Shown here: piece by piece, positions 1 to 64,000 of the stretch
Layout: every line of letters starts with the position of its first letter
Position numbering within the stretch: position 1 is the stretch's first letter
Assembly (NCBI RefSeq): GCF_040183065.1
Contig: NC_091132.1
Coordinates: 160,539,602-160,603,601 of the forward strand
Length of the DNA: 64,000 bases
Direction: 5' to 3'
Source of the DNA: Periplaneta americana
Taxonomy: Eukaryota; Arthropoda; Insecta; Blattodea; Blattidae
Made by a program: the position numbers and the translations under genes
The notes under the pieces: generated by a model
The model's input: only the letters and a program-made list of their open reading frames with translations
What the model was told of the DNA's origin: nothing
The model's database searches: none

Positions 1-1483
1 ACTCTTAAATATGGGAATAATAGAAGCTTCCTTCCAAAGAGAAGGATATACGCCTGTTTTTTAACTCAAATTGAAAATGTAGGTTAAAACAGGTACGAGA
101 ATTTCAGAGCATTCTTTGATAATAAAATTAGAAATGCCATCCGTACCCATAGATTTATTAGGCTTGACATTTTTATGGCCTTCCTGTCATCATCACAAGA
201 GATTACAGGAAGGGGTAAAAAGTTATTAAAGTTAGAATAACAAGTGAGAAAATTAGAGTTCTGGTAGATCTGAATTGATTTAAATTGACTAGCAAATGCA
301 TTAGCAATGATTTCTTGATCAGCAATGTGAACCCCATTAATAATAAATTCATTAGGAATGTTTTTCGATTTCCGAAAATATTCTACATATTTCCAGAATG
401 TATTAGGCTCTTTTTTTAAATTTTCATCAATGGACTGTAACCATTTAAATTTATCAGACTTAATCAATGCCTTGACTTGTTTTCTATAATGAGAGAAAAT
501 TTGATAGTGGTGATCAGATTTATATTTTTTTTAATCTCTATGTGCTTTGTTTTTTTCTTAATGAGTAGACTTAGGCTGTTTGAAAACCATTTAGGATGGT
601 GCTACTTTTTCACAAAGGTGACAGGGACAGCTTTAGATATAGCGTCATTAACTATTTTTGACAGAGAGTTAGTAGCAACATTGACATCAATAGTAAGATA
701 TATACAATTCCAATCAAAATTGTGTAGAGTGGAATAAAGACAGTGATTTTTATTTCTGTAATTGTGATGGTGAGTGAACTCCCAGATCAATACAAATAGA
801 TGGGTGATGAACATCTTCCGAAACTAGTCAATGATTAGCAAGATTAACTGAATAGTTATGGACATTTGTAAAAACAAGATCAAGAAGAGTTTTACAATTT
901 CTCGTAAGATTAATTTGGTTTAGTCCTAGAAGACAAGATGAGAAAAATAAATCCTGAGACTTAATTTCTGCGTAGTAATAATTATCATTAAGTGTGCAAC
1001 CAGATGACCAATCCATGCCAGGAGAATTAAAATCCCCGAGAAAAACGATTCTAAAATTGTGGGTATCAAGATTGTTTTCAATAAAATTGAGATAAGACCT
1101 TAAATATTTGTGATCTGTGTCGGGTGGAAAATAATGATTACCAATTAGCAGATTACAACCATCTGACATTTTAATTTCGATCCAAACGCATTCATCAATG
1201 AATTCTAAATCATATCTCCGACGTGTATCTGGTTACTAATAGCAGTTAAGACACCCCCACCTTTTACTTTGTTGGTGTCTTCAAACAACCTGTCAGCAAG
1301 AAACACAGTATAATTATTAGGAAACAAATTTGTGTTAAAAAAAGATTCGGATAACCATGTTTCAGTGAGACAGATAATGATATCATTATTACTCACTATA
1401 TTTTGGAAAATTTCATCACATTTCGTATTAAGTCCACGAACATTTTGATAAAAAATCTCAAGATGATTATTGGAATTGCACAT
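1..1483 (-). pseudogene. LINE ORF2: APE endonuclease plus start of reverse transcriptase, broken
   Basis: Begins MCNSNNHLEIFYQNVRG at 1483, the typical start of an apurinic-type endonuclease. It continues with LTETWLSES, GGGV and, after a frameshift between 1205 and 1169, FLGDFNSPGMDW (the catalytic GDFN box). A stop at 828-830 and further shifts precede the linker around 84-467. The window starts inside the RT domain: positions 60-1 read TGVYPSLWKEASIIPIFK, the well-known first RT block. A stop at 61-63 and a frameshift near 95 confirm decay. Confidence 0.88.
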
Positions 1484-1509
1484 TAATAGTTAAGTGATAG
1501 CAGATAAGA

Positions 1510-2621
1510 CTAAGAGGCATTTCCCTGAGAATCTGAATTCGTTGAATGCGAGAAATGCTGTTCAGGTTTGAGCTTCCCAAAAAAAAGAGTAATAAGGCAA
1601 CCAGTAGGCCAAACTTCAGGATTATTTATCAAATCAAAATCCCTTTCATCCACAGCTACATGGAAGGAAGAATACGTTTGAAATTTGTTTTAAGTTTAGT
1701 TACCAAGAGCGACCTAAGTTCTAATTGATTTTTGAGAGAGTCGACTATACTGTTAGAGCTAACTTTGGAACTGAATCTCGAAACAAAGAGAGATTTAGTT
1801 CTGATTCGCTCAGGGGCCATTTCAATGTTGCTAGTAGAAGAGGTTCCAACTTCGGGTTGTCTTTTTTTTTAATTTCTTTCTAGAAACTAATTGAAAGCCT
1901 TCGTTATCGGTCTGAACATTAGTAGCATTGGCCTCATTCATTTCCTGATTCGCATTATGTTTCACTGTAACAGGAGTCACACGTACTGGTTTACCAGTTG
2001 CTGAGACTGCAGAATGTAAAGTATTTGAATTGTCAGCAGCTAAGTTTTCCGACACAATCTTGCTGTAAGATTTCTTAGGGTCATTGGCTTGCACAGATTG
2101 TTGACCCTCAGAAGAAATATTTTGACACGATTTAGGGGGGCAGCACCCCTTTGATAACAATTCTGCAATTTGTTCTTTTAGGGCAAAACTTTCATATTTC
2201 AGTTGATTAAAGTCTTTTTGTAAATTCTTGACATACATCAAAATGTCACTAACCATGTCCAATAAAGAGACACTATTTAGTCTGACAGTTTCGATCTGAA
2301 CTGCAAGAGCATCTTTAGACAAAGGGGTTAATTACTATAAACAAGCTTACGTGTAGGTGAGATCACCTTCTTCTCTCCTGGAGTAATAGGACGCATTGGC
2401 GTGTTGACCCCCTGCATTGATTTCAGAACACTTACACACTTCTGGCACTTATAAGTTGAACTGCCACTCTGCATGAAGATATCATACTCAGCTTCTCCAA
2501 TATTTAGCCAGTCTAGATGATAGCGAAGACCACAAGGCCCAACATATTTCAGAAATTTTTGCCTTCCAAAGAAAGGCAAGTTACACAAAAGACAGACGTC
2601 TTTACTAGGCGCCATATCCAC
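1510..2621 (-). pseudogene. LINE ORF1 (PHD finger, coiled region, RRM-like C-terminus), broken
   Basis: This is the RNA-binding ORF1 of the LINE. It starts with MDMAPSKDVCLLC at 2621 and has a PHD-like Cys pattern (CLLC, then CGLRYHL, then CQKC). The usual H-x2-C is H-x2-W, so the finger is damaged. A frameshift near 2325 moves reading into a heptad-rich segment (2322-1831). A second shift near 1835 leads to a C-terminal RRM-like block containing PEVWPTGCLI and FFGKLKPE, ending at a TAG at 1510-1512. ORF2 begins 26 bp further on. The role is known from the family; the breaks are visible in the sequence. Confidence 0.8.
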
Positions 2622-2703
2622 TTACACTTCGATACACCTGCTGTATGCTGTAAGTTCGGGAGCTACACGCACACATAACCGAACAGCATGATGGGTCGCG
2701 ACC

Positions 2704-2708
2704 GAATA

Positions 2709-2765
<57 letters not shown>
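2704..2765. repeat. (AAT)n microsatellite
   Basis: About 20 units of AAT directly abut the 5' side of the LINE. It may be the tail of an older retroelement. Confidence 0.95.
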
Positions 2766-2767
<2 letters not shown>

Positions 2768-2856
2768 TGGGTCGTCCTGCTAAGAGATTGCGTGAACATT
2801 TTATGTGAGACCGTAACAGGCCTTGTGGCCTAACACCTGTCAGGTAGAAGAAGAAG

Positions 2857-2906
<50 letters not shown>
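2857..2906. repeat. (AAT)n microsatellite after a short retroelement tail
   Basis: The preceding bases (2766-2856) end in GTAGAAGAAGAAG before the AAT run. This resembles the 3' ends of LINE fragments elsewhere in the window. Confidence 0.9.
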
Positions 2907-3570
2907 TCATGAACTTCTGTGATCCTTTTAAATATTTTGCAGAAACAATAACTATGTGTGGTTAATGCTTACTATATACACGTAAAACGAGTATTACCTT
3001 CCTTCTCATTTCATATGTACTGCAACATTTCACCTAAGTTCGAACTGAACTTGCGAGGGTGATCCAAAACGTAAGGAACAAACTTATTTCATTGGTACCG
3101 GTACATATTTACATGTGTAGGCTACATAATATAGGTTATTACACCTCCATTTTAATTACCACACGGTAGAAAAAAGAATTTGGACCAAACCTTCACAAGT
3201 AGCCTATACTACAACAAATAACTTATCCTAAAGCGTACCGGTAGCTAACTTGTATGATACTTTTGAACTCAAATATTTCTTGTCCATTGTAAGGAAGTAA
3301 AGACGAAGTTAAAATGAAAACATTCAATACTGTGCAACTGTTGAACTGAGCAGGGTGATCGACTTAGAACTGCATTCAGGAGGCTTGTGTTCAAATCCCG
3401 AGGTGGGCCAAATTCAGGATTCGGGGATTTCCACAAAGCAAAGGCGATGGAGAATTTGAATTTAATATCTAACTATCCCGATTGTTCTGTCCACTGTCTA
3501 TTTATGTCATACAGTTTTCTTTACATGGCACTGCATGATTACCAACTAGGGGAGGTCCCCCACTGTTCAT
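2907..3570. other. No gene seen
   Basis: AT-rich DNA. The only notable bit is a B-box-like motif at about 3391-3405 (TGTTCAAATCCCGAG), perhaps a decayed tRNA-derived SINE. Confidence 0.5.
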
Positions 3571-3842
3571 GTCTCGTGTATGATCCATAGAATTATCTCT
3601 CCCCTAGGTGTAACACTGTTAAGACTCAGAAAGGGAAGCTCTTTTTTTAGTAGGTTATTTTACGACGCTTTATCAATATCTTAGGTTATTTAGCGTCTGA
3701 ATGAGATGTCTCATTTATGATCCATAGAATTATCTCTCCCCTATGTGTAACACTGATAAGACTCAGGAAGGGAATTTTTTTTAGTAGGTTATTTTACGAC
3801 GCTTTATCAACATCTTAGGTTATTTAGCGTCTGAATGAGATG
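3571..3842. repeat. Tandem duplication, unit about 137 bp, including a SINE 3' end
   Basis: Two direct copies (3571-3707 and 3708-3842) share GTCTC..TTATGATCCATAG at the start and the SINE tail GTAGGTTATTTTACGACGC at the end. Only the second copy continues into the full SINE. The duplication therefore happened after SINE insertion and captured its 3' tail plus flank. Confidence 0.85.
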
Positions 3843-4027
3843 AAGGTGATAATACCAGTGAAATGAGTCTGGTGTCCAGCACCGAAAGTTATCCAGCATT
3901 TGCTCATATTAGGTTGAGAGAAAACCCTAGGAAAAACTCAACCAGATAACTTGCCCCGACCGGGAATCGAACCCGGGCAACCAGGTTTCGCGGCTAGACG
4001 TGCTAATCGTTACTCCATACGTGTTGA
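3785..4027 (-). mobile_element. tRNA-derived SINE, type 1
   Basis: On the minus strand the element reads from a tRNA-like head (A-box region near 4015, B-box GGTTCGATTCCCGGTCGG near 3970) through a conserved body (GGTTTTCTCTCAACC, GCTGGATAAC) to the tail GCGTCGTAAAATAACC. Other copies of this type are at 24763-25017, 44842-45082, 52386-52630 and 58574-58828. Confidence 0.9.
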
Positions 4028-4652
4028 CGCAAATGGCTGTAGGCCTATGTACGCGTGTCACTAGATGCGTTAATTGTGTCAAATTTTGTGTTGATTGTTT
4101 TGTTCTTCCATTAAAACAAAATATCAAACAAGATATTTTAAAAAATCACAGCTGAGGTGCTCATGAGAATCAGATGATGCCGGGAAAGTAATGCCGTTGT
4201 GGAGGCAATTTTTTCCAAATATTCTTGCCTATCAGTTTTAAATATAATATCATTATAGCTTTCAGTAAATATATAAATACTAAAATAAAAATACTAACGT
4301 TACGTGCAATGACTCTATCACCGCTTTTCCAGTTGCAGCTGCTGCACTTTCTCAATATGGAGCCATGCTCAGATGGTTCATAACAAAAAAATGCTCAATG
4401 TAAAGAGTGGCCCAGAACTGACCATCAGATAGTTTATATTGAAATAAAACATTCGTCGCAAGCGAAAACTATTTAAAAGCTAGTCCTAGGCTGAGAGGGA
4501 TATTTTTCCCTTTCATATACTGTTTGTGGCAACAGTTTGTCACTTTTCCGATAGAGTGAGTGAATTTTTATGTTTTGGGTACAAGCCAGATCTTTTCCGG
4601 CTCGCGTCTTTTAGTTGATTATTATCTATGTGAAACGTTGTGTTGTGTTTGT
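4028..4652. other. No gene seen
   Basis: AT-rich intergenic DNA with no long ORF and no recognisable repeat. Confidence 0.5.
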
Positions 4653-4660
4653 GTTGTAAG

Positions 4661-6112
4661 TAGTGTTGTGGGATTTAATTGATTAATCTATCAATTTCTG
4701 TTGTGAGATTAATCGATCAAAAATATTTAATCGAATAATCGAGTCTACTGAAATTAATCGCCTGTAGTTATTACTATTTTGTTAATACAAATTCATTCCA
4801 AAAATTCCAACAATATTTCTCTCTTGGAAATTGCTTACTTAAAATAAAAATAGTACTGTTATTTTTTTAATTGTAAATCTGGTAGAGTAGGAAAAATCTT
4901 TGCAAAAACACTTCAGAAAGAGATGGAAATATGAGGACAGTGACCTAGTGTACCTCTATTGAAAGTTGAAACACAATGCAAAACCCTTATTAAGTTTTAT
5001 GGTTTTCCAAGAAAACTTCCACATTGTTGTCAGCTCATCTTCCTAGCATTTGAAATACGCACTTTTCTGGGATTCGTCCCTCTCATCCCTTATAAAATAG
5101 CCATGTCTACACTGTGTGCAAGTGAGAGCATAACTATCTTCTTATCTTTCTAAAATCTGGTAATTCAATTACAATAGGGGCCAGTCTTCTGTTTCGAACG
5201 CTGTACTGCAATTTCAGTTTCTGTACTAAGTTTGCATATGAAAGTTGTATATTTAGTTTGATAAAGTAAAAAAAAAAATTTTCTGTGGTTTGTGAAAAGT
5301 GTAAAGCCCCATTCACAATGAAAATTAAACATAACCGTAACATAAACACAGAAGTTTGCGCCCAGGCTACCATATGTGATCACATTGATTCACATAAGCA
5401 TTGACATAAACATTACCATAAGACGTTAACATGAAAGTTTGTAAACTCCAAACTTTCATGCTTATGCGTACGTGATTTGCAAACAGCACACAGTCGTGGA
5501 GCGCTGAAGTATACGACAGAATATGAGGAAAGGGCGTCGTTATGTTTCCATGGTTACCAAGTATGTTTGCTGTTATGTTTATGTTCCCATCGTGATTGAT
5601 GGTATGACTTCTTGATTTTACCGACACGTTTATATTCTTAAGTTAACACTTACTTTATGTTTTTCATTGTGAATGAGCCTTAAACTCCATTATGTAATAT
5701 GAGAATTTGAGAGGTAAACTCGGTGAACCGTTTGGATTTAAATTAGAACAATCGTGAAGAAGTGCATGACAATAAAAGTTTTTTCGTGTTTAGTGATGCA
5801 GGAAACATAAGTAACGTAGAGGGGCACTTAATTTGGAGCATGTGAATATGTTTGTTTAAAAAAATCACGAAGAAATTGATATAATAGATGATAAGCCTCA
5901 TAATAAATATGTTAGTAATTAATTAAAATAGCTGTTTTGTAATATAACGATACAATATATACAGAGATACAACATTTATGCTTATCACCGAACACAAATT
6001 AAATTTAACAATAATTGTGTATGAAGAATATTAAACATTTATTCAACTATCGATAAATCGATTACATTCAAATGGTTAATCTATTAAATATTTTGATTGA
6101 TGAACAGCACTA
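4661..6112. mobile_element. Non-autonomous hAT-like element with perfect 8-bp target duplication
   Basis: The ends are short inverted repeats beginning TAGTGTTGTG (left) and, read from the right, TAGTGCTGTTC. The 8 bp outside each end are identical, GTTGTAAG at 4653-4660 and 6113-6120, the duplication length typical of hAT transposition. No transposase ORF is present. A MITE (5305-5680) is nested inside. The superfamily call rests on TIR form and duplication length. Confidence 0.75.
5305..5680. mobile_element. MITE, PIF/Harbinger-like (family M1)
   Basis: 376-bp element with TIRs AGCCCCATTCACAATGAAAA and, from the right, AGGCTCATTCACAATGAAAA. It is flanked by the 3-bp duplication TAA (5302-5304 and 5681-5683). 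No ORF of interest. Two relatives lie head-on at 20691-21376. TAA duplication and TIR form suggest a Harbinger-type transposase in trans (inference). Confidence 0.8.
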
Positions 6113-6120
6113 GTTGTAAG

Positions 6121-6662
6121 CAATGATGGATATAAGCATATATAAGATTAACGTCTCATCGTTTGTGTGTGGGTTCATCAAAAACAACGAACTGGTGAAA
6201 GAAGAAATCAGAGTAAACTCCTTTCATCGCTTTAAATAAAGCAGCTCCAAGTGAAGCCAATCTCGGAGATTCTATTTACTCTGTTGAACAAGTGAAGAAA
6301 GAGATTCTCTGAATCTTCAGTACGATCACTCCCGAAATGCTCAGGCGGGAAAGCAGACTCACATTGCGTCGCAATCAACTGTGCATGAAAAATTATGCTG
6401 TGCATACCGAAATGTTAGACATTTGACAACGATACCATCAAGCCCACGTAGGTTCTTTTTTTTTTTTTTTGCTTGCAGATTTTCATCTATTAATATTGGC
6501 GAGTTCAATAAATAACGTTTTTAAGTAGCTTGTGGCATTACTGTATTATTTCATAAACTAACATATCACATATCTGATCGTAACTTATGACCCAGCCTGT
6601 ACATGTGTATTACAACTGCCCTAATTTTCCAGCAGAAAATTAGAGACAAGAAATATAAATTA
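6121..6662. other. 3' flank of zinc-finger gene A; no other gene seen
   Basis: Downstream of the gene A stop codon on the minus strand. Contains a T-tract at 6449-6470. The 3' UTR end was not identified. Confidence 0.5.
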
Positions 6663-7464
6663 TCACTGGTCTAAATGTAAATACATATGCCTTATTAGCC
6701 TATTCTTGCACGAGAAACATTTCCCACAAATATCACATTTGAAAGGCCCTTCGGCTGTGTGTAGGAGTTTATGTCTTCTTAGACTTCTCAATTCCACATA
6801 ATACTTTCCACATTCATTACATTTAAATGACGGTCTCTCGCCCGTGTGTAGGCGGCAGTGAGTTTTGAGGTTACTCGATTCTGCGAAACACTTTCCACAG
6901 ACATCGCACTTAAACGGCCTTTCCCCGGTGTGAATGCGTGCATGTCTATTTAAAACTGCCTTTAATGAGAAACACATTCCACATACGTCGCATTTAAATG
7001 GTCTTTCACCCGTGTGTAGGCGGGAATGAATCCTGAGATAACCAGATACCGGGAAAAACTTTCCACAGACATTGCATTTGAAAGGTCTTTCACCTGTGTG
7101 TTTGCGTGCATGTCTGTTTAAAACTGCCGAATCTGAGAAACTCTTACCACACACCTCGCATTTGAATGGACTCTCTTCTGTGTGCATGCGTGTATGTACC
7201 TTCAAATTCCATGATCTTGTGAAAGACTTCCCACAGACATTGCATTTGAATAACTTTTTGTTTGTATGTAAGGGGAAGTGAAGTTTCAGAGATTCCGGTG
7301 TTGCAAAAATCTCGTTGCATATAGTACACTTGGTAGGATTATAGCTTATGTCACTAATATTTGAATAGTCAGCTCTGTTGCTACCACACTGTGTCAATTT
7401 GCCTTCTTCATGATCAGTGCCGTTATGTTCTTGTGACACATTCTTCTCAACATCATCCACAATC
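6663..7464 (-). CDS. Zinc-finger gene A, terminal exon (8 C2H2 fingers)
   Basis: Last coding exon of a nuclear C2H2 zinc-finger protein, presumably a sequence-specific DNA-binding regulator. The acceptor is a pyrimidine-rich tract ending TTTCAG before 7464. The first base completes an AGG codon from the exon at 12903-12985, giving ..EILPD-R-IVDDVEKN. The exon supplies 266 of about 371 residues and ends in TGA at 6663-6665. After an acidic leader, eight fingers run from about residue 151 to the end (CTIC, CNVC, CEVC, CNVC, CDVC, CDVC, CNEC, CDIC), joined mostly by TGERPFKC linkers. One linker has an extra Ser (GERPSFKC), and the first and last fingers are more divergent. No KRAB, ZAD or BTB domain is visible. 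Target and function are unknown. The paralogue is gene B at 37484-46466. Confidence 0.92.
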
Positions 7465-7829
7465 CTGAAACGAATATAATAAAATTTATTGATCTTCTAA
7501 ATCAGGCCTGCACAAGGTTTGCGCTCTCCGAGCCAGCTCACAGCTCATCAGCGGAATGCAGATATTAGCTGTGCTCACTATAAGGGTGGACTGGAAGAAG
7601 GGGTGGATCTCGTACAAAATGTACACAAAAGGAAATACAATACTAGTAAGAATGTTTAGGAAATGAATTCCCATTCAGTGTTTGCAAAACTGTCTTGGAC
7701 TATTATTAATTAATAAAGAAATATTTATTATACAGAAATAATAGAAATTCTATAGCTGCTTAATTGTACAATATCATTTTGTTATATTTTTATTTATCAG
7801 TACATCAAAACGGGGTTTTATGCTGTTGG

Positions 7830-8721
7830 CAGCTGAAAGGAGTAATGGAACGGAGAAAAATTCTCTCTGGCACCGGGATTTGAACCCGGGTTTTCAGCTC
7901 TACTTGCTGATGCTTTATCCACCACTAAGCCACACCGGATACAACCCCAGCGCCAAATAGAATCATCTCAGATTAAGCTCCAACTCTTGGGTTCCCTCTA
8001 GTGGCCGCCCTCTGCATTACGTCATAGATGTCTATGAACGTAGGATCGAAGTCCACACATGTGCTGAGGTGCACTCGTTATGAGTGACTAGTTGGCCGGG
8101 ATCCGACGGAATAAGCGCTGTCTTAAATCACGAAGTGATTTACGCATATCATATATATTATTTTAATGTACCGAAGTACATATGATATTTCCATGCAGAT
8201 ATTCGGCGCCAGGGTTGTATCCGGTGAGGCTTAGTGGTGGATAAAGCATCAGCACGTAGAGCTGAAAACCCGGGTTCAAATCCCGGCGCCGGAGAGAATT
8301 TTTCTCCGTTCCATTACTCTTTCATCGTATGATGACGCAGAATATCTGCATGGAAATATCATATGTACTTCGGTACATTAAAATAATATATATGATATGC
8401 GTAAATCACTTCGTGATTTAAGACGGCGCTTATTCCGTCGGATCCCGGCCAACTAGTCACTCATAATGAGTGCACCTCAGCACATGTGTGGACTTCGGTC
8501 CTACATTCATAGACATCTATGACGTAATGCAGAGGGCGGCCACTAGAGGGAACCCAAGAGTTGGGGCTTAATCTGAGACAATTCTATTTGGCGCCTGGGT
8601 TGTATCCGGTGTGGCTTAGTGGTGGACAAAGCATCAGCACATAGAGCTGAAAACCCGGGTTCAAATCCCGGCGCCGGAGAGAATTTTTCTCCATTCCATT
8701 ACTCTTTCATCAGCTGAAAGG
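7830..8721. mobile_element. Palindromic composite element with outward-facing tRNA-like ends (family P1)
   Basis: An 870-bp unit (7841-8710) lies between 11-bp direct repeats CAGCTGAAAGG (7830-7840 and 8711-8721), so it appears to be one insertion. The left arm (7841 to about 8200) is the reverse complement of the right arm (about 8335-8710). Each arm ends in a tRNA-like sequence with a B-box (GGGTTCAAATCCCGG), so the two heads point outwards. A third, direct copy of the head occupies the centre (about 8206-8332). The arms contain small perfect palindromes (AAATCACGAAGTGATTT, ATGTACCGAAGTACAT) and the CACTCA/TGAGTG core. It sits in the last intron of gene A. Confidence 0.85.
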
Positions 8722-9268
8722 AACAGTAGCCTACTGATCGTAATGAAACATCAGTTACAGATCTTCGATGTCTGCCTTTATTAAAGTTGGTTATAGAAAA
8801 CAGTTGCTCGTAAATATAAATGTTGAGCCAAACATAGCAATCATTTTCACAGCCAGCTTGTGTAGTAGTGGATATTATTGCTAAGGTTTAGTCTTGTAAA
8901 ACTCAACGAGACTAGTAGTATTATTCAAACGATCTTTAGCCCTTAGGTCACATTGAAATCAATAAGTTCGAAATGTTAAATGTTAAATGTTACGTTCCGT
9001 CTTTTAGATTCCTCCATACTGTACTGTAGCAGTAGTTAAGGAACGTGAAACAGTTACTGAGAATAGGCCTATACACTGCACTCCACTAGATAACTGAGTG
9101 GTCGTTTCCCTCTCCTCTAATTATAGCAAGTCTATGTCATTCCGATGTATCTTCCTCTCCGTTTCAGCGAGCGGTAAACACAGTTTTCCCACTCCGAAAG
9201 AGCGCGCACGCTCGTTGAGCGCTGTTTTTGCAGGTATGTTCTAAATAATCAATGTGGAGAGATGAAAA
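8722..9268. other. Intronic DNA of gene A; nothing recognised
   Basis: No long ORF and no clear repeat ends between the palindromic element and the mariner at 9271. Confidence 0.5.
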
Positions 9269-9270
9269 TA

Positions 9271-10030
9271 CATGGGTGATTCAATAATTAGTGGCAATAT
9301 TTGAAGTAACAAAGAAAACATTTTTCGAACAGTCACATTGTTGCAGTGCTCAGTGCTCCAACATGAAGAAATTGTCTCCACACCTCAGGGAGAGAACGGA
9401 AACACAGCATCTTGTTGTACTAATATTCAAACAGACTGTTCTACTGCTGCTATAATTGCCAGTCTGGTTGTAAAGGGAACTCCTCTAAGTGGTAATTTCA
9501 TTTTCGCGAAAATTTCAAAATCACATGGGCTCATAATTATCTGGGGAGTATGGAGGATGCTCCAGAATTTCCCAGTTCCATCTGTGAAATAAATTAACCA
9601 CAGGGGCACCTATGTGAGAGCGAGCACCAACATGTAGCACAATAGGATGAGAATTCAGGAAATTTGATGTTAGGGACGTATAGCTGGTCGTAAACGGTGT
9701 TCCAGAAAGTAACTGTAATATGCACCATTCACATGATTTTCCACAGGAACTGAATGAGTGACAAGGACGTCGTCAAAATCATAAGCAGCAATGAACATGA
9801 CTTTAAGTGGATCCTGTGAAGCATCTTCGTATTTGCCAAACATTTTAGACACTACAGATAACATTCTACAAATTAAACTCACTACAAACATCTTATAAAT
9901 GAGATTATTGTGTTCAGACTCACACATAACACACATCAGATGCTCTTCTTTCTCATTATCAGCTTGCATCATTTACCGCTGATAGCCCCAAATACAAACA
10001 TTGTTGCCACTAATTATTGAATAACTCATG
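9271..10030 (-). mobile_element. Internally deleted mariner element (DD34D) with TA duplication
   Basis: The termini share GATTCAATAATTAGTGGCAA (the right terminus reads TTATTCAATAATTAGTGGCAA) and are flanked by TA at 9269-9270 and 10031-10032. The minus strand encodes the C-terminal half of a mariner transposase: FIAAYDFDDVLVTHSVPVEN, then HVGARSH, then YSPDMSPCDFEIF. The spacing from the V in HVGARSH to the D in PCD is 34 residues, the DD34D pattern, but this second catalytic Asp is Val here (GTT near 9631). The N-terminal half is missing. Dead by both defects. Confidence 0.88.
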
Positions 10031-10068
10031 TATATTAAGCATTATAAGGAATACAACTGATTACTTAC

Positions 10069-10447
10069 TTACTAATGGCTTTTAAGGAACCCGGAGGTTC
10101 ATTGCCACCCTCACATAAGCCCGCCATCGGTCCTATCCTGAGCAAGATTAATCCAGAGTCTATTGTCATATCCCACCTCCCTCAAATCCATTTTAATATT
10201 ATCATCCCATCTACGTCTCGGCCTCCCCAAAGGTCTTATTCCCTACGGCCTTCCAACTAACACTCTATATGCATTTCTGGATTCGCCCATATGTGCCACA
10301 TGCCCTGCCGATCTCAAACGTCTGGATTTAATGTTCCTAATTATGTCAGGTGAAGAATACAATGCGTGCAGTTCTGTGTTGTGTAACTTTCTCCATTCTC
10401 CTGTAACTTCATCCCTCTTAGCCCCAAATATTTTCCTAAGGAATGTA
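10069..10447 (-). mobile_element. LINE 3' end with (TAAG)n tail
   Basis: On the minus strand this matches the 3' part of the element at 36764-37357. It ends in a short TAAG-repeat tail at 10067-10075 after a conserved 3' UTR-like stretch (GCGGGCTTATGTGAGG). It is truncated at 10447 within the RT C-terminal coding region (IFGAKRDEVTGEW..). Confidence 0.82.
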
Positions 10448-10457
10448 AGTCATTGAC

Positions 10458-11112
10458 TTTCAAAATTTGGGGGGGATGTAAAGAGTGATATGGTGAAGAT
10501 TTTTCACCTAGGAATCCACGACCGGAAATGAGAAATGGAGTATCTACAGCATTGAAAGGTGTTACTTTTCCTGTTTTTTTGTGTTGGCGAACTTTCTTCG
10601 CATTCAGTAAGTTAACTAAAACATCAGAATAGTTTGAAGAGCTTCACCGACTTTTACATTTACAATAAATTTTCAAAGTGACGACTACGAATTTCGTTAC
10701 ATAGTGTGAAATGACAAACCATGCTTTGTCTTACTCTCTGGCAGATTTCAAGATTCCCTCTTGTGATATTGAACGCTGTGAAGATGAGCTTAGTAAGCCC
10801 ATTTACTGTTTCAACTGTTATTGCATACGCAATAACCTTCAAATACTTTTATAGTAACAAGTCAGGAGAGGTAAGTTCGGGAGAGCATACAGGGCATACC
10901 ATTCTAATTACTCGCCTGTGATATGAGGGCCAGACGATCTATGCATGATAGAGCAGCATGATGCGGGTATCACACACACTAACATGCAATTGCAAGGGAA
11001 TGTCCTCGAGAAGTTTAGGCAAGGTATGCTGAAGAAACTCTAATTTTCATTTTTGTTCATTGGTGGAAAATCTTCACCACATCACTCTGTACATTGCTTA
11101 AATTTTGAAAAA
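10458..11112. mobile_element. Putative non-autonomous TIR element
   Basis: About 48 bp at each end form an imperfect inverted repeat. The left contains GATGTAAAGAGTGATATGG, the right (reversed) AATGTACAGAGTGATGTGG, both continuing GTGAAGATTTT. The interior has no significant ORF. The exact ends and target duplication are unclear. Confidence 0.5.
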
Positions 11113-11150
11113 AATCTTTCAGTCACATCAAGTAAGTATGGCCCCTACGA

Positions 11151-11180
11151 CACGCACGCACGCACACACACACACACACA
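11151..11180. repeat. (CA)n microsatellite
   Basis: A run of CACG then CA units just inside a low-complexity stretch. Confidence 0.9.
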
Positions 11181-11379
11181 TCGAAGGACCCAGATTGCAA
11201 CATCAGATAATAACGCAGGGGCAAGAAAGAAACGTTTTTCTTGATACTTTGTCTTTTAGATCTGTTCTTGGGTTATTTGGGGTGCCGATTCAGAAAATGG
11301 CACTGAATAGACCATAATAGCTCTAGTTTCTTACATATTGTTGAATTTATGTAATTAATAAGATAGGTTACAATTCAGC

Positions 11380-12160
11380 AAGCCTTAGTAGAAACATTCA
11401 CAAAAGTGAAAAAACCATCTGAAGCATTTGATCTCATAATAAATGAAAATGAAACTAAGTATTTGAAATGTGGTAACCAAAATTCTATTACAAATAACCT
11501 GAAAATCAATGATATTCAGAATGCCCACATCAGTTAATTTAAATATCTGGTAACAATATTAAACGGCAATAACTCGATAGAAGATGAAATTAAAGAATGA
11601 ATTACCAATGGCGACAGAGCCTATTTTGCCAACCAAAGCTTATTTAAAAGCAAACTAATAACAAAAGAAGCCAAATTAAGATTATATTGGATCATAATAA
11701 GGCCAGTTGTCACGTACGCCTGTGAAACTTGGGTTTTGAAAGAATCAATCAAACAAAAATTGTTAATTTTTGAAAGGAGGATTTTAAGAAGAATCTTTGG
11801 ACCCTGCAAGGATAGAGATGGCAACTGGAGAATAAAAACTAACAAAGAACTAAATGATTCAATACTCAATCAAAATATAATACATTTCATCAGGGCTATG
11901 AGATTAAGTTGGTTTGGCCATGTTAAAAGAATGGAAGATGAGAGGCTAGTGAAAGGTATATATAAATGGAAACTCCTGGGAACTAGAGCAGCGGGTAGAC
12001 TGAAAAGCCGCTGGGAAGATGATATTGTTAATGATTTGAGGAAGCTAAGAATCACGGATTGGATGATGGTCGTACAGAATAGAAGTTCCTAGAAAAAAAT
12101 TGTTGAGAAAACCAAGATATTCAATTTTGAAGTTATAGTGCCAGAAGAAGAAGATGAAGA
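11380..12160 (+). pseudogene. LINE reverse-transcriptase C-terminal fragment with GAA-rich tail
   Basis: In order this encodes NETKYLKCGNQ, DRAYFANQSLFKS, RLYWIIIRPVVTYACETWVL, ILRRIFGPCKDRDGNW, LSWFGHVKRMEDERLVK and AGRLKSRWEDDIVNDLRKL, the usual end of an RTE/Bov-B-like or related RT. It is open from 11736 to 12092 but has stops around 11535 and 11598. It ends in an AGAAGAAGAAG tail. 5'-truncated. Sits in the intron of gene A, antisense to it. Confidence 0.87.
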
Positions 12161-12902
12161 AGGTTACAATTCAGCATATGTCTCCCCTAACTAAGGTTGT
12201 AACTATCTCTTTCGGGCAGGAAGCTGTTTGGACTAGAGATATTCATACAGAAAAGTAGGAGGAATAAATTCTAAATTTTATTTTTATATATGGATTTGTA
12301 ATTAAAACAGGGATTTCGTTTTGAATATTCTATCATATCATAATGCTACAGAGAGAAAATATTTATCTTGTTGATCTATTTAGTTTTTCCGATGTGTTTG
12401 TACATTGAAATAAAGTATATAGTTGTTTTCATAGCTGATCCTATGTGACATATTTATGGATTTTCAGATTTTTGCTCTATTAACTAACTTAAACAGTGAT
12501 ACAGCAAATAATAAAATTTCCTATATGTAATTATATCTCTTTGTTTCGAAAATATAAGAATTCACAGTACAGCTGCCGTACGATAAATAAATGTGTTTTT
12601 TCTTTCTAATGAAAAATTTTATATTTTGCACATAAGAGTTATTGCAGTAACAACGACGATATGATGCTTTGTATGCTTGCAAGACTACTCTTAATATTTG
12701 TCTTCATTTTACGAGTAAAATAAAATAAACTCTCTAGCATTTATTGTTGTCATAGCTCCCTTCGTCCATGATTTCCGAGGTCATTCTTATTAAATGTACA
12801 AAACAATCCATGCCATAACAGGTTGAAAATTAACGTCATATGTGATAATTTTAATGAAGCAATGAAAAAATAACAATGTGAAGACATGCACACCACACTC
12901 AC
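12161..12902. other. Intron of gene A; nothing recognised
   Basis: AT-rich, no repeat ends found. Confidence 0.5.
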
Positions 12903-12985
12903 CTATCAGGCAAAATCTCATTCTCTTCTGCCGCACCTTCCAGTTTCAGCTCGGCCCTTACTGTGTCCAAATCACACACCTCTTC
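12903..12985 (-). CDS. Zinc-finger gene A, third coding exon
   Basis: An 83-nt exon bounded by acceptor TTTTCAG and donor GTGAGT. It encodes EEVCDLDTVRAELKLEGAAE and on to ILPD plus two bases (AG) that join the finger exon in phase 2. It is acidic and finger-free. Gene B has an exon of exactly the same length and phase (42173-42255) encoding a related acidic peptide, which supports both. It is too short to stand out as an ORF. Confidence 0.88.
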
Positions 12986-13365
12986 CTGAAAATAAAGTCA
13001 CGAAAGTTCAGAGAGATGGTGCAGGTTTACATGAAGAGCGCATCAATTCTTCATGACATAGGCCGGCATTTAAATCCTACCGAATCCAAGTAGAAAACTG
13101 AGTAGCAAACAACGCTCCTTGGAGTTCTTTTTTCAGTAGTTTCTTCCGTTTCCTATATATTTAGATTATTTCAAGGAAAAAAAGTAAGGAAATATATTTT
13201 TACCCAATCAATAACTTAGTGCACTCTAACTCAATCCAGAATGTCTAAGGATGTTATTGTGTGAGCACAATATTAAGCATTAAACCATGCTTTCTATTAA
13301 ACATTGCATACATGACATTTCGTAGGAATTTTTGCTGGATTACATCTGAAACTAGCCAGAGCTGT

Positions 13366-13501
13366 ATGCAATGTAGGAAGAAAGGAATTGGCCACAGTAC
13401 CCCATTATCTCCTGGCCTAATTGCCTCATGAGTGATACTTTGTTGGTGTCACTTGTGGGGTCCGGACGTGCCTTCGGACAGTTGACTGAACAACAACAAT
13501 T
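13366..13501 (-). repeat. Interspersed repeat, also at 24585-24735
   Basis: Read on the minus strand it shares GTCAACTGTCCGAAG, CACCAACAAAGTATCACTC and AGGCAATTAGGCCAGGAGAT with the plus-strand copy at 24585-24735. It starts with a GTT-rich tract. Possibly SINE-like; no tRNA head identified. Confidence 0.7.
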
Positions 13502-13756
13502 TTACTGATTAACTATATGAAAAACTTAAGAATTAAATGTAATTATAAAAATTAAGGGAACACCCAGATTCCTGGGAGCTCTCAATCTTTACTCCGATGT
13601 TCCATCACTGAGTTATATCACTACCTGCTTTTAATGTGACTATTACACTTTTACTACGTCATACTACTGTTGACCAATAAAATGGTACGAAAGAATGTGT
13701 TTCAACCAATCATGGCTATTTATCGCTAAAATTTTATCACTTTCCTAGCATTGTTT

Positions 13757-14258
13757 GTTTTTATCACTCCCCTAGCATCTGTTTCTTTGTTTGCTAACAT
13801 TTCAAACTGCAAATTCTTCACGGTACTATGAAACATGCTTTGCGGTCGTCATTTGTTTCCCGCATAGATAGTCAACTGGAAATGGCGGCTCCATTTAAAC
13901 GTTTTGGTGAAGCTGGCATTTGTGAAATAGAATTTTTAATAAGTCAATTAATACATATTTTATTGCATTAAAGTATTTTATTTCTTCTAATATTTATATA
14001 CTTTCTTCTGTTTTTATCACCTCCCTATCATTTGTTTCTTTGTTGGCCAACATTTCAAACTGCAAATTCTTTACGGTACTTTAAAAAATGTTTTGCAATC
14101 ATCATTTGTTTACCCTATAGATAGTCAACTGAAAATGGCGGCTCCGTTCAAATGGTTTGGTGAAGTTAAAATTAGGGAAACAGAGTTTTAGTAAGTCAAT
14201 TAATATTTTATTGTATTAAAGTACTTTATTTCGTCCAATATTTATATACTTTCTTCTA
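13757..14258. repeat. Two-copy tandem repeat, unit about 253 bp
   Basis: Units start with GTTTTTATCAC at 13757 and 14010. They share long blocks such as AACATTTCAAACTGCAAATTC and AAAATGGCGGCTCC, about 85% alike. Not coding. Lies in the second intron of gene A. Confidence 0.85.
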
Positions 14259-14743
14259 ATAGTGTAATAGGCAATTAAATCTCACTCGAGCTTCGATTGT
14301 CTCTGGATAAATCAAAACCTTTAGTGAGATTACTGTTGATAAAGTGTCAATAATACGATGAGATGAAAAAGAGCATTGGAGAAGTTGGAGGGATGTTCTT
14401 TATTTTTACCAGCATGGAGAAATGGCTGTCTAAAGCACAGGTACTACACATGTTAAAAGTCATTATATTTTGTTCGTAGGTTGCAACACTCGACGTGCGT
14501 CTAGTTTCACAAACATTGCTACTCACGAAATAAAATGCAATTTTCAACACTTCTATCATAAATAACTTCTTTGTAAAAACAGACCTTCCTATAATTCTTG
14601 AAATCTTGCATATGTTAAATTTATGCGCCTAACTCTAGCCTTTAATTCCGTGAACGAGCTTATAGATAACATCAGTCATTAAGAGATATTCAAGGTGGTT
14701 ATTTTATGCGTTTCACACTATATAGCAAGATCTCATTGTTTAA

Positions 14744-15711
14744 GGCCCAACTGTATAAAACTCCCCGACTAAAGATCAACTTTGATCGAAGATCGAAAAG
14801 TGAACCGAGTTCAGACACTTCTTCTATTGTATAAAACTTTTCTGCGATCAAATTACCTTGGTTCAAATGCAATCTAAGTTCACGTGAAAAGGATTTGGCA
14901 ACATCGCATAAACAGGTGAAATACGTGATGCGCGGACAGGTTTGTTCAGTGTTGCCAATCTAGCGACTTTAACTCTTTTTCAACAATTTCTTTTAATTTT
15001 TATATTGCTTAAATAGGGAGTTAGTGACCTTTTTAGCACCCCATACTGACAAAATTTAATCTTTCTTTGTCGATAATGAGAAATCTAGCGACTTTACAAC
15101 TACTTTTTGGCGACTTTCCGTACACTCTCTTGGAGACAGTGGTTTTTGTGCAATGTAAATAATGGCGGACAATAAGAAGAAGGTTTACTGTTTTCCGAGT
15201 TGTTATCATGTTATGGTGTTTGATACTGCTAAACATAATAAAGCTTTATAAAACGACAATTTTCGTTTAGTAATACAGTTAATTGAAAATTTATGAATGT
15301 ACCTATCATATCCATTAATAATTAATGGTTGTTATAAAGATAATATAATTATAGGTTATGTTATTTGATACTGCTGAACACGATAGAACCTTATAAAATA
15401 TAAGATTGTTTGTGTGTTAAGGCAAGAAATTGAAAGAAATATATATAAATGTACCTATCATATCTATTAATATTAATAATAATGGATATTTTATTTGCAC
15501 AATCTGTCACTCGTATATTTCAAACAGAAAAGAAATAACTGAACTTGGATCATCTGACTTAATCGGAGAAATTTCTTCAGTCAAAGTTGACTTTAGTTTG
15601 AGACAAATTAATCTCAGATTAGATTTTATACAACACAAAATTCCAAGTTCAGCTGAAACAAGGATCAATTTAACCTCTGATCTAAGATTAAATGATTTAT
15701 ACAATCAGGCC
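14744..15711. mobile_element. TIR element with TAA target duplication (Harbinger-like)
   Basis: The left end GGCCCAACTGTATAAAAC and the right end (reversed) GGCCTGATTGTATAAATC are inverted repeats. TAA flanks both sides (14741-14743 and 15712-15714). Inside are a two-copy tandem segment (about 15211-15330 and 15357-15480, sharing TTTGATACTGCT) and a possible older insertion starting CAGTGTTGCCAA at 14949. No transposase seen. Confidence 0.68.
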
Positions 15712-15964
15712 TAAGAAAAATAACTGTATGGTCACTGAAAGAATATCCTTCAAAACTTAAAGATAAGAGCCATATCGCACTTTGAATTTAGGACATTTTG
15801 CAACAAAGAAATAAGAAATAAGGAACATGCAGGTAGTCTTACTGTCTCCTCTGTAAACCAAAATTCGCTATCACCATAGCTGTACAGAGAAGATTTCTGT
15901 GACGAACAGAGTACAAGCTAAACATGAGAAAAAAGAGTCAGCACACACAATGAGCTCAACTCAC

Positions 15965-16102
15965 CTCGGCTTCACACTTAAGTAGGGGAAAATTATTTGG
16001 CAATATAATTTCTTCAAATTTTATCTCTCGATTGTGATCATAGCTGTCGTCCACAGATTCCTCTTTTATCTTAGTCACATGCAGAGCCAATACATTCTCT
16101 TC
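15965..16102 (-). CDS. Zinc-finger gene A, second coding exon
   Basis: A 138-nt, 46-codon exon in phase 0 at both ends, acceptor TTTCTGCAG and donor GTGAGT. It encodes EENVLALHVTKIKEESVDDS then YDHNREIKFEEIILPNNFP and LLKCEAE. The motif VTxIKxExxDxSY is shared with gene B (45583-45720) and the decayed exon at 59029-59166. It looks like an acidic module; a VKSE-like stretch near its end could be a SUMO acceptor in gene B, less clearly here (inference). Confidence 0.9.
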
Positions 16103-16726
16103 CTGCAGAAAAAAGAGGAATAATCAATGAGTAATATATTCCAATGTAACAGAAGCTAATCACAAGTGTTACGGATTGCACTCTGTGATTACATGCCAGT
16201 GCTTCAATAAAGGAAAAAAAAAAAAAAGATAACAGATTTTAAAAGCAGCGTATGTCGAAGAAAAGGTGATACCTAACTTGTGAGAGTGATTAGAATAAAG
16301 TCAAATCTGTTATGGAATCCATTTCGACTAAAAAAATTCCAACACATGTTATTGGCGCTCAAATGTAATGGAAGTAACACGACTAATGTGTGTCACATCA
16401 TGGGGACTTTTAACCAAGATGCAATGCTTTCATGATACATTTTAGTACCGGAGTCTCTAATCTACGTCTTCAACTCTCCACTACATGTCCTTCCCAATAA
16501 GGGACGTACATAATATCTGTATAAAATCCAATGCCAAGATATTCACTAGTGACATACCAAACAATCTTTCTATGCTTGTAACTTTCCATGTGTTACAACA
16601 GAGAATTTTTAGTATTCAGTAAGAGTGTAGAAAATAATAATACATATTAGAGTTTATAAACTCAAACAGAAGTAATTCTATACAATAGCCTTACCACGTT
16701 AAGGTAGAAAGCATCACATACTTCTC
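16103..16726. other. Intron of gene A; nothing recognised
   Basis: Contains an A-tract at 16215-16229. No repeat or ORF of note. Confidence 0.5.
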
Positions 16727-16895
16727 ATTTTCGTAAAGGCGATTCAGTGACAGGTTAGGTTAGGTTAGGCTACTTTAGTCTTCTCGTATGCCCTGCATAT
16801 ACTGACAATTGTCTAAGAATGCACGCTTTCTCCCAAGACATGCCAAAAACAAAATAACTAACCTGTCACTGATTCGTCCTCACGAAAACTCGCTT
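16727..16895. repeat. Inverted repeat enclosing TTAGG telomere-type units
   Basis: Arms of about 33 bp (16727-16760 and 16858-16895) share TTTTCGT and CAGTGACAGGTTAG. Next to the left arm (about 16753-16770) are three to four tandem GGTTA units, the insect telomere repeat. Either a small MITE or an interstitial telomeric scar. Confidence 0.7.
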
Positions 16896-17292
16896 TGGTC
16901 GAATCAATCACAGGTCACATTAAGTTAGTTTAGGCTTTTGCATATATTCACAATTGTTTAAGAATGTCAGTGGCGAAGTTAAGGTGTAAATACTGAATAG
17001 GCTGGAAAAATCTGGTTACGTTCTATCTTTTTTTATACACTATTCTATCAAAATTTTTTGTAACACCCAACAAGAAGATGACATCACCCATCTTCACCCC
17101 CAAACAAAATACAGGTAAACAATGTAACTTATTATTTCTCTCAGAGCACCCTATTAGCCAAGGATATTTCTTACCTTGGCGAGTGCTTATAGTGGCATTG
17201 GATTGGGCACAACAATCCTAAGAAATTAACTTGAACATCTTCTGATCTTATACCATTACAATTGCTTCCACTAGGTATATGAAGAAAATATA

Positions 17293-18084
17293 CAGGGTGT
17301 TTAAAAATTGTGGCACATTTTTACAGGAAGTACCATAAGTCGAAACTAGAAAAAGAGTTCCTATAAACATGTATCCGGAAATAAATATCTGTTGAGATAT
17401 GGGACATGCCGTATTCTGGCCTATGATCGCCATTCGTTTAAAAACACAAAACAATGGTGTAGGTTTTGAGAAGGAAACAGAGAATGTAGTAGTAAATAAA
17501 GGTTCAGGATACTACGGAGTCTGTCATTTTACTTGTGTTAGTAAGCACGTATACAGTACATACAGTATTCAGTAGTGTAGGCGGTCTTTCTGTTAATGCA
17601 CGATAGGGCACCATTTCATTTTCTATGCCTCGTGCGACAATACTTAACCCAGAGGTTTAATGGGCGATGGATTGGTCGAGAAGATCCAGTAGCCTGGTCT
17701 CCCATATCACCTGACCTAAATCCTTTCGATTTCTGACTATGGGGGCATTTAAAGACATTGGTGTATGCCACACCCATCCACAACGTAAAAATGCTACAGG
17801 AGCATGTATCCAATGCATATGAGCAAATCTGACAACAGCCGGATGTAGTAGCAAGAGTTCGTGATTCATTGAGAAGAAGGGCTGAAGCATGTGTAACAGT
17901 GCGTGATAAGGGCATAAAAGCACCTTCTGTAGTGTCTACGTAACAGACAGGTGCGTATCATAGGCCACAATACCCGTATCTCAACAAATATTTGTTTCTG
18001 AACACGAGTTTATAAGAACTTTTTTTTCTACTTTCGGCCTATGCTACCTCCTGTAAAATATGCAACACTTTTTTAGACACCCTT
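17293..18084 (+). mobile_element. Internally deleted mariner-like element with long TIRs and TA duplication
   Basis: The ends are long inverted repeats of roughly 130 bp (left CAGGGTGTTTAAAAATTGTG, right reversed AAGGGTGTCTAAAAAAGTG), bordered by TA at 17291-17292 and 18085-18086. The plus strand retains the last part of a transposase: FNGRWIGREDPVAWSPISPD followed by LNPFDF*LWGHLKTLVYATP, with a stop replacing Tyr. It is related to the larger element at 34328-36190. Confidence 0.87.
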
Positions 18085-18648
18085 TATAGTTGGCCCTGCA
18101 CTAGCAATACTGGAGAAGTTGAAAATTAGGGTTTTGCAGAGTATCATAGATGTAAACACATCCACCATTTTTGAGCTTATCAAATGAATCATACGAAACG
18201 AAAGAAAAAAGAAAGAAGAATCTAAACTGTTGGATCTATTGCCAAAATGTGATGTCCAGTACTACAAGTCTTATAATTGAAGTATGCTGTGAATATATTT
18301 GAAGAAGAGCGCTGATACTGGAACAATATCACAGTGGCTGTCATGAATAATCATGACAATCTCTCTCCTATGAGGAAGGGTAATATAAAAAAATACATAA
18401 CGCTGTTGTAATACATGAAATAAACCTTGAATAGGTGCTTCCCCCCCCCCCTTTCATTTCAACTCAATTTATTTAGATGTCAAGACATAATAAACACTGC
18501 AATGATTATTATAAGCTGCATTTAAAGAACAGAACGATGTCGCTAAAACATAATTATAATGGAGGGGGCTAAAGAAATTATGTTGCAATATCATCACTAT
18601 CATCATAATGATCATAACCATTTCACGTATTAGATCTAGGGATCTCTT
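18085..18648. other. Intron of gene A; nothing recognised
   Basis: Contains a C-tract at 18439-18452. No gene. Confidence 0.5.
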
Positions 18649-19105
18649 ATGGTCTCTCTTCAGCACATTTTAGGTCTTTCCAAGTTCCTTCAGTCTCTAG
18701 CAATACGGCATAAGATCAGTTTTGGCAAGCAGTTGGAGGGCATCCTGGCAACATGTTCTTTCCAGTTCAGTTTGTATTGTTCTATGTACTGGGTAATTGA
18801 ATCTGCTTTTAATTCTTTAAGAATGTCCTCATTTCTTTTATGGTCAAGGAGGGAGTAACCAGCAGTTCTTCTCATAAATCGCATTTCGGCTGTTGTAAGT
18901 CTTATTTCGTCAGCCTTTTTGATGGTCCAGGCTTCGATTCCATATGTGAGAATTCGTCGAGGAAGAGTTTTATATATTCTGAGACTAGCGTGTCGCTGAA
19001 CTTGAGAAGGCTTAAAAACCTGATTGATTACACCTACATCTTGGTGAATTTGGAAATTTTAATCTTAATATCTTTTTCGTCAGGAAATGAGAGATTGTAG
19101 CCAAG
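18649..19105 (-). pseudogene. LINE reverse-transcriptase C-terminal fragment
   Basis: The minus strand reads ILTYGIEAWTIKKADEIRLT, TAEMRFMRRTAGYSLLDHKR and LNWKEHVARMPSNCLPK, a third RT family different from those at 11380 and 36764. The open part is 18690-18884 with shifts on both sides. Confidence 0.83.
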
Positions 19106-19420
19106 GTAATTCTATGAATTAACACATTCTATTAAAATATAATTTACACAAGTTTTACTCTGAATTTGTTCTGTGTCTAAAAATGCTATTACTTTCGTTT
19201 CCTGTGTTGAGATTGGCATATCAAATTTGAAACCATTCTATATCCTTATCTAAATACAACATACTTTAAATACTATGTAATACAGTGATAATACTGTGCA
19301 CCTAAATGTGTCACCGATTTGAGGTAAAAAAATCTGGAAATGTTATGTAACTTTATACATTCGAATAGTAATTAGTAACATAGGAATGAGAGAGTAGACA
19401 TGGGGATAAAATAGTCTTAC

Positions 19421-19513
19421 ATCTGGTGACGGACTTGATTCTTCTTTAACTGCGTCATCACATGACTGTACTGTCAAAGGGTCGACCTCAGGTTCTGTCT
19501 TCATAACATCCAT
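19421..19513 (-). CDS. Zinc-finger gene A, first coding exon with start codon
   Basis: Encodes MDVMKTEPEVDPLTVQSCDD then AVKEESSPSPD (31 codons). The ATG is chosen because it lies 5 nt after an acceptor (TGCTTTCAG, exon edge 19518) and because gene B has its ATG at the same place in its homologous exon (46466). Donor GTAAGA follows in phase 0. The exon edge upstream implies at least one non-coding 5' exon, which I could not place. Promoter not identified. Confidence 0.85.
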
Positions 19514-19962
19514 TACAACTGAAAGCACAGTGTCAGAAAATCACCCGGTTGCCGTTTATGAGCTGTTAAAATAGCTAAATGTGTGTTCTACATGGTAATT
19601 AACACTAATACGCCATTGAATCACATGTCGGTTTTGTACACAACTGGATTTGCTTGGAAATGGAAGATTTTAGTGGTAGCAATGTTATGTATTGTCTGTT
19701 TTTGATTGTTTAAGCATAATATAGGTGCAAGGGTTATGGTTAAAGGATAATGGGTTTACAGAGAGGGGCTTGTTGGTAGTACAAGTATTAATAAAGAAAT
19801 ATAAAAATAAGGAACAACTGGATAATACGCATGGTAGATCAACGCCGACTACGCTGGCCACTAGTAACTGGGCTGTACCGAGCGTGTGAAACAAAAGACA
19901 ATCGAAATAGTGGTAGTAAAATTCGCAGCTATATTCTTAAATAATTGACTCCACTAGTCATA

Positions 19963-20125
19963 GAATAACTCTTCTCGGGTTCTCAGCCAGGTGAGTTGGA
20001 GATTTGCTTCCAAGCTTTCGATGGCTAGCTCTGCCATCTTCTTCAGGAAATAAAGTGATGTGGGACCATGTCTAGCCGGTATATATGCAACTCACCTGGC
20101 TGAGAACCCGAGAAGAGTTATTCTA
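19963..20125 (-). repeat. Hairpin with hammerhead-ribozyme-like core
   Basis: A near-perfect 35-bp inverted repeat (AATAACTCTTCTCGGGTTCT at left, its complement ending at about 20123) encloses a minus-strand motif. CTGAAGA (20046-20040) is followed by a 6-bp stem GATGGC/GCCATC (20038-20033 with 20025-20020), then GAAA (20019-20016). This order (CUGANGA, stem II, GAAA) is the hammerhead catalytic core, with one extra base before the stem. Such motifs are known in terminal repeats of Penelope-like elements. Stems I/III and a cleavage site were not identified. Confidence 0.6.
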
Positions 20126-20384
20126 CATCAAACGCCGGGAAAGCCTCAAGTCATATGTCCACTAGTCATGTCCAAGGTTTACGGAGCATAACGGCAGTGT
20201 TTTGAATACACTGAAAGAAATACAATTACAGTGGGTTATCACAACGAAATAAAGGAAAAAAAGAGCGTGGTCCAGGGAATATTTTTTAAATGAATGACGT
20301 AAATTTGGGATTAATGTTCACTAAAGCGTTAACTAAGTAATTATGAGTGCGTTGTTGTAGAATAAAAAATTAATCATTACATAG

Positions 20385-20690
20385 ATTCTTTGCCCAACGG
20401 TGCACATACTGTGGAATCCCGGCCACCAAGTCACTCAATTGAGTGCACTCCTTGTATAATGGCAGTTGACTTAATATAATATGTCAACATATATGTCCAA
20501 CATGGAGTAAGGCCACAAAGGGGAAAACACTGGAGGAGAAGGTTCGATCCGGAGCTGTGAATTGAACTTGGGCGTAGCTCTGTGGTTAGAGCGCTTGGTA
20601 CGTAGAATCAAGAACCCGTGTTCGACCCCAGGAGGCGGAGCGAATTTTTCTCTTTTAATAACAATTGCTACCATAACAGATTCTGTAGCA
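20385..20690 (+). mobile_element. tRNA-containing SINE-like element, family P2
   Basis: In plus sense it carries the core CACTCAATTGAGTG (20432-20445, a perfect palindrome), then about 130 bp further a tRNA-like head (GGGCGTAGCTCTGTGGTTAG at about 20571 and B-box near 20620), then a tail ending AACAGATTCTGTA. Two tandem copies in the opposite orientation are at 54640-55320. Confidence 0.8.
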
Positions 20691-20998
20691 TCAAAAATTA
20701 AACTTTACGTATACAAACACAGAAGTTTGCGGCCAGGTTACCAAATGGGATCATTCAGAATGATTCACATAAACACTGACATTAATATTACCATTAGACA
20801 TTAACGTGAAAATTTGGAAACTCCAAACTTTCATGTTTATGCTTACGTGATTTGTAAACAATACACAATCGTGGAGCGCTAAATATGACGAAATGATGTC
20901 GTTGTTATGTTTCCATAGTTACCAATTATCTTTGCGGTTATGTTTATGTTCCCATCGTGAATGATTGTTTGCCGTTTTGATTTTAAGGTAACATTTAG
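20691..20998. mobile_element. MITE family M1, damaged copy
   Basis: Same orientation as the copy at 5305-5680 (shares AAACACAGAAGTTTGCG and CGTGGAGCGCT) but lacks the left TIR and has a deletion near its right side, where the next copy begins. Confidence 0.8.
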
Positions 20999-21376
20999 GG
21001 CTCATTGACAATGAAAAAAAACATAACGTAAGCGTTAACTTAAGAATATAAACGTTACGGTAAAATCAAGAAGTCATACCATCATTCACCATGAGGACAT
21101 AAACATAACAGCAAACATACTTGGTAACCATGGAAACATAACGACGCCATTTCCTCATATTCTGTCATATACTTCACGCTCCACGATTGTGTTCTGTTTG
21201 CCAATCACGTAAACATAAGCATGAAAGTTTGGAGTTTGCAAACTTTCATGTCAACGTCTTACGGTAATGTTAATGCCAGTGTTTATGTGAATCATTGTTA
21301 ATGATCCCATTTGGTAGCCTGGCCGCAAACTTGTGTTTATGTTACGGTTATGTTTAATTTTCATTATTAATGGGCC
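20999..21376. mobile_element. MITE family M1, inverted copy with TAG duplication
   Basis: 378 bp, opposite orientation to its neighbour. Ends GGCTCATTGACAATGAAAA and (reversed) GGCCCATTAATAATGAAAA. TAG flanks at 20996-20998 and 21377-21379. Confidence 0.82.
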
Positions 21377-21379
21377 TAG

Positions 21380-21728
21380 AGTCTTGGCTTTCATAAGAAT
21401 TGCAGATAATGAACATTTCCAATAATGAAAATGTTCCCAACTCAAATCATACACACCTATGCTAATGAAGTCGAATTTTCTAATACTTAAGCTCTTCAGT
21501 CTACAATGACGAAGGAAGAACCTCTGAATATTGGATACTTTAAAGATGCACTACATTAAATGCTACAGAATTAATGGTTTGAAATGCTGTAAAACGTGGA
21601 CAAGTAACAGACACCGCCACGATGATAAAACCTTCTAGCTCGTTGAACAAATCATAAACGTCGTGCATCAAGAAGACCGTGGAACTGTTGGCTTATTGTT
21701 TTTTTTTTTTTTTTGGTTGTTTTTTTTT
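21380..21728. other. Nothing recognised
   Basis: Ends in T-tracts (about 21699-21729) that border the next SINE. Confidence 0.5.
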
Positions 21729-21730
21729 TA

Positions 21731-21965
21731 CTTGGTTATTTATAACGACGCTATATAAACTAATGGGTTATTTAGCGTCGATGGGATTGATAGCGAAATA
21801 GTGTTTGGCGAGATGAGGCCGAGGATTCGGCATAAATTACCTGACATTCTCCTTACTATTGGGGAAGATCTCGGAAAAACAGAACTCAAGCGAGGATCGA
21901 ACCAACGCCCGAGCGCAGCTCCGGATCGAGAAGCAAGCACCTTAACCGACTGTGCTACGGCTAAT
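21731..21965 (-). mobile_element. tRNA-derived SINE, type 2
   Basis: On the minus strand: tRNA-like head (GCACAGTCGGTTAAGGTGC, B-box region near 21895), body with GGCCTCATCTCGCC, and tail GCGTCGTTATAAATAACC. A second copy is at 40727-40962. The tail resembles the type 1 tail. Confidence 0.85.
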
Positions 21966-22867
21966 TCATACAGTAAGACAGCGGTGGCGAAAATGTAATC
22001 GTGCGTCGAGCCATTGTGTAACCTGCGAAGTGCATAGCACCTATGGAGGGATGCGGGCACCCGAAGGGGAAGTGAAGCACAGTGTTGCCAACACATAAAT
22101 TGTATTCCCGTCAGTATAACACATGAAAATCCGTCACAGTTAAAAAAAAAGACCCAATAAATAAATAAATAAAGCAAATTTTAACACAACTTGCTTACCA
22201 AACCTGATTAAAATAATAATTCGTCAACGTCTAACTTGATTACGAGGAAATCTGAGCAGGGGATTCTTAAACATAGTTTGGAACAGGCAGGGCTGTTCAA
22301 ATAAAAGTAAAATCTCCCAAAAATTAAACAATTAAAAATGACAGCAGCTAAAAATGCCAAAAGACGATGTAAATCGTAATTTCCGCCAGAAAATCCGTCA
22401 CCCGTCAAAGCCATTTTTTTCCCGTCCGCTATGTTGAAATTCCGTCAGTTTTTACTAGTGGTTAGTACGTGTAACGAAGAAAGAAATGAACAATATCACA
22501 ACCTAAAATTAAGTCTTCAGAATGTCTCTGCGACAAAGCTTCAAAATCAGGAATTATGTCACTTACTGCCAGTTGTAGTTGATCACGAAGGTATTTTGTC
22601 TGTCAGTCGTGATCTAAATTTGGTTTTTACTATTTTCATCGTTGAAAATATTTTTTCACAAACGTAAGTTGTAGCGAACATGGCTTCAAAAGAGCAAGTG
22701 AAAGAACGAAGCTTCGGATATTTATTTTTTGGCAAAGATTTGAAAGTTTAACATTTGTCAAGTCCTTTCATCTAGCTTTCATTTGACATCACATAGTAAA
22801 TCAGTGAGTTCAAATTGAAGAGCTAACCACATTATTCGTACATCTGCTGAAAAAGGGTCGACGTACA
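21966..22867. other. No gene seen
   Basis: A CAGTGTTGCCAAC motif at about 22081 resembles a hAT terminus, but no partner end was found. Confidence 0.45.
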
Positions 22868-22869
22868 GA

Positions 22870-22908
<39 letters not shown>
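22868..22908. repeat. (GAT)n microsatellite
   Basis: About 13 units of ATG/GAT. Confidence 0.95.
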
Positions 22909-23702
22909 AACAACAACAATAACACTTAACCTTTTAATGTTTCATCAGTAACATGTAGTATAATGCCGTTTTATGTTATACAACCGTTTTCCTCGTAATA
23001 CTTGTGAACAAATCATACATTTAATATTCTCATCATATTGATAGCAAAAAAATGCCTCCTCCCATCCTACTTGGAACTTCCGTACATGGTTTCGAGAGAG
23101 ACATATGCCACTCGCAGGTCAGAGACAAAGACAAATGGAACGGAGTTTGACTCCAGTGAGTGAGAGGGTGGGGGTTGGCGGAGGTAGAAGCAAGCAAAAT
23201 GCACAGCTATCACTGCAAGCCACAATGTCTCGCGAGTCACGTTGTCGCCACGGCTGCAGTAAGGAAACCTCGCCACTTTTTCTGCCAGATAGACATGCGC
23301 ACGCATACAGCTAGTGATCCAAGCGGCAAATAATTAACAGTAGGCCCACTGGGAAGCATACAATAATACAAGAGCTAAAGAATTATTGTTTCGAAGGAAC
23401 CTTTATGTTCAGGCTTTAAATTACAGCAACAACAAAGAACGAAACCCAAAATGGAACACTTCCAGCCAGAAAGCCAGTTTATGAATTTCAATAACTTATT
23501 AATTAAAACTACTATAATACAACAATATGGCTCAGAAGGCAACATTTGAGACTTGCATTCGGGAAGTCTCAGGTTCTAATTCCGTAGCCGATCAATCTGA
23601 CTAGTTCTTTCCCCCTCAGTCACTAAGCCAATTAATATGGGATTGGAAATTTACATACTATGATTTGTCACTGCTTTAATCACCAATATACCGGTACATA
23701 TT
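22909..23702. other. No gene seen
   Basis: A B-box-like motif near 23570 (CAGGTTCTAATTCCG) may be an old SINE. No other structure. Confidence 0.45.
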
Positions 23703-24409
23703 GAAGGTTTAGGTACAGCTTACAGCAGTAAAATTTTGGAAATATTCAACATTTTTTTCCTCCATTCCTGTACCTTGTACAATAATGAAAATCAGTATGT
23801 GTAAAACACTGTTCTTCTGCTATGTGAAAAAAATAATTTACATTTTTTTTTTCAAAATTCAGTTCACTAGTGCAGTGATGAAGCGTTCCCCACGTAACTA
23901 AAAAACTATCCAACATTCTGTGATGAAATTGTTTGTGTGTATTTTTGCATATCATATCTACAATATGATGCAAGATCACTTCTCTACCTTTAATAGATTT
24001 TCTGATAAAAAATAAATTAATTTTAAAAATAGTGAAATATCAGCATTTTCTTCTAACACAAAATAAAAAATATATATTTATTAAAGAATGTAGTTGAAAA
24101 AGCATAATATTGAAAACATGAGTTTCAACAATAAAATGAAAAAGAGAGGACATGAAAAAGTTAACAAGGTTATGAGTTATGAGGGAAATGCTTCATCACT
24201 GCTCAGTGAACGACCACAATTACGAATTTTGAAAAAAAAAAAAAAAAAAATCTTATAAATCGTAAAAATATTTTTTTCATATACCAGAAGGACAGTGTTT
24301 TACACATACCAATTTTCATTATTGTATAAGATACAGTAATGGAGGGAAAAAAAATGTTGAATATTTCCAAAAATTTTAATGCTGTAAGCTGCACCTAACC
24401 CCTTAAAAC
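23703..24409. mobile_element. Foldback element with arms over 200 bp
   Basis: The left arm (about 23703-23905) and right arm (about 24172-24409) are inverted copies. They share TTGGAAATATTCAACATTTT, ACAATAATGAAAAT, GTGTAAAACACTGT and GCAGTGATGAAGC. Spacer about 265 bp, very AT-rich. No ORF. Terminal duplication not clear. Confidence 0.82.
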
Positions 24410-24584
24410 AAAATTCAAACGAGTTAGGTACATTAACACAAGCGATCTGTAACACACGACAATAGAAACAGAATCTCAACAATACTCAACTGGCTACTGA
24501 CATACCCGAAGATCCTACACACGCGATATGACATTGATGTTAAAGCTTGTATAAATCAATGCTTATAAAAATAACTAAGCTGCT

Positions 24585-24735
24585 GCTGCTGTTGTTATTG
24601 ATGTTTAGTCAACTGTCCGAAGACAGGTTTGAACCTCATAAGTAACACCAATAAGACATCACTCATGAAGCAACTAGGCCAGCAGATAATGGAGTAGGAT
24701 GATCAGTTCCTTTCCCCCTCCAATGTATACATCGC
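24585..24735 (+). repeat. Interspersed repeat, copy of 13366-13501
   Basis: Contains GTCAACTGTCCGAAG, AACACCAATAAGACATCACTC and AGGCCAGCAGATAATGGAG in the same order as the reverse-oriented copy. Confidence 0.7.
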
Positions 24736-24762
24736 CGATTAGCTTCATATTCCACTAATCAG

Positions 24763-25017
24763 GTCCACACCTGTGGAGTAACGGTCAGAGCGTCTGGCCG
24801 CGAAACTAGGTGGCCCGGGTTCGAATCCCGGTCGGGGCAAGTTACCTGGTTGAGGTTTTTTCCGGGGTTTTCCCTCAACCCAATACGAGCAAATGCTGGG
24901 TAACGTTCGCTGCTGGACCCTGGACTCGTTTCACCAGCATTATCACCTTCATATCATTCAGACGCTGAATAACCTAGATGTTGATATAGCGTCGTAAAAT
25001 AACCCAATCTATATATA
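24763..25017 (+). mobile_element. tRNA-derived SINE, type 1, with 12-bp target duplication
   Basis: Full-length reference copy in plus sense. The tRNA-like head (24770-24840) has an A-box region GTGGAGTAACGGTCAGAGC and B-box GGTTCGAATCCCGG. Then come a GGTTTTTTCCGGGG body and a tail GCGTCGTAAAATAACC. The direct repeat TCCACTAATCAG flanks it at 24751-24762 and 25018-25029, proving a discrete insertion. Confidence 0.93.
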
Positions 25018-25123
25018 TCCACTAATCAGACATCAAATGCATACAAACAGTTTTATTGTTTTTCCTCTGACACATAATATGCCAAGTGAGATGTAGGCCT
25101 ACTGCCTGATAATAGATATACAT

Positions 25124-26171
25124 CAGTGGCGGTTCCTCGGGGAGGGAAGGGAGGAACGTCCTCCTCACATTTTTTTTTTCTTTTGAAAGTACATATCAAA
25201 TAAAATATGTGTCTATAAATTCGAGGAAGATTCGATAATTTTTAAGTTCACAGCTATCAGAAAACCTCGGTTGATCGAGTTTTAAACGACGTGTGGTCAT
25301 GTGCTGCGCGAAAACTGTAAGAAGAATGCGAGATTGTTTGTGAGGAGGAAAGTCAATTCTTTCCTCCTTTACTGCAGTTACACACACAGACAGCAGCGCA
25401 CTACGGCCAGAGAAAGAAAAGAGTTTTAAAGCAATTAACTGAACTGATAGGGAGGAGATCCTCCTCTGATTCTGCACATGGACGGGAAATAGTGTAGCAG
25501 ACAGAAACTGACTGGTCGTACAACAAGCCAGAGTCCGTGGATGTAGCAGAGTAGCGAGTCGGCCGCCATTGTTACTCCTTTTCAACACGCGTGGGATAGG
25601 AATGTTTAAAGTAAAACTTGGATATTTTTAATTTGAAGGGAAGAAAATTCAAAAGGATATTCGTATATTTCATAACATTATTGTCAGTCACCATACTGAT
25701 ATACAAAAACCTCATTTAATAATATTATTACAGTATAAATATGCATTTAAGTATTTAATACATTCCTTCATATAGGCTCACATCACAATTATAGGTATTA
25801 CAGCAGCATGGACTTAATAAACTACAAGCAATAAATGAAAACAGCAATGTTGCGTGTTAGTAGCTAGTCTCATTCAACACGTGTGATGCTGCAGTGTGTG
25901 CGAAAATGCTGCAAGGTTGTGCATTTCCCTGTAATTGTTAATTTGTGCAATTATTGAATAATGAATGGAAGTGAAAACATATTTTGGACAATTTAGGAAA
26001 CTCAGTTTACAAGAACAGATTATTGCTATGCAAAAGAGAAGGCCAACCTCAACACTACCTGGTCTTACATGTATGCATGTAGGCTAATTTATAGCATGTT
26101 ATTTCAAGAAAGTCTTGTTTTGTGCTGTTAACTTCTTTCCTCCTCTTACAAATATGCAGGAGCCGCCACTG
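25124..26171. mobile_element. Non-autonomous hAT-like element, target duplication split by a Tc1 insertion
   Basis: Terminal repeats CAGTGGCGGTTCCT and (reversed) CAGTGGCGGCTCCT. The left flank is ATATACAT (25116-25123). On the right only ATATA is present before the Tc1 element; the remaining CAT follows that element at 27899-27901. Removing it restores a perfect 8-bp duplication. A 130-codon minus-strand ORF (25196-25588) has no recognised domain. Confidence 0.85.
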
Positions 26172-26176
26172 ATATA

Positions 26177-27896
26177 CAGAGTGTAACAAAAGTTTCTGGT
26201 ACAGTTTGTTAAAATTATTCTCTTGTTTAGTTCCCATTTTCTCAGGAATGATGACCAAATTTTATGATGCTGGAGTTGTTACTACTTGATTGTGGTGTGA
26301 TCCAATTCTTTATTAATAATTTGGAGGGAAATGTCACATTGTTGAAGACAGGTGTTCAATATATTAACAGTGTGAGTTAATTTGTAGTAAAATTAGGCAG
26401 TGTAAATTACGAGGTCAAAAATTTTTCCTGTGATTTGTGATTTTAATTCTGGTGAGTATTGTTTTATATTATTTAATCAATAAATTATCGTGTAGTATGA
26501 TTGAAATTAAGTGTCATCTTCTTTCAATATTAATTATTCGAACACAAAAATGTAACAAAAGTTTCTGGTACGTACCAGGAATTATTGTTACATCTTTAGT
26601 TTTCTATACTTTTCGGATAATAAACCAGTTAAATGTAATTTTTAATGCGTAATTTTAATAAACGATACTGACACTTATTTTTAATCACTCAGGTCACCAT
26701 GGCACCAACAAAACGTGAGCATGCTCGGTCTCAGGTTCAAGCCTTGGTCAAGACTGGAAAATCAGTACGTGATATTGCCAGGTTGTTGAAAATGTCACCA
26801 ACAACAGTTTTAAAATGGAAGAATCAAACGGATGGTTCTGTTTCTGATGCTAAACGATCAGGCCGACCAAGCAAGGTGTCACCTCAAACAAAAAGAAAAA
26901 TAAGGGAGTGGGTGAAGGACAAGGTTGGTGTAGGAACTCGGGCTGCTCTAAAAGGCTGAATTTTTCGGAGTGTTACTGCTCTATAAACAAAAACATTTCA
27001 CACATGACAATCAGTAGGCATTGTCGTAGTCAGGACTGATGTCGGAGGTCTTATGTACCAAGAATCAAGCCAATGCTGAGTGAAAGGAACATATCCAATC
27101 GAATTAAATTTTGTGAAAGGTTGCTGAAAGAAGGATACACAGAGGATGCACCTGGTGCCAAAATTCTAAGGGCTCATATTCTGTTCACGGATGAGTCGCT
27201 TGTGGAACTTCACTCTATTCCGAACCGTCAAAATGCCAGAATTCGAACAGCGGATCCATCCTCTATAAAGCCTACGCAGGTACCCAAGTTTGGCGTTAAG
27301 ATTATGGTGGCCGGAGGAATCTCACATTATGGAAAGACACAACTTGTTATAGTGAATGAGAAGAAAACTGTGAATGGCGAATATTACTGTACACACATTC
27401 TCCCAGCATATTCTAAAGTTCTAAGGGATACCACTAAATTTCCAAAACAACATATTGCGTTCCTCATGCAAGATGGAGCCAGAGCCCACACAGCTAAGAG
27501 TACACTGGACACAATAAAGAATTCTGGCATCAAAGTCTGGACAGACTGGCCTGGAAATTCTCCAGATTTAAATCCCATAGAGCACCTGTGGAGCAGATTA
27601 CAAGAAAGTGTGTTTCGAACACCCAGACCAAGAAATCGCAATGAGTTGATTGCCCGAGTGTTGGAAGAGTGGGAGTCCATTAGTCAGGAAGACATTTTCA
27701 GACTCACAGATAGTTTTGGTAGACGTGTGTTGCAGTGTCTTGAAAAAAAAAAAGGATGTAATACCGACTACTGAAGAACAGTAATGAAAGGACTGTTCAC
27801 TAAGCTATAAAGTGGCGTTATTTTGTGATATTTACCACAAAAAATTAAGAAATAAAGTAAAATTTTCACTGTACCAGAAACTTTTGTTACACTCTA
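26177..27896 (+). mobile_element. Tc1-like transposon, nearly complete, inactive
   Basis: 1720 bp with TIRs of about 28 bp (AGAGTGTAACAAAAGTTTCT and onwards at both ends) and TA duplication at 26175-26176 and 27897-27898. A 20-bp internal copy of the TIR sequence lies at 26551-26570 in the leader. It encodes the transposase at 26699-27774 and landed in the target duplication of the hAT-like element to its left. Confidence 0.93.
26699..27774 (+). pseudogene. Tc1-like transposase, frameshifted
   Basis: The enzyme cuts and reinserts the element at TA sites. The first part (26699-26959, 86 aa) holds the helix-turn-helix DNA-binding region with VRDIARLLKMSPTTVLKWKN and a GRPR-like motif SGRPSKVSP, then stops. 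Between 26959 and 27073 the reading frame shifts and has a TGA. The second part (27073-27774, 233 aa) is the catalytic domain: LFTDES (first Asp), MQDGARAHTA (second Asp), NSPDLNPIEHLW (Glu). By hand count 35 residues separate the second Asp and the Glu. The catalytic triad is intact but the protein is split. Confidence 0.92.
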
Positions 27897-27898
27897 TA

Positions 27899-29154
27899 CA
27901 TTTCAGCCAGAACCTCAATCAGAGGTGTAAGCTGCTGTACTGACGCGACGGTATACTTGGACGCCTGTATATTCTAATTTTTTCTGCCTTTCGCTTCCAC
28001 CATAGCCCGTAAACTACAAGTTCTTTTTTTTTTTTAAATAATCTATAATCACTTGAAAGCATTTATTCAAAGCACAAATATAGAGAAAGTAATTTTTTCT
28101 ACTAACAAAACCTATTGGGTATTAAAGGATTAACATCGTAAACAAAATCTTTCCTACACAGCACTATGTAAGCCTATACACTATTTACATTTCCCAATTG
28201 GGGTGTTGAATACGAGGCTTTTATGAGTTCTTAAAAATCGTAAACTTTTGCTTGTCTCAAGTTCCAAAGGTCTTAGGTGTTGTTAAAGAAAAGTGTGAAT
28301 CACAACTTGTCTTATTATCGGTAATATCACGGTATGAGTATTTACCTATTTTTTGGTCATGACTGTTGAATTGAATTTACTGTAGGCTATAATAATGATA
28401 TTTCTAGTCTATTGATGTATCATTTATTATTTTTAATAAAATCAGTGATATTAACCTTCCAATGTATCATTTTGTAGTCATTGAACCTGTAACAGTAGGG
28501 CCTGCAGTACATTTCATTACAGGTTAAGTGGGATTAGAAATTAATGCCAGTTCTCAACTAAAATCCTGTGCTTTCCATATTGTTCGTTTTTTTAATTTGT
28601 TTAAATTTTAAGATGTCATACATGCAATAAAGTACATTTTTATATAATTTATTATTAAATATTTTCTGATGCTTTTATTTATTTTTCCAAGGTAATAGAT
28701 ACGATGAGCATGGAGTTAAGTTATTCGCCACCAGTCGCGCTAGTAAAATGTTGCCACTTATCATAGCCCTATCTAAGACGTTATAATAGTATACTAGACT
28801 TACACAGAGCGCTGGTGTGCTGTCCAAAATTGAAACCAGTCTGCGCATGTTTACGCCGCCATGCTACTGGTAGAAATAGAGCGGTAAACACGATTGTCAT
28901 ACTTGTCCTTTGTTTTGTCTCGGGTGTTTTTAGTGAATAGTGTGAAAGTAATGGCAATATAATTTTGAAAGATGATATATTATCGCCGCGGACTCATGCT
29001 TAACATGTCGGCATCATACAATAACGTGCGGTGTGGTTTAAAAAAATAATTTTGCCGACCGATTGTTGCTCTGTAGGTTTCACTCTAAGCGTCACGTTGT
29101 CACGTCTACTTTCTCGATAAGAATAAGCACTAGTTTGTTATATTGTTAAATGGC
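27899..29154. other. No gene seen
   Basis: AT-rich, only short ORFs. Confidence 0.5.
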
Positions 29155-29206
<52 letters not shown>

Positions 29207-29207
29207 T
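29155..29207. repeat. (ATT)n microsatellite
   Basis: About 17 uninterrupted ATT units. Confidence 0.95.
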
Positions 29208-30990
29208 CATATACGAGTACGTTGGCTTTCTTAACTCTTAATAATAACTCTTTAATAATAATTTTTAATCACATACCTTAATGTTCGTCCTCAGCACAAG
29301 ACATTGCAACCTCGGGTTTAGTCTACGTGGATTAGACAAGTAAGTGTCATTTAATAATAATTGAAGCAGCTTATTGGTTGCATTATTGAAATTGAGGCGA
29401 GTGATTGGAGCGCGACACAAGAAATTGAAAACAATAATACAATTAAATTTCAAAGACCTGCCGAACGCATGAGGCCGCTCAAAGATCTGCCGAATGTTAA
29501 CCATGAGAGCGCGGCGATAATACCATCCCTGTTTAATTTTCCAAGCTATTTGCAAAAGGTACGAATAATATTATCTCTGTTGTTACAATATCAATATCAT
29601 TAAAAATCAATCAGTAGTTTACGACAATAAAGAATACTTAATTGTTAGTACAGGTATATCAGACTGTAGAGAAATCCCACTGAGTGAATTATTTAGACTT
29701 ACACATCAGATGTTAAAACATTAGTGGAAAGATAACTTTTTGTTTTTATTATGTAAATGAATTTATCTGCAAGATAATAAACTTTCATTCAAGATCCATA
29801 TATGGATAAATAAATATACAGATAATAAATAAATAAATAGCTATAATAGCTAAGCCTCCTTTGTGAAGTTATGATTCAGAGTTCACCAATAAATAACTCT
29901 TTTACATTTTTCCGGATATATTTTATTAACAAAAGCAAGGAATATCAGCTTATTGATATTGCATATGTGTATAAAATTATGTACCATCACTCCGCAAGCA
30001 ATGATAATATATCTATTTTATTTATTTAAAATAAAAATACAATATGTAAAAAATCCACACATAAAAAGTATGTGATTTTTTTTATCTTGCATAAAGTGAT
30101 TGTTTAGTTTTTAGTTCTTCACGTTACCTATTGTTTGCAATGTATTAGGTACCGATACTTTTTATAATTGATAGCATTCCCTTTATTAATTGAAGAATGA
30201 ATTCAATGTAATTTGGCTACCTTCGCACATTATATTTTGCCAGATTATCTATGTCCTGTGGTCTAAAAGTACCGGTAATATAATTTATTTTTGATTCTCT
30301 AAAACTTAACAAGTCTATACTGAGTATCGCATATTTATTTCACTTAGGAATTTGATTATAACAAGAACTTGTGCATATATTTATGTCTTGTGATCTAAGA
30401 GTTAATATGTTAATATAATTTTAGATTCTCTGAAACCTAACAATTTGCTGATTATCGTAAAATTATACAATCTATAATGTGTATTGTGTAGGCCTATTTA
30501 TGGATGTATCAGTATGTTTTCTATAAATTGCTGCATACGTATTTTCTTTTCTTTAATGTTCTAACACATATCAATGAAACTTTGAATATGTTTATTTCGT
30601 CTTAATTTTACGTTAAACGTCGAAAATGGCCATAATATGTCAATTTTAGATCATCACAGCGTTAAATTACGTGATTTACGCACTGCTATTATTTGTCTGC
30701 TCTCCAACAATATGGCGGCAAGCGCAGCGTTCAATTTGCCCCGGTTTCCTCGTTTCGCGCAGCCGAGACTGTAGGGGCTTGAGCCCTATTAACATAGTTT
30801 CCTTACAGAATAGATACCTATACTCTGTGTATATTGTCGTCACAGAACAATATAACAGACAGGCAGAGAACAACCGATGCGCTCCTGGTGGCCTGGCTAT
30901 GAAGCTTAACATTTTAGTGCGAAATTGGTTTCCTTGTCAAACCTAACGATGTTACTAGAAATTGCAGACTCGTAATATATTTACGAGATC
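29208..30990. other. No gene seen
   Basis: Long AT-rich stretch. ORFs of up to 96 codons (e.g. 29265-29555) show no recognisable domain and were not called. Confidence 0.45.
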
Positions 30991-30991
30991 A

Positions 30992-31045
30992 AAATAATAA
31001 TAATAATAATAATAATAATAGTAATAATAATAATAATAATAATAG
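30992..31045. repeat. (AAT)n microsatellite, interrupted
   Basis: AAT units with occasional AGT, ending 38 bp before the putative LTR. Confidence 0.95.
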
Positions 31046-31082
31046 TAATAAATATAATGTAATATGATACCATATAATATAT

Positions 31083-31822
31083 TGTGACAGCTGCGTCGGG
31101 ATTCGAACGCATGTCCGACAGGGCGCGCGGCAGACGAAACGTTGGTCGCTTAGGTGTGGCGGCGAGGGGAGGTTGCGCGCGCATCTGGTGCTTGCCGAGA
31201 GGGAAGGAAGCAAACTGCTGCGGGGTGAAGGGGGGGACGGACCCTCCCGAACAGAATCGTCCAAGTCCGTCGAAGTGGAAATATCGAGAACTCGTACTTT
31301 CTCGCAACTATCGTGTGGGTATAAATTACGACACGCGGGTGAGCAGTGGAACAGTCAGTCAATCAGTAAGTCAGTGTTGTTACAGTCAGCCAGCCAGTCT
31401 TGTGTACCGGAGTTAGACTTGAGTGTGTGTCCGCAACTGTGTGAGCAACCGAAGACCTGAGTTCGAGTGCAGTGGACCGCAGTTGGAGGGACCTGAGTTC
31501 GAAGTTCAGTGGACTGTATCTAAGGTCTGGGGTTCGAGATACTGTGAACTCGAGTGACTGAGCTAGACGAACTGTGAACTGAGAACTGACAGTTCTGATT
31601 TATAAATAGTGCTTTGTGAACATGAGTAAAAATTAACAGTTCATTGTTGTTCTCAATAATCCAAGTAAATTGTCATTGTCGTCTGTGGAGTGCAATAACG
31701 AATACTGTGTTACTGTGTGGAGAGCAAATCCCATTGTTGACGGGAGCAGAATTAAATTGTAGAAAGTGAAGAGTAATTGTTGAAATAATAAAATTACATT
31801 GCTGTTTAGTATAAAATTTACA
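31083..31822 (+). mobile_element. Putative solo LTR
   Basis: A GC-rich block, sharply different from its AT-rich surroundings, begins TGTGACAG and ends TTTACA (TG..CA). It has ATAT on both sides (31079-31082 and 31823-31826). It contains a promoter-like TATA box and, downstream, repeated AGTCAGTC/CAGT motifs as in insect Gypsy LTRs. No internal coding region or second LTR adjoins. It could instead be an unrelated GC-rich promoter region. Confidence 0.45.
31320..31326 (+). promoter_or_regulatory. TATA box within the putative LTR
   Basis: TATAAAT in a GC-rich context, followed about 30 bp later by GTGAGCAGTGGAACAGTCAG, plausible as a start region. Confidence 0.4.
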
Positions 31823-32130
31823 ATATAATACAATACAATTTATAAATATAATATAAGGTGAAACATCGGTGAGCTATCTCCTCATACTACAAAATTCCTC
31901 GGCATCATATCACTTAAATAATTCCCTCAACTAACTCGCTAACCTAGTCACATACCTCCGCTTAATGTTACTTAGCTATCAACTCATATAACTCAACTAA
32001 CTCATAAACAAGCTTAAATTGGACGATTAGTCCCACGTGTTGTGTGCGGCGATATCAAATATTGGACTAATTACAAGAAAAAAAAACAAATGTGCTAATA
32101 TTGATAAAATATCCTTATATCATTAATGTA

Positions 32131-32132
<2 letters not shown>

Positions 32133-32164
<32 letters not shown>
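32133..32164. repeat. (AT)n microsatellite
   Basis: 16 AT units. Confidence 0.95.
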
Positions 32165-32170
<6 letters not shown>

Positions 32171-32330
32171 ATTCTACTTACCAATTATTTTCATGTTCAG
32201 TAATCCACTCTAAACTACATTTACAATACCTTTTTTTCTTTCTATTTCTTCTGAAACATAATTCCTTCTTATTTTATTTTATAGATCTCATCTCTTTTCT
32301 TCCATTCTCTTTTCTTAAATATTTTGCTCC

Positions 32331-32417
32331 CTTACTTACTGGCTTTTAAGGAACCTGGAGGTTCATTGCCGCCCTCACATAAGCCCGCCATTGGTCCCTA
32401 TCCTGAGCAAGATTAAT
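32331..32417 (-). mobile_element. Short LINE 3' end of the TAAG-tail family
   Basis: About 87 bp matching the 3' terminus of the copies at 10069 and 36764 (CTTGCTCAGGATAGGGACC, GCGGGCTTATGTGAGGGCGG), with the tail AGTAAGTAAG. Confidence 0.8.
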
Positions 32418-32651
32418 CCAGTCAGAAAATGTTACCTCCCTTGTACTACAGTGATTTGAATGTCTTAGCATGATCTAGGAAAAGATAGTGATTTGAGGCG
32501 TCCGACATGTGGAATACAGAAATAATTCGTCAAATATTTATACCGACGTGGACTAGTTCATAAGTGGATAAGGCAAACAACTTGTCTTGTGGACATCTCC
32601 TAGCAGTCAATGCTTTGTTCACATTTTAAAAGTAAGTAGGTACCTATATTA

Positions 32652-33126
32652 CCGTATTTACTCGAATAATTCCCGCACCCTAATTTTATGGAAATAAATC
32701 TTGAAAACAAAAAAACAAAAAAAATACATTTTTTTTTCTTTTATTACAACACAAAAATTGTTACAGTATGTAATTATTATATTGGTCATGCTACAATATA
32801 ATCCAGGACCTGCAATACAATAAAAATAATTTCATGTCTTCCATGAGTAAAAACAGCAAAATATTGATAGGAAAATAATCTATCTCATTCCTCATCACTT
32901 TCGTCATTGCTGGCAAAAGAACTGTTGGCATTGGGATCGTCATCATTGCCATCTTGCCACAGCATATCGTCTTCTGTTCCAAACAATGAATTGGTAATCC
33001 CACACTTCTTAAAGCTACACATGCTATCGCTTCAACGTCAGGGTAACAATCTTGCCGCAAATAATACCCGCACGCCAATTTTTGCAATAAGATATGCGAG
33101 TATTATTGGAGTAGGTCTATATACGG
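32652..33126 (-). mobile_element. Pogo/Tigger-like element, internally deleted
   Basis: Ends CCGTATTTACTCGAATAAT and (reversed) CCGTATATAGACCTACTCC, flanked by TA (32650-32651 and 33127-33128). The minus strand (33020 to 32888) encodes a typical pogo/jerky transposase C-terminus: CSFKKCGITNSLFGTEDDML, then an acidic tail ending NDESDEE and a stop. The catalytic core is missing. Confidence 0.8.
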
Positions 33127-33139
33127 TAATAAATGTTTT

Positions 33140-34070
33140 GCTAACTTCATACAATTTCTCCTTCATAAACTTGAAATTCTTGTAATTATAAAGCTGTTTC
33201 AAATGTTTCAATTGTGCCCTAAGATTCTGGAGAAGTTTTTAAATTTACCTATTTTTGGAAAAATATTTTGATTGATTGGTACATTTTTTACTGTTCTCAA
33301 ATCAATGGCACAGCAGACGTCCTATCTGTATTCCACCTCTCTCCACGTGTTTTGCAGCAATGCAGGCGTAACATCTGGTTGTGTTTGTTAACCTTCCCGG
33401 AAGTGTGGAATAGCTCCTTACGTGCTCGTCGGATTGATTTACGGGGGCTCCGCTGGAAAGACGTACGGATTCATTCGACATCAGCCACTGGAACAGTGCG
33501 CTTTTTGTGATGGCCCGACTTTGAAACCAAACTCCCAGTTTCACGAAGGCATCTTCCCATTTCATGATTGTTACGTACGTTGGAACATAGTCAGTTGGTC
33601 GCAGTTATATTCACGCCGAAATCGACTTGTATCTGCGTAACAGATTTCAACTCCGCGAGAGAAAGCACATAGAATGCATTTTGTCGTAGAGTCCACATGG
33701 TTACTGACAGTGTATATTTCTTTTTCGTATGAACGAACAATGCGAAAGTATAAAGTTGTTTATCACTGTTCTACATTTTGTAAAATGCAAGTTTCAATTG
33801 TTTGCTGAATATGACTCGGCAAAGACCAGCAATATAGTACAGAAATTCAATGATCCAGGGAAGCAGAATTTGTTGATGGCTTCTCCCCTGTGAACAAGTG
33901 ACGCTTTTATGGCTTCCGTAGTAAAAAAAAATAATAATAATAAACAAAAACAAAAACTTGCGGCAAAAATTACAGGTCGGTAACTTCTAATAGATTTTCC
34001 TACATAAATGCCTTCTTCTCATGCACTTCCATACAATTTCAGTATTCCCGAATCCGAAAATTGAGTCACG
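33140..34070. other. No confident gene; unassigned ORFs
   Basis: Overlapping ORFs on both strands at 33268-33640 (up to 87 codons, minus 33302-33565). I recognise no domain; GC content is higher than the surroundings. Could be a decayed element. Confidence 0.4.
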
Positions 34071-34074
34071 AAAG

Positions 34075-34257
34075 GCTGGTTCACAATAAACCGGGAACGG
34101 AAATGAAAACGATAACGAGAAAGGAAATATTGTTAAAATAAATGTATTTAAATGTGAGCATTCACAATTAACTATTGTGAAAGCTCACATTTAAATAGAC
34201 TTATTTTAACATTATTTCCGTTCTCGTTTCCGTTCCCGGTTTATTGTGAACCAGCCT
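34075..34257. mobile_element. Foldback MITE, 183 bp
   Basis: Almost the whole element is one hairpin. The left arm begins AGGCTGGTTCACAATAAACC and the right arm ends with its complement. Internal blocks such as CACATTTAAAT are also mirrored. A GAA flanks each side. Resembles the M1 TIR (TTCACAAT) but is otherwise different. Confidence 0.88.
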
Positions 34258-34599
34258 GAACATCGTAGTTGTATGACTTCTCGGGTGGGTTTACGATTAC
34301 TATATTGTGAAAACTACATTCAATACACAGGGTGATTTCGTTGAAAGTGTACAAACTGCAGGAGATGGTTCCTGAAAGGATAAGGAACAAACGTGATATA
34401 ATGAACATACGTCCGAAAATACATAGCTTCTGTGCTATAAGCATGTACTTATTCATTCCTTCAACAATACTACAATGCAATGCACGACGCATTGTCATGA
34501 GGCTACAATTAGAGGAGATGTTCGAAGTGACTCCCACGGGCCTCATGGCATGCGTGTACGCGCCGTAGCAGAGACTGCCGCACACGTTCAAATATTCCA

Positions 34600-35683
34600 G
34601 GGTCCATTCGGATGGCGTTAGAGCAGCGTGAATATGTTGTTCTAGTGTCTGCACGTCCGGGATGGGTTCAGCATACACGACTGTTTTCAGATGCCCCCAC
34701 AGGTAGAAATCTAACGGGTTGAGGTCAGGTGACCGAGGAGGCCATGGAATTGGACCGCCTCGTCCGATCCATCGACCGGGGAACGGTAATATGAAAATGG
34801 GCTGGAACACCATCATGTAACAGCCACACAAGCATTCGTACTGCACAAGGAACTTCTTCTAGCAGGGGAGGGAGGGTCACCCGCAAGAAGTTGAGATATG
34901 CCTCGCCTGTGAGGCGTCTGGAAGGACGACTGGTCTATTTTTTTTGGGTATTAAGATTTATTTATTTTTATTATTGGTTTAAGTGTATTAATTTAAGTAA
35001 AGTTAATAGAAGATTTTAACTTCTTTCTTATGCTTTCAAAACATATGCTTTTCTTTAAAGCTTTTTAACTTTAATCATTTATATTATCTCAAATATTTGT
35101 TATTAATGAGACGGTCGCCTATAATGCCCGCCTACACTCTGAGGCTAAACCAGTGCTGATGGTTTACTTCCATCATAGCACGGGGATTCTGCATATCTCA
35201 TACATGATTGTTGTAGCGGTTGATGATGCCATCCCTCGTAAACGTAGCCTCATCTGTGAATAGGATTGATGACAGGGAGTTCTGATTAAGGGTGACCTGT
35301 CCAAGAAACCAGCGGAAAAACCGTTCCCGCAGAGGAAAGTCCTGCACACGTTGCACGTGATAAGGGTAGTAACAGTTCTCATGGAGAATGTTCCACACAG
35401 TCGTCTGGCTTACCCCGCATTGGCGAGCCACCTGCCTGGTGCTGATACGGCGATCTTGTTCCACAGTGGTTATCACATCTTTCTCCAAGGCTGGGGTACG
35501 TATCTGGTGACCCAGTCCCGTAAACGAGCCTGTCTCACCCAAACAACGAAAAATTCTTACAAATGTTATATGTTGCGGGTGCTGTCGATGGGGGTACTTT
35601 TCCTGGTACAGTCGTGCAGCTGACCGTCCATTGCCATGTGCTTGTCCATATGAAGGGTACATGGGGAAAATGAACAACGTCAC
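34600..35683 (-). pseudogene. Mariner-like transposase, disrupted
   Basis: Order on the minus strand: N-terminal helix-turn-helix region with NGRSAARLYQEKYPHRQHP, second HTH with RISTRQVARQCGVSQTTVWN, then first catalytic Asp in ILFTDEATFTRDG (near 35250). NHQHWFSLRV and GDRL follow before the AT-rich insertion. After it come YECLCGCYMM, FPGRWIGRGGPIPWPPRSPD and LNPLDFYLWGHLKTVVYAEP with the last catalytic Asp. Several frameshifts and stops; inactive. Confidence 0.85.
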
Positions 35684-35924
35684 AATGCTGTTAAAGGTAA
35701 TGTCATTATCTAATGCACTGTATTACTACAAACTTCAGTGTTATGTTTACCAAAAATGGTAAAGCAGAATTAAAACCACGGATACATTCATCATTTCCTT
35801 CATTTCAAGTAGAAACAACAATAAATTTAGCAGTAATATACCGAAATAGATCAATATCTCAACCTTAATGGAAATGTGACATTGTTCGTTTTTCCCGTGT
35901 ACCCTTCATATATACATATTAGAG

Positions 35925-36151
35925 TTGGGCAACACGATTCTTTTTCAGAAGTCGATTCCAACGAGGTTATATCAGCGTCGCCGGATGTGCCGGAATTTTG
36001 TCCCGCAGGAGTTCTTTTACATGCCAGTACGTCTACTGACATGAGCCTGTCGCATTTAAGCACACTTAAATGCCATTGACCTGGCCCGGGATCGAACCCG
36101 CAACCTTGGGCATAGAAGGCCAGCGCCATACCAACTCGCCAACCAGGTCGA
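35925..36151 (-). mobile_element. tRNA-derived SINE, type 3
   Basis: On the minus strand: tRNA-like head (GGCGAGTTGGTATGGCGCTG, B-box GGTTCGATCCCGG near 36090), a body GTACTGGCATGTAAAAGAAC, and a tail near GGCGACGCTGATATAACC. The related copy is at 41870-42062. Confidence 0.83.
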
Positions 36152-36259
36152 CTGCAGTTTGTATAGTTTGAACGAAATCACTCTGTATATTCTAACTGAA
36201 GGACGCAAATCGCCATTGTAGCTGACGCGCCCTTTTTAAGTCCCAATATCTATAACTCA

Positions 36260-36587
36260 GTCCCGCGCCGTGGCGACGTGGTCCAAGGCATCCTGCCTAG
36301 GACTCGTGTTACGGAATGCGCGCTGGTTCGAGTCCTCATGGGGGAAGAAATTTTCTCATGAAATTTCGGCCAGTGTATGGGACCGGTGCCCACCCAGCAT
36401 CGTGATGCACTTGGGGAGCTGCAATAGGTAGCGAAATCCGGTTGCGAATACCAGCTATAACGGCTGGGAGGCTCATCATGCTAACCACACGATACCTCCA
36501 TTCTGGTTGGATGATCGTCCACCTTTGCTTCGGCATGTGGGCGTGAGGCCAGCAGCCAGCTGGTCGGCCTAGGCTGTAGCGCCACGG

Positions 36588-36626
<39 letters not shown>
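36260..36626 (+). mobile_element. tRNA-derived SINE with (ATT)n tail and 14-bp target duplication
   Basis: The head at about 36265-36345 resembles a long-variable-arm tRNA (GCCGTGGCGACGTGGTCC, then B-box GGTTCGAGTCC). About 240 bp of body is followed by 12-13 ATT units. Direct repeats ATATCTATAACTCA (36246-36259) and ATATCTATAACCCA (36627-36640) flank the insertion. A family distinct from types 1-3. Confidence 0.88.
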
Positions 36627-36630
<4 letters not shown>

Positions 36631-36763
36631 CTATAACCCAACAGAATGATTTCTCGCCTTTATGTACAACTGCAAGCTGTTTAAAATTACTTTTCACATA
36701 TTGTATCACAAATGATTGTCTACTCCCAAATGTATACGTATTTATTCTTCTCTCGATTACACT

Positions 36764-37357
36764 TACTTACTTACAAATGGCTTTTAAGGAACCCGAAGGT
36801 TCATTGCCGCCCTCACATAAGCCCGCCATCGGTCCCTATCCTGTGCATGATTAATCCAGTCTCTATCATCATATCCCACCTCCCTCAAATCCATTTTAAT
36901 ATTATCCTCCCATCTACGTCTCGGCCTCGCCAAAGGTCTTTTTCCCTCCAGTCTCCCAACTAACATTCTATATGCATTTCTTGATTCGCCCATACGTGTT
37001 ACATGCCCTTCCCATCTCAAACGTCTGGATTTAATGTTCCTAATTATGTCAGGTTAAGAATACAATGCGTGCAGTTCTGCGTTGTGTAACTTTCTCCATT
37101 CTCCTGTAACTTCATCCCACTTAGCCCCAAATATTTTCCTAAGCACCTTATTCTCAAACACCCTTAACCTATGTTCCTCTCTCAGAGTGAGAGTCCAAGT
37201 TTCACAACCATACAGAACAACCGGTAATATAACTGTTTTATAAATCCTTTTAGATTTTTTCACAGCAGACCAGATGATAAAAGCTTCTCAATCGAATAAT
37301 AACACGCATTTCCCATATTTATTCTGCGTTTAATTTCCTCCTGAGTGTCATTTATAT
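36764..37357 (-). mobile_element. 5'-truncated LINE with TAAG tail and 13-bp target duplication
   Basis: Flanked by TCTCGATTACACT at 36751-36763 and 37358-37370. The minus strand encodes the RT C-terminal part: NDTQEEIKRRINMGNACYYS, LPVVLYGCETWTLTLREEHR, ENKVLRKIFGAKWDEVTGEW, a shift, then MRWEGHVTRMGESRNAYRML and RRRWEDNIKMDLREVGYDDR, ending at the UTR and the AAGTAAGTAAGT tail. Two frame breaks (near 37263 and 37054). It lies just 3' of gene B. Confidence 0.92.
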
Positions 37358-37483
37358 TCTCGATTACACTGCTAACATTAATTTTCTAAATACATCACAA
37401 CTGAAATGCATCTTGCCTTAGTGTACAGGTACCTCCGTGCTTTTTTTAAGCTACCAGATTGCGAAGATTTCTCTCGAAATATA

Positions 37484-38567
37484 TCATAAGTGAACGGGAT
37501 CTAGGTTGTGTACGAGTGCATGTTTTTTCAGACTATGAGACTGCTTGAAGTTCTTGCCACATATACCACAAATGAATGGCTTCTCCCCTGTGTGTACGCG
37601 TCTATGCTTTTTTAAATCACTCGATTTCGAAAACTTCTTCCCACATGTATCACAATTGAATGCCTTTTCCCCTGTGTGTATGAGTGCATGAGTTTTAAGA
37701 CTACCAGATTGCGAAAATTTCTTTCCACATATATCACAACAAAATGGCTTCTCGCCTGAATGTACGAGTCCATGTTTTTTAAAAGAACTAGAAGCCAAAA
37801 ATGTCTTTCCACATATCCTACAACTGAATCGTTTTTCGCCTGTATGTATGCGAGCATGAGTTTTCAAATTACTCGAAGACAAAAATTTCTTTCCACAAAT
37901 TCCACAACTGAATGGCTTCTCGCCTGTATGCACGCGTGAATGCTTTTTCAAATTATTCGAAGCCAAAAACTTCTTTCCACAAATTTCACAACTGAATGCC
38001 TTCTGCCCTGTGTGTACGCGTGCATGAGATTTAATGCTACCTGATTGCGAAAATGTCTTTCCACATATATCACAACTGAATGGCCTCTCCCCTGTGTGTA
38101 CGCGTGCATGGGCTTTAAGACTTCCAGAATGCGACATTTTCTTTCCACATATACCACAACTGAATGGCTTCTCGCCTGTATGTACGCGTGCATGCTGTTT
38201 CCAATTACTCAAATTCAAAAATTTCTTTCCACATGTATCACAACTGAACGGCTTCACGTCTGAATGTATCCGTGCATGCTTTTGCAGAAGACTAGACTCA
38301 AAAAATTTCTTTCCACAAATATCACAACGGAAAGACTTCTCCCCTGTGTGCAAGAGTGCGTGTCTTTCTACATGACTGAACTGCAAACCATCCTTTCCAC
38401 TGACATCGCAAATGAATGGGATTTTGCGCGTGTGTAAAAGAGTGTGGCTTTTGAGCCTAGCCAAGTCGAAAAACCACTTTCCACAAACATTACATTTATG
38501 TGTCTTCTCGACTGTTTGCAGGCACTTATCTTCTATAAAACTCTTGTCAGGTGCTGGTACTCCAATG
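37484..38567 (-). CDS. Zinc-finger gene B, terminal exon (12 C2H2 finger units)
   Basis: Last coding exon of the paralogue of gene A. The acceptor TTCTTCACAG precedes 38567; the first base completes codon AG-C with the exon at 42173-42255, then reads IGVPAPDKSFIEDKCLQTVE. The exon gives 360 of about 465 residues. Fingers start near residue 130 (CNVCGKWFF). The second unit is degenerate (CDVSGK, the second zinc Cys is Ser). Ten regular fingers follow with HTGEKPFSC-type linkers, and the protein ends LVHNLDPVHL. Helix tips vary (SQSGSLK, LASNNLK, SKSSDLK), suggesting a long specific DNA site. Some fingers are near-duplicates, a sign of internal array growth. Presumed nuclear regulator; targets unknown. 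Confidence 0.92.
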
Positions 38568-38570
38568 CTG

Positions 38571-39466
38571 TGAAGAAATTGTACGTAAGTTCGAACAATA
38601 AAGATTTAAGCAGAATAAATCACAAAAACAACACTACATCCAACATAAATATAATTATTAGGGCTAGGATTTTGATGACCTATAAATCATGAAAAGATGT
38701 CTTAAAAACAATGCATTTATGACCTAAAAATCTTTCAAAAATTCCCTACAAATTGATCTTACATAATTGGCTTAGTAGGAAAAGAGGTTTTGTACTACTT
38801 AATATTTAGTAATTAAATTAAATTCTAGTACCAACATTTAAGTTTATTTAATTTTGCATAATTTTTTCTAAGTAGTACACTTCAATTAATTATTTTACTT
38901 GATGTAGTTTCCATGTAGTCCACCACAAGGCCACACTTATCCGGAACTAGCAGGCATAGAGGAGTCTTTATTGAATGGGTGGTTGGACTTATCCATTACA
39001 TGGGGTATAGTACGTTAAAATGGCAATATTTGTGTAGGAAAACGATTAATATATTATACAAAATAATGGGCAAAATATGCAGAGAAAATATCAAAGGAAA
39101 TAAACATTATTTTATATTAATAAAGGGGATTTATGGCCAAAATTAAATGAAAATGCACAAAATATGACCGAATAAAACAAAAAATGCTCTAATGAGTTGA
39201 AACACGCAAAAATGCAAAAAAAAAAAAAAAAAAAATGCCCCAACAAATATGTCTTAAAACACTCAGTTTATCATATAACATATAAATACTAAAGCAGCTA
39301 TGTTTCTGGCTTACTAGAAAAAAGATGCAATTTCAACAAACTCCAAGTCCTAATAATTATACTTAGTAAATAGCAAGCAATGCCGAAAAATATTTCGATG
39401 TATATAAATCTACTCAAGTCAAACCTCATATGTAGTGTTAAAATTCTATCAATTCTTACATTGATA
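38571..39466. other. Intron of gene B; nothing recognised
   Basis: AT-rich; A-tract at 39217-39235. Confidence 0.5.
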
Positions 39467-39474
39467 TTTTAACA

Positions 39475-41211
39475 CAGAGGTTCGCAACCAGTGTGTCACT
39501 CAGCCCCATGGAGTATGTGGCAAAATTTTGAAATTGAAAAAATAAATTTTATGCTATCTAGAAAGTCTCTTTACAACGTATTTTTTATTTACAACGAAGT
39601 CTTTGATATGGTACACTTTATTTTGAGACAGACTTGACCAATGAAACCTGGATACTTGCAACAATGCACAGTTTAATTTTTCTCCCTGGCGATAATTCGA
39701 ATGAAAGCGAACACCTGCAACAATGTTTAGAATCGTCAGAACATATTGGTCAGTTTCAGTATATATACGTGTAAGTGGGTGATAGTGCGACTATTTTATT
39801 AAAAGTGCTTTATTTAGATTTTACCATGGAGAAATTTTTAATTCGAAAAAGACAATCTTAATCAAGTTCTGGGTTAGTTGACAGCACTGCTAATTCAATC
39901 AATGTGAGCGAAAATTCCCTTCGGGTTTCACAAAAACGCACTGCGTTTCGTTAATATAGTGATGAATACTTGCATACTATTATACTATACGTGGCATGGA
40001 GATGAATATAAACAAAATCCCAAGTGTTTTATATGCGGAAAAATTTTTTTGTCAAGTCAGTCGATGGTGCGGAATAAACTAAAAATTACATTTAGAACAG
40101 CTGTTTTCAACATCATACTGATGTGAATCAGAACTTTCTACCATAAAAATAATGAAATCTAAACAATAAAACCCTAACGAATTCCCTTATTTGTATGATC
40201 AGTAGCCATTACAGCAGTATTATTATTATTATTATTTTTACTACTACTATCTTTACCAGTGCTGCATTTTGAAGATGATTTACGTGTTGACCTCTCAAAA
40301 ATAAGCCCACTTATAGAGAAACTATGTGCAATCCACGAAGCGCAGACTTCACTTCAATTTAAATAGATTTTTTTTTCAAAAGTTACAATAAAAATCTTTT
40401 ATTGGACATTCAGCATAGATAGGTTGGGATTTTTCTATCCTTTGCTTTTTTCTAATGCCACTCTCGTTCCTGCTTGTTGTTTTTAGAATGTTCGATTGCG
40501 CGTTAACATCGACCTATTTACAACACTGGATGTTCGACACTACATACAAGTTATCAGTGCTTCTTTTCTGGTGGAACGTGCTGGAGTAGTGTTCCGGCAC
40601 TTTTTGTTGCATTCTTCATCATGAAACCGAAATAAGTGTCAATAACTATGAATTTAATATCATTTTTCTTTGATTTCCACTTAGAGTTTGAAAGTCTTAG
40701 TTGAATGATTTAATTATTTTATTTTAGTTGGTTATTTAACGACGCTGTATCAACTACTAGGTTATTTAGTGTCGATGAGATTGGTGATAGCGAGATGAAT
40801 TTGGCGAGATGAGACCGAGAATTCGCCATAGATTACATTGCATTCACATTACGGTTGGAGAAAACCTCGGAAAAAACCCAACCAAATAATCGAACCCACG
40901 CCCGAACGCAACTTCAGACCGGCAGGCAAGCACCTTAACCGACTGAGCCACGCCGGTGGCTAGTTGGACGAAAAATAGGTTAAAAACTATTAAATTCTCG
41001 TGCAGTGAACAGTAATCATCTCCGCATCTGCTATAAAATATTCTAGACAGAGTTCCATCATCTTTTTCTCCAAAAGAAAAGCATTGGTTGTTGTTATTAT
41101 TACATTATTACTATTATGACGATTATTATTAATAAAAACAAATAAGTGTGTCGAGATATCGTAGGCGTTCAGTAAAGTGTGTCGTCAGTCAAAAAAGGTT
41201 GGGAACCACTG
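39475..41211 (+). mobile_element. hAT-like element with ZBED-type transposase relic
   Basis: Ends CAGAGGTTCGCAACC and (reversed) CAGTGGTTCCCAACC, a classic hAT terminus. Imperfect 8-bp duplication TTTTAACA (39467-39474) versus TCTTAGCA (41212-41219). From 39826 a broken ORF begins MEKFLIRKRQS and continues through QKRTAFR, YSDEYL, KCFICGKIFL-like and VFNIILM pieces across frames, resembling the start of ZBED5-like hAT transposases. The rest is deleted; a SINE (40727-40962) is nested. Confidence 0.78.
40727..40962 (-). mobile_element. tRNA-derived SINE, type 2
   Basis: On the minus strand: head CACCGGCGTGGCTCAGTCGG to about 40890, a body GGTTTTTTCCGAGG and CGGTCTCATCTCGCC, and a tail GCGTCGTTAAATAACC. 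Nested in the hAT-like element. Confidence 0.88.
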
Positions 41212-41869
41212 TCTTAGCAATACTCTACTTCTGATGCATTTGAGATGTGAGGGAGAGCGACTACATTTGTATTTGCCTCGATGTTTTATTGTTGTTTAGA
41301 ATATGGATCTATGATATGAAAAGTAATTAATAAAGTGCATGCAATTATTTTATCTTCAAGCGAAATTCCGATATTAATTCCAGCTCACATTAAAAATTGT
41401 TCAATATGGTTTACTTTTCCCGAAATCGCGTTTGCAAATCAAACGAGTGGCAGCACATGTCTTCGGTTGCCGAGATAATTCTGAGAGGCCACATCACAAG
41501 CATATTCGTATCCGCAATATAAGATTGCTAATACCTGTAGCGATGGGTGGTGTCACAATTTGGCAGGCTCTTACTAGTTACATTGTTTGATGGCTTAACT
41601 ACAGATAATATTAAGATACGTTTCTCTTTTATAGTCTTATTAATGTAAACATTTTAAAATCTGTGATTTTTTTATTATAGATCACGAACAGGCACCCATA
41701 TTTGGTGCGTGGAAAAATGTACTATATGTAAAAAGCACGAAAAGGTCTTATATAGATAAAATAATGCATGGATATCATTCCTTATATCAGTAAATTAATA
41801 TAAACAAAATTACATAATAAACACCTGATTTGCATAAGAGGCAAATGTTCAGTTACTCAGCTAAAAATT

Positions 41870-42062
41870 AAATTATGGTTTATTTAACGACGCTCGCAAC
41901 TGCCAAGATTATTTCAGCGTCGCTGGTGTGCCAGAATTTTGTCCCATAGGAGTTCTTTTACATGCCAGTAAATTTACTGACACAAGTCTGTCGAATTTAA
42001 GCACACTTTAATTCCACTTAAAGCCTGGATCGAACCCGCAACCTCGAGAATACAGAGTCGTT
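41870..42062 (-). mobile_element. tRNA-derived SINE, type 3, decayed
   Basis: Shares TTTTACTGGCATGT, AAAAGAACTCCTATGGGAC and GCGTCGTTAAATAAACC (minus sense) with the copy at 35925-36151. The head is shortened, B-box GGTTCGATCC near 42035. Confidence 0.8.
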
Positions 42063-42172
42063 CATTTGAACAACAATCATGTTGAAACTAATTAGAAATT
42101 TCCATTTTTCATCATTATGTAAATAAAGCAGTGACACCAACAACATAGTAAAGCCTCATACACTTCACTTAC

Positions 42173-42255
42173 CTCTCAGTTAAGACTTCATCCTCCTCTG
42201 CCGTTATTTCCAGTTTGACCTCCTTCTCCACTTTATCTAACTCACGTGCCTCATC
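42173..42255 (-). CDS. Zinc-finger gene B, third coding exon
   Basis: 83 nt, acceptor TCTTTTGCAG, donor GTAAGT. Encodes DEARELDKVEKEVKLEITAE then EDEVLTE plus AG, joining the finger exon in phase 2. Same length and phase as 12903-12985 in gene A. Confidence 0.88.
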
Positions 42256-42257
42256 CT

Positions 42258-44330
42258 GCAAAAGATAATTAAAAAGAAGCTATGAGACAATAACAGCTGA
42301 GGAATAAATGTATGGTAGATTAAATGCTGCAGACTTGATTTTATATCCTATTTAACTCAGTAAACACTTGAAGCATTGTATGTGTAAATGCAACTGAATT
42401 TAAAAAATACAAAAAAAAAAAGATATGGCATTTTCTAAGAAATATAGCAGTTTAAGTGCCAATAGGGATATCTTATGCGAAGTTTTACCGCTAGATGGCA
42501 GGAGCGTTCCATGCAGTGCAACATGTTGTAGGGCTATGTTATGTCATATGCTACAGTTGATTACGTTTTTCCGCTTGTTGGTTTTCTGTGCGTGTCAAAA
42601 CTATATTTACAATTATTTTGCATAACCTAGTATAATTTAATATAAGTCAATATTTTCTACCTCATAATTTAATTTAATTTACAATAAATAATAACGTAAA
42701 CCTGTATAATATTGAGCGATTCCCCGAGATGGGTGGGGAAATCTGCAGTATGCAGAATATAGATACGAGTAAATTGAATGTTCATGAACCTAAACGAGAA
42801 CTTTGAGAACGAGGTGCATGAATAAAAAAAATAGGAACTATCGGGATGTCGAAGGTGAATATTGCCCTCTTTAATCATTAGTATTTAAGAATCGTACGCT
42901 AAAAACAGGATATGCAACCACGTATGTGTGTTTCTTTTTATAGGGAAGAGACTATCGATATTGATTTCCTTGTATTTTTTTCTGTAGTTGCAGAAAGATC
43001 AAATGCAATTTTTAATAGGATGATATAATATGATCGCAGTAGTATCACGATTAGTCGTGCGTCTTGTAGGTTAAGAACATGCAGTTTGAATACTATGTAG
43101 GATGAGTTTGAAAATTTGAAGTTAAAACATGGTTTTAATAATTAGGGTACAGTACTTTAAAAATATTATTCACGAAATGGGTTCCACTACGGGTAGTCCT
43201 GGATAATAAACATCCCAGGTCGAGAGTTTACTGCAGACGTAAACTTCGGAGACTCCTACAACTACTGCATATAATCTAAGCTAACAGAGCTCGCTGTTGA
43301 GGTTGCATAGGTTTTTATTAATTTTTCTTTTTCCTCTTCCAAAATGAAACTGTAGTCAATAATTCCTTACTTGAAGTAGTTACTTTTATTTAAGAGCTAG
43401 CACTTTCGAGGCACAATTTAATTACTTATATTTTTTAAGATTTAAAGCATATATTCAGAATATTTCGGGATCTGATTGATAGCGAAAAGGTTTCCCTGGT
43501 GTTTACATATAGGAACGTAACAAAAATTTCCCATTTTTAGATGTTTTTAAGAGTCCTATTTAATATACTAATACACTACGTATATCCTCATTGTTTATAT
43601 ACCGAAAAACAAATTCACACGCAAAGCGCATCCCTCAAGTACTTGTGTGCTATCTGTTGGTGCTAGTTCAGGATATCCCTATTGCATAAACGATAAGTCA
43701 ATTGGAAGAGTAAATAAGAATGACACTCGAATCATATTCTGAGTTGGTCATAGATGAGTAGGATTCAGGAAGACAAAGTTGACAACTGATAAAAATGTTA
43801 TGGTAAAATTTGTAGGACAAATGGAACATTTTTAGTAAGGTAGTTAGAAAATATTTGAGATATTTCAGGATTTAAAGTAAGCATAAAACTAAACTAAACA
43901 AAGGAAAGTTACTAAAACTCTGAAGCGATTTGAAAATCCACGAAAAATACTTTGCTTAGTGTAAACAGAATGAAAGAAATTATCTCATGTGTGGATATTC
44001 TGTTCCTTCACTTACGGGCTTTAAACTTTTTACATTTGCAGAGTTTCAATTGATATTATTGTTTCCAATACAGCCTGTTGCTTTAATGGAGGAGTTTGGA
44101 CTCGACATAATTAAAGGGTCCTACACATGTAACAGTCAGTGTGAGGTTGCTACTCCAGAGGAGAGGAGGATGGCAAAGGAACTCTGAAGTACTCTTTGTG
44201 AATTGTGACGTTCATGCGTATTATGAACAATGGTTCTAAGGGAAAACATCAATCATAAAGACATTACCTATAAAAGGAGTATAAAACGAAAAATTACAGG
44301 GAACATAATTAATTGCATTTTCTATAATAG
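42258..44330. other. Intron of gene B; no gene seen
   Basis: A 13-bp inverted pair CAATAGGGATATC (42459-42471 approximately) and GATATCCCTATTG (about 43673-43685) might mark a 1.2-kb element, but no target duplication was found. The ORF at 43987-44187 has no recognised domain. Confidence 0.4.
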
Positions 44331-44339
44331 GCACAAACC

Positions 44340-45253
44340 TAGGGAGACCAGACGTCCTCTTTTGTCCGGACATGTCCTCCTCTTTAGGCCTTTGTCGGGG
44401 GTCTGGGCGGATTTTTAAAAACTCGAGAAATGTCCTCCTTTTCGTAACTTGTATGCCTGATATTTTGAAACTATCTGATTTGACGTCTTTTTCAAGTAAT
44501 TTGCCTGGTAGCAGCATCGACGGAACATACTCTTTGACAATGATCATAACTCTCTTTGCTTACAAGGTAATATTAAATTCACATTTTGTGCTGCCTTTTT
44601 ATGTATTTTGATAATAGTTATAGTCCCTTGGCTTTCATATGTAGTTAACTGTAAAATCATTTTATATTATTAAGTTTTATTGTAAGTATGCTCTAATAAA
44701 ATAGACCTAAGACTAAATCTAAATATTTTCTGTCCTCTTCAATAATTATAGTTCCTTTGAATTTATATGTAGCTAACTGTAAAATCATTATTATCAAGTT
44801 TTATCATAATTATTTTGTAATATTAATATACTTTTAAGTAGAATTAGGTTATTTTACAAAGCTTTATCAACATCTTAGCTTATTTAGCGTCTGAATGAGA
44901 TGAAGGTGATAATGCCGGTGAAGTGAGTCTGGGGTACAGCACCAGAAGTTACCCAGCATTTGCTCATATTGGGTTGAGGAAAAACCTCGGAAAAAATCTC
45001 AACCAGGTAACTTGCCCCAACCTTGGAATCGAACCCTGATTTCGCGGCCAGACGTGCTAACTGTTACTCGACAGGTGTTGACTTTAAGTAGGATATAAGC
45101 CTAAATCTGTACTGTAAATATTTTGTAAGAAAATAGATAGTGACGTAATTTATATTATAGTATAGGTCTAAGCCTAAATCTAAGTACATATTTTCTGTCC
45201 TCTTTTTTACGAACAATGTCCTCTTTTCTATTGATCTGAATCTGATCACCCTA
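44340..45253. mobile_element. Non-autonomous hAT-like element, 7/8 target duplication
   Basis: Ends TAGGGAGACCAGA and (reversed) TAGGGTGATCAGA. Flanks CACAAACC (44332-44339) and CACAAATC (45254-45261). Sub-terminal TGTCCTCTTTT motifs occur at both ends. The interior has diverged repeats of a segment containing CCTAAATCT and ATTTTCTGTCCTCTT. A type 1 SINE is nested at 44842-45082. Confidence 0.75.
44842..45082 (-). mobile_element. tRNA-derived SINE, type 1, nested
   Basis: Head at the right, tail at the left. Flanked by TTTAAGTAG (44833-44841 and 45083-45091). The head has lost part of the anticodon-side region. Confidence 0.85.
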
Positions 45254-45582
45254 CACAAATCACAAGCTTACTCTCCTACCATTGGAATAATTGAGATTGA
45301 CCCCCACTATGGTGGGGTGACGCATTAAATTAGAAATAGATCTGGTAAAAATTATCAGAGGTGATTAAATAATTTAAACTGGATATAATTTAGTAAATGT
45401 TCAGCACTGGAGTTTCTATGGCAAAATTGGTATGGAAAAGATTCAAGAAAGATAAAGGATGAAGAAATGGACAGCATGAGAGCTACAATCATCTCCCGGG
45501 TCACCTGAATGTGCCAGTCATATCAGCCATTACATAACAGAGGGAGAAATACCGACCAAGTCACTTCATAAACTGCACTCAC

Positions 45583-45720
45583 CTCAACTTCACTTTTCAC
45601 TACAGGAAAGTCGACCGGCAAAGGAGCTTCATCAAATGTCATCTCGGTTTTTATAACATAGCTGTGGTCCATACATTCTGTCTTTATTGCAGTCACTTGC
45701 AGATTTGATACATTTCTTTC
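45583..45720 (-). CDS. Zinc-finger gene B, second coding exon
   Basis: 138 nt, phase 0 on both sides, acceptor TGTTTTGCAG, donor GTGAGT. Encodes ERNVSNLQVTAIKTECMDHS, YVIKTEMTFDEAPLPVDFP and VVKSEVE. VKSE fits a SUMO consensus (inference). Homologous to 15965-16102 and to the decayed exon at 59029-59166. Confidence 0.9.
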
Positions 45721-46373
45721 CTGCAAAACACAAAACATAATAATTATGAAATGTATCATATGTAATTGTTCACGAAAAACCAGTGAATGTTTCTAATATC
45801 TCTCCACTCTATTAATAAATCCTGAAGTCAATAAACGCATGTGTACACATTTCAGAGACAGTAGTGACATAATTTGTATGAAAATCCTCGTAATGCTGCA
45901 AGTAAAAGAATAGTTCTATAATATGATATTGTTTCATTCAAGTACAGTAAAATCCCTCATATCCGGCACCCAAATAACCGACAACACCAAAACAATGGCA
46001 CTTTTGGCTACGCCAAAAAAAATAATCATTCGTGCGAAAGACAAGAGTCAGACGAAGATGCAAGTGGTTTTCGTGAATCGCAAATGCCGCATATTGTGTT
46101 TACTCTTTACATTGTTCACGCGTGAAAACATAGATAGAAAACCCGTTATGTCCTTGGAGTAGATCGGGTAGCATCAATAAGCTGTCACTTGGATCTTGCA
46201 AACATGCGCAACACAGAACAAAATGATGTGCAGAGACAATATCTTTAAATTTACCATTTGAACTCGCTCGTTTCGAATGGGTGTTGGAAGAGTCTGATTA
46301 CGAGAAGCTATATTGTTATAAACTACATATTTAGAAAATATAATAATTAGTAATCACTCTTAATATAGGATAC

Positions 46374-46466
46374 CTCAGATAAAGGTTTCTGTTCTTCTAC
46401 ATCTGTGCGATTACTTCCTTCTATTGCCAGAGGGTCGATCTCACGTTCCTTTTTGATCACGTACAT
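46374..46466 (-). CDS. Zinc-finger gene B, first coding exon with start codon
   Basis: 31 codons, MYVIKKEREIDPLAIEGSNR then TDVEEQKPLSE, donor GTATCC in phase 0. The ATG is 5 nt inside the exon (acceptor TTTTTTTAG, edge 46471), exactly as in gene A. An upstream non-coding exon is implied but not located. Confidence 0.86.
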
Positions 46467-46813
46467 CACGACTAAAAAAGAAAATAGTAAGAAACTCAGA
46501 TTGACATGCAATATGTCAGTTATTTTGATATAGGCCTACAGTACTTACAACAATGTGAATAATAATTCCACATATCCTATTAATACAAAATCAAGGAATT
46601 GAACAAGTAACTTAAGTTCCTTTATACTTTTGGGGTGCGATCTATCATATATAGGAGAGATAGATGCAGAAAAGAAGATGTATGTATTTATTCACACTGC
46701 AGTGGGTATATACCCGGTGGCAGTGGTAACTAATTACACTCAATAATGACAATAATAAACTTATTAATTAAAAATACAATTAATAATAATACTAATAATT
46801 AATACTAACAACA

Positions 46814-46851
<38 letters not shown>

Positions 46852-47119
46852 CAACAACAGCAACAAGAACAGGGAATATACTAAATTAAATGAAACGATC
46901 ACTTGAAATAACATTAGAAATAAATCTAATTTGTATCTTAAAACTAAGATCGAACTAAAACCCACGAGTATGATATGTTCATATCTGCACAAGTACCTTT
47001 CAAATTACACTCATTTCGCTGTCAACTCACTCACTGCAATGGAACTACGACACATTTCACTGATTCTATCCTGATTTCACTAACACTTCAAAAACATTTC
47101 ACTGTTCAAATACTATCCA

Positions 47120-47262
47120 CTGCCACTATAAACTATAAAGCTTCATTGACAGGAACACGTTTCACTTACACAGCACACTTCACTGACACGACATACTTCT
47201 TCACTTGCACAACACACTTCACTGACACAACATAATTCTTCACTGATACAACACTTCAATAA
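47120..47262. repeat. Minisatellite with CACTTCACTGACAC-type units
   Basis: Tandem degenerate units (ACACACTTCACTGACACAAC and variants, roughly 15-35 bp) overlap the end of the RT reading frame and give its repetitive C-terminus. Confidence 0.8.
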
Positions 47263-48195
47263 CAACATATAATTTACACCCTTTAAATACTGTGTATAAT
47301 TACCGTCTATTAGTAAGGTCCTAAGCCTATTTTTAAATACATTTTTGGTTGTTGGTAAAGCCTTTAGTAAGTCTGCAGGTAAAGCACTCCAGTCCCTGAT
47401 AGTACGATTGAGAAAAGAAAACTTTCCAGTGTCCGTCCTCTGCCTTCTTTCCCTCAATTTATATGAGTGGTCGTTCCTTGAAGAGTAATTTGGCGGCTGC
47501 AACCTATTTTTTATTTCTCTCCAGGCAGGCTCACTTCTGTATGTTTTGAACAGTGCGCATAATCTAATTCGCGTTCTTCTGTCCGTGAGTGTGTCCCATT
47601 TTAATGGTGAATTTTTCCGACAACACTTAAGAGCCCGTTTTTGAATATTTTCCAGTGTCTTAATATGTTCTAATCTGTAAGGATCCCAACATGCAGCACC
47701 ATATTCAATTACTGGACGTACTAGTGATTTATATGCAATCTCTTTGGATTTATCAGAACCTTTTCTTAGTACCCTCATCACAAAGTGTAACGCTCTCCAT
47801 GCTTTTCCCGCTGTGCCTGTAACGTGTTCCCCCCAGCCGAGATCGCTGCTAAATGTTATTTCGAGGTATTTACATTTGTTAACTTCCGGAATGGTTTCAC
47901 CCCCTAACGTATACGATGCGTCTATTTTATTTCTTTTCCTTGTAAAGCTGATGGCTTTGCTCTTTAGAGAATTTATTTTCATTTTGTTGGCTATTGCCCA
48001 ATCGTTTATTTTATTGAGGTCATTCTGGAGAAGAGTAGTATCTTCATGGCTTTTTATTTCCCTGTATACCATACAATCATCCGCGAATAAGCGAACCCTA
48101 GACAAGATATTAACTGGCAGATCATTTACAAAAGCCAAGAATAGAAGAGGCCCCAAGACACTCCCCTGCGGGACCCCGGAAGTAATTTCAATTGC
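47143..48195 (-). CDS. Reverse transcriptase C-terminal part, open for about 350 codons
   Basis: Copies element RNA into DNA at the target site. It reads TSGVPQGSVLGPLLFLAFVN (RT block with PQGS) at the 5' cut, then VRLFADDCMV (catalytic F-ADD), NKMKINSLKSKAISFTRKRN, NKCKYLEITFSSDLGWGEHV, RPVIEYGAACWDP, and a C-terminal ..TIRDWSALPADLL. No stop from 48195 to 47143, so a recent insertion. The last about 40 residues are Cys/Ser-rich (CCVSEVCCASEE-like) because the frame runs through a minisatellite. Not a host gene; no start codon of its own. Confidence 0.9.
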   Translation of the reverse strand, partial: AIEITSGVPQGSVLGPLLFLAFVNDLPVNILSRVRLFADDCMVYREIKSHEDTTLLQNDLNKINDWAIANKMKINSLKSKAISFTRKRNKIDASYTLGGETIPEVNKCKYLEITFSSDLGWGEHVTGTAGKAWRALHFVMRVLRKGSDKSKEIAYKSLVRPVIEYGAACWDPYRLEHIKTLENIQKRALKCCRKNSPLKWDTLTDRRTRIRLCALFKTYRSEPAWREIKNRLQPPNYSSRNDHSYKLRERRQRTDTGKFSFLNRTIRDWSALPADLLKALPTTKNVFKNRLRTLLIDGNYTQYLKGVNYMLLLKCCISEELCCVSEVCCASEEVCRVSEVCCVSETCSCQ

Positions 48196-48661
48196 ATAGA
48201 AAAATTTAATCGAATTTGTGGAACTATTAGGAGAACTCTAAAAGGCAAAGTTAGAAAGGAAACATACATGAAATTCTATAAAAGAATGGCAGTTCCATGC
48301 GGATTATATGGTACTGAAACTTGGACCCTTGATACAAAAATACAAAAATACGTGGTAAAATACAAGCAGCAGAAATGAAATTTCTGAGAGGATGCCTAAG
48401 AGTCACAAAAAGAGAGAAACTACGTAATGAGGACATCCGAAATATTCTAGAAATATACGAATTGAATATAAAGTAGATGATTATAGACAAATGGAAAGAC
48501 CACGTAAACAGAATGAACAATGAAAGACTAACTTACCTAAGAAGATTCTAAATTATAAACCGAAAGGTAAAAGGGACATTGGAAGACCCAAAAGAAGTTG
48601 GTTGGATCAAAGAGACGCAACAGACAGAGAGGTCTAATGCCTGAAGTAGAAGAAGAAGAAT
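48190..48661 (+). pseudogene. LINE reverse-transcriptase C-terminal fragment with GAA tail
   Basis: Reads FNRICGTIRRTLKGKVRKET, KRMAVPCGLYGTETWTLDTK and, with many breaks, onward to a tail GAAGTAGAAGAAGAAGAA. Closest in style to the fragment at 11380-12160. Confidence 0.82.
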
Positions 48662-49818
48662 CCTAAACGATAGAGATGAGGATGTTGATTCTAGGATGTT
48701 ACAGTATTTACCGTACAAAGCTGGAGAAATGAAGACGGAAGTCAGAAAGACATTAACTGCCGACATACGTACGTATGCTAGTAATTCAAAGATAATGCAA
48801 AAGAATTGCATAGCATAGACGTAAATGTAAATACGTCTTCTTGTTCTTCCAATCTTTATACACAAGTGCAAAGAATGATATAAATTTCTGCACTATGAGT
48901 AGACGTATTGAAATGCAGGTCGAAAATGCGTGGTTGCTCTTTAATCTCAAGGTTCTATCCGTTTGTGAAGAACTGATCAGTAACTTACGCTGTGTGGAAT
49001 AATATAATGGATTTATGTATGTTTCAGCGGTCAGTCTGTAGCATTAGCCACGTCAAAAGCTAATACATAGTTGCAAATTTACTTACCCGCATGTGCAGGA
49101 AGACATGATCAAGGAAGCCATGACAGCTGTAATTTATAATATTGACACAGTGGAAAACGAAAATATAGGAATTTTTTTTATTTTACACAAACCTGCAAAA
49201 TATTTCTTGCCCCTGTCTCTACTTTAACACAGCTGTACTACAGTAGAGGAGACTGATGTACCTTGAAACACTTTTCACATTTTTTTTTTTTTGGGAACAA
49301 ACTTTTTAAATGAAAAAATGCATCCGATTCCTTTAAAACTTCCTGTATGTATTTTCCTGTTTTACAGATCTATTAAGGAGGGAAAAAATAAAATGAAGGG
49401 GTATATAATGTGTTTCAAGGTACAACAGGTTCATGTACCTTGGAACATATGGAATATAAGTAGTAATGCAGCTCTAAAAACTGACAATCATATTTATATT
49501 GTATTTGTCATCATATACCAGAGCAGGCTTCTCTGATTTAGATTTTATTTTCTGGAGTAGCATTAACTCCTTCAACAGCTTTCTTCAAGACATCCGGATC
49601 AATTGGGGGCCTCTTAACTCCAGACTTACTTCGTTACATGATCTTACAATAAAACAAAAACCGTTAGTATCATGTAGGCTAAGTACTTTGAAACATGTTC
49701 CATGGTTGTGTTCAAAGGTACAAGAGGGTGAATGTTTAAACAAATATGGCTCCCAAAACTAGAGATTCGAATAAATTATGGAAATTAAAATATATTACCC
49801 TACTTGATTGAGAGTAAC
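48662..49818. other. No gene seen
   Basis: AT-rich with short ORFs of no recognised content. Confidence 0.5.
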
Positions 49819-49830
49819 AAATACAATTTG

Positions 49831-50500
49831 AATAATTTCAAGGGAAAAATTGTTCCAGGGCCGAATATCGATCGCGGGACCTCTGGCTGAACGTACCAGC
49901 GCTCTACCAAGTGAGCTACCCAGGAACTACATTCGACACTGTCTCAATTTTTTCCTTTATATTCACGTAACTCGAGTGAGCTGACATGATGCCAGAGATC
50001 CACATCGAGTTCACACAAACTCGTGTGACTTAATTGTGGTTTTCTGTTAACGTACCTACAAAAACGTATATATTATGCAAGTCTAGTTTTTTTTAGGTAT
50101 ATCTCCCTGTGAAGCAGACTTGAATAATTTCAAGGGAAAAACAAGCTAATAATTTTTCCCTTGCAATTATTCAAGTCTGCTTCACAGGGAGCTTTATCTG
50201 AAAAACTAGACTTGCACCATACTGTAGGTACGTTAACAGAAAACCACAATTCCAAGTCACACAGAGATTGTGTGCACTCGATGTGGGTCTCTGGTGTAAT
50301 GTCAGCTCGCTCGAGTTGTATGGATATGAAGGGAAAATTTGAGACTGTGTCAGGTGGAGTTCCTGGGTAGCTCAGTTGGTAGAGTGCTGGAACTTTTAAC
50401 CAGAGGTCCCGGGATCGATATCCGGTCCTGGAACAATTTTTCCCTTGAAATTATTCATGTCTGCTTCACAGGGAGCTTTGCCTGAAAAACCAGACTTGCA
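49831..50500. mobile_element. Palindromic composite element with outward-facing tRNA-like ends (family P3)
   Basis: Flanked by a perfect 12-bp direct repeat AAATACAATTTG (49819-49830 and 50501-50512). The left arm (about 49831-50150) is the reverse complement of the right (about 50153-50460). The tRNA-like head is at both outer sides: plus copy TCCTGGGTAGCTCAGTTGG at about 50360 with B-box near 50410; minus copy near 49860-49930. A unit AAGTCTGCTTCACAGGGAGC occurs at the centre (both orientations) and again at the right end. The core CACAC/GTGTG is at 50258-50274 and 50012-50027. Confidence 0.85.
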
Positions 50501-50542
50501 AAATACAATTTGGTTTTGTGTTAGAAAACTTATATCAATGAA

Positions 50543-51745
50543 GGGGGGCTGCGGAGCTGCAGCACCCCCAGACATTTGTGGCTCTTATCTCGTTTTATGT
50601 TGTGAAATACATTTATTATACAGTCTCTATTTAGCGGCTCGAATTTTTTTATAAAATTTCGCTCTCATTGACATGCAAGCAATCAGTGAAGTCACTTCCT
50701 CCCCTGGTGCTGCCAGAGCGAAACCAGGGACAAGGAGTATAGGATGAACACTTCCTCCTCTGGAGCTGCCAGTCTCTTCTCGGATGCTTTGCGCGATAGT
50801 TTTACCCCTCCCCCTGCTGTCCCTGGCCATGAATCCAGAGTCACCAGGTGCTGCAAAATTTGCATCAACGTGTCAGTAGCACGCAGTTTTAAATACATTT
50901 TCTTGAATGTTGTGAGTATAACAAGTGCAACAATGTTTAATTCTGTACAATATTTACAGTCTATTCAGTTCAGTACCTTAACAATTCAGGAGAAATGTGA
51001 AATTAAGTGCCCATCAGTTGAATCTCATAATGGAAAGAGCCGCTAAACAAAATACAAAGGCTCGCATATTTTTTGATAATTTATCCAGTATCCCTGCTTT
51101 CTTCTCTCGATCTCCTCACAGTCTGTATTAGATTAATGTGTTTCAAAGACAATTCCATCAGCTGGGGCAACAAGATGGAGTTTTAAAATAAGAACAGTAA
51201 ATGTTGTTCATGAGAAGAAGGAGCCATTGCTAGAATGTTTTCAAACCTTAATGGAATCTGAAACATCTAACAACATCACAATAAATGAATAGTGCACAGT
51301 TGAGCAGCGACATATGTGAAAATGAAAACCCTAAAAAGCGTCGTAAAGTCGAAGGGATTCAAATAAGGGTTGCGGTAGCCAAAGAAGTGTGTAACCTCAT
51401 TATCGCACAAGCTAACACCCGATTCCAGTTCATAGTTCATCTGATATTATCTTCTCTTCTGTGTCAAGAAAAATTTGAATGCTACAAAAGTTCATTTCCT
51501 TAAAATGAGGTAAATGTATGTGTGAAGCTTTTTCCAATGTTCGATAAAGACAAACTAAATCTTTAAATAAGATAAGTTGCTTGGTTTATTTGAAGAGAAT
51601 GTGTAGAGACCGGGAAAAATGGATGAAATGGACGGAGAGATGCAAACCCGACGCTTAGCAGCAGAAGGGACTGAAGAAGAAGAAGAAGCTTGGTTTATTT
51701 TTTGTATGCAGCCCCCCTTAATTCAATACCCACGAGCCGCCACTG
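50543..51745. mobile_element. Putative hAT-like element, left terminus deleted
   Basis: The right end reads (reversed) CAGTGGCGGCTCGTGG, the same terminus as the element at 25124-26171, followed inwards by AAGGGGGGCTGC. The left side starts directly at GGGGGGCTGCGG. TCAATGAA occurs at 50535-50542 and 51746-51753 as an 8-bp duplication. About 28 bp of the left end appear lost. No intact ORF. Confidence 0.6.
51600..51695 (+). mobile_element. Short LINE 3' end with GAA tail
   Basis: GACCGGGAAAAATGGATG and GACGCTTAGCAGCAGAAGGG followed by a (GAA)n tail; about 90 bp, inside the hAT-like element. Confidence 0.55.
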
Positions 51746-52149
51746 TCAATGAATAAAATGTTTACCTTTGGTACTAAGAAAATTTGTCCACAGAACTCAC
51801 ACTTTGCAATAAATCGAATCGAAACTACGGGCCAGAGCTACTTAGTCGCTTTCTCTTCAATCTACTTCGGTTTGAGTCCTCTATGTAGCAGCAGAAATAA
51901 TTTAAAAAATAAAAATGGTTAAAGATACACTATGCTGAAGATACAACAGTCTCCCCTAATATTACTATTTTATTTAATACCATACTCAAATGTAGGTGTT
52001 AATATTCGTTGAAAATTAATGCACCAAATTATTTCTCTCTCATCAGTAACGAACACAGAATGAATATCAGACAAGGGGTGTTATTTGGTTGAGAAGAATT
52101 TGTCATCCAGTCTGCTCACAAAAAAGCCGAAAGTTAGAATTTATAGAAT

Positions 52150-52245
52150 GGATTACCAGTTGTTCTGTATGTTTGCGAAACTTGGACTGTCACTTTGAGA
52201 GAGGAACTGAGGGTATTTGAGAATAAGGCGCTGAGACGTTCACAG
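52150..52245 (+). pseudogene. Short LINE RT remnant
   Basis: One frame reads VLYVCETWTVTLREELRVFE then NKALRR, matching VLYGCETWTLTLREEHRLRV in the copy at 36764. No flanking structure. Confidence 0.6.
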
Positions 52246-52385
52246 CATACATCCATGAAACCACACTCTGATAACCATATGTGAAACGCCTTACACAGCA
52301 TATTGGTACGTCTACTGAGTCAGATATAGAGTGGGATTAGGGATTTAACCAATATGGCGCAAGGAAATGAGCAGAAATAAATCTA

Positions 52386-52630
52386 TTTGGTTATTTTACG
52401 ACACTTTTTCAACATCTAGGTTATTTAGCGTCTGAATGAAATGAAGGTGATAATGCCGGTGAAATGAGTCCGGGGTCCAGCACCGAAAGTTACCCAGCAT
52501 TTGCTCGTATTGGGTTGAGGGAAAACCCCGGAAAAAACCTCAACCAGGTAACTTGCACCGACCGGGATTCGAACCCGGGCCACCTGGTTTCGCGGCCAGA
52601 CGCGCTGACCGTTACTCCACAGGTGTGGAC
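52386..52630 (-). mobile_element. tRNA-derived SINE, type 1
   Basis: Near-consensus copy, head at the right (B-box GGTTCGAATCCCGG near 52570), tail at the left. Confidence 0.9.
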
Positions 52631-52698
52631 GAGAGTTAATATTAATTCTCAGTTGAGTTGGAACTTACATTCATGAAACAAGTTTGTCCTTATTTTAA

Positions 52699-54560
52699 CC
52701 CATTTATGCCTGTAACTTTATTTTTGTGCAAATGTTGTGAATGTCACACATAGTTTTTGATTTTATACATTTTTAATTGTAAATGAGCGAACACAGATGA
52801 ATCTTTACATTTAGGCCCTTTTTCAGGGTGGGTCGTTAACGACCCAGTGGGAAAATCTGATATACATTTTTTCTTTCTTTTCATTTATATCTAAATTACT
52901 ACATGTAACGACAGTAATTGTGAATATTATTTCTTTGTGTTATGGAATCAACATATTATTGATGTTTTACATGTAATATTTATAATTTTACAGTGTACAA
53001 GTAAATATTCACATAACGTTTAGTCATAAAAATACGTATAATAAAATATAAATGACTCAATATTATCGAAACACATAATTACCGCGTTATGTATGAAACT
53101 CTCTGACGCACTTGTCATGAAGCGGAGCCGGGCATGAAGGTTTAGAACAGCCTTTAGTAATCTTGTTTTTGCAGATAGCGCATCGGCAACGTGGCTGACC
53201 AACCGCCAGCAAGTGTCCAGCATTGCAACGTGCTGGACCTACGACAATATTTCCCAGATTCAAATGCTTTCTGGGCCCCGGTGAAGATACTGGTGTTCCA
53301 TATTTCTGCATCATAGTGATTACAGTTGTCCGTCTGAATGACAAATTATCCAAGGAACTTCCTTTTGATCTTGCTGTTAACCATGCATTATTCATGGCGA
53401 CATCAAACATCCACAAAAGAATTGGAACATACCACTTTTTCCCTCTTATTCCAATTCTGTATGCTGCTATGTTTTGATCCATCTAATCAACACCTCCCAT
53501 AAAACTATTGTATTTCTTGATGAGGTGGATTGTGTAATGGATATCCTCTTCTCTTCTATGGCTGAGTACCAATCTGCTGTTCCTATAGGGTGCACGCCAA
53601 ACTCATTTGAAACAACTGTCAAAATATTCAGCTGGATCACTGTCTTTAGAAAGTGATAATGGATGACTCGACTGGACAGGATTATAAACTTGTGGAAAAT
53701 TAGGGAGGGGCTGACTCTTCTTCCACTGCGGAATATATTTTGTATTCAGTACAGATCTTGGATTATAGCTTTTATCCCCTCTTGTTTTAGTTGTAGTCTC
53801 TACCTCAGCTTCTACTTCCAACAATACCGTAGCCTCCAATGTAGACTCAGGAGAATCATTTTCATCATCTCTTGTTTCATTTGAAAACCTTACCTCACCT
53901 TCTGCTTCCAAGAATGTCCTCGTCAAGCAGTCAGGATTATTACACTCCTCATCTCCAGAATCCCCATCGCTTTCTCCATGTACAGGTGGTGCAATATAAA
54001 CATCAATTTCTCCAGATATGCTCCTCGTGTCTGTTACTTCAAGTTCAGATATTATTTCATGAGTTTTCAGTCCCTTCCTAGTATATCAAAACAAAAATAA
54101 ACTATAACTAACGAAAAAGAATCATATAAACAGAAATATTACTAAGCGACCAAATGGTACCTCTCATTTTCCCACTGGGTCGTTAACGACCCACTCTAAA
54201 AAACTATTGTCATTGTTGCTATATTACTATAACTGTTACAATGCTATCAGGATATATTGTATTACTTACATTTTGATGTTTTATATTCGTATTCAGAAGC
54301 TCGACAATGCGCCACACTCCATGCCAACAAATAGAAATTATTAGCTATGTGCTGCAGAATTCTAGTCAATTACGCAAGCTGAGAGATAGTTTCAAATAAA
54401 ATATGAATGGTGCAGCACTAATCAAACACAGATGTTTATAACTCAAGACAACACTCTCAGTTACCAACCTAACTTATAGAAGTCACAATATAACACTACC
54501 GGGATATTTTATACAAATTATAATCACTGGGTCGTTAACGACCCAGTGGGCATAAATGGG
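52699..54560 (-). mobile_element. piggyBac-family transposon, internally deleted
   Basis: 1862 bp between TTAA sites (52695-52698 and 54561-54564), the piggyBac target. The terminal repeats are CCCATTTATGCC and its complement. An 18-bp palindrome TGGGTCGTTAACGACCCA occurs three times inside (52829-52846, 54176-54193, 54528-54545). The transposase lies on the minus strand. Confidence 0.9.
53087..54077 (-). pseudogene. piggyBac transposase, catalytic core deleted
   Basis: Reading starts after a probable acceptor (GATATACTAG) at 54077: RKGLKTHEIISELEV-like, an acidic N-terminus, then KSYNPRSVLNTKYIPQWKK and DPAEYFDSCFK (near 53605). The domain then jumps to KKYNSFMGGVD*MDQNIAAY, where the usual Leu is a TAG stop, and RGKKWYVPILLWMFDVAMNN. 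It ends with the Cys-rich zinc-binding tail (CNAGH, CRCAIC, CSKPSC, LHDKC). Of the three catalytic Asp residues only the last region (GVDxMD) remains. Non-functional. Confidence 0.88.
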
Positions 54561-54639
54561 TTAAGTGTGGTAAAAGTATTTTATAAAGGAAACATGCCTC
54601 GAAATACTATATAAATCGCATAAACAAGTTTTGTTGTTT

Positions 54640-55320
54640 ACTAAAGATTTTTTATTATTTTAATCATACAGAATAATATCTGTTATGGTAACAATTAATA
54701 TTTGAGGAGAAAACTTCTCTCCAGCGCTGGGGATCAAACCCGGGTCCTTGGTACTATGTACCAAGCTCTCTCGCCATTGAGCTATGCCGAAGTCCAATCC
54801 ACAGCACCGGATTGAACTCCACTCCTCCAGTGTTGTTTTCCTTAGTGCTTAGTGGCCTGACTCCAAGTTGGGCATATGTGATGACATATATATTCAAGTC
54901 AACTGCCATTGTACAAGGAGCGCACTCAGCTGAGTGACTAATGGCCGGGATTCCACAGTAAAGTGCACAGTAATCTGTACAGAAATATGCACTGTAGCTA
55001 GATGAATTTACTAAATTTTTTTTATTATTTTAATCCTACAGAATAATATCTGTTATGGTAACAATTAATATTTGAGGAGAAAACTTCGCTCTGGTGCTGG
55101 GGATCGAACCGGGGTCCTTGGTTCTACGTACCAAGCACTCTCACCATTGAGCTATGCCGAAGTCCAATCCACAGCACCGGATCGAACTCCCCTCCTCCAG
55201 TGCTGTTTCCCTTAGTGGCCTGATTCCAAGTTGGGCATATGTGATAATGTATATATTCAAGTCAACTGCCATTGTACAAGGAGCGCATTCAGCTGTTTGT
55301 TTACAAACACATAATTCCAA
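54640..55320 (-). mobile_element. Two tandem copies of tRNA-containing SINE-like family P2
   Basis: Direct repeats with a period of about 371 bp. Each starts (plus strand) TTATTTTAATC then ACAGAATAATATCTGTTATGG, followed by the reverse tRNA-like head (TGGCGAGAGAGCTTGGTAC on minus; B-box near 54735 and 55105) and the palindromic core CACTCAGCTGAGTG (54923-54936). The second copy is cut in its core by the start of the Penelope-like element near 55300. Confidence 0.85.
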
Positions 55321-55325
55321 GCAAC

Positions 55326-56832
55326 ATGAAACAAGTAAAACCAATCAAACCAGAAGCACCTAAACTAAACGCACTACCGAAAATACATAAAGAGAACATA
55401 CCCCTCAGACTATTAGTCAATCATCGAAATACACCAACACACAAACTAGCCACATACATGGACAAAGCCATAAGGAACAACATAAAATTCGAAAAACAAA
55501 CAACAATAAAAAAACAACATAGACCTAGTGAATAAAATAAAAGACAAACCTATCCCACACAGTACAACATTAGCGACTTTCGACATAACTAACCTATACA
55601 CAAACATACTCATAAAAGATACACTACAGATACTAGAACAAATGCTCAAAAACAACAACACACAACAAGAACACATTAAAGAAATCATCCACACTACAGA
55701 CATCATCACAAAACAAAACTACTTCACATACAATAACAAATATTACACTCAAACCGAAGGCCTACCCATGGGATCACCCATTTCCAGCATACTAGCAGAA
55801 ATATTCTTACACACACAGAACAGACATACATACTAAACAAAGACAACAACAAACACACAGACAACATCATATATTGGCACAGATACGTAGATGACATACT
55901 AATACTATACAAAGGAAACAAAAGACAGATCCAAAACCTGCATCAACACACAAACAAAATACACACAAAGCTACACTACACATTAGAAATTGAAAACAAC
56001 AAATCCATAAATTTTCTAGACATCACAATAACAAAAGTAGACAAGAAACATACATTCAAAGTATAAACAACAACAACAGCAACAACCACCTGCATTCCGA
56101 ACAATGGTACACAGACTACTCAACATACCAATGAACCAACAGGATTACAACGAAGAGCTAAACACAATCAAATACATATCACAAGAAAACAGATACAACC
56201 CTAACATAATAGAGAACATAATATGTAAGACAAAACATAATTACAAAAAACGTAAGAAAACAACATAAGCACAACAACACAAAAAAATACATCACAATAA
56301 CATACAAAAACAAAACCACACACAAAATTGCAACCTCATTCAAGAAATTAAATTACAACATCGCATACGGAACAAATAACACTCAACACACAAACAACAC
56401 ACAAAAAAAAACAAATACAACCACACAGGCGTATACAAACTCAAATATAACACCTGCAACAACTTCTACATAGAACAGACAGGCAGATCATTTCAAACAC
56501 ATTACAAAGAACACGTCACAACCATAACAAAATTACAAAACACCTTCACATATGCAGAACACATCACAAATGCTAACCACACCTACAGAGACATCAACAC
56601 AGACATGGAAATACTACACATCCAACCAAAAAGCCAGAAACTAAACACACTAGAACAATATGAAATATACAGACACACAAAAACACACCCCAATGAAATT
56701 CTCAACACACAACTCAATTTCAGACCACACACATTCTTTGACTCCACACTACACCACACAAACACACCCTCTCAGGAAACAAAACAAGAGGCGCCAAGAC
56801 CAACAACGACCAATTCTAAGAATGACCCATAA
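55326..56832 (+). pseudogene. Penelope-like element: reverse transcriptase plus GIY-YIG endonuclease, decayed
   Basis: In order: KPEAPKLNALPKIHKENIPL (RT start), TTLATFDITNLYTNILIKDT (D-x-x-N-L-Y block), TEGLPMGSPISSILAEIF, then after a shift YWHRYVDDILILYKG (catalytic VDD near 55885), INFLDITITK, and near 56430 GVYKLKYNTCNNFYIEQTGR SFQ, the GIY-YIG endonuclease with YIE in place of YIG. The C-terminal part is open to the stop at 56830-56832. RT followed by GIY-YIG is diagnostic for this class. 5'-truncated, several shifts and stops. A-rich codon use. Confidence 0.92.
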
Positions 56833-57117
56833 TAGGTCGAACCATGTAAACCAGGTATGATAGAATTTAACACAAGAAAGTCATATAATGCATATTCCGA
56901 AACTTTAATAGCTGAAAATGACTTGAAATTCGTCGCATATCACTCTGGAGACGAGATGTGATAACACTGATAAACCCAAACTGCTCCAAATACCTTTTTT
57001 GTCTAATACCAAGTCGATGAATTGCTGTGATGTTTTCATATGCAAATAACCAGTTCGTACTGGAGGACATGTCGGGTAAAACCCAGATGTATGGCAACCC
57101 TAATATAGAGTGTTAGT

Positions 57118-57297
57118 TGGGAGACCGAGACGTAGATGAGAGGATAATATTAAAATGGATTTGAGGGAGGTGGAATATCATGGTAGAGAGTGGATTAATC
57201 TTGCACAGGATAGGGACCGATGGCGGGCTTATATGAGGGAGGCAATGAACCTGCGGATTCCTTAAAAGCCCTTTGTAAGTAAGTAAGTACCTATACT
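57118..57297 (+). mobile_element. LINE 3' end of the TAAG-tail family
   Basis: About 170 bp ending GTAAGTAAGTAAGTA. Encodes the last RT residues (MDLREVEYHGREWINLAQDR) and the UTR shared with 36764-37357. Confidence 0.85.
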
Positions 57298-57349
57298 TTT
57301 ACTTCTTAACAAGGTTAGAAAATATTTTACAATTCATTTTTAATTTTCA

Positions 57350-57821
57350 GAGAAGTCTGTATTGTATCTTAAAAGTATTTATTTCAGTCACTGACTTCAC
57401 AGCATATGTTTAAGGTGCTACACCTTTACATTACATGTTTAAAGGACGTATGAACGTTTTCGTTGGAATACGCTAACATCATCAGAAACGGAGTACATTT
57501 CAGCAATATCAGTGCTCTCTACATAATCTCTACAAATACAAAACATATTTAGTGGCATGCAAAATGAGACATATTAAAAACTAACATTGCTGTGATACAC
57601 ATTGACATTCTTATATGACTGTCTTGATTGTCACTTACTTAAAATACACGTATAGATTACAAAATATATATGATTGCAAGTCTTCACATATGAGATAATA
57701 AAATGACATGATGTAAAAGTGATAAAAATAATAAAATATAAAACTAAGATAAAAAGTATTATGAATGTGAAGAGTTACAAAATTACAGTAATTGCATTTA
57801 TTATATTCCTATTTCTGTTTC

Positions 57822-57915
<94 letters not shown>

Positions 57916-58370
57916 TTCCACCATTCAGAAATGTATGCATCATGGTTTGTGTCACGTAATTATTTGAATATTTTTCAAATTTATATGGTTTTATTATAAA
58001 TGCCAATATATTATACGTTGGGTTGTTTGATGTTGATTAATAATTAATATTTTGTAATCTATACGTGTATTTAAGTAAGTGACAATCAAGACAGTCATAT
58101 AAGAATGTCAATGTGTATCACAGCAATGTTGGTTTTTAATATGTCTCATTTTGCATGCCACTAAATATGTTTTGTATTTGTAGAGATTATGTAGAGAGCA
58201 CTGATATTGCTGAAATGTACTTCGTTTCTGATGATGTTGGCGTAGACCAACGAAAACGTTCATGCGTCCTTTAAACATGTACCGGTAATGTAAAGGTGTA
58301 GCACCTTAAACATAAGCTGTGAAGTCAGTGACTGAAATAAATACTTTTAAGGTTAGAAAACTTTGACATC
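57350..58370. repeat. Long inverted repeat (arms about 310 bp) around an (AT)n tract
   Basis: The left arm (about 57360-57670) and right arm (about 58045-58360) are inverted copies, about 95% alike. Shared blocks include CAGTCACTGACTTCACAGC, GTGTAGCACC (reversed) and CACGTATAGATTAC. The spacer is about 375 bp. The right arm carries CTGATGA (58228-58234), stem GTTGG/CCAAC and GAAA (58252-58255), a hammerhead-like core as at 19963-20125. It lies about 500 bp downstream of the Penelope-like ORF and may be its terminal repeat (inference). Confidence 0.85.
57828..57911. repeat. (AT)n microsatellite
   Basis: About 40 AT units in the loop of the inverted repeat, itself able to fold on itself. Confidence 0.95.
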
Positions 58371-58573
58371 ATTCGTTAGTTTAGAATATACTGTGAATCC
58401 ATTTTGAATCTTGCGTACACTACTTTTAACACTTGAATTTAATTAATTGATTAACTAGTGGACTTACTCGTGTTAATTATACTGTGTCAATTAATTATAC
58501 TGTGATGTTAAATTGCTTAATAATTCGTAAGCACAACATTTTTCCATGCATTCGAAGAGATTCTTTGTTATCT

Positions 58574-58828
58574 TTTTTTTTTTATTTTACTAGGTTATTT
58601 TACGATGATGCTTTATCAACATCTTAGGTTATTTAGCGTCTGAATGAGATAAAGGTGATAATGCCGGTGAAATGAGTCTGGGGTCCAGCACAGAAAGTTA
58701 CCCAGCATTTGCTCATATTGGGTTGAGGGAAAACCCCGGAAAAAACCTCAACCAGGTAACTTGCCCCGACCGGGAATCGAACCCAGGTCACCTGATTTCG
58801 CGCTAGCCGTTACTCCACGGGTGTGGAC
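58574..58828 (-). mobile_element. tRNA-derived SINE, type 1, with 13-bp target duplication
   Basis: TTCTTTGTTATCT flanks at 58561-58573 and 58829-58841. Head at the right, with a short deletion after the B-box; T-tract and tail at the left. Confidence 0.92.
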
Positions 58829-58918
58829 TTCTTTGTTATCTACCAGAAATCTATGTTTGAGAAGTATTACATACTTCAAACGTCAAATGAATGCATTTTA
58901 AATTTAGAGAATATTGGG

Positions 58919-58947
<29 letters not shown>
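58919..58947. repeat. A-tract
   Basis: About 28 consecutive A. Confidence 0.95.
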
Positions 58948-58951
<4 letters not shown>

Positions 58952-59028
58952 AATCCTGACATTGTTAATAGTTTGATATACTAAAATACACTGCCAATAT
59001 ATCTGTATACATATAGTGAAACTCTCAT

Positions 59029-59166
59029 CTTAACTTCACACTTCACCGTAGGAAAGGTAATAGACATTGAATGATCTTCAACCTTTATCTATGATGTGAG
59101 ATCATAGCTGTGATTCACATATTCTGTCCTAATGCCCGTCACGTGCAGATCCAATAAATTGCCTTC
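59029..59166 (-). pseudogene. Decayed second exon of a third zinc-finger gene
   Basis: The acceptor GTTCTGTAG is intact. 138 nt read EGNLLDLHVTGIRTEYVNHS, YDLTS, a TAG stop (59089-59091), IKVEDHSMSITFPT, VKCEVK. Length and motif (VTGIxTExxxHSYD) match 45583-45720. The donor GT is AT (59028-59027). Both defects show loss of function. No partner exons were found to the right or between here and gene B. Confidence 0.88.
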
Positions 59167-59472
59167 CTACAGAACATAAAGCCGCCATAAATTAATAACG
59201 GTAAGTTAAGTCACTTATTTCTAAGTTGACTTCATGTGTAATAGCCGTCACTCTGTCCTGCATGGCTACTTCTTTCAACACAGGCTACTCATTACAGAAA
59301 AAATTGAAGGTGAAATGGAAACTAGACCTTAAGAGCTACAGGCAAGGACTAATAATAGGCCAAGCATTTCTTCTTTAATATTACATACTATAATATGTGT
59401 AAAAAAAAGTATGATTTACGCTATGTACAATAAGTGAAAAAGAATTCTTTTGCAATTATTATATTACCGAGA

Positions 59473-59942
59473 CGTTCGCGGAGTTGGCTCTGTGGTAGCG
59501 TGTCTACCTCCAGACTAACCGGTCCAGGTTCGATCCCTGGCAGGGTCAGAAATTTTCATGTAAAAATTGTGTACCAATATGCCTGGGTTAAATCCCATAT
59601 CTCCCCACAGTGCATATGAAGAGAAGGCATATGTCACTGTTGATAGTGATTCGTCTGTCGGATGGGGACATTAAGCCTGGTGGCCCCCTTGGTGCTATTC
59701 AACAGAAGTAGGCTACATGCTGGCACCGAGTTTCCTCTTCTCCCTTCCTCATCATCACCCATTCCATTCACTACACCACACGAATAGTTACACATACACT
59801 CACCCTAGTACACGACCTAACTATCAACTGATACACACCATGTACAACGTGGCCTGCCGAAGTGGTGTGCAACTAGAAAATGGGTCGCAGGGAACCCGAA
59901 TCACTTAAAGTGAAGTGGTTAGGCATTGGATACATACATACA
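59473..59942 (+). mobile_element. Long tRNA-derived SINE with ATAC tail and 12-bp target duplication
   Basis: Head at 59478-59550 (GAGTTGGCTCTGTGGTAGCG; B-box GGTTCGATCCCTGGC). About 380 bp of body ends in (ATAC)n. Flanks ATATTACCGAGA (59461-59472) and ATATTACTGAGA (59943-59954). Fourth tRNA-head family of the window; no sequence shared with types 1-3 beyond the head. Confidence 0.87.
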
Positions 59943-59954
59943 TATTACTGAGAA

Positions 59955-60854
59955 CAAGTTCAATGTAGAAATTTAAAACACATTTCAAAAGAAAGAAAAA
60001 CATAAAATATTCAACCACATGTCTATTCAATACCTGTATATAGTGTGTAATAAGTCTTAGCTTTCATAACCTCGTAGAAATATTGGGATGTATCCAGGGT
60101 GCGAATTAAGATTTCCGATGAGGGAGGAGTGATGGAATCCTAGATAGAGAATACCATACGTAACATTATTATTATCCTCATTCCATACGGTTCAATGCTT
60201 GGTCGCACTGAGTTGCTTGCCTTGTATCTTGATCATAATAATAATTATATCCATGAGCAGCTTAAAATAAAATGTGTAATTCCTAAGTTACTTATTGTTG
60301 TCAGCTTGCCAGTAATGGTAATACTTTAATATTATTTTCTTTGCTTACTTTATACTTTATAAAGTATACTCATATTAAAACAATTATATTTCCTATATAT
60401 ATTTATATATATTTTTTATATTTGAATGAGAAAATTTAACTATACATTCATTATTAATTCCAGATTCTTATATGAAGAAATTTCTTTTGTGTAAAGATTG
60501 ATATTGTTGCAATATGTAGAAATGTCTCAATATAGCGCACTGATCCATATTCAGTGATAATAATACATTGATGACTTATTTGGGTGAATGGCAGGTAAAT
60601 AATGAAGTAATTTGTTTCGAAAGAATTAAGAATACTTACTGGCTATTGATAAGAACGCAAATCTAATTCTTGTGACAGAATCAGTGATTTGCAATCATGC
60701 TGATACCAATAAAGTGGAATAGTATTCCCTATGCCGCTACATAACCGAGGATTGTCTGCAACGAGTGTCATAAGGCAGACATTTTCTAACATCTCATTTC
60801 CATTTCACTAACCAAGTGTTAACCATTTAGTGAATGTACCTAAACCTCTAGCAG
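59955..60854. other. No gene seen
   Basis: AT-rich; nothing recognised. Confidence 0.5.
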
Positions 60855-61142
60855 TCAACAGACAAGGAAGGAGTGAAATTGTATATCTGACAAGTGTGTG
60901 TTGTTTAGAAGTAAATGGTAGTTCACTATGTAAAGACTTCTAATCAAATAAAGTTCGTCAAAAGTTTCATTGTGAAGTAGTCCACGATGGAAAGCTAACT
61001 CATCCAATGCTGATAAGTGTATATTATTACCCATCAACATTTTAATCACGGTGGACCTGGTCATGAGAAATGCATCATTTGGAGCAAACACTGGACTCCA
61101 CTGAAACTTTACGTAACACCCAGAAGGGATTGACTTTGCCAA
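60855..61142 (-). CDS. Unrecognised 95-codon ORF
   Basis: Starts MAKSIPSGCYVKFQWSPVFA and ends DIQFHSFLVC. I recognise no domain. It begins directly downstream (in minus sense) of the GAA-rich tail of the LINE at 61143, so it is probably chance or part of the insertion site. Low confidence that it is a gene. Confidence 0.15.
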   Translation of the reverse strand: MAKSIPSGCYVKFQWSPVFAPNDAFLMTRSTVIKMLMGNNIHLSALDELAFHRGLLHNETFDELYLIRSLYIVNYHLLLNNTHLSDIQFHSFLVC

Positions 61143-62255
61143 TGATGCGTGTTAACACTCCTCCTCCTCCTCCTCCTTCTTCTTCTTCTTCTTCTTCTTC
61201 TTCATCCAATCCCTGATGCTGTTAGACATCGTGTTCACCTCTCTCCATTCATCTCTTCCAAATCTATCTTTTCACGTTTTCTTTATTTCAACCATTGTCT
61301 TTCCACGTTGTTGTGTTATTTTCTGTCTAGTATTTTTCCACTTAAATCTTGGTCTACCTCTTCTATCCTTCCTTCCACTCGCATTTCCATTATCTGTTTA
61401 ACTTTTTTTTCCCATCTGTCTTTCTATAAACATGTCCGAACCACTTTAGTTGCTTTTCTTCTATATTCTGTATTATGGATTTCTTTAGTTTTACCTCTTC
61501 TCTTACTTTTTCGTTTCTTATTCGATCCCTTCTAGTTTCTCCTATCGTTCTCCAGAAATACGGTACTTCATTTCCATAGTAGTTATCTTGCTTTTGTATT
61601 TGTCAGTTAGTGGTACACTTTCTGTTCCATATTGTAGTATTGGTTTTATTATCGAGTTATGTATTTGCATTTTGGTCTTGGTATTGATCTCTTTCTTTTC
61701 CAATTATTGTGTTAGTTATTTGGTAGTAGGCTGTTGTTGTATTTTTAATTCTATTTAGTATCTCTTGTTCTGTTCTTCCATCACTGCTGATAATAGAACC
61801 TAAATACTTATAACTTTCTACTCTTTCCAGTATCTGATCGTTGCAGACAATATTTAATTCTTCATTGTGTTTATTTTCTTCAGATATCCACATGGTCTTA
61901 CTCTTATTAATATTAATCAGCATCCCTTTTTTTAATAGTTCTTCATTCCATTCAATTATCATTTTTTGTAGTCTTTGTTGTGTGTCTGCTATTAATGCAA
62001 TGTCATCTGCATACAGTAGTGCTTGGAGATAAATTGGTCATAGTCTCCAATTCCCAACTTTAGTTCGTACCATTCTCCATGTACATTTCTTATGTATTTC
62101 ATTCATAAATATGATAAACAGTAGTGGACTAAGGCTATCTCTTTGTTTCACTCCTTTTCGCATTTTAAATTCTTCTGACAGTATCCCATCCATTCGTACT
62201 AATCCAGCCATCTCTTCATATGTGCTTTTAATAGTGTTAACTCTCCCAGTACTTT
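61143..62255 (-). pseudogene. LINE reverse transcriptase, 3' half, with GAA/GGA tail
   Basis: Order on the minus strand: IKSTYEEMAGLVRMDGILSE, FKMRKGVKQRDSLSPLLFII (RT block), a shift, LLYADDIALIADT (catalytic Y-ADD near 62013), MIIEWNEELLKKGMLININK, SYKYLGSIISSDGRTEQEI, IIKPILQYGTESVP, LKWFGHVYRK. It ends in a (GAA)n(GGA)n tail at 61153-61203. RTE/Bov-B-like by layout. A few frameshifts. Confidence 0.88.
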
Positions 62256-62261
62256 TATTAT

Positions 62262-62830
62262 ATGGTGAACAAGCAAAATCGCTTCGACTGCAAGAAAACA
62301 AAGTAGATGCGAGTAAACAGTTCCATCATTTACAAACCACTTGTTTCTAAAATGGAGACATTGAAACTGTGGCAGAATTTCAGTATTTGGGCGTTGTATC
62401 AAAGGATGGAGTAGCCAGTGAAGATGTTGAAATCCGCATAACTAAAGCCAACGCTAACGCTATCTTTGTTCACCTGTATCCATTATGGAAAACATGAGAT
62501 ATTTCATTGCGAACTAAATTCAACATTTTATACAGCATTGTCAGACCGATTCCCTTGTATGGTTGCGGAACGTGAAACATAAGCACAGAAATCATCAATA
62601 GTCTCCTAGTGAAATGGAGTCTATAGAATTATATATGTTAATTGGCGGGAAACCATCAGCAATAAAAAATTATAGAGACCACCGGAGGAGCTAATAGTCC
62701 TACAAAAAGAATGGAATTGGAGAAGATATAGTCTGAGAAAAGAGAACACATGTAGCTGGAAGTCCTCAGATGGAACCGCAAGGAAGTCATCACTGAGGCA
62801 AAAGTCTGAAGACTTGGAGGAGAAAAGTAA
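62262..62830 (+). pseudogene. LINE reverse-transcriptase C-terminal fragment, opposite orientation
   Basis: Reads NGDIETVAEFQYLGVVSKDG, VRPIPLYGCG and further broken pieces; several stops. Joined almost directly to the 5' end of the opposing LINE. Confidence 0.75.
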
Positions 62831-62879
62831 AGAAAGAGATGTGAGAGGTTAGAAAATTCCGGGCAGATCTAAACTTACT

Positions 62880-64000
62880 GGACAAAAATAGGGCAAGGTG
62901 GATAATATTTTGTTGCAGCCCTTTGCTTCAGTGAGACAAACAGGATGCAATTGATTGAATTTCTAAATAAATTAGGATTTTCTTTTTAAATTTGCATATA
63001 CCTATTTTTTATCAATGATCAAGCGCTTCGCATTGTGAATTTTGAGGGGTAGGGCGTAAGTATGTAGTAAGTGTGCTAGATTTAATCAAGTTTTTTGTCC
63101 CCCCCCCCCTTACCCCACGTATTTTAAACCATTTTGGTTGGCTAACACAATGCATCTCTGGCGCAGTGAGCTCTGTTTGGGAAGGGAAGCGTCACATTCA
63201 CGGCACAATGAATCTTTTTCGTTCTTGTGAGTCCAGTCCGATGCAATAAAGTGCTCTCTTTTGGTGGATATAACTATACGTACGTAGTTTCATATTTGTT
63301 TCATAGGATTGCAATTGTGGCAGGGGTAAGTTGCAATTTTTTACCTCTAATACTTCAAACTCGAATATAACCTTCATTCTGTTTTCTTGCTTTACTATTA
63401 TCGCTGTTTCGTGGAACGTTTTGGTTTGCGGAACTGTACCACAGTTTACTATATACAGTTGCGAAGCTCAATATGTAGTAAAAATGCAAACATGGGTAGT
63501 TGCCCACCACTAGGATCGCTACTATCGCCTCATCATCGCAGATCTCTCTCCTAGCAGACGACAAAATATATTACACTTTCGTTGTCGTGTTCTTTTGGAA
63601 AAATTAACACCTTCTTTCCATTATTGAAATATTAAATGCATAAAGTTAATTTATTATTTTAATGAAGTATATTAAATTCCACCATAAACTCGAAGATACC
63701 TGCAAGAAATAAGTAATATAATTTTTGTTTGTTCAAAACGAACTGAAATTTACTATAATAGCTTCACTCATTCAAGATTATAGCGATAATTAACTGTGAA
63801 ACCAATAAATATTAATTTTCATTTCCCTTTACAACAATAATAATGGAAATATGAATTAATGGAGTAACTTACGTGTACCGGTACTTGTAGTGTAGGCTTA
63901 CATAGTTAACAAAGTGGGATGAGGTTAAGCAATAATAATCACACCAGAATTGGAAATAAAACGTGATAAATAAATTTTATTGTAACAGACTTTTCCTACG
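62880..64000. other. No gene seen
   Basis: Contains a C-tract at 63100-63110. ORFs of 60-69 codons are unremarkable. Confidence 0.5.

What the first reader, a model, noticed from the sequence alone, without database searches (positions are those of the whole stretch)
7830..8721. Palindromic element with outward-facing tRNA-like ends and an 11-bp target duplication
Seen: arms of about 360 bp are inverted copies, each ending in a tRNA-like sequence transcribed outwards, with a third head in the centre and CAGCTGAAAGG on both sides. A target duplication around the entire palindrome means it moved as one unit rather than by two SINE insertions. Ordinary SINEs have one 5' head; LINE twin priming inverts but does not duplicate sequence. 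This could be an undescribed class of tRNA-ended inverted-repeat element.
Basis: partly seen in the sequence, partly recalled or inferred. Interest (0 to 1): 0.8.

Follow-up and report, generated by a model that had tools for sequence, protein, structure and literature searches.

The report
tRNA-bearing mirror-image Penelope-type retroelement
The mirror-image repeat is one copy of a common jumping element whose small tRNA-containing RNA appears to be copied into both sides of a DNA break at once, in the manner of Penelope retrotransposons, so the mirror image is made anew at each insertion instead of being a new palindromic element.

Summary
In detail: window 7841-8710 is an inverted repeat with three tRNA(Tyr)-like folds and an 11-bp target duplication. 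It is one of many copies: of 50 genome loci read, 41 have the same head-to-head layout. But the palindrome does not travel as a unit. Both arms are runs of one 382-nt unit, and the central joint differs in all 33 loci tabulated. Constant are two outer ends: one arm stops at point A, the other at point B about 65 nt further (37 of 41; the window copy is A/A). Target duplications (29 of 50; controls 29 of 2,450) and empty paralogous sites show one insertion event. Many variants are shared by all units of both arms, so the arms usually come from one RNA sequence, perhaps a 382-nt circle. Three Penelope-like insertions (PLEs) readable at both ends in this genome have the same anatomy, and a published PLE enzyme cleaves and extends both strands from two internal start sites. 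Best reading: a non-coding, PLE-mobilised, retrozyme-like element carrying a tRNA fold and no detectable hammerhead. PLE partnership and RNA circle are inferred. The 'new inverted-repeat element' is not supported; a new variant of a known kind is.

The parts
7830..7840 (.). left target duplication CAGCTGAAAGG
7841..8211 (-). left arm: about one 382-nt unit read on the minus strand, outer (3') end at point A, inner (5') end at about u8
7865..7939 (-). tRNA-like fold (Tyr, GTA by ARAGORN), left arm
8200..8211 (.). central joint; 12 nt fit both arms
8200..8710 (+). right arm: about 1.3 units, inner (5') end at about u260, outer (3') end at point A
8220..8294 (+). tRNA-like fold (GTA), inner copy of the right arm
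8326..8711 (+). one reference unit u1-u386 of this copy (family period 382)
8605..8679 (+). tRNA-like fold (ATA in this copy), outer copy of the right arm
8711..8721 (.). right target duplication CAGCTGAAAGG

Best explanation
A non-coding retroelement that integrates in the Penelope manner. A 382-nt RNA unit with a full tRNA-like fold serves as template, most likely as a circle that the reverse transcriptase can run round several times. The enzyme of a resident Penelope-like element makes a staggered cut of roughly 10-13 bp. Both target strands then prime reverse transcription on this RNA, one at point A (in the predicted loop of the hairpin UCAUC-GUAU-GAUGA), the other at point B about 65 nt downstream. 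The two cDNAs end at variable points and are joined, often through a few matching bases. Result: two tandem arms head to head, 3' ends outward, inside one target duplication. Shown here: anatomy, two fixed outer ends, variable joint, target duplications, empty sites, shared template sequence of both arms in most loci, same anatomy in PLEs of the same genome. Inferred: that a PLE enzyme does it, that the RNA is circular, and any role of the tRNA fold.
For: 41 of 50 loci bilateral, 37 of these A/B, 2 A/A, none B/B, 1 cut by the fetched stretch, 1 interrupted by inserts. Second sample drawn with a body-only query: 8 of 10 bilateral. Target duplication 29 of 50 against 29 of 2,450 controls. Empty paralogous sites with the target once: clear for L015, L019, L032, L033, L076. 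33 of 33 tabulated pairs of inner ends differ. 105 variants lie in every unit of both arms in 25 loci, 10 of them seen in at most 2 of 40 loci; a unit's nearest relative is in its own locus for 38 of 73 units, shuffled mean 1.9, maximum 12. PLEs: 3 of 3 insertions that I could read at both ends are head to head, one arm at the near and one at the far end point, exact duplications of 12, 12 and 11 nt. Published PLE protein cleaves and extends both strands and starts at two internal sites (PMC11167929); Adineta PLEs carry an inverted pLTR, a tail on one of the inverted pLTRs and 8-10 bp duplications (PMC3846280).
Against: No RNA or enzyme was tested. No DNA match between unit and PLE stretches, and 3' tails are not convincingly alike (best of 16 tests 19 of 1,000 shuffles). 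Two joints of a tRNA-type arm with a PLE arm (L029; window 54637-56832) lack a target duplication. For 35 of 73 units the nearest relative lies in another locus; 9 variants fill one arm only and 41 are otherwise intermediate. In L043 the right-arm units lack a stretch that the left arm has, and L029 and L044 mix haplotypes, so some loci used more than one template. Gene conversion between arms could mimic a shared template. Samples were ranked by similarity, so old copies are under-represented.
Confidence: 0.7

Rival explanations
1. Same two-sided priming, but the template is linear: a multimer transcribed from a homogeneous tandem array, or monomers joined by template jumping of the reverse transcriptase.
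For: PLEs are described as tandem with multimeric RNA (PMC11167929); some loci mix haplotypes; 53 variants have intermediate occupancy at coverage 3 or more.
Confidence: 0.25
2. Twin priming by a LINE on tandem or dimeric SINE RNA.
For: Twin priming inverts part of an insertion, and on a tandem template inversion could look like duplication (recalled).
Against: The outer end of the second arm would be arbitrary; here it is fixed (37 of 41 A/B). No poly(A) or simple tail is seen at one particular end (sequences).
Confidence: 0.04
3. A DNA element with terminal inverted repeats (MITE or foldback) that moves as a palindrome.
For: Inverted arms with a flanking duplication in 41 of 50 bilateral loci, 29 of 50 with duplication.
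Against: No two of 33 loci share the inner ends; arm lengths 0.13-4.71 units; ends A and B differ.
Confidence: 0.02
4. Two independent insertions or a local inversion.
For: Either could produce a single such locus.
Against: Same layout in 41 of 50 loci, duplications outside both arms, empty sites lacking both arms.
Confidence: 0.01

Closest known systems
Penelope-like elements (Penelope/Poseidon clade: Anolis PAc; Adineta vaga Pen families)
   Same: Tandem units, inverted 5'-truncated arm, two end points with a 'tail' on one arm, short target duplications, AT-rich targets (PMC11167929 parts 1-2; PMC3846280 passages). Same anatomy in 3 of 3 PLE insertions readable at both ends in this genome.
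   Different: Unit is 382 nt without an open frame of 150 aa or more, has a tRNA-like fold and no detectable hammerhead; distance A-B about 65 nt against 41-45 nt in PLEs of this genome.
Metazoan non-LTR retrozymes
   Same: Small (about 170-400 nt) non-coding tandem repeats with target duplications; proposed to be moved by PLEs and to pass through RNA circles (PMC7229834 and PMC7761336, passages).
   Different: No type I hammerhead found here; a tRNA-like fold instead. The word 'inverted' does not occur in the main text of PMC7229834, so head-to-head arms are not reported there.
tRNA-derived SINEs and SINE-like SMalpha of Schistosoma
   Same: Short, non-coding, abundant; tRNA-like region. SMalpha is called SINE-like and carries a hammerhead (PMC8490949, passages).
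   Different: Outer ends are 3' ends of both arms; no 5' head to 3' tail order; integration signature is that of PLEs.

Membership tests
Penelope-like element (autonomous) | encodes telomerase-like RT and GIY-YIG endonuclease | tested here: not met
   no open frame of 150 aa or more within 7830-8721; unit of 382 nt
Penelope-like element (integration signature) | inverted arm, two end points (tail), short target duplication | tested here: met
   37 of 41 bilateral loci A/B; duplication in 29 of 50 against 29 of 2,450 controls
Penelope-like element | minimal hammerhead in the pLTR region | tested here: not met
   descriptor with one mismatch: 5 of 5 PLE stretches hit, 0 hits in the unit or family 2 on either strand; with no mismatch it hit none of the 5 PLEs either
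Non-LTR retrozyme | type I hammerhead ribozyme | tested here: not met
   C3 position is A in 144 of 144 unit copies covering it
Non-LTR retrozyme | accumulates as circular RNA | not testable with these tools
   no RNA data; only indirect sequence evidence
Non-LTR retrozyme | tandem genomic repeats of about 170-400 nt with target duplications | tested here: met
   period 382, runs up to 4.71 units; duplications
tRNA-derived SINE | tRNA-like fold with Pol III boxes | tested here: met
   RF00005 45.8-55.5 bits; A and B boxes judged by eye from recalled consensus; transcription not tested
tRNA-derived SINE | one 5' head and one LINE-like or A-rich 3' tail per insertion | tested here: not met
   41 of 50 loci have two outward 3' ends
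Terminal-inverted-repeat DNA element | copies share both ends and the interior as one unit | tested here: not met
   33 of 33 pairs of inner ends differ

The most novel reading that the evidence does not exclude
A ribozyme-free, tRNA-punctuated RNA circle that is a retroelement: host tRNA processing, not a hammerhead, excises the 382-nt monomer; a Penelope enzyme copies the circle round and round from both sides of one target break, with strict use of start site A on one strand and B on the other. That would be a second route to retrozyme-like life and genomic evidence for rolling-circle reverse transcription.
Probability: 0.35. Interest if true: 0.8.

Novelty: new variant of a known kind. Interest (0 to 1): 0.6.

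Why it matters
How PLEs integrate, why their copies are tandem and inverted, and what moves animal retrozymes are open; the sources read here call PLEs likely movers of retrozymes without proof (PMC7761336, passages). This family offers many copies in one genome (first-look candidates 6,376 for the full query and 1,781 for the body, unconfirmed), and each copy records both priming events, the joint and the template sequence. It points to paired use of two start sites and to one common template for both arms, which are testable at the bench. It also shows that a tRNA-bearing repeat, likely to be filed as a SINE, can carry a Penelope-type integration signature.

Tried and rejected
Ribozyme in the unit: none but tRNA (and weak sub-threshold look-alikes) by Rfam at E up to 5, none by a hammerhead descriptor. 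A stretch xTGATGA...GAAA at u4-31 looked like a remnant, but C3 is A in 144 of 144 unit copies covering it and the descriptor fails; rejected. Rfam alone would not decide: it also missed the PLE hammerheads.

Shared 3' tails of tRNA units and PLEs: a CAGA-loop-TCTG hairpin lies between the two end points in unit 1 (by eye), family 2, PLE1 and the window PLE at 57320, but not in three other PLE stretches; tail alignments do not beat shuffles in 15 of 16 tests at 5%, best 19 of 1,000. Left as a lead.

tRNA-type arm joined head to head to a PLE arm (L029; window 54637-56832): first taken as proof of a shared enzyme; no target duplication, so only suggestive. Of 9 single-arm loci, 1 adjoins a PLE stretch that I had in hand.

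Covariation of the tRNA fold between two families (10 sequences): 3 double changes in the anticodon stem with 91.7% of cells paired; cells with double changes (12) and covariation score exceed 500 of 500 shuffles, but the number of pairs with double change (3 against 3.6) and of pair types (11 against 13.9) do not. May be one branch or two parent tRNAs.

Unbiased census: the pattern search did not complete. The second sample (10 loci out of 42 matches) came from a body-only query and is ranked by similarity.

Full report
Is it there? The window holds inverted arms of 375 nt, 95% complementary, three tRNA-like folds, and CAGCTGAAAGG at 7830-7840 and 8711-8721.

Where. The window lies in a 3.23-Gb genome of 91 contigs. 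The American cockroach assembly has 3.23 Gb, 17 chromosome-scale scaffolds and scaffold N50 188 Mb (PMC12774602, passages); the large contigs seen here are 138-229 Mb. The species is my inference. That paper gives SINEs as 3.47% of the genome, mostly with tRNA-derived promoters; this family is probably counted there (inference).

Anatomy in the genome. A search with 7830-8721 gave 229 matches from 40 scored of 6,376 first-look candidates. I read 40 distinct loci (four duplicates dropped). They are built from one 382-nt unit (consensus of 79 near-complete units, mean identity to it 97%): a hairpin-rich body, a tRNA-like stretch (75 nt here, 72 in the consensus), then GAGAATTTTTCTCC...CTTTCAT. 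The RNA of window 8300-8680 folds better than all of 100 shuffles (z -5.2). Units stand in head-to-tail runs, and mostly two runs face each other, 3' ends outward. That query was itself palindromic, so I drew a second sample with a body-only query and read 10 further loci of its 42 matches: 8 of 10 are bilateral. Together 41 of 50 are bilateral, 9 single-arm. Both samples are ranked by similarity and favour young copies.

Fixed ends. Outer ends fall at A (u381 to u10, around the predicted loop of UCAUC-GUAU-GAUGA) or B (u61 to u77, AU-rich). Of 41 bilateral loci 37 have one of each, two (the window copy and L024) are A/A, none is B/B, one (L077) was cut by the fetched stretch, one (L017) is broken up by inserts. 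With 41 A and 37 B ends in the 39 classified loci, free choice would give A/B in about half.

One insertion event. Duplications of score 9 or more flank 29 of 50 loci, against 29 of 2,450 cross-paired controls (at score 8: 30 of 50 against 112). Matched lengths run from 8 to 17, mostly 12-14 nt, and can include bases of the element end. Copies of the surrounding repeats without the insertion show the target once for L015, L019, L032, L033 and L076; L036 is short and ambiguous, L078 aligns poorly, and the single-arm L039 shows at most 5 nt. The 12 bases outside the ends are 73-75% A+T on the A side and 79-81% on the B side, against 70-71% further out, without a clear motif.

The palindrome is made anew. 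In the 33 bilateral loci of the first sample no two share the pair of inner ends. Joints have 1-3 nt of filler in 5, neither filler nor overlap in 1, 1-5 nt of overlap in 22 and 8-30 nt in 5. Arms run from 0.13 to 4.71 units, mean 1.55 (66 arms). So these copies did not descend from one palindrome.

Template of the arms. Near-full units differ by 2.1% within an arm, 2.6% between arms of a locus and 4.3% between loci; the nearest relative of a unit lies in its own locus for 38 of 73 units (shuffled mean 1.9, maximum 12), and elsewhere for 35. At coverage 3 or more, variants occur in one unit 386 times, in all units 73 times, in between 53 times. 105 variants occur in every unit of both arms, in 25 loci; 10 of them are seen in at most 2 of 40 loci; 9 fill one arm only and 41 are otherwise intermediate. 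Against one template: L029 and L044 mix haplotypes, and the right-arm units of L043 lack a stretch present in its left arm. Gene conversion could add sharing, but the many single-unit variants argue that it is limited. No arm of the 33 loci contains a second reversal, although genomic runs are short. A 382-nt RNA circle copied several times round explains this most simply; that is inference, no RNA was examined.

Whose machinery? A GIY-YIG search gave 108 matches (150 of 7,667 candidates scored); 17 of the 20 loci cut out belong to one PLE family by DNA similarity. Its copies end at two points about 41 nt apart. Three PLE insertions could be read at both ends (L052/L053, L062/L063, L079): each is head to head, one arm at the near, the other at the far point, with exact duplications of 12, 12 and 11 nt. 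This is the anatomy of the tRNA family. In Anolis PAc the purified protein cleaves and extends both strands, and reverse transcription starts at two internal sites that account for the genomic tail (PMC11167929, parts 1 and 2 of 4); that paper saw no strand difference in start site, so the strict A/B pairing here is not explained by it. In Adineta, PLEs carry an inverted pLTR, a 31-bp tail on one of the inverted pLTRs and duplications of 8-10 bp (PMC3846280, passages).

Against a proven partner: no DNA match of unit and PLE stretches, tails not convincingly alike, hybrid joints without duplication, hammerhead-like motifs in 5 of 5 PLE stretches at one mismatch but none in the unit. So it works like a PLE insertion, but by definition it is neither an autonomous PLE nor a retrozyme.

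The tRNA. A second, diverged family with the same order of parts lies in this window (54637-55295 and about 20410-20680). Its anticodon stem differs by double changes at three pairs while the loop ACGTAGA is mostly kept; this hints that the fold matters, but may be one branch. My guess is that the fold marks the RNA for cutting or for the enzyme; a run of five T just behind it could end Pol III transcription (recalled rule).

Known or new? Searches of open-licence PMC papers listed no title describing a tRNA-bearing PLE-type element; I read listings and the passages named, not all papers, and Repbase and Dfam were not available. I rate it a new variant of a known kind.

Noticed in passing
window 54637-55295 (-) and about 20410-20680 (+): Second, diverged family with the same order of parts (body motif, tRNA-like GTA fold, GAGCGAATTTTTCTCC); a tandem dimer with period about 365 and a single copy.
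   Followed up: partly
window 55300-56832 (+): Broken Penelope-like RT and endonuclease frames (RVT_1 7.8e-7, just under Pfam's cut-off; PLE endonuclease similarity) that begin within about 10 nt of the inner end of the family-2 dimer, head to head.
   Followed up: partly
window 57320-58351: PLE 3' end with hammerhead-like motif and inverted arms 57368-57667 / 58047-58351, 95% alike.
   Followed up: partly
L029:1935-3109: A tRNA-unit arm joined head to head to a 5'-truncated PLE arm, no target duplication.
   Followed up: partly
window 6663-7460 (-) and 37484-38464 (-): Arrays of C2H2 zinc fingers.
   Followed up: no
window 27073-27774 (+) and 47143-48156 (-): DDE_3 transposase fragment (3.8e-12) and another RT fragment (RVT_1 9.3e-7, just under cut-off).
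   Followed up: no
window 20694-21361: Unrelated-looking inverted repeat, arms 193 nt, 84% complementary, 282 nt apart, next to the family-2 copy.
   Followed up: no
window about 8540-8556: GGCCACTAGAGGGAACC in the unit body resembles a CTCF core motif (recalled; not tested).
   Followed up: no
L045 (G000:C85:1043112-1043339): Best GIY-YIG match (54 bits) lies in a 631-aa open frame on contig C85 and shows no DNA similarity to the other 19 loci; origin not examined.
   Followed up: no
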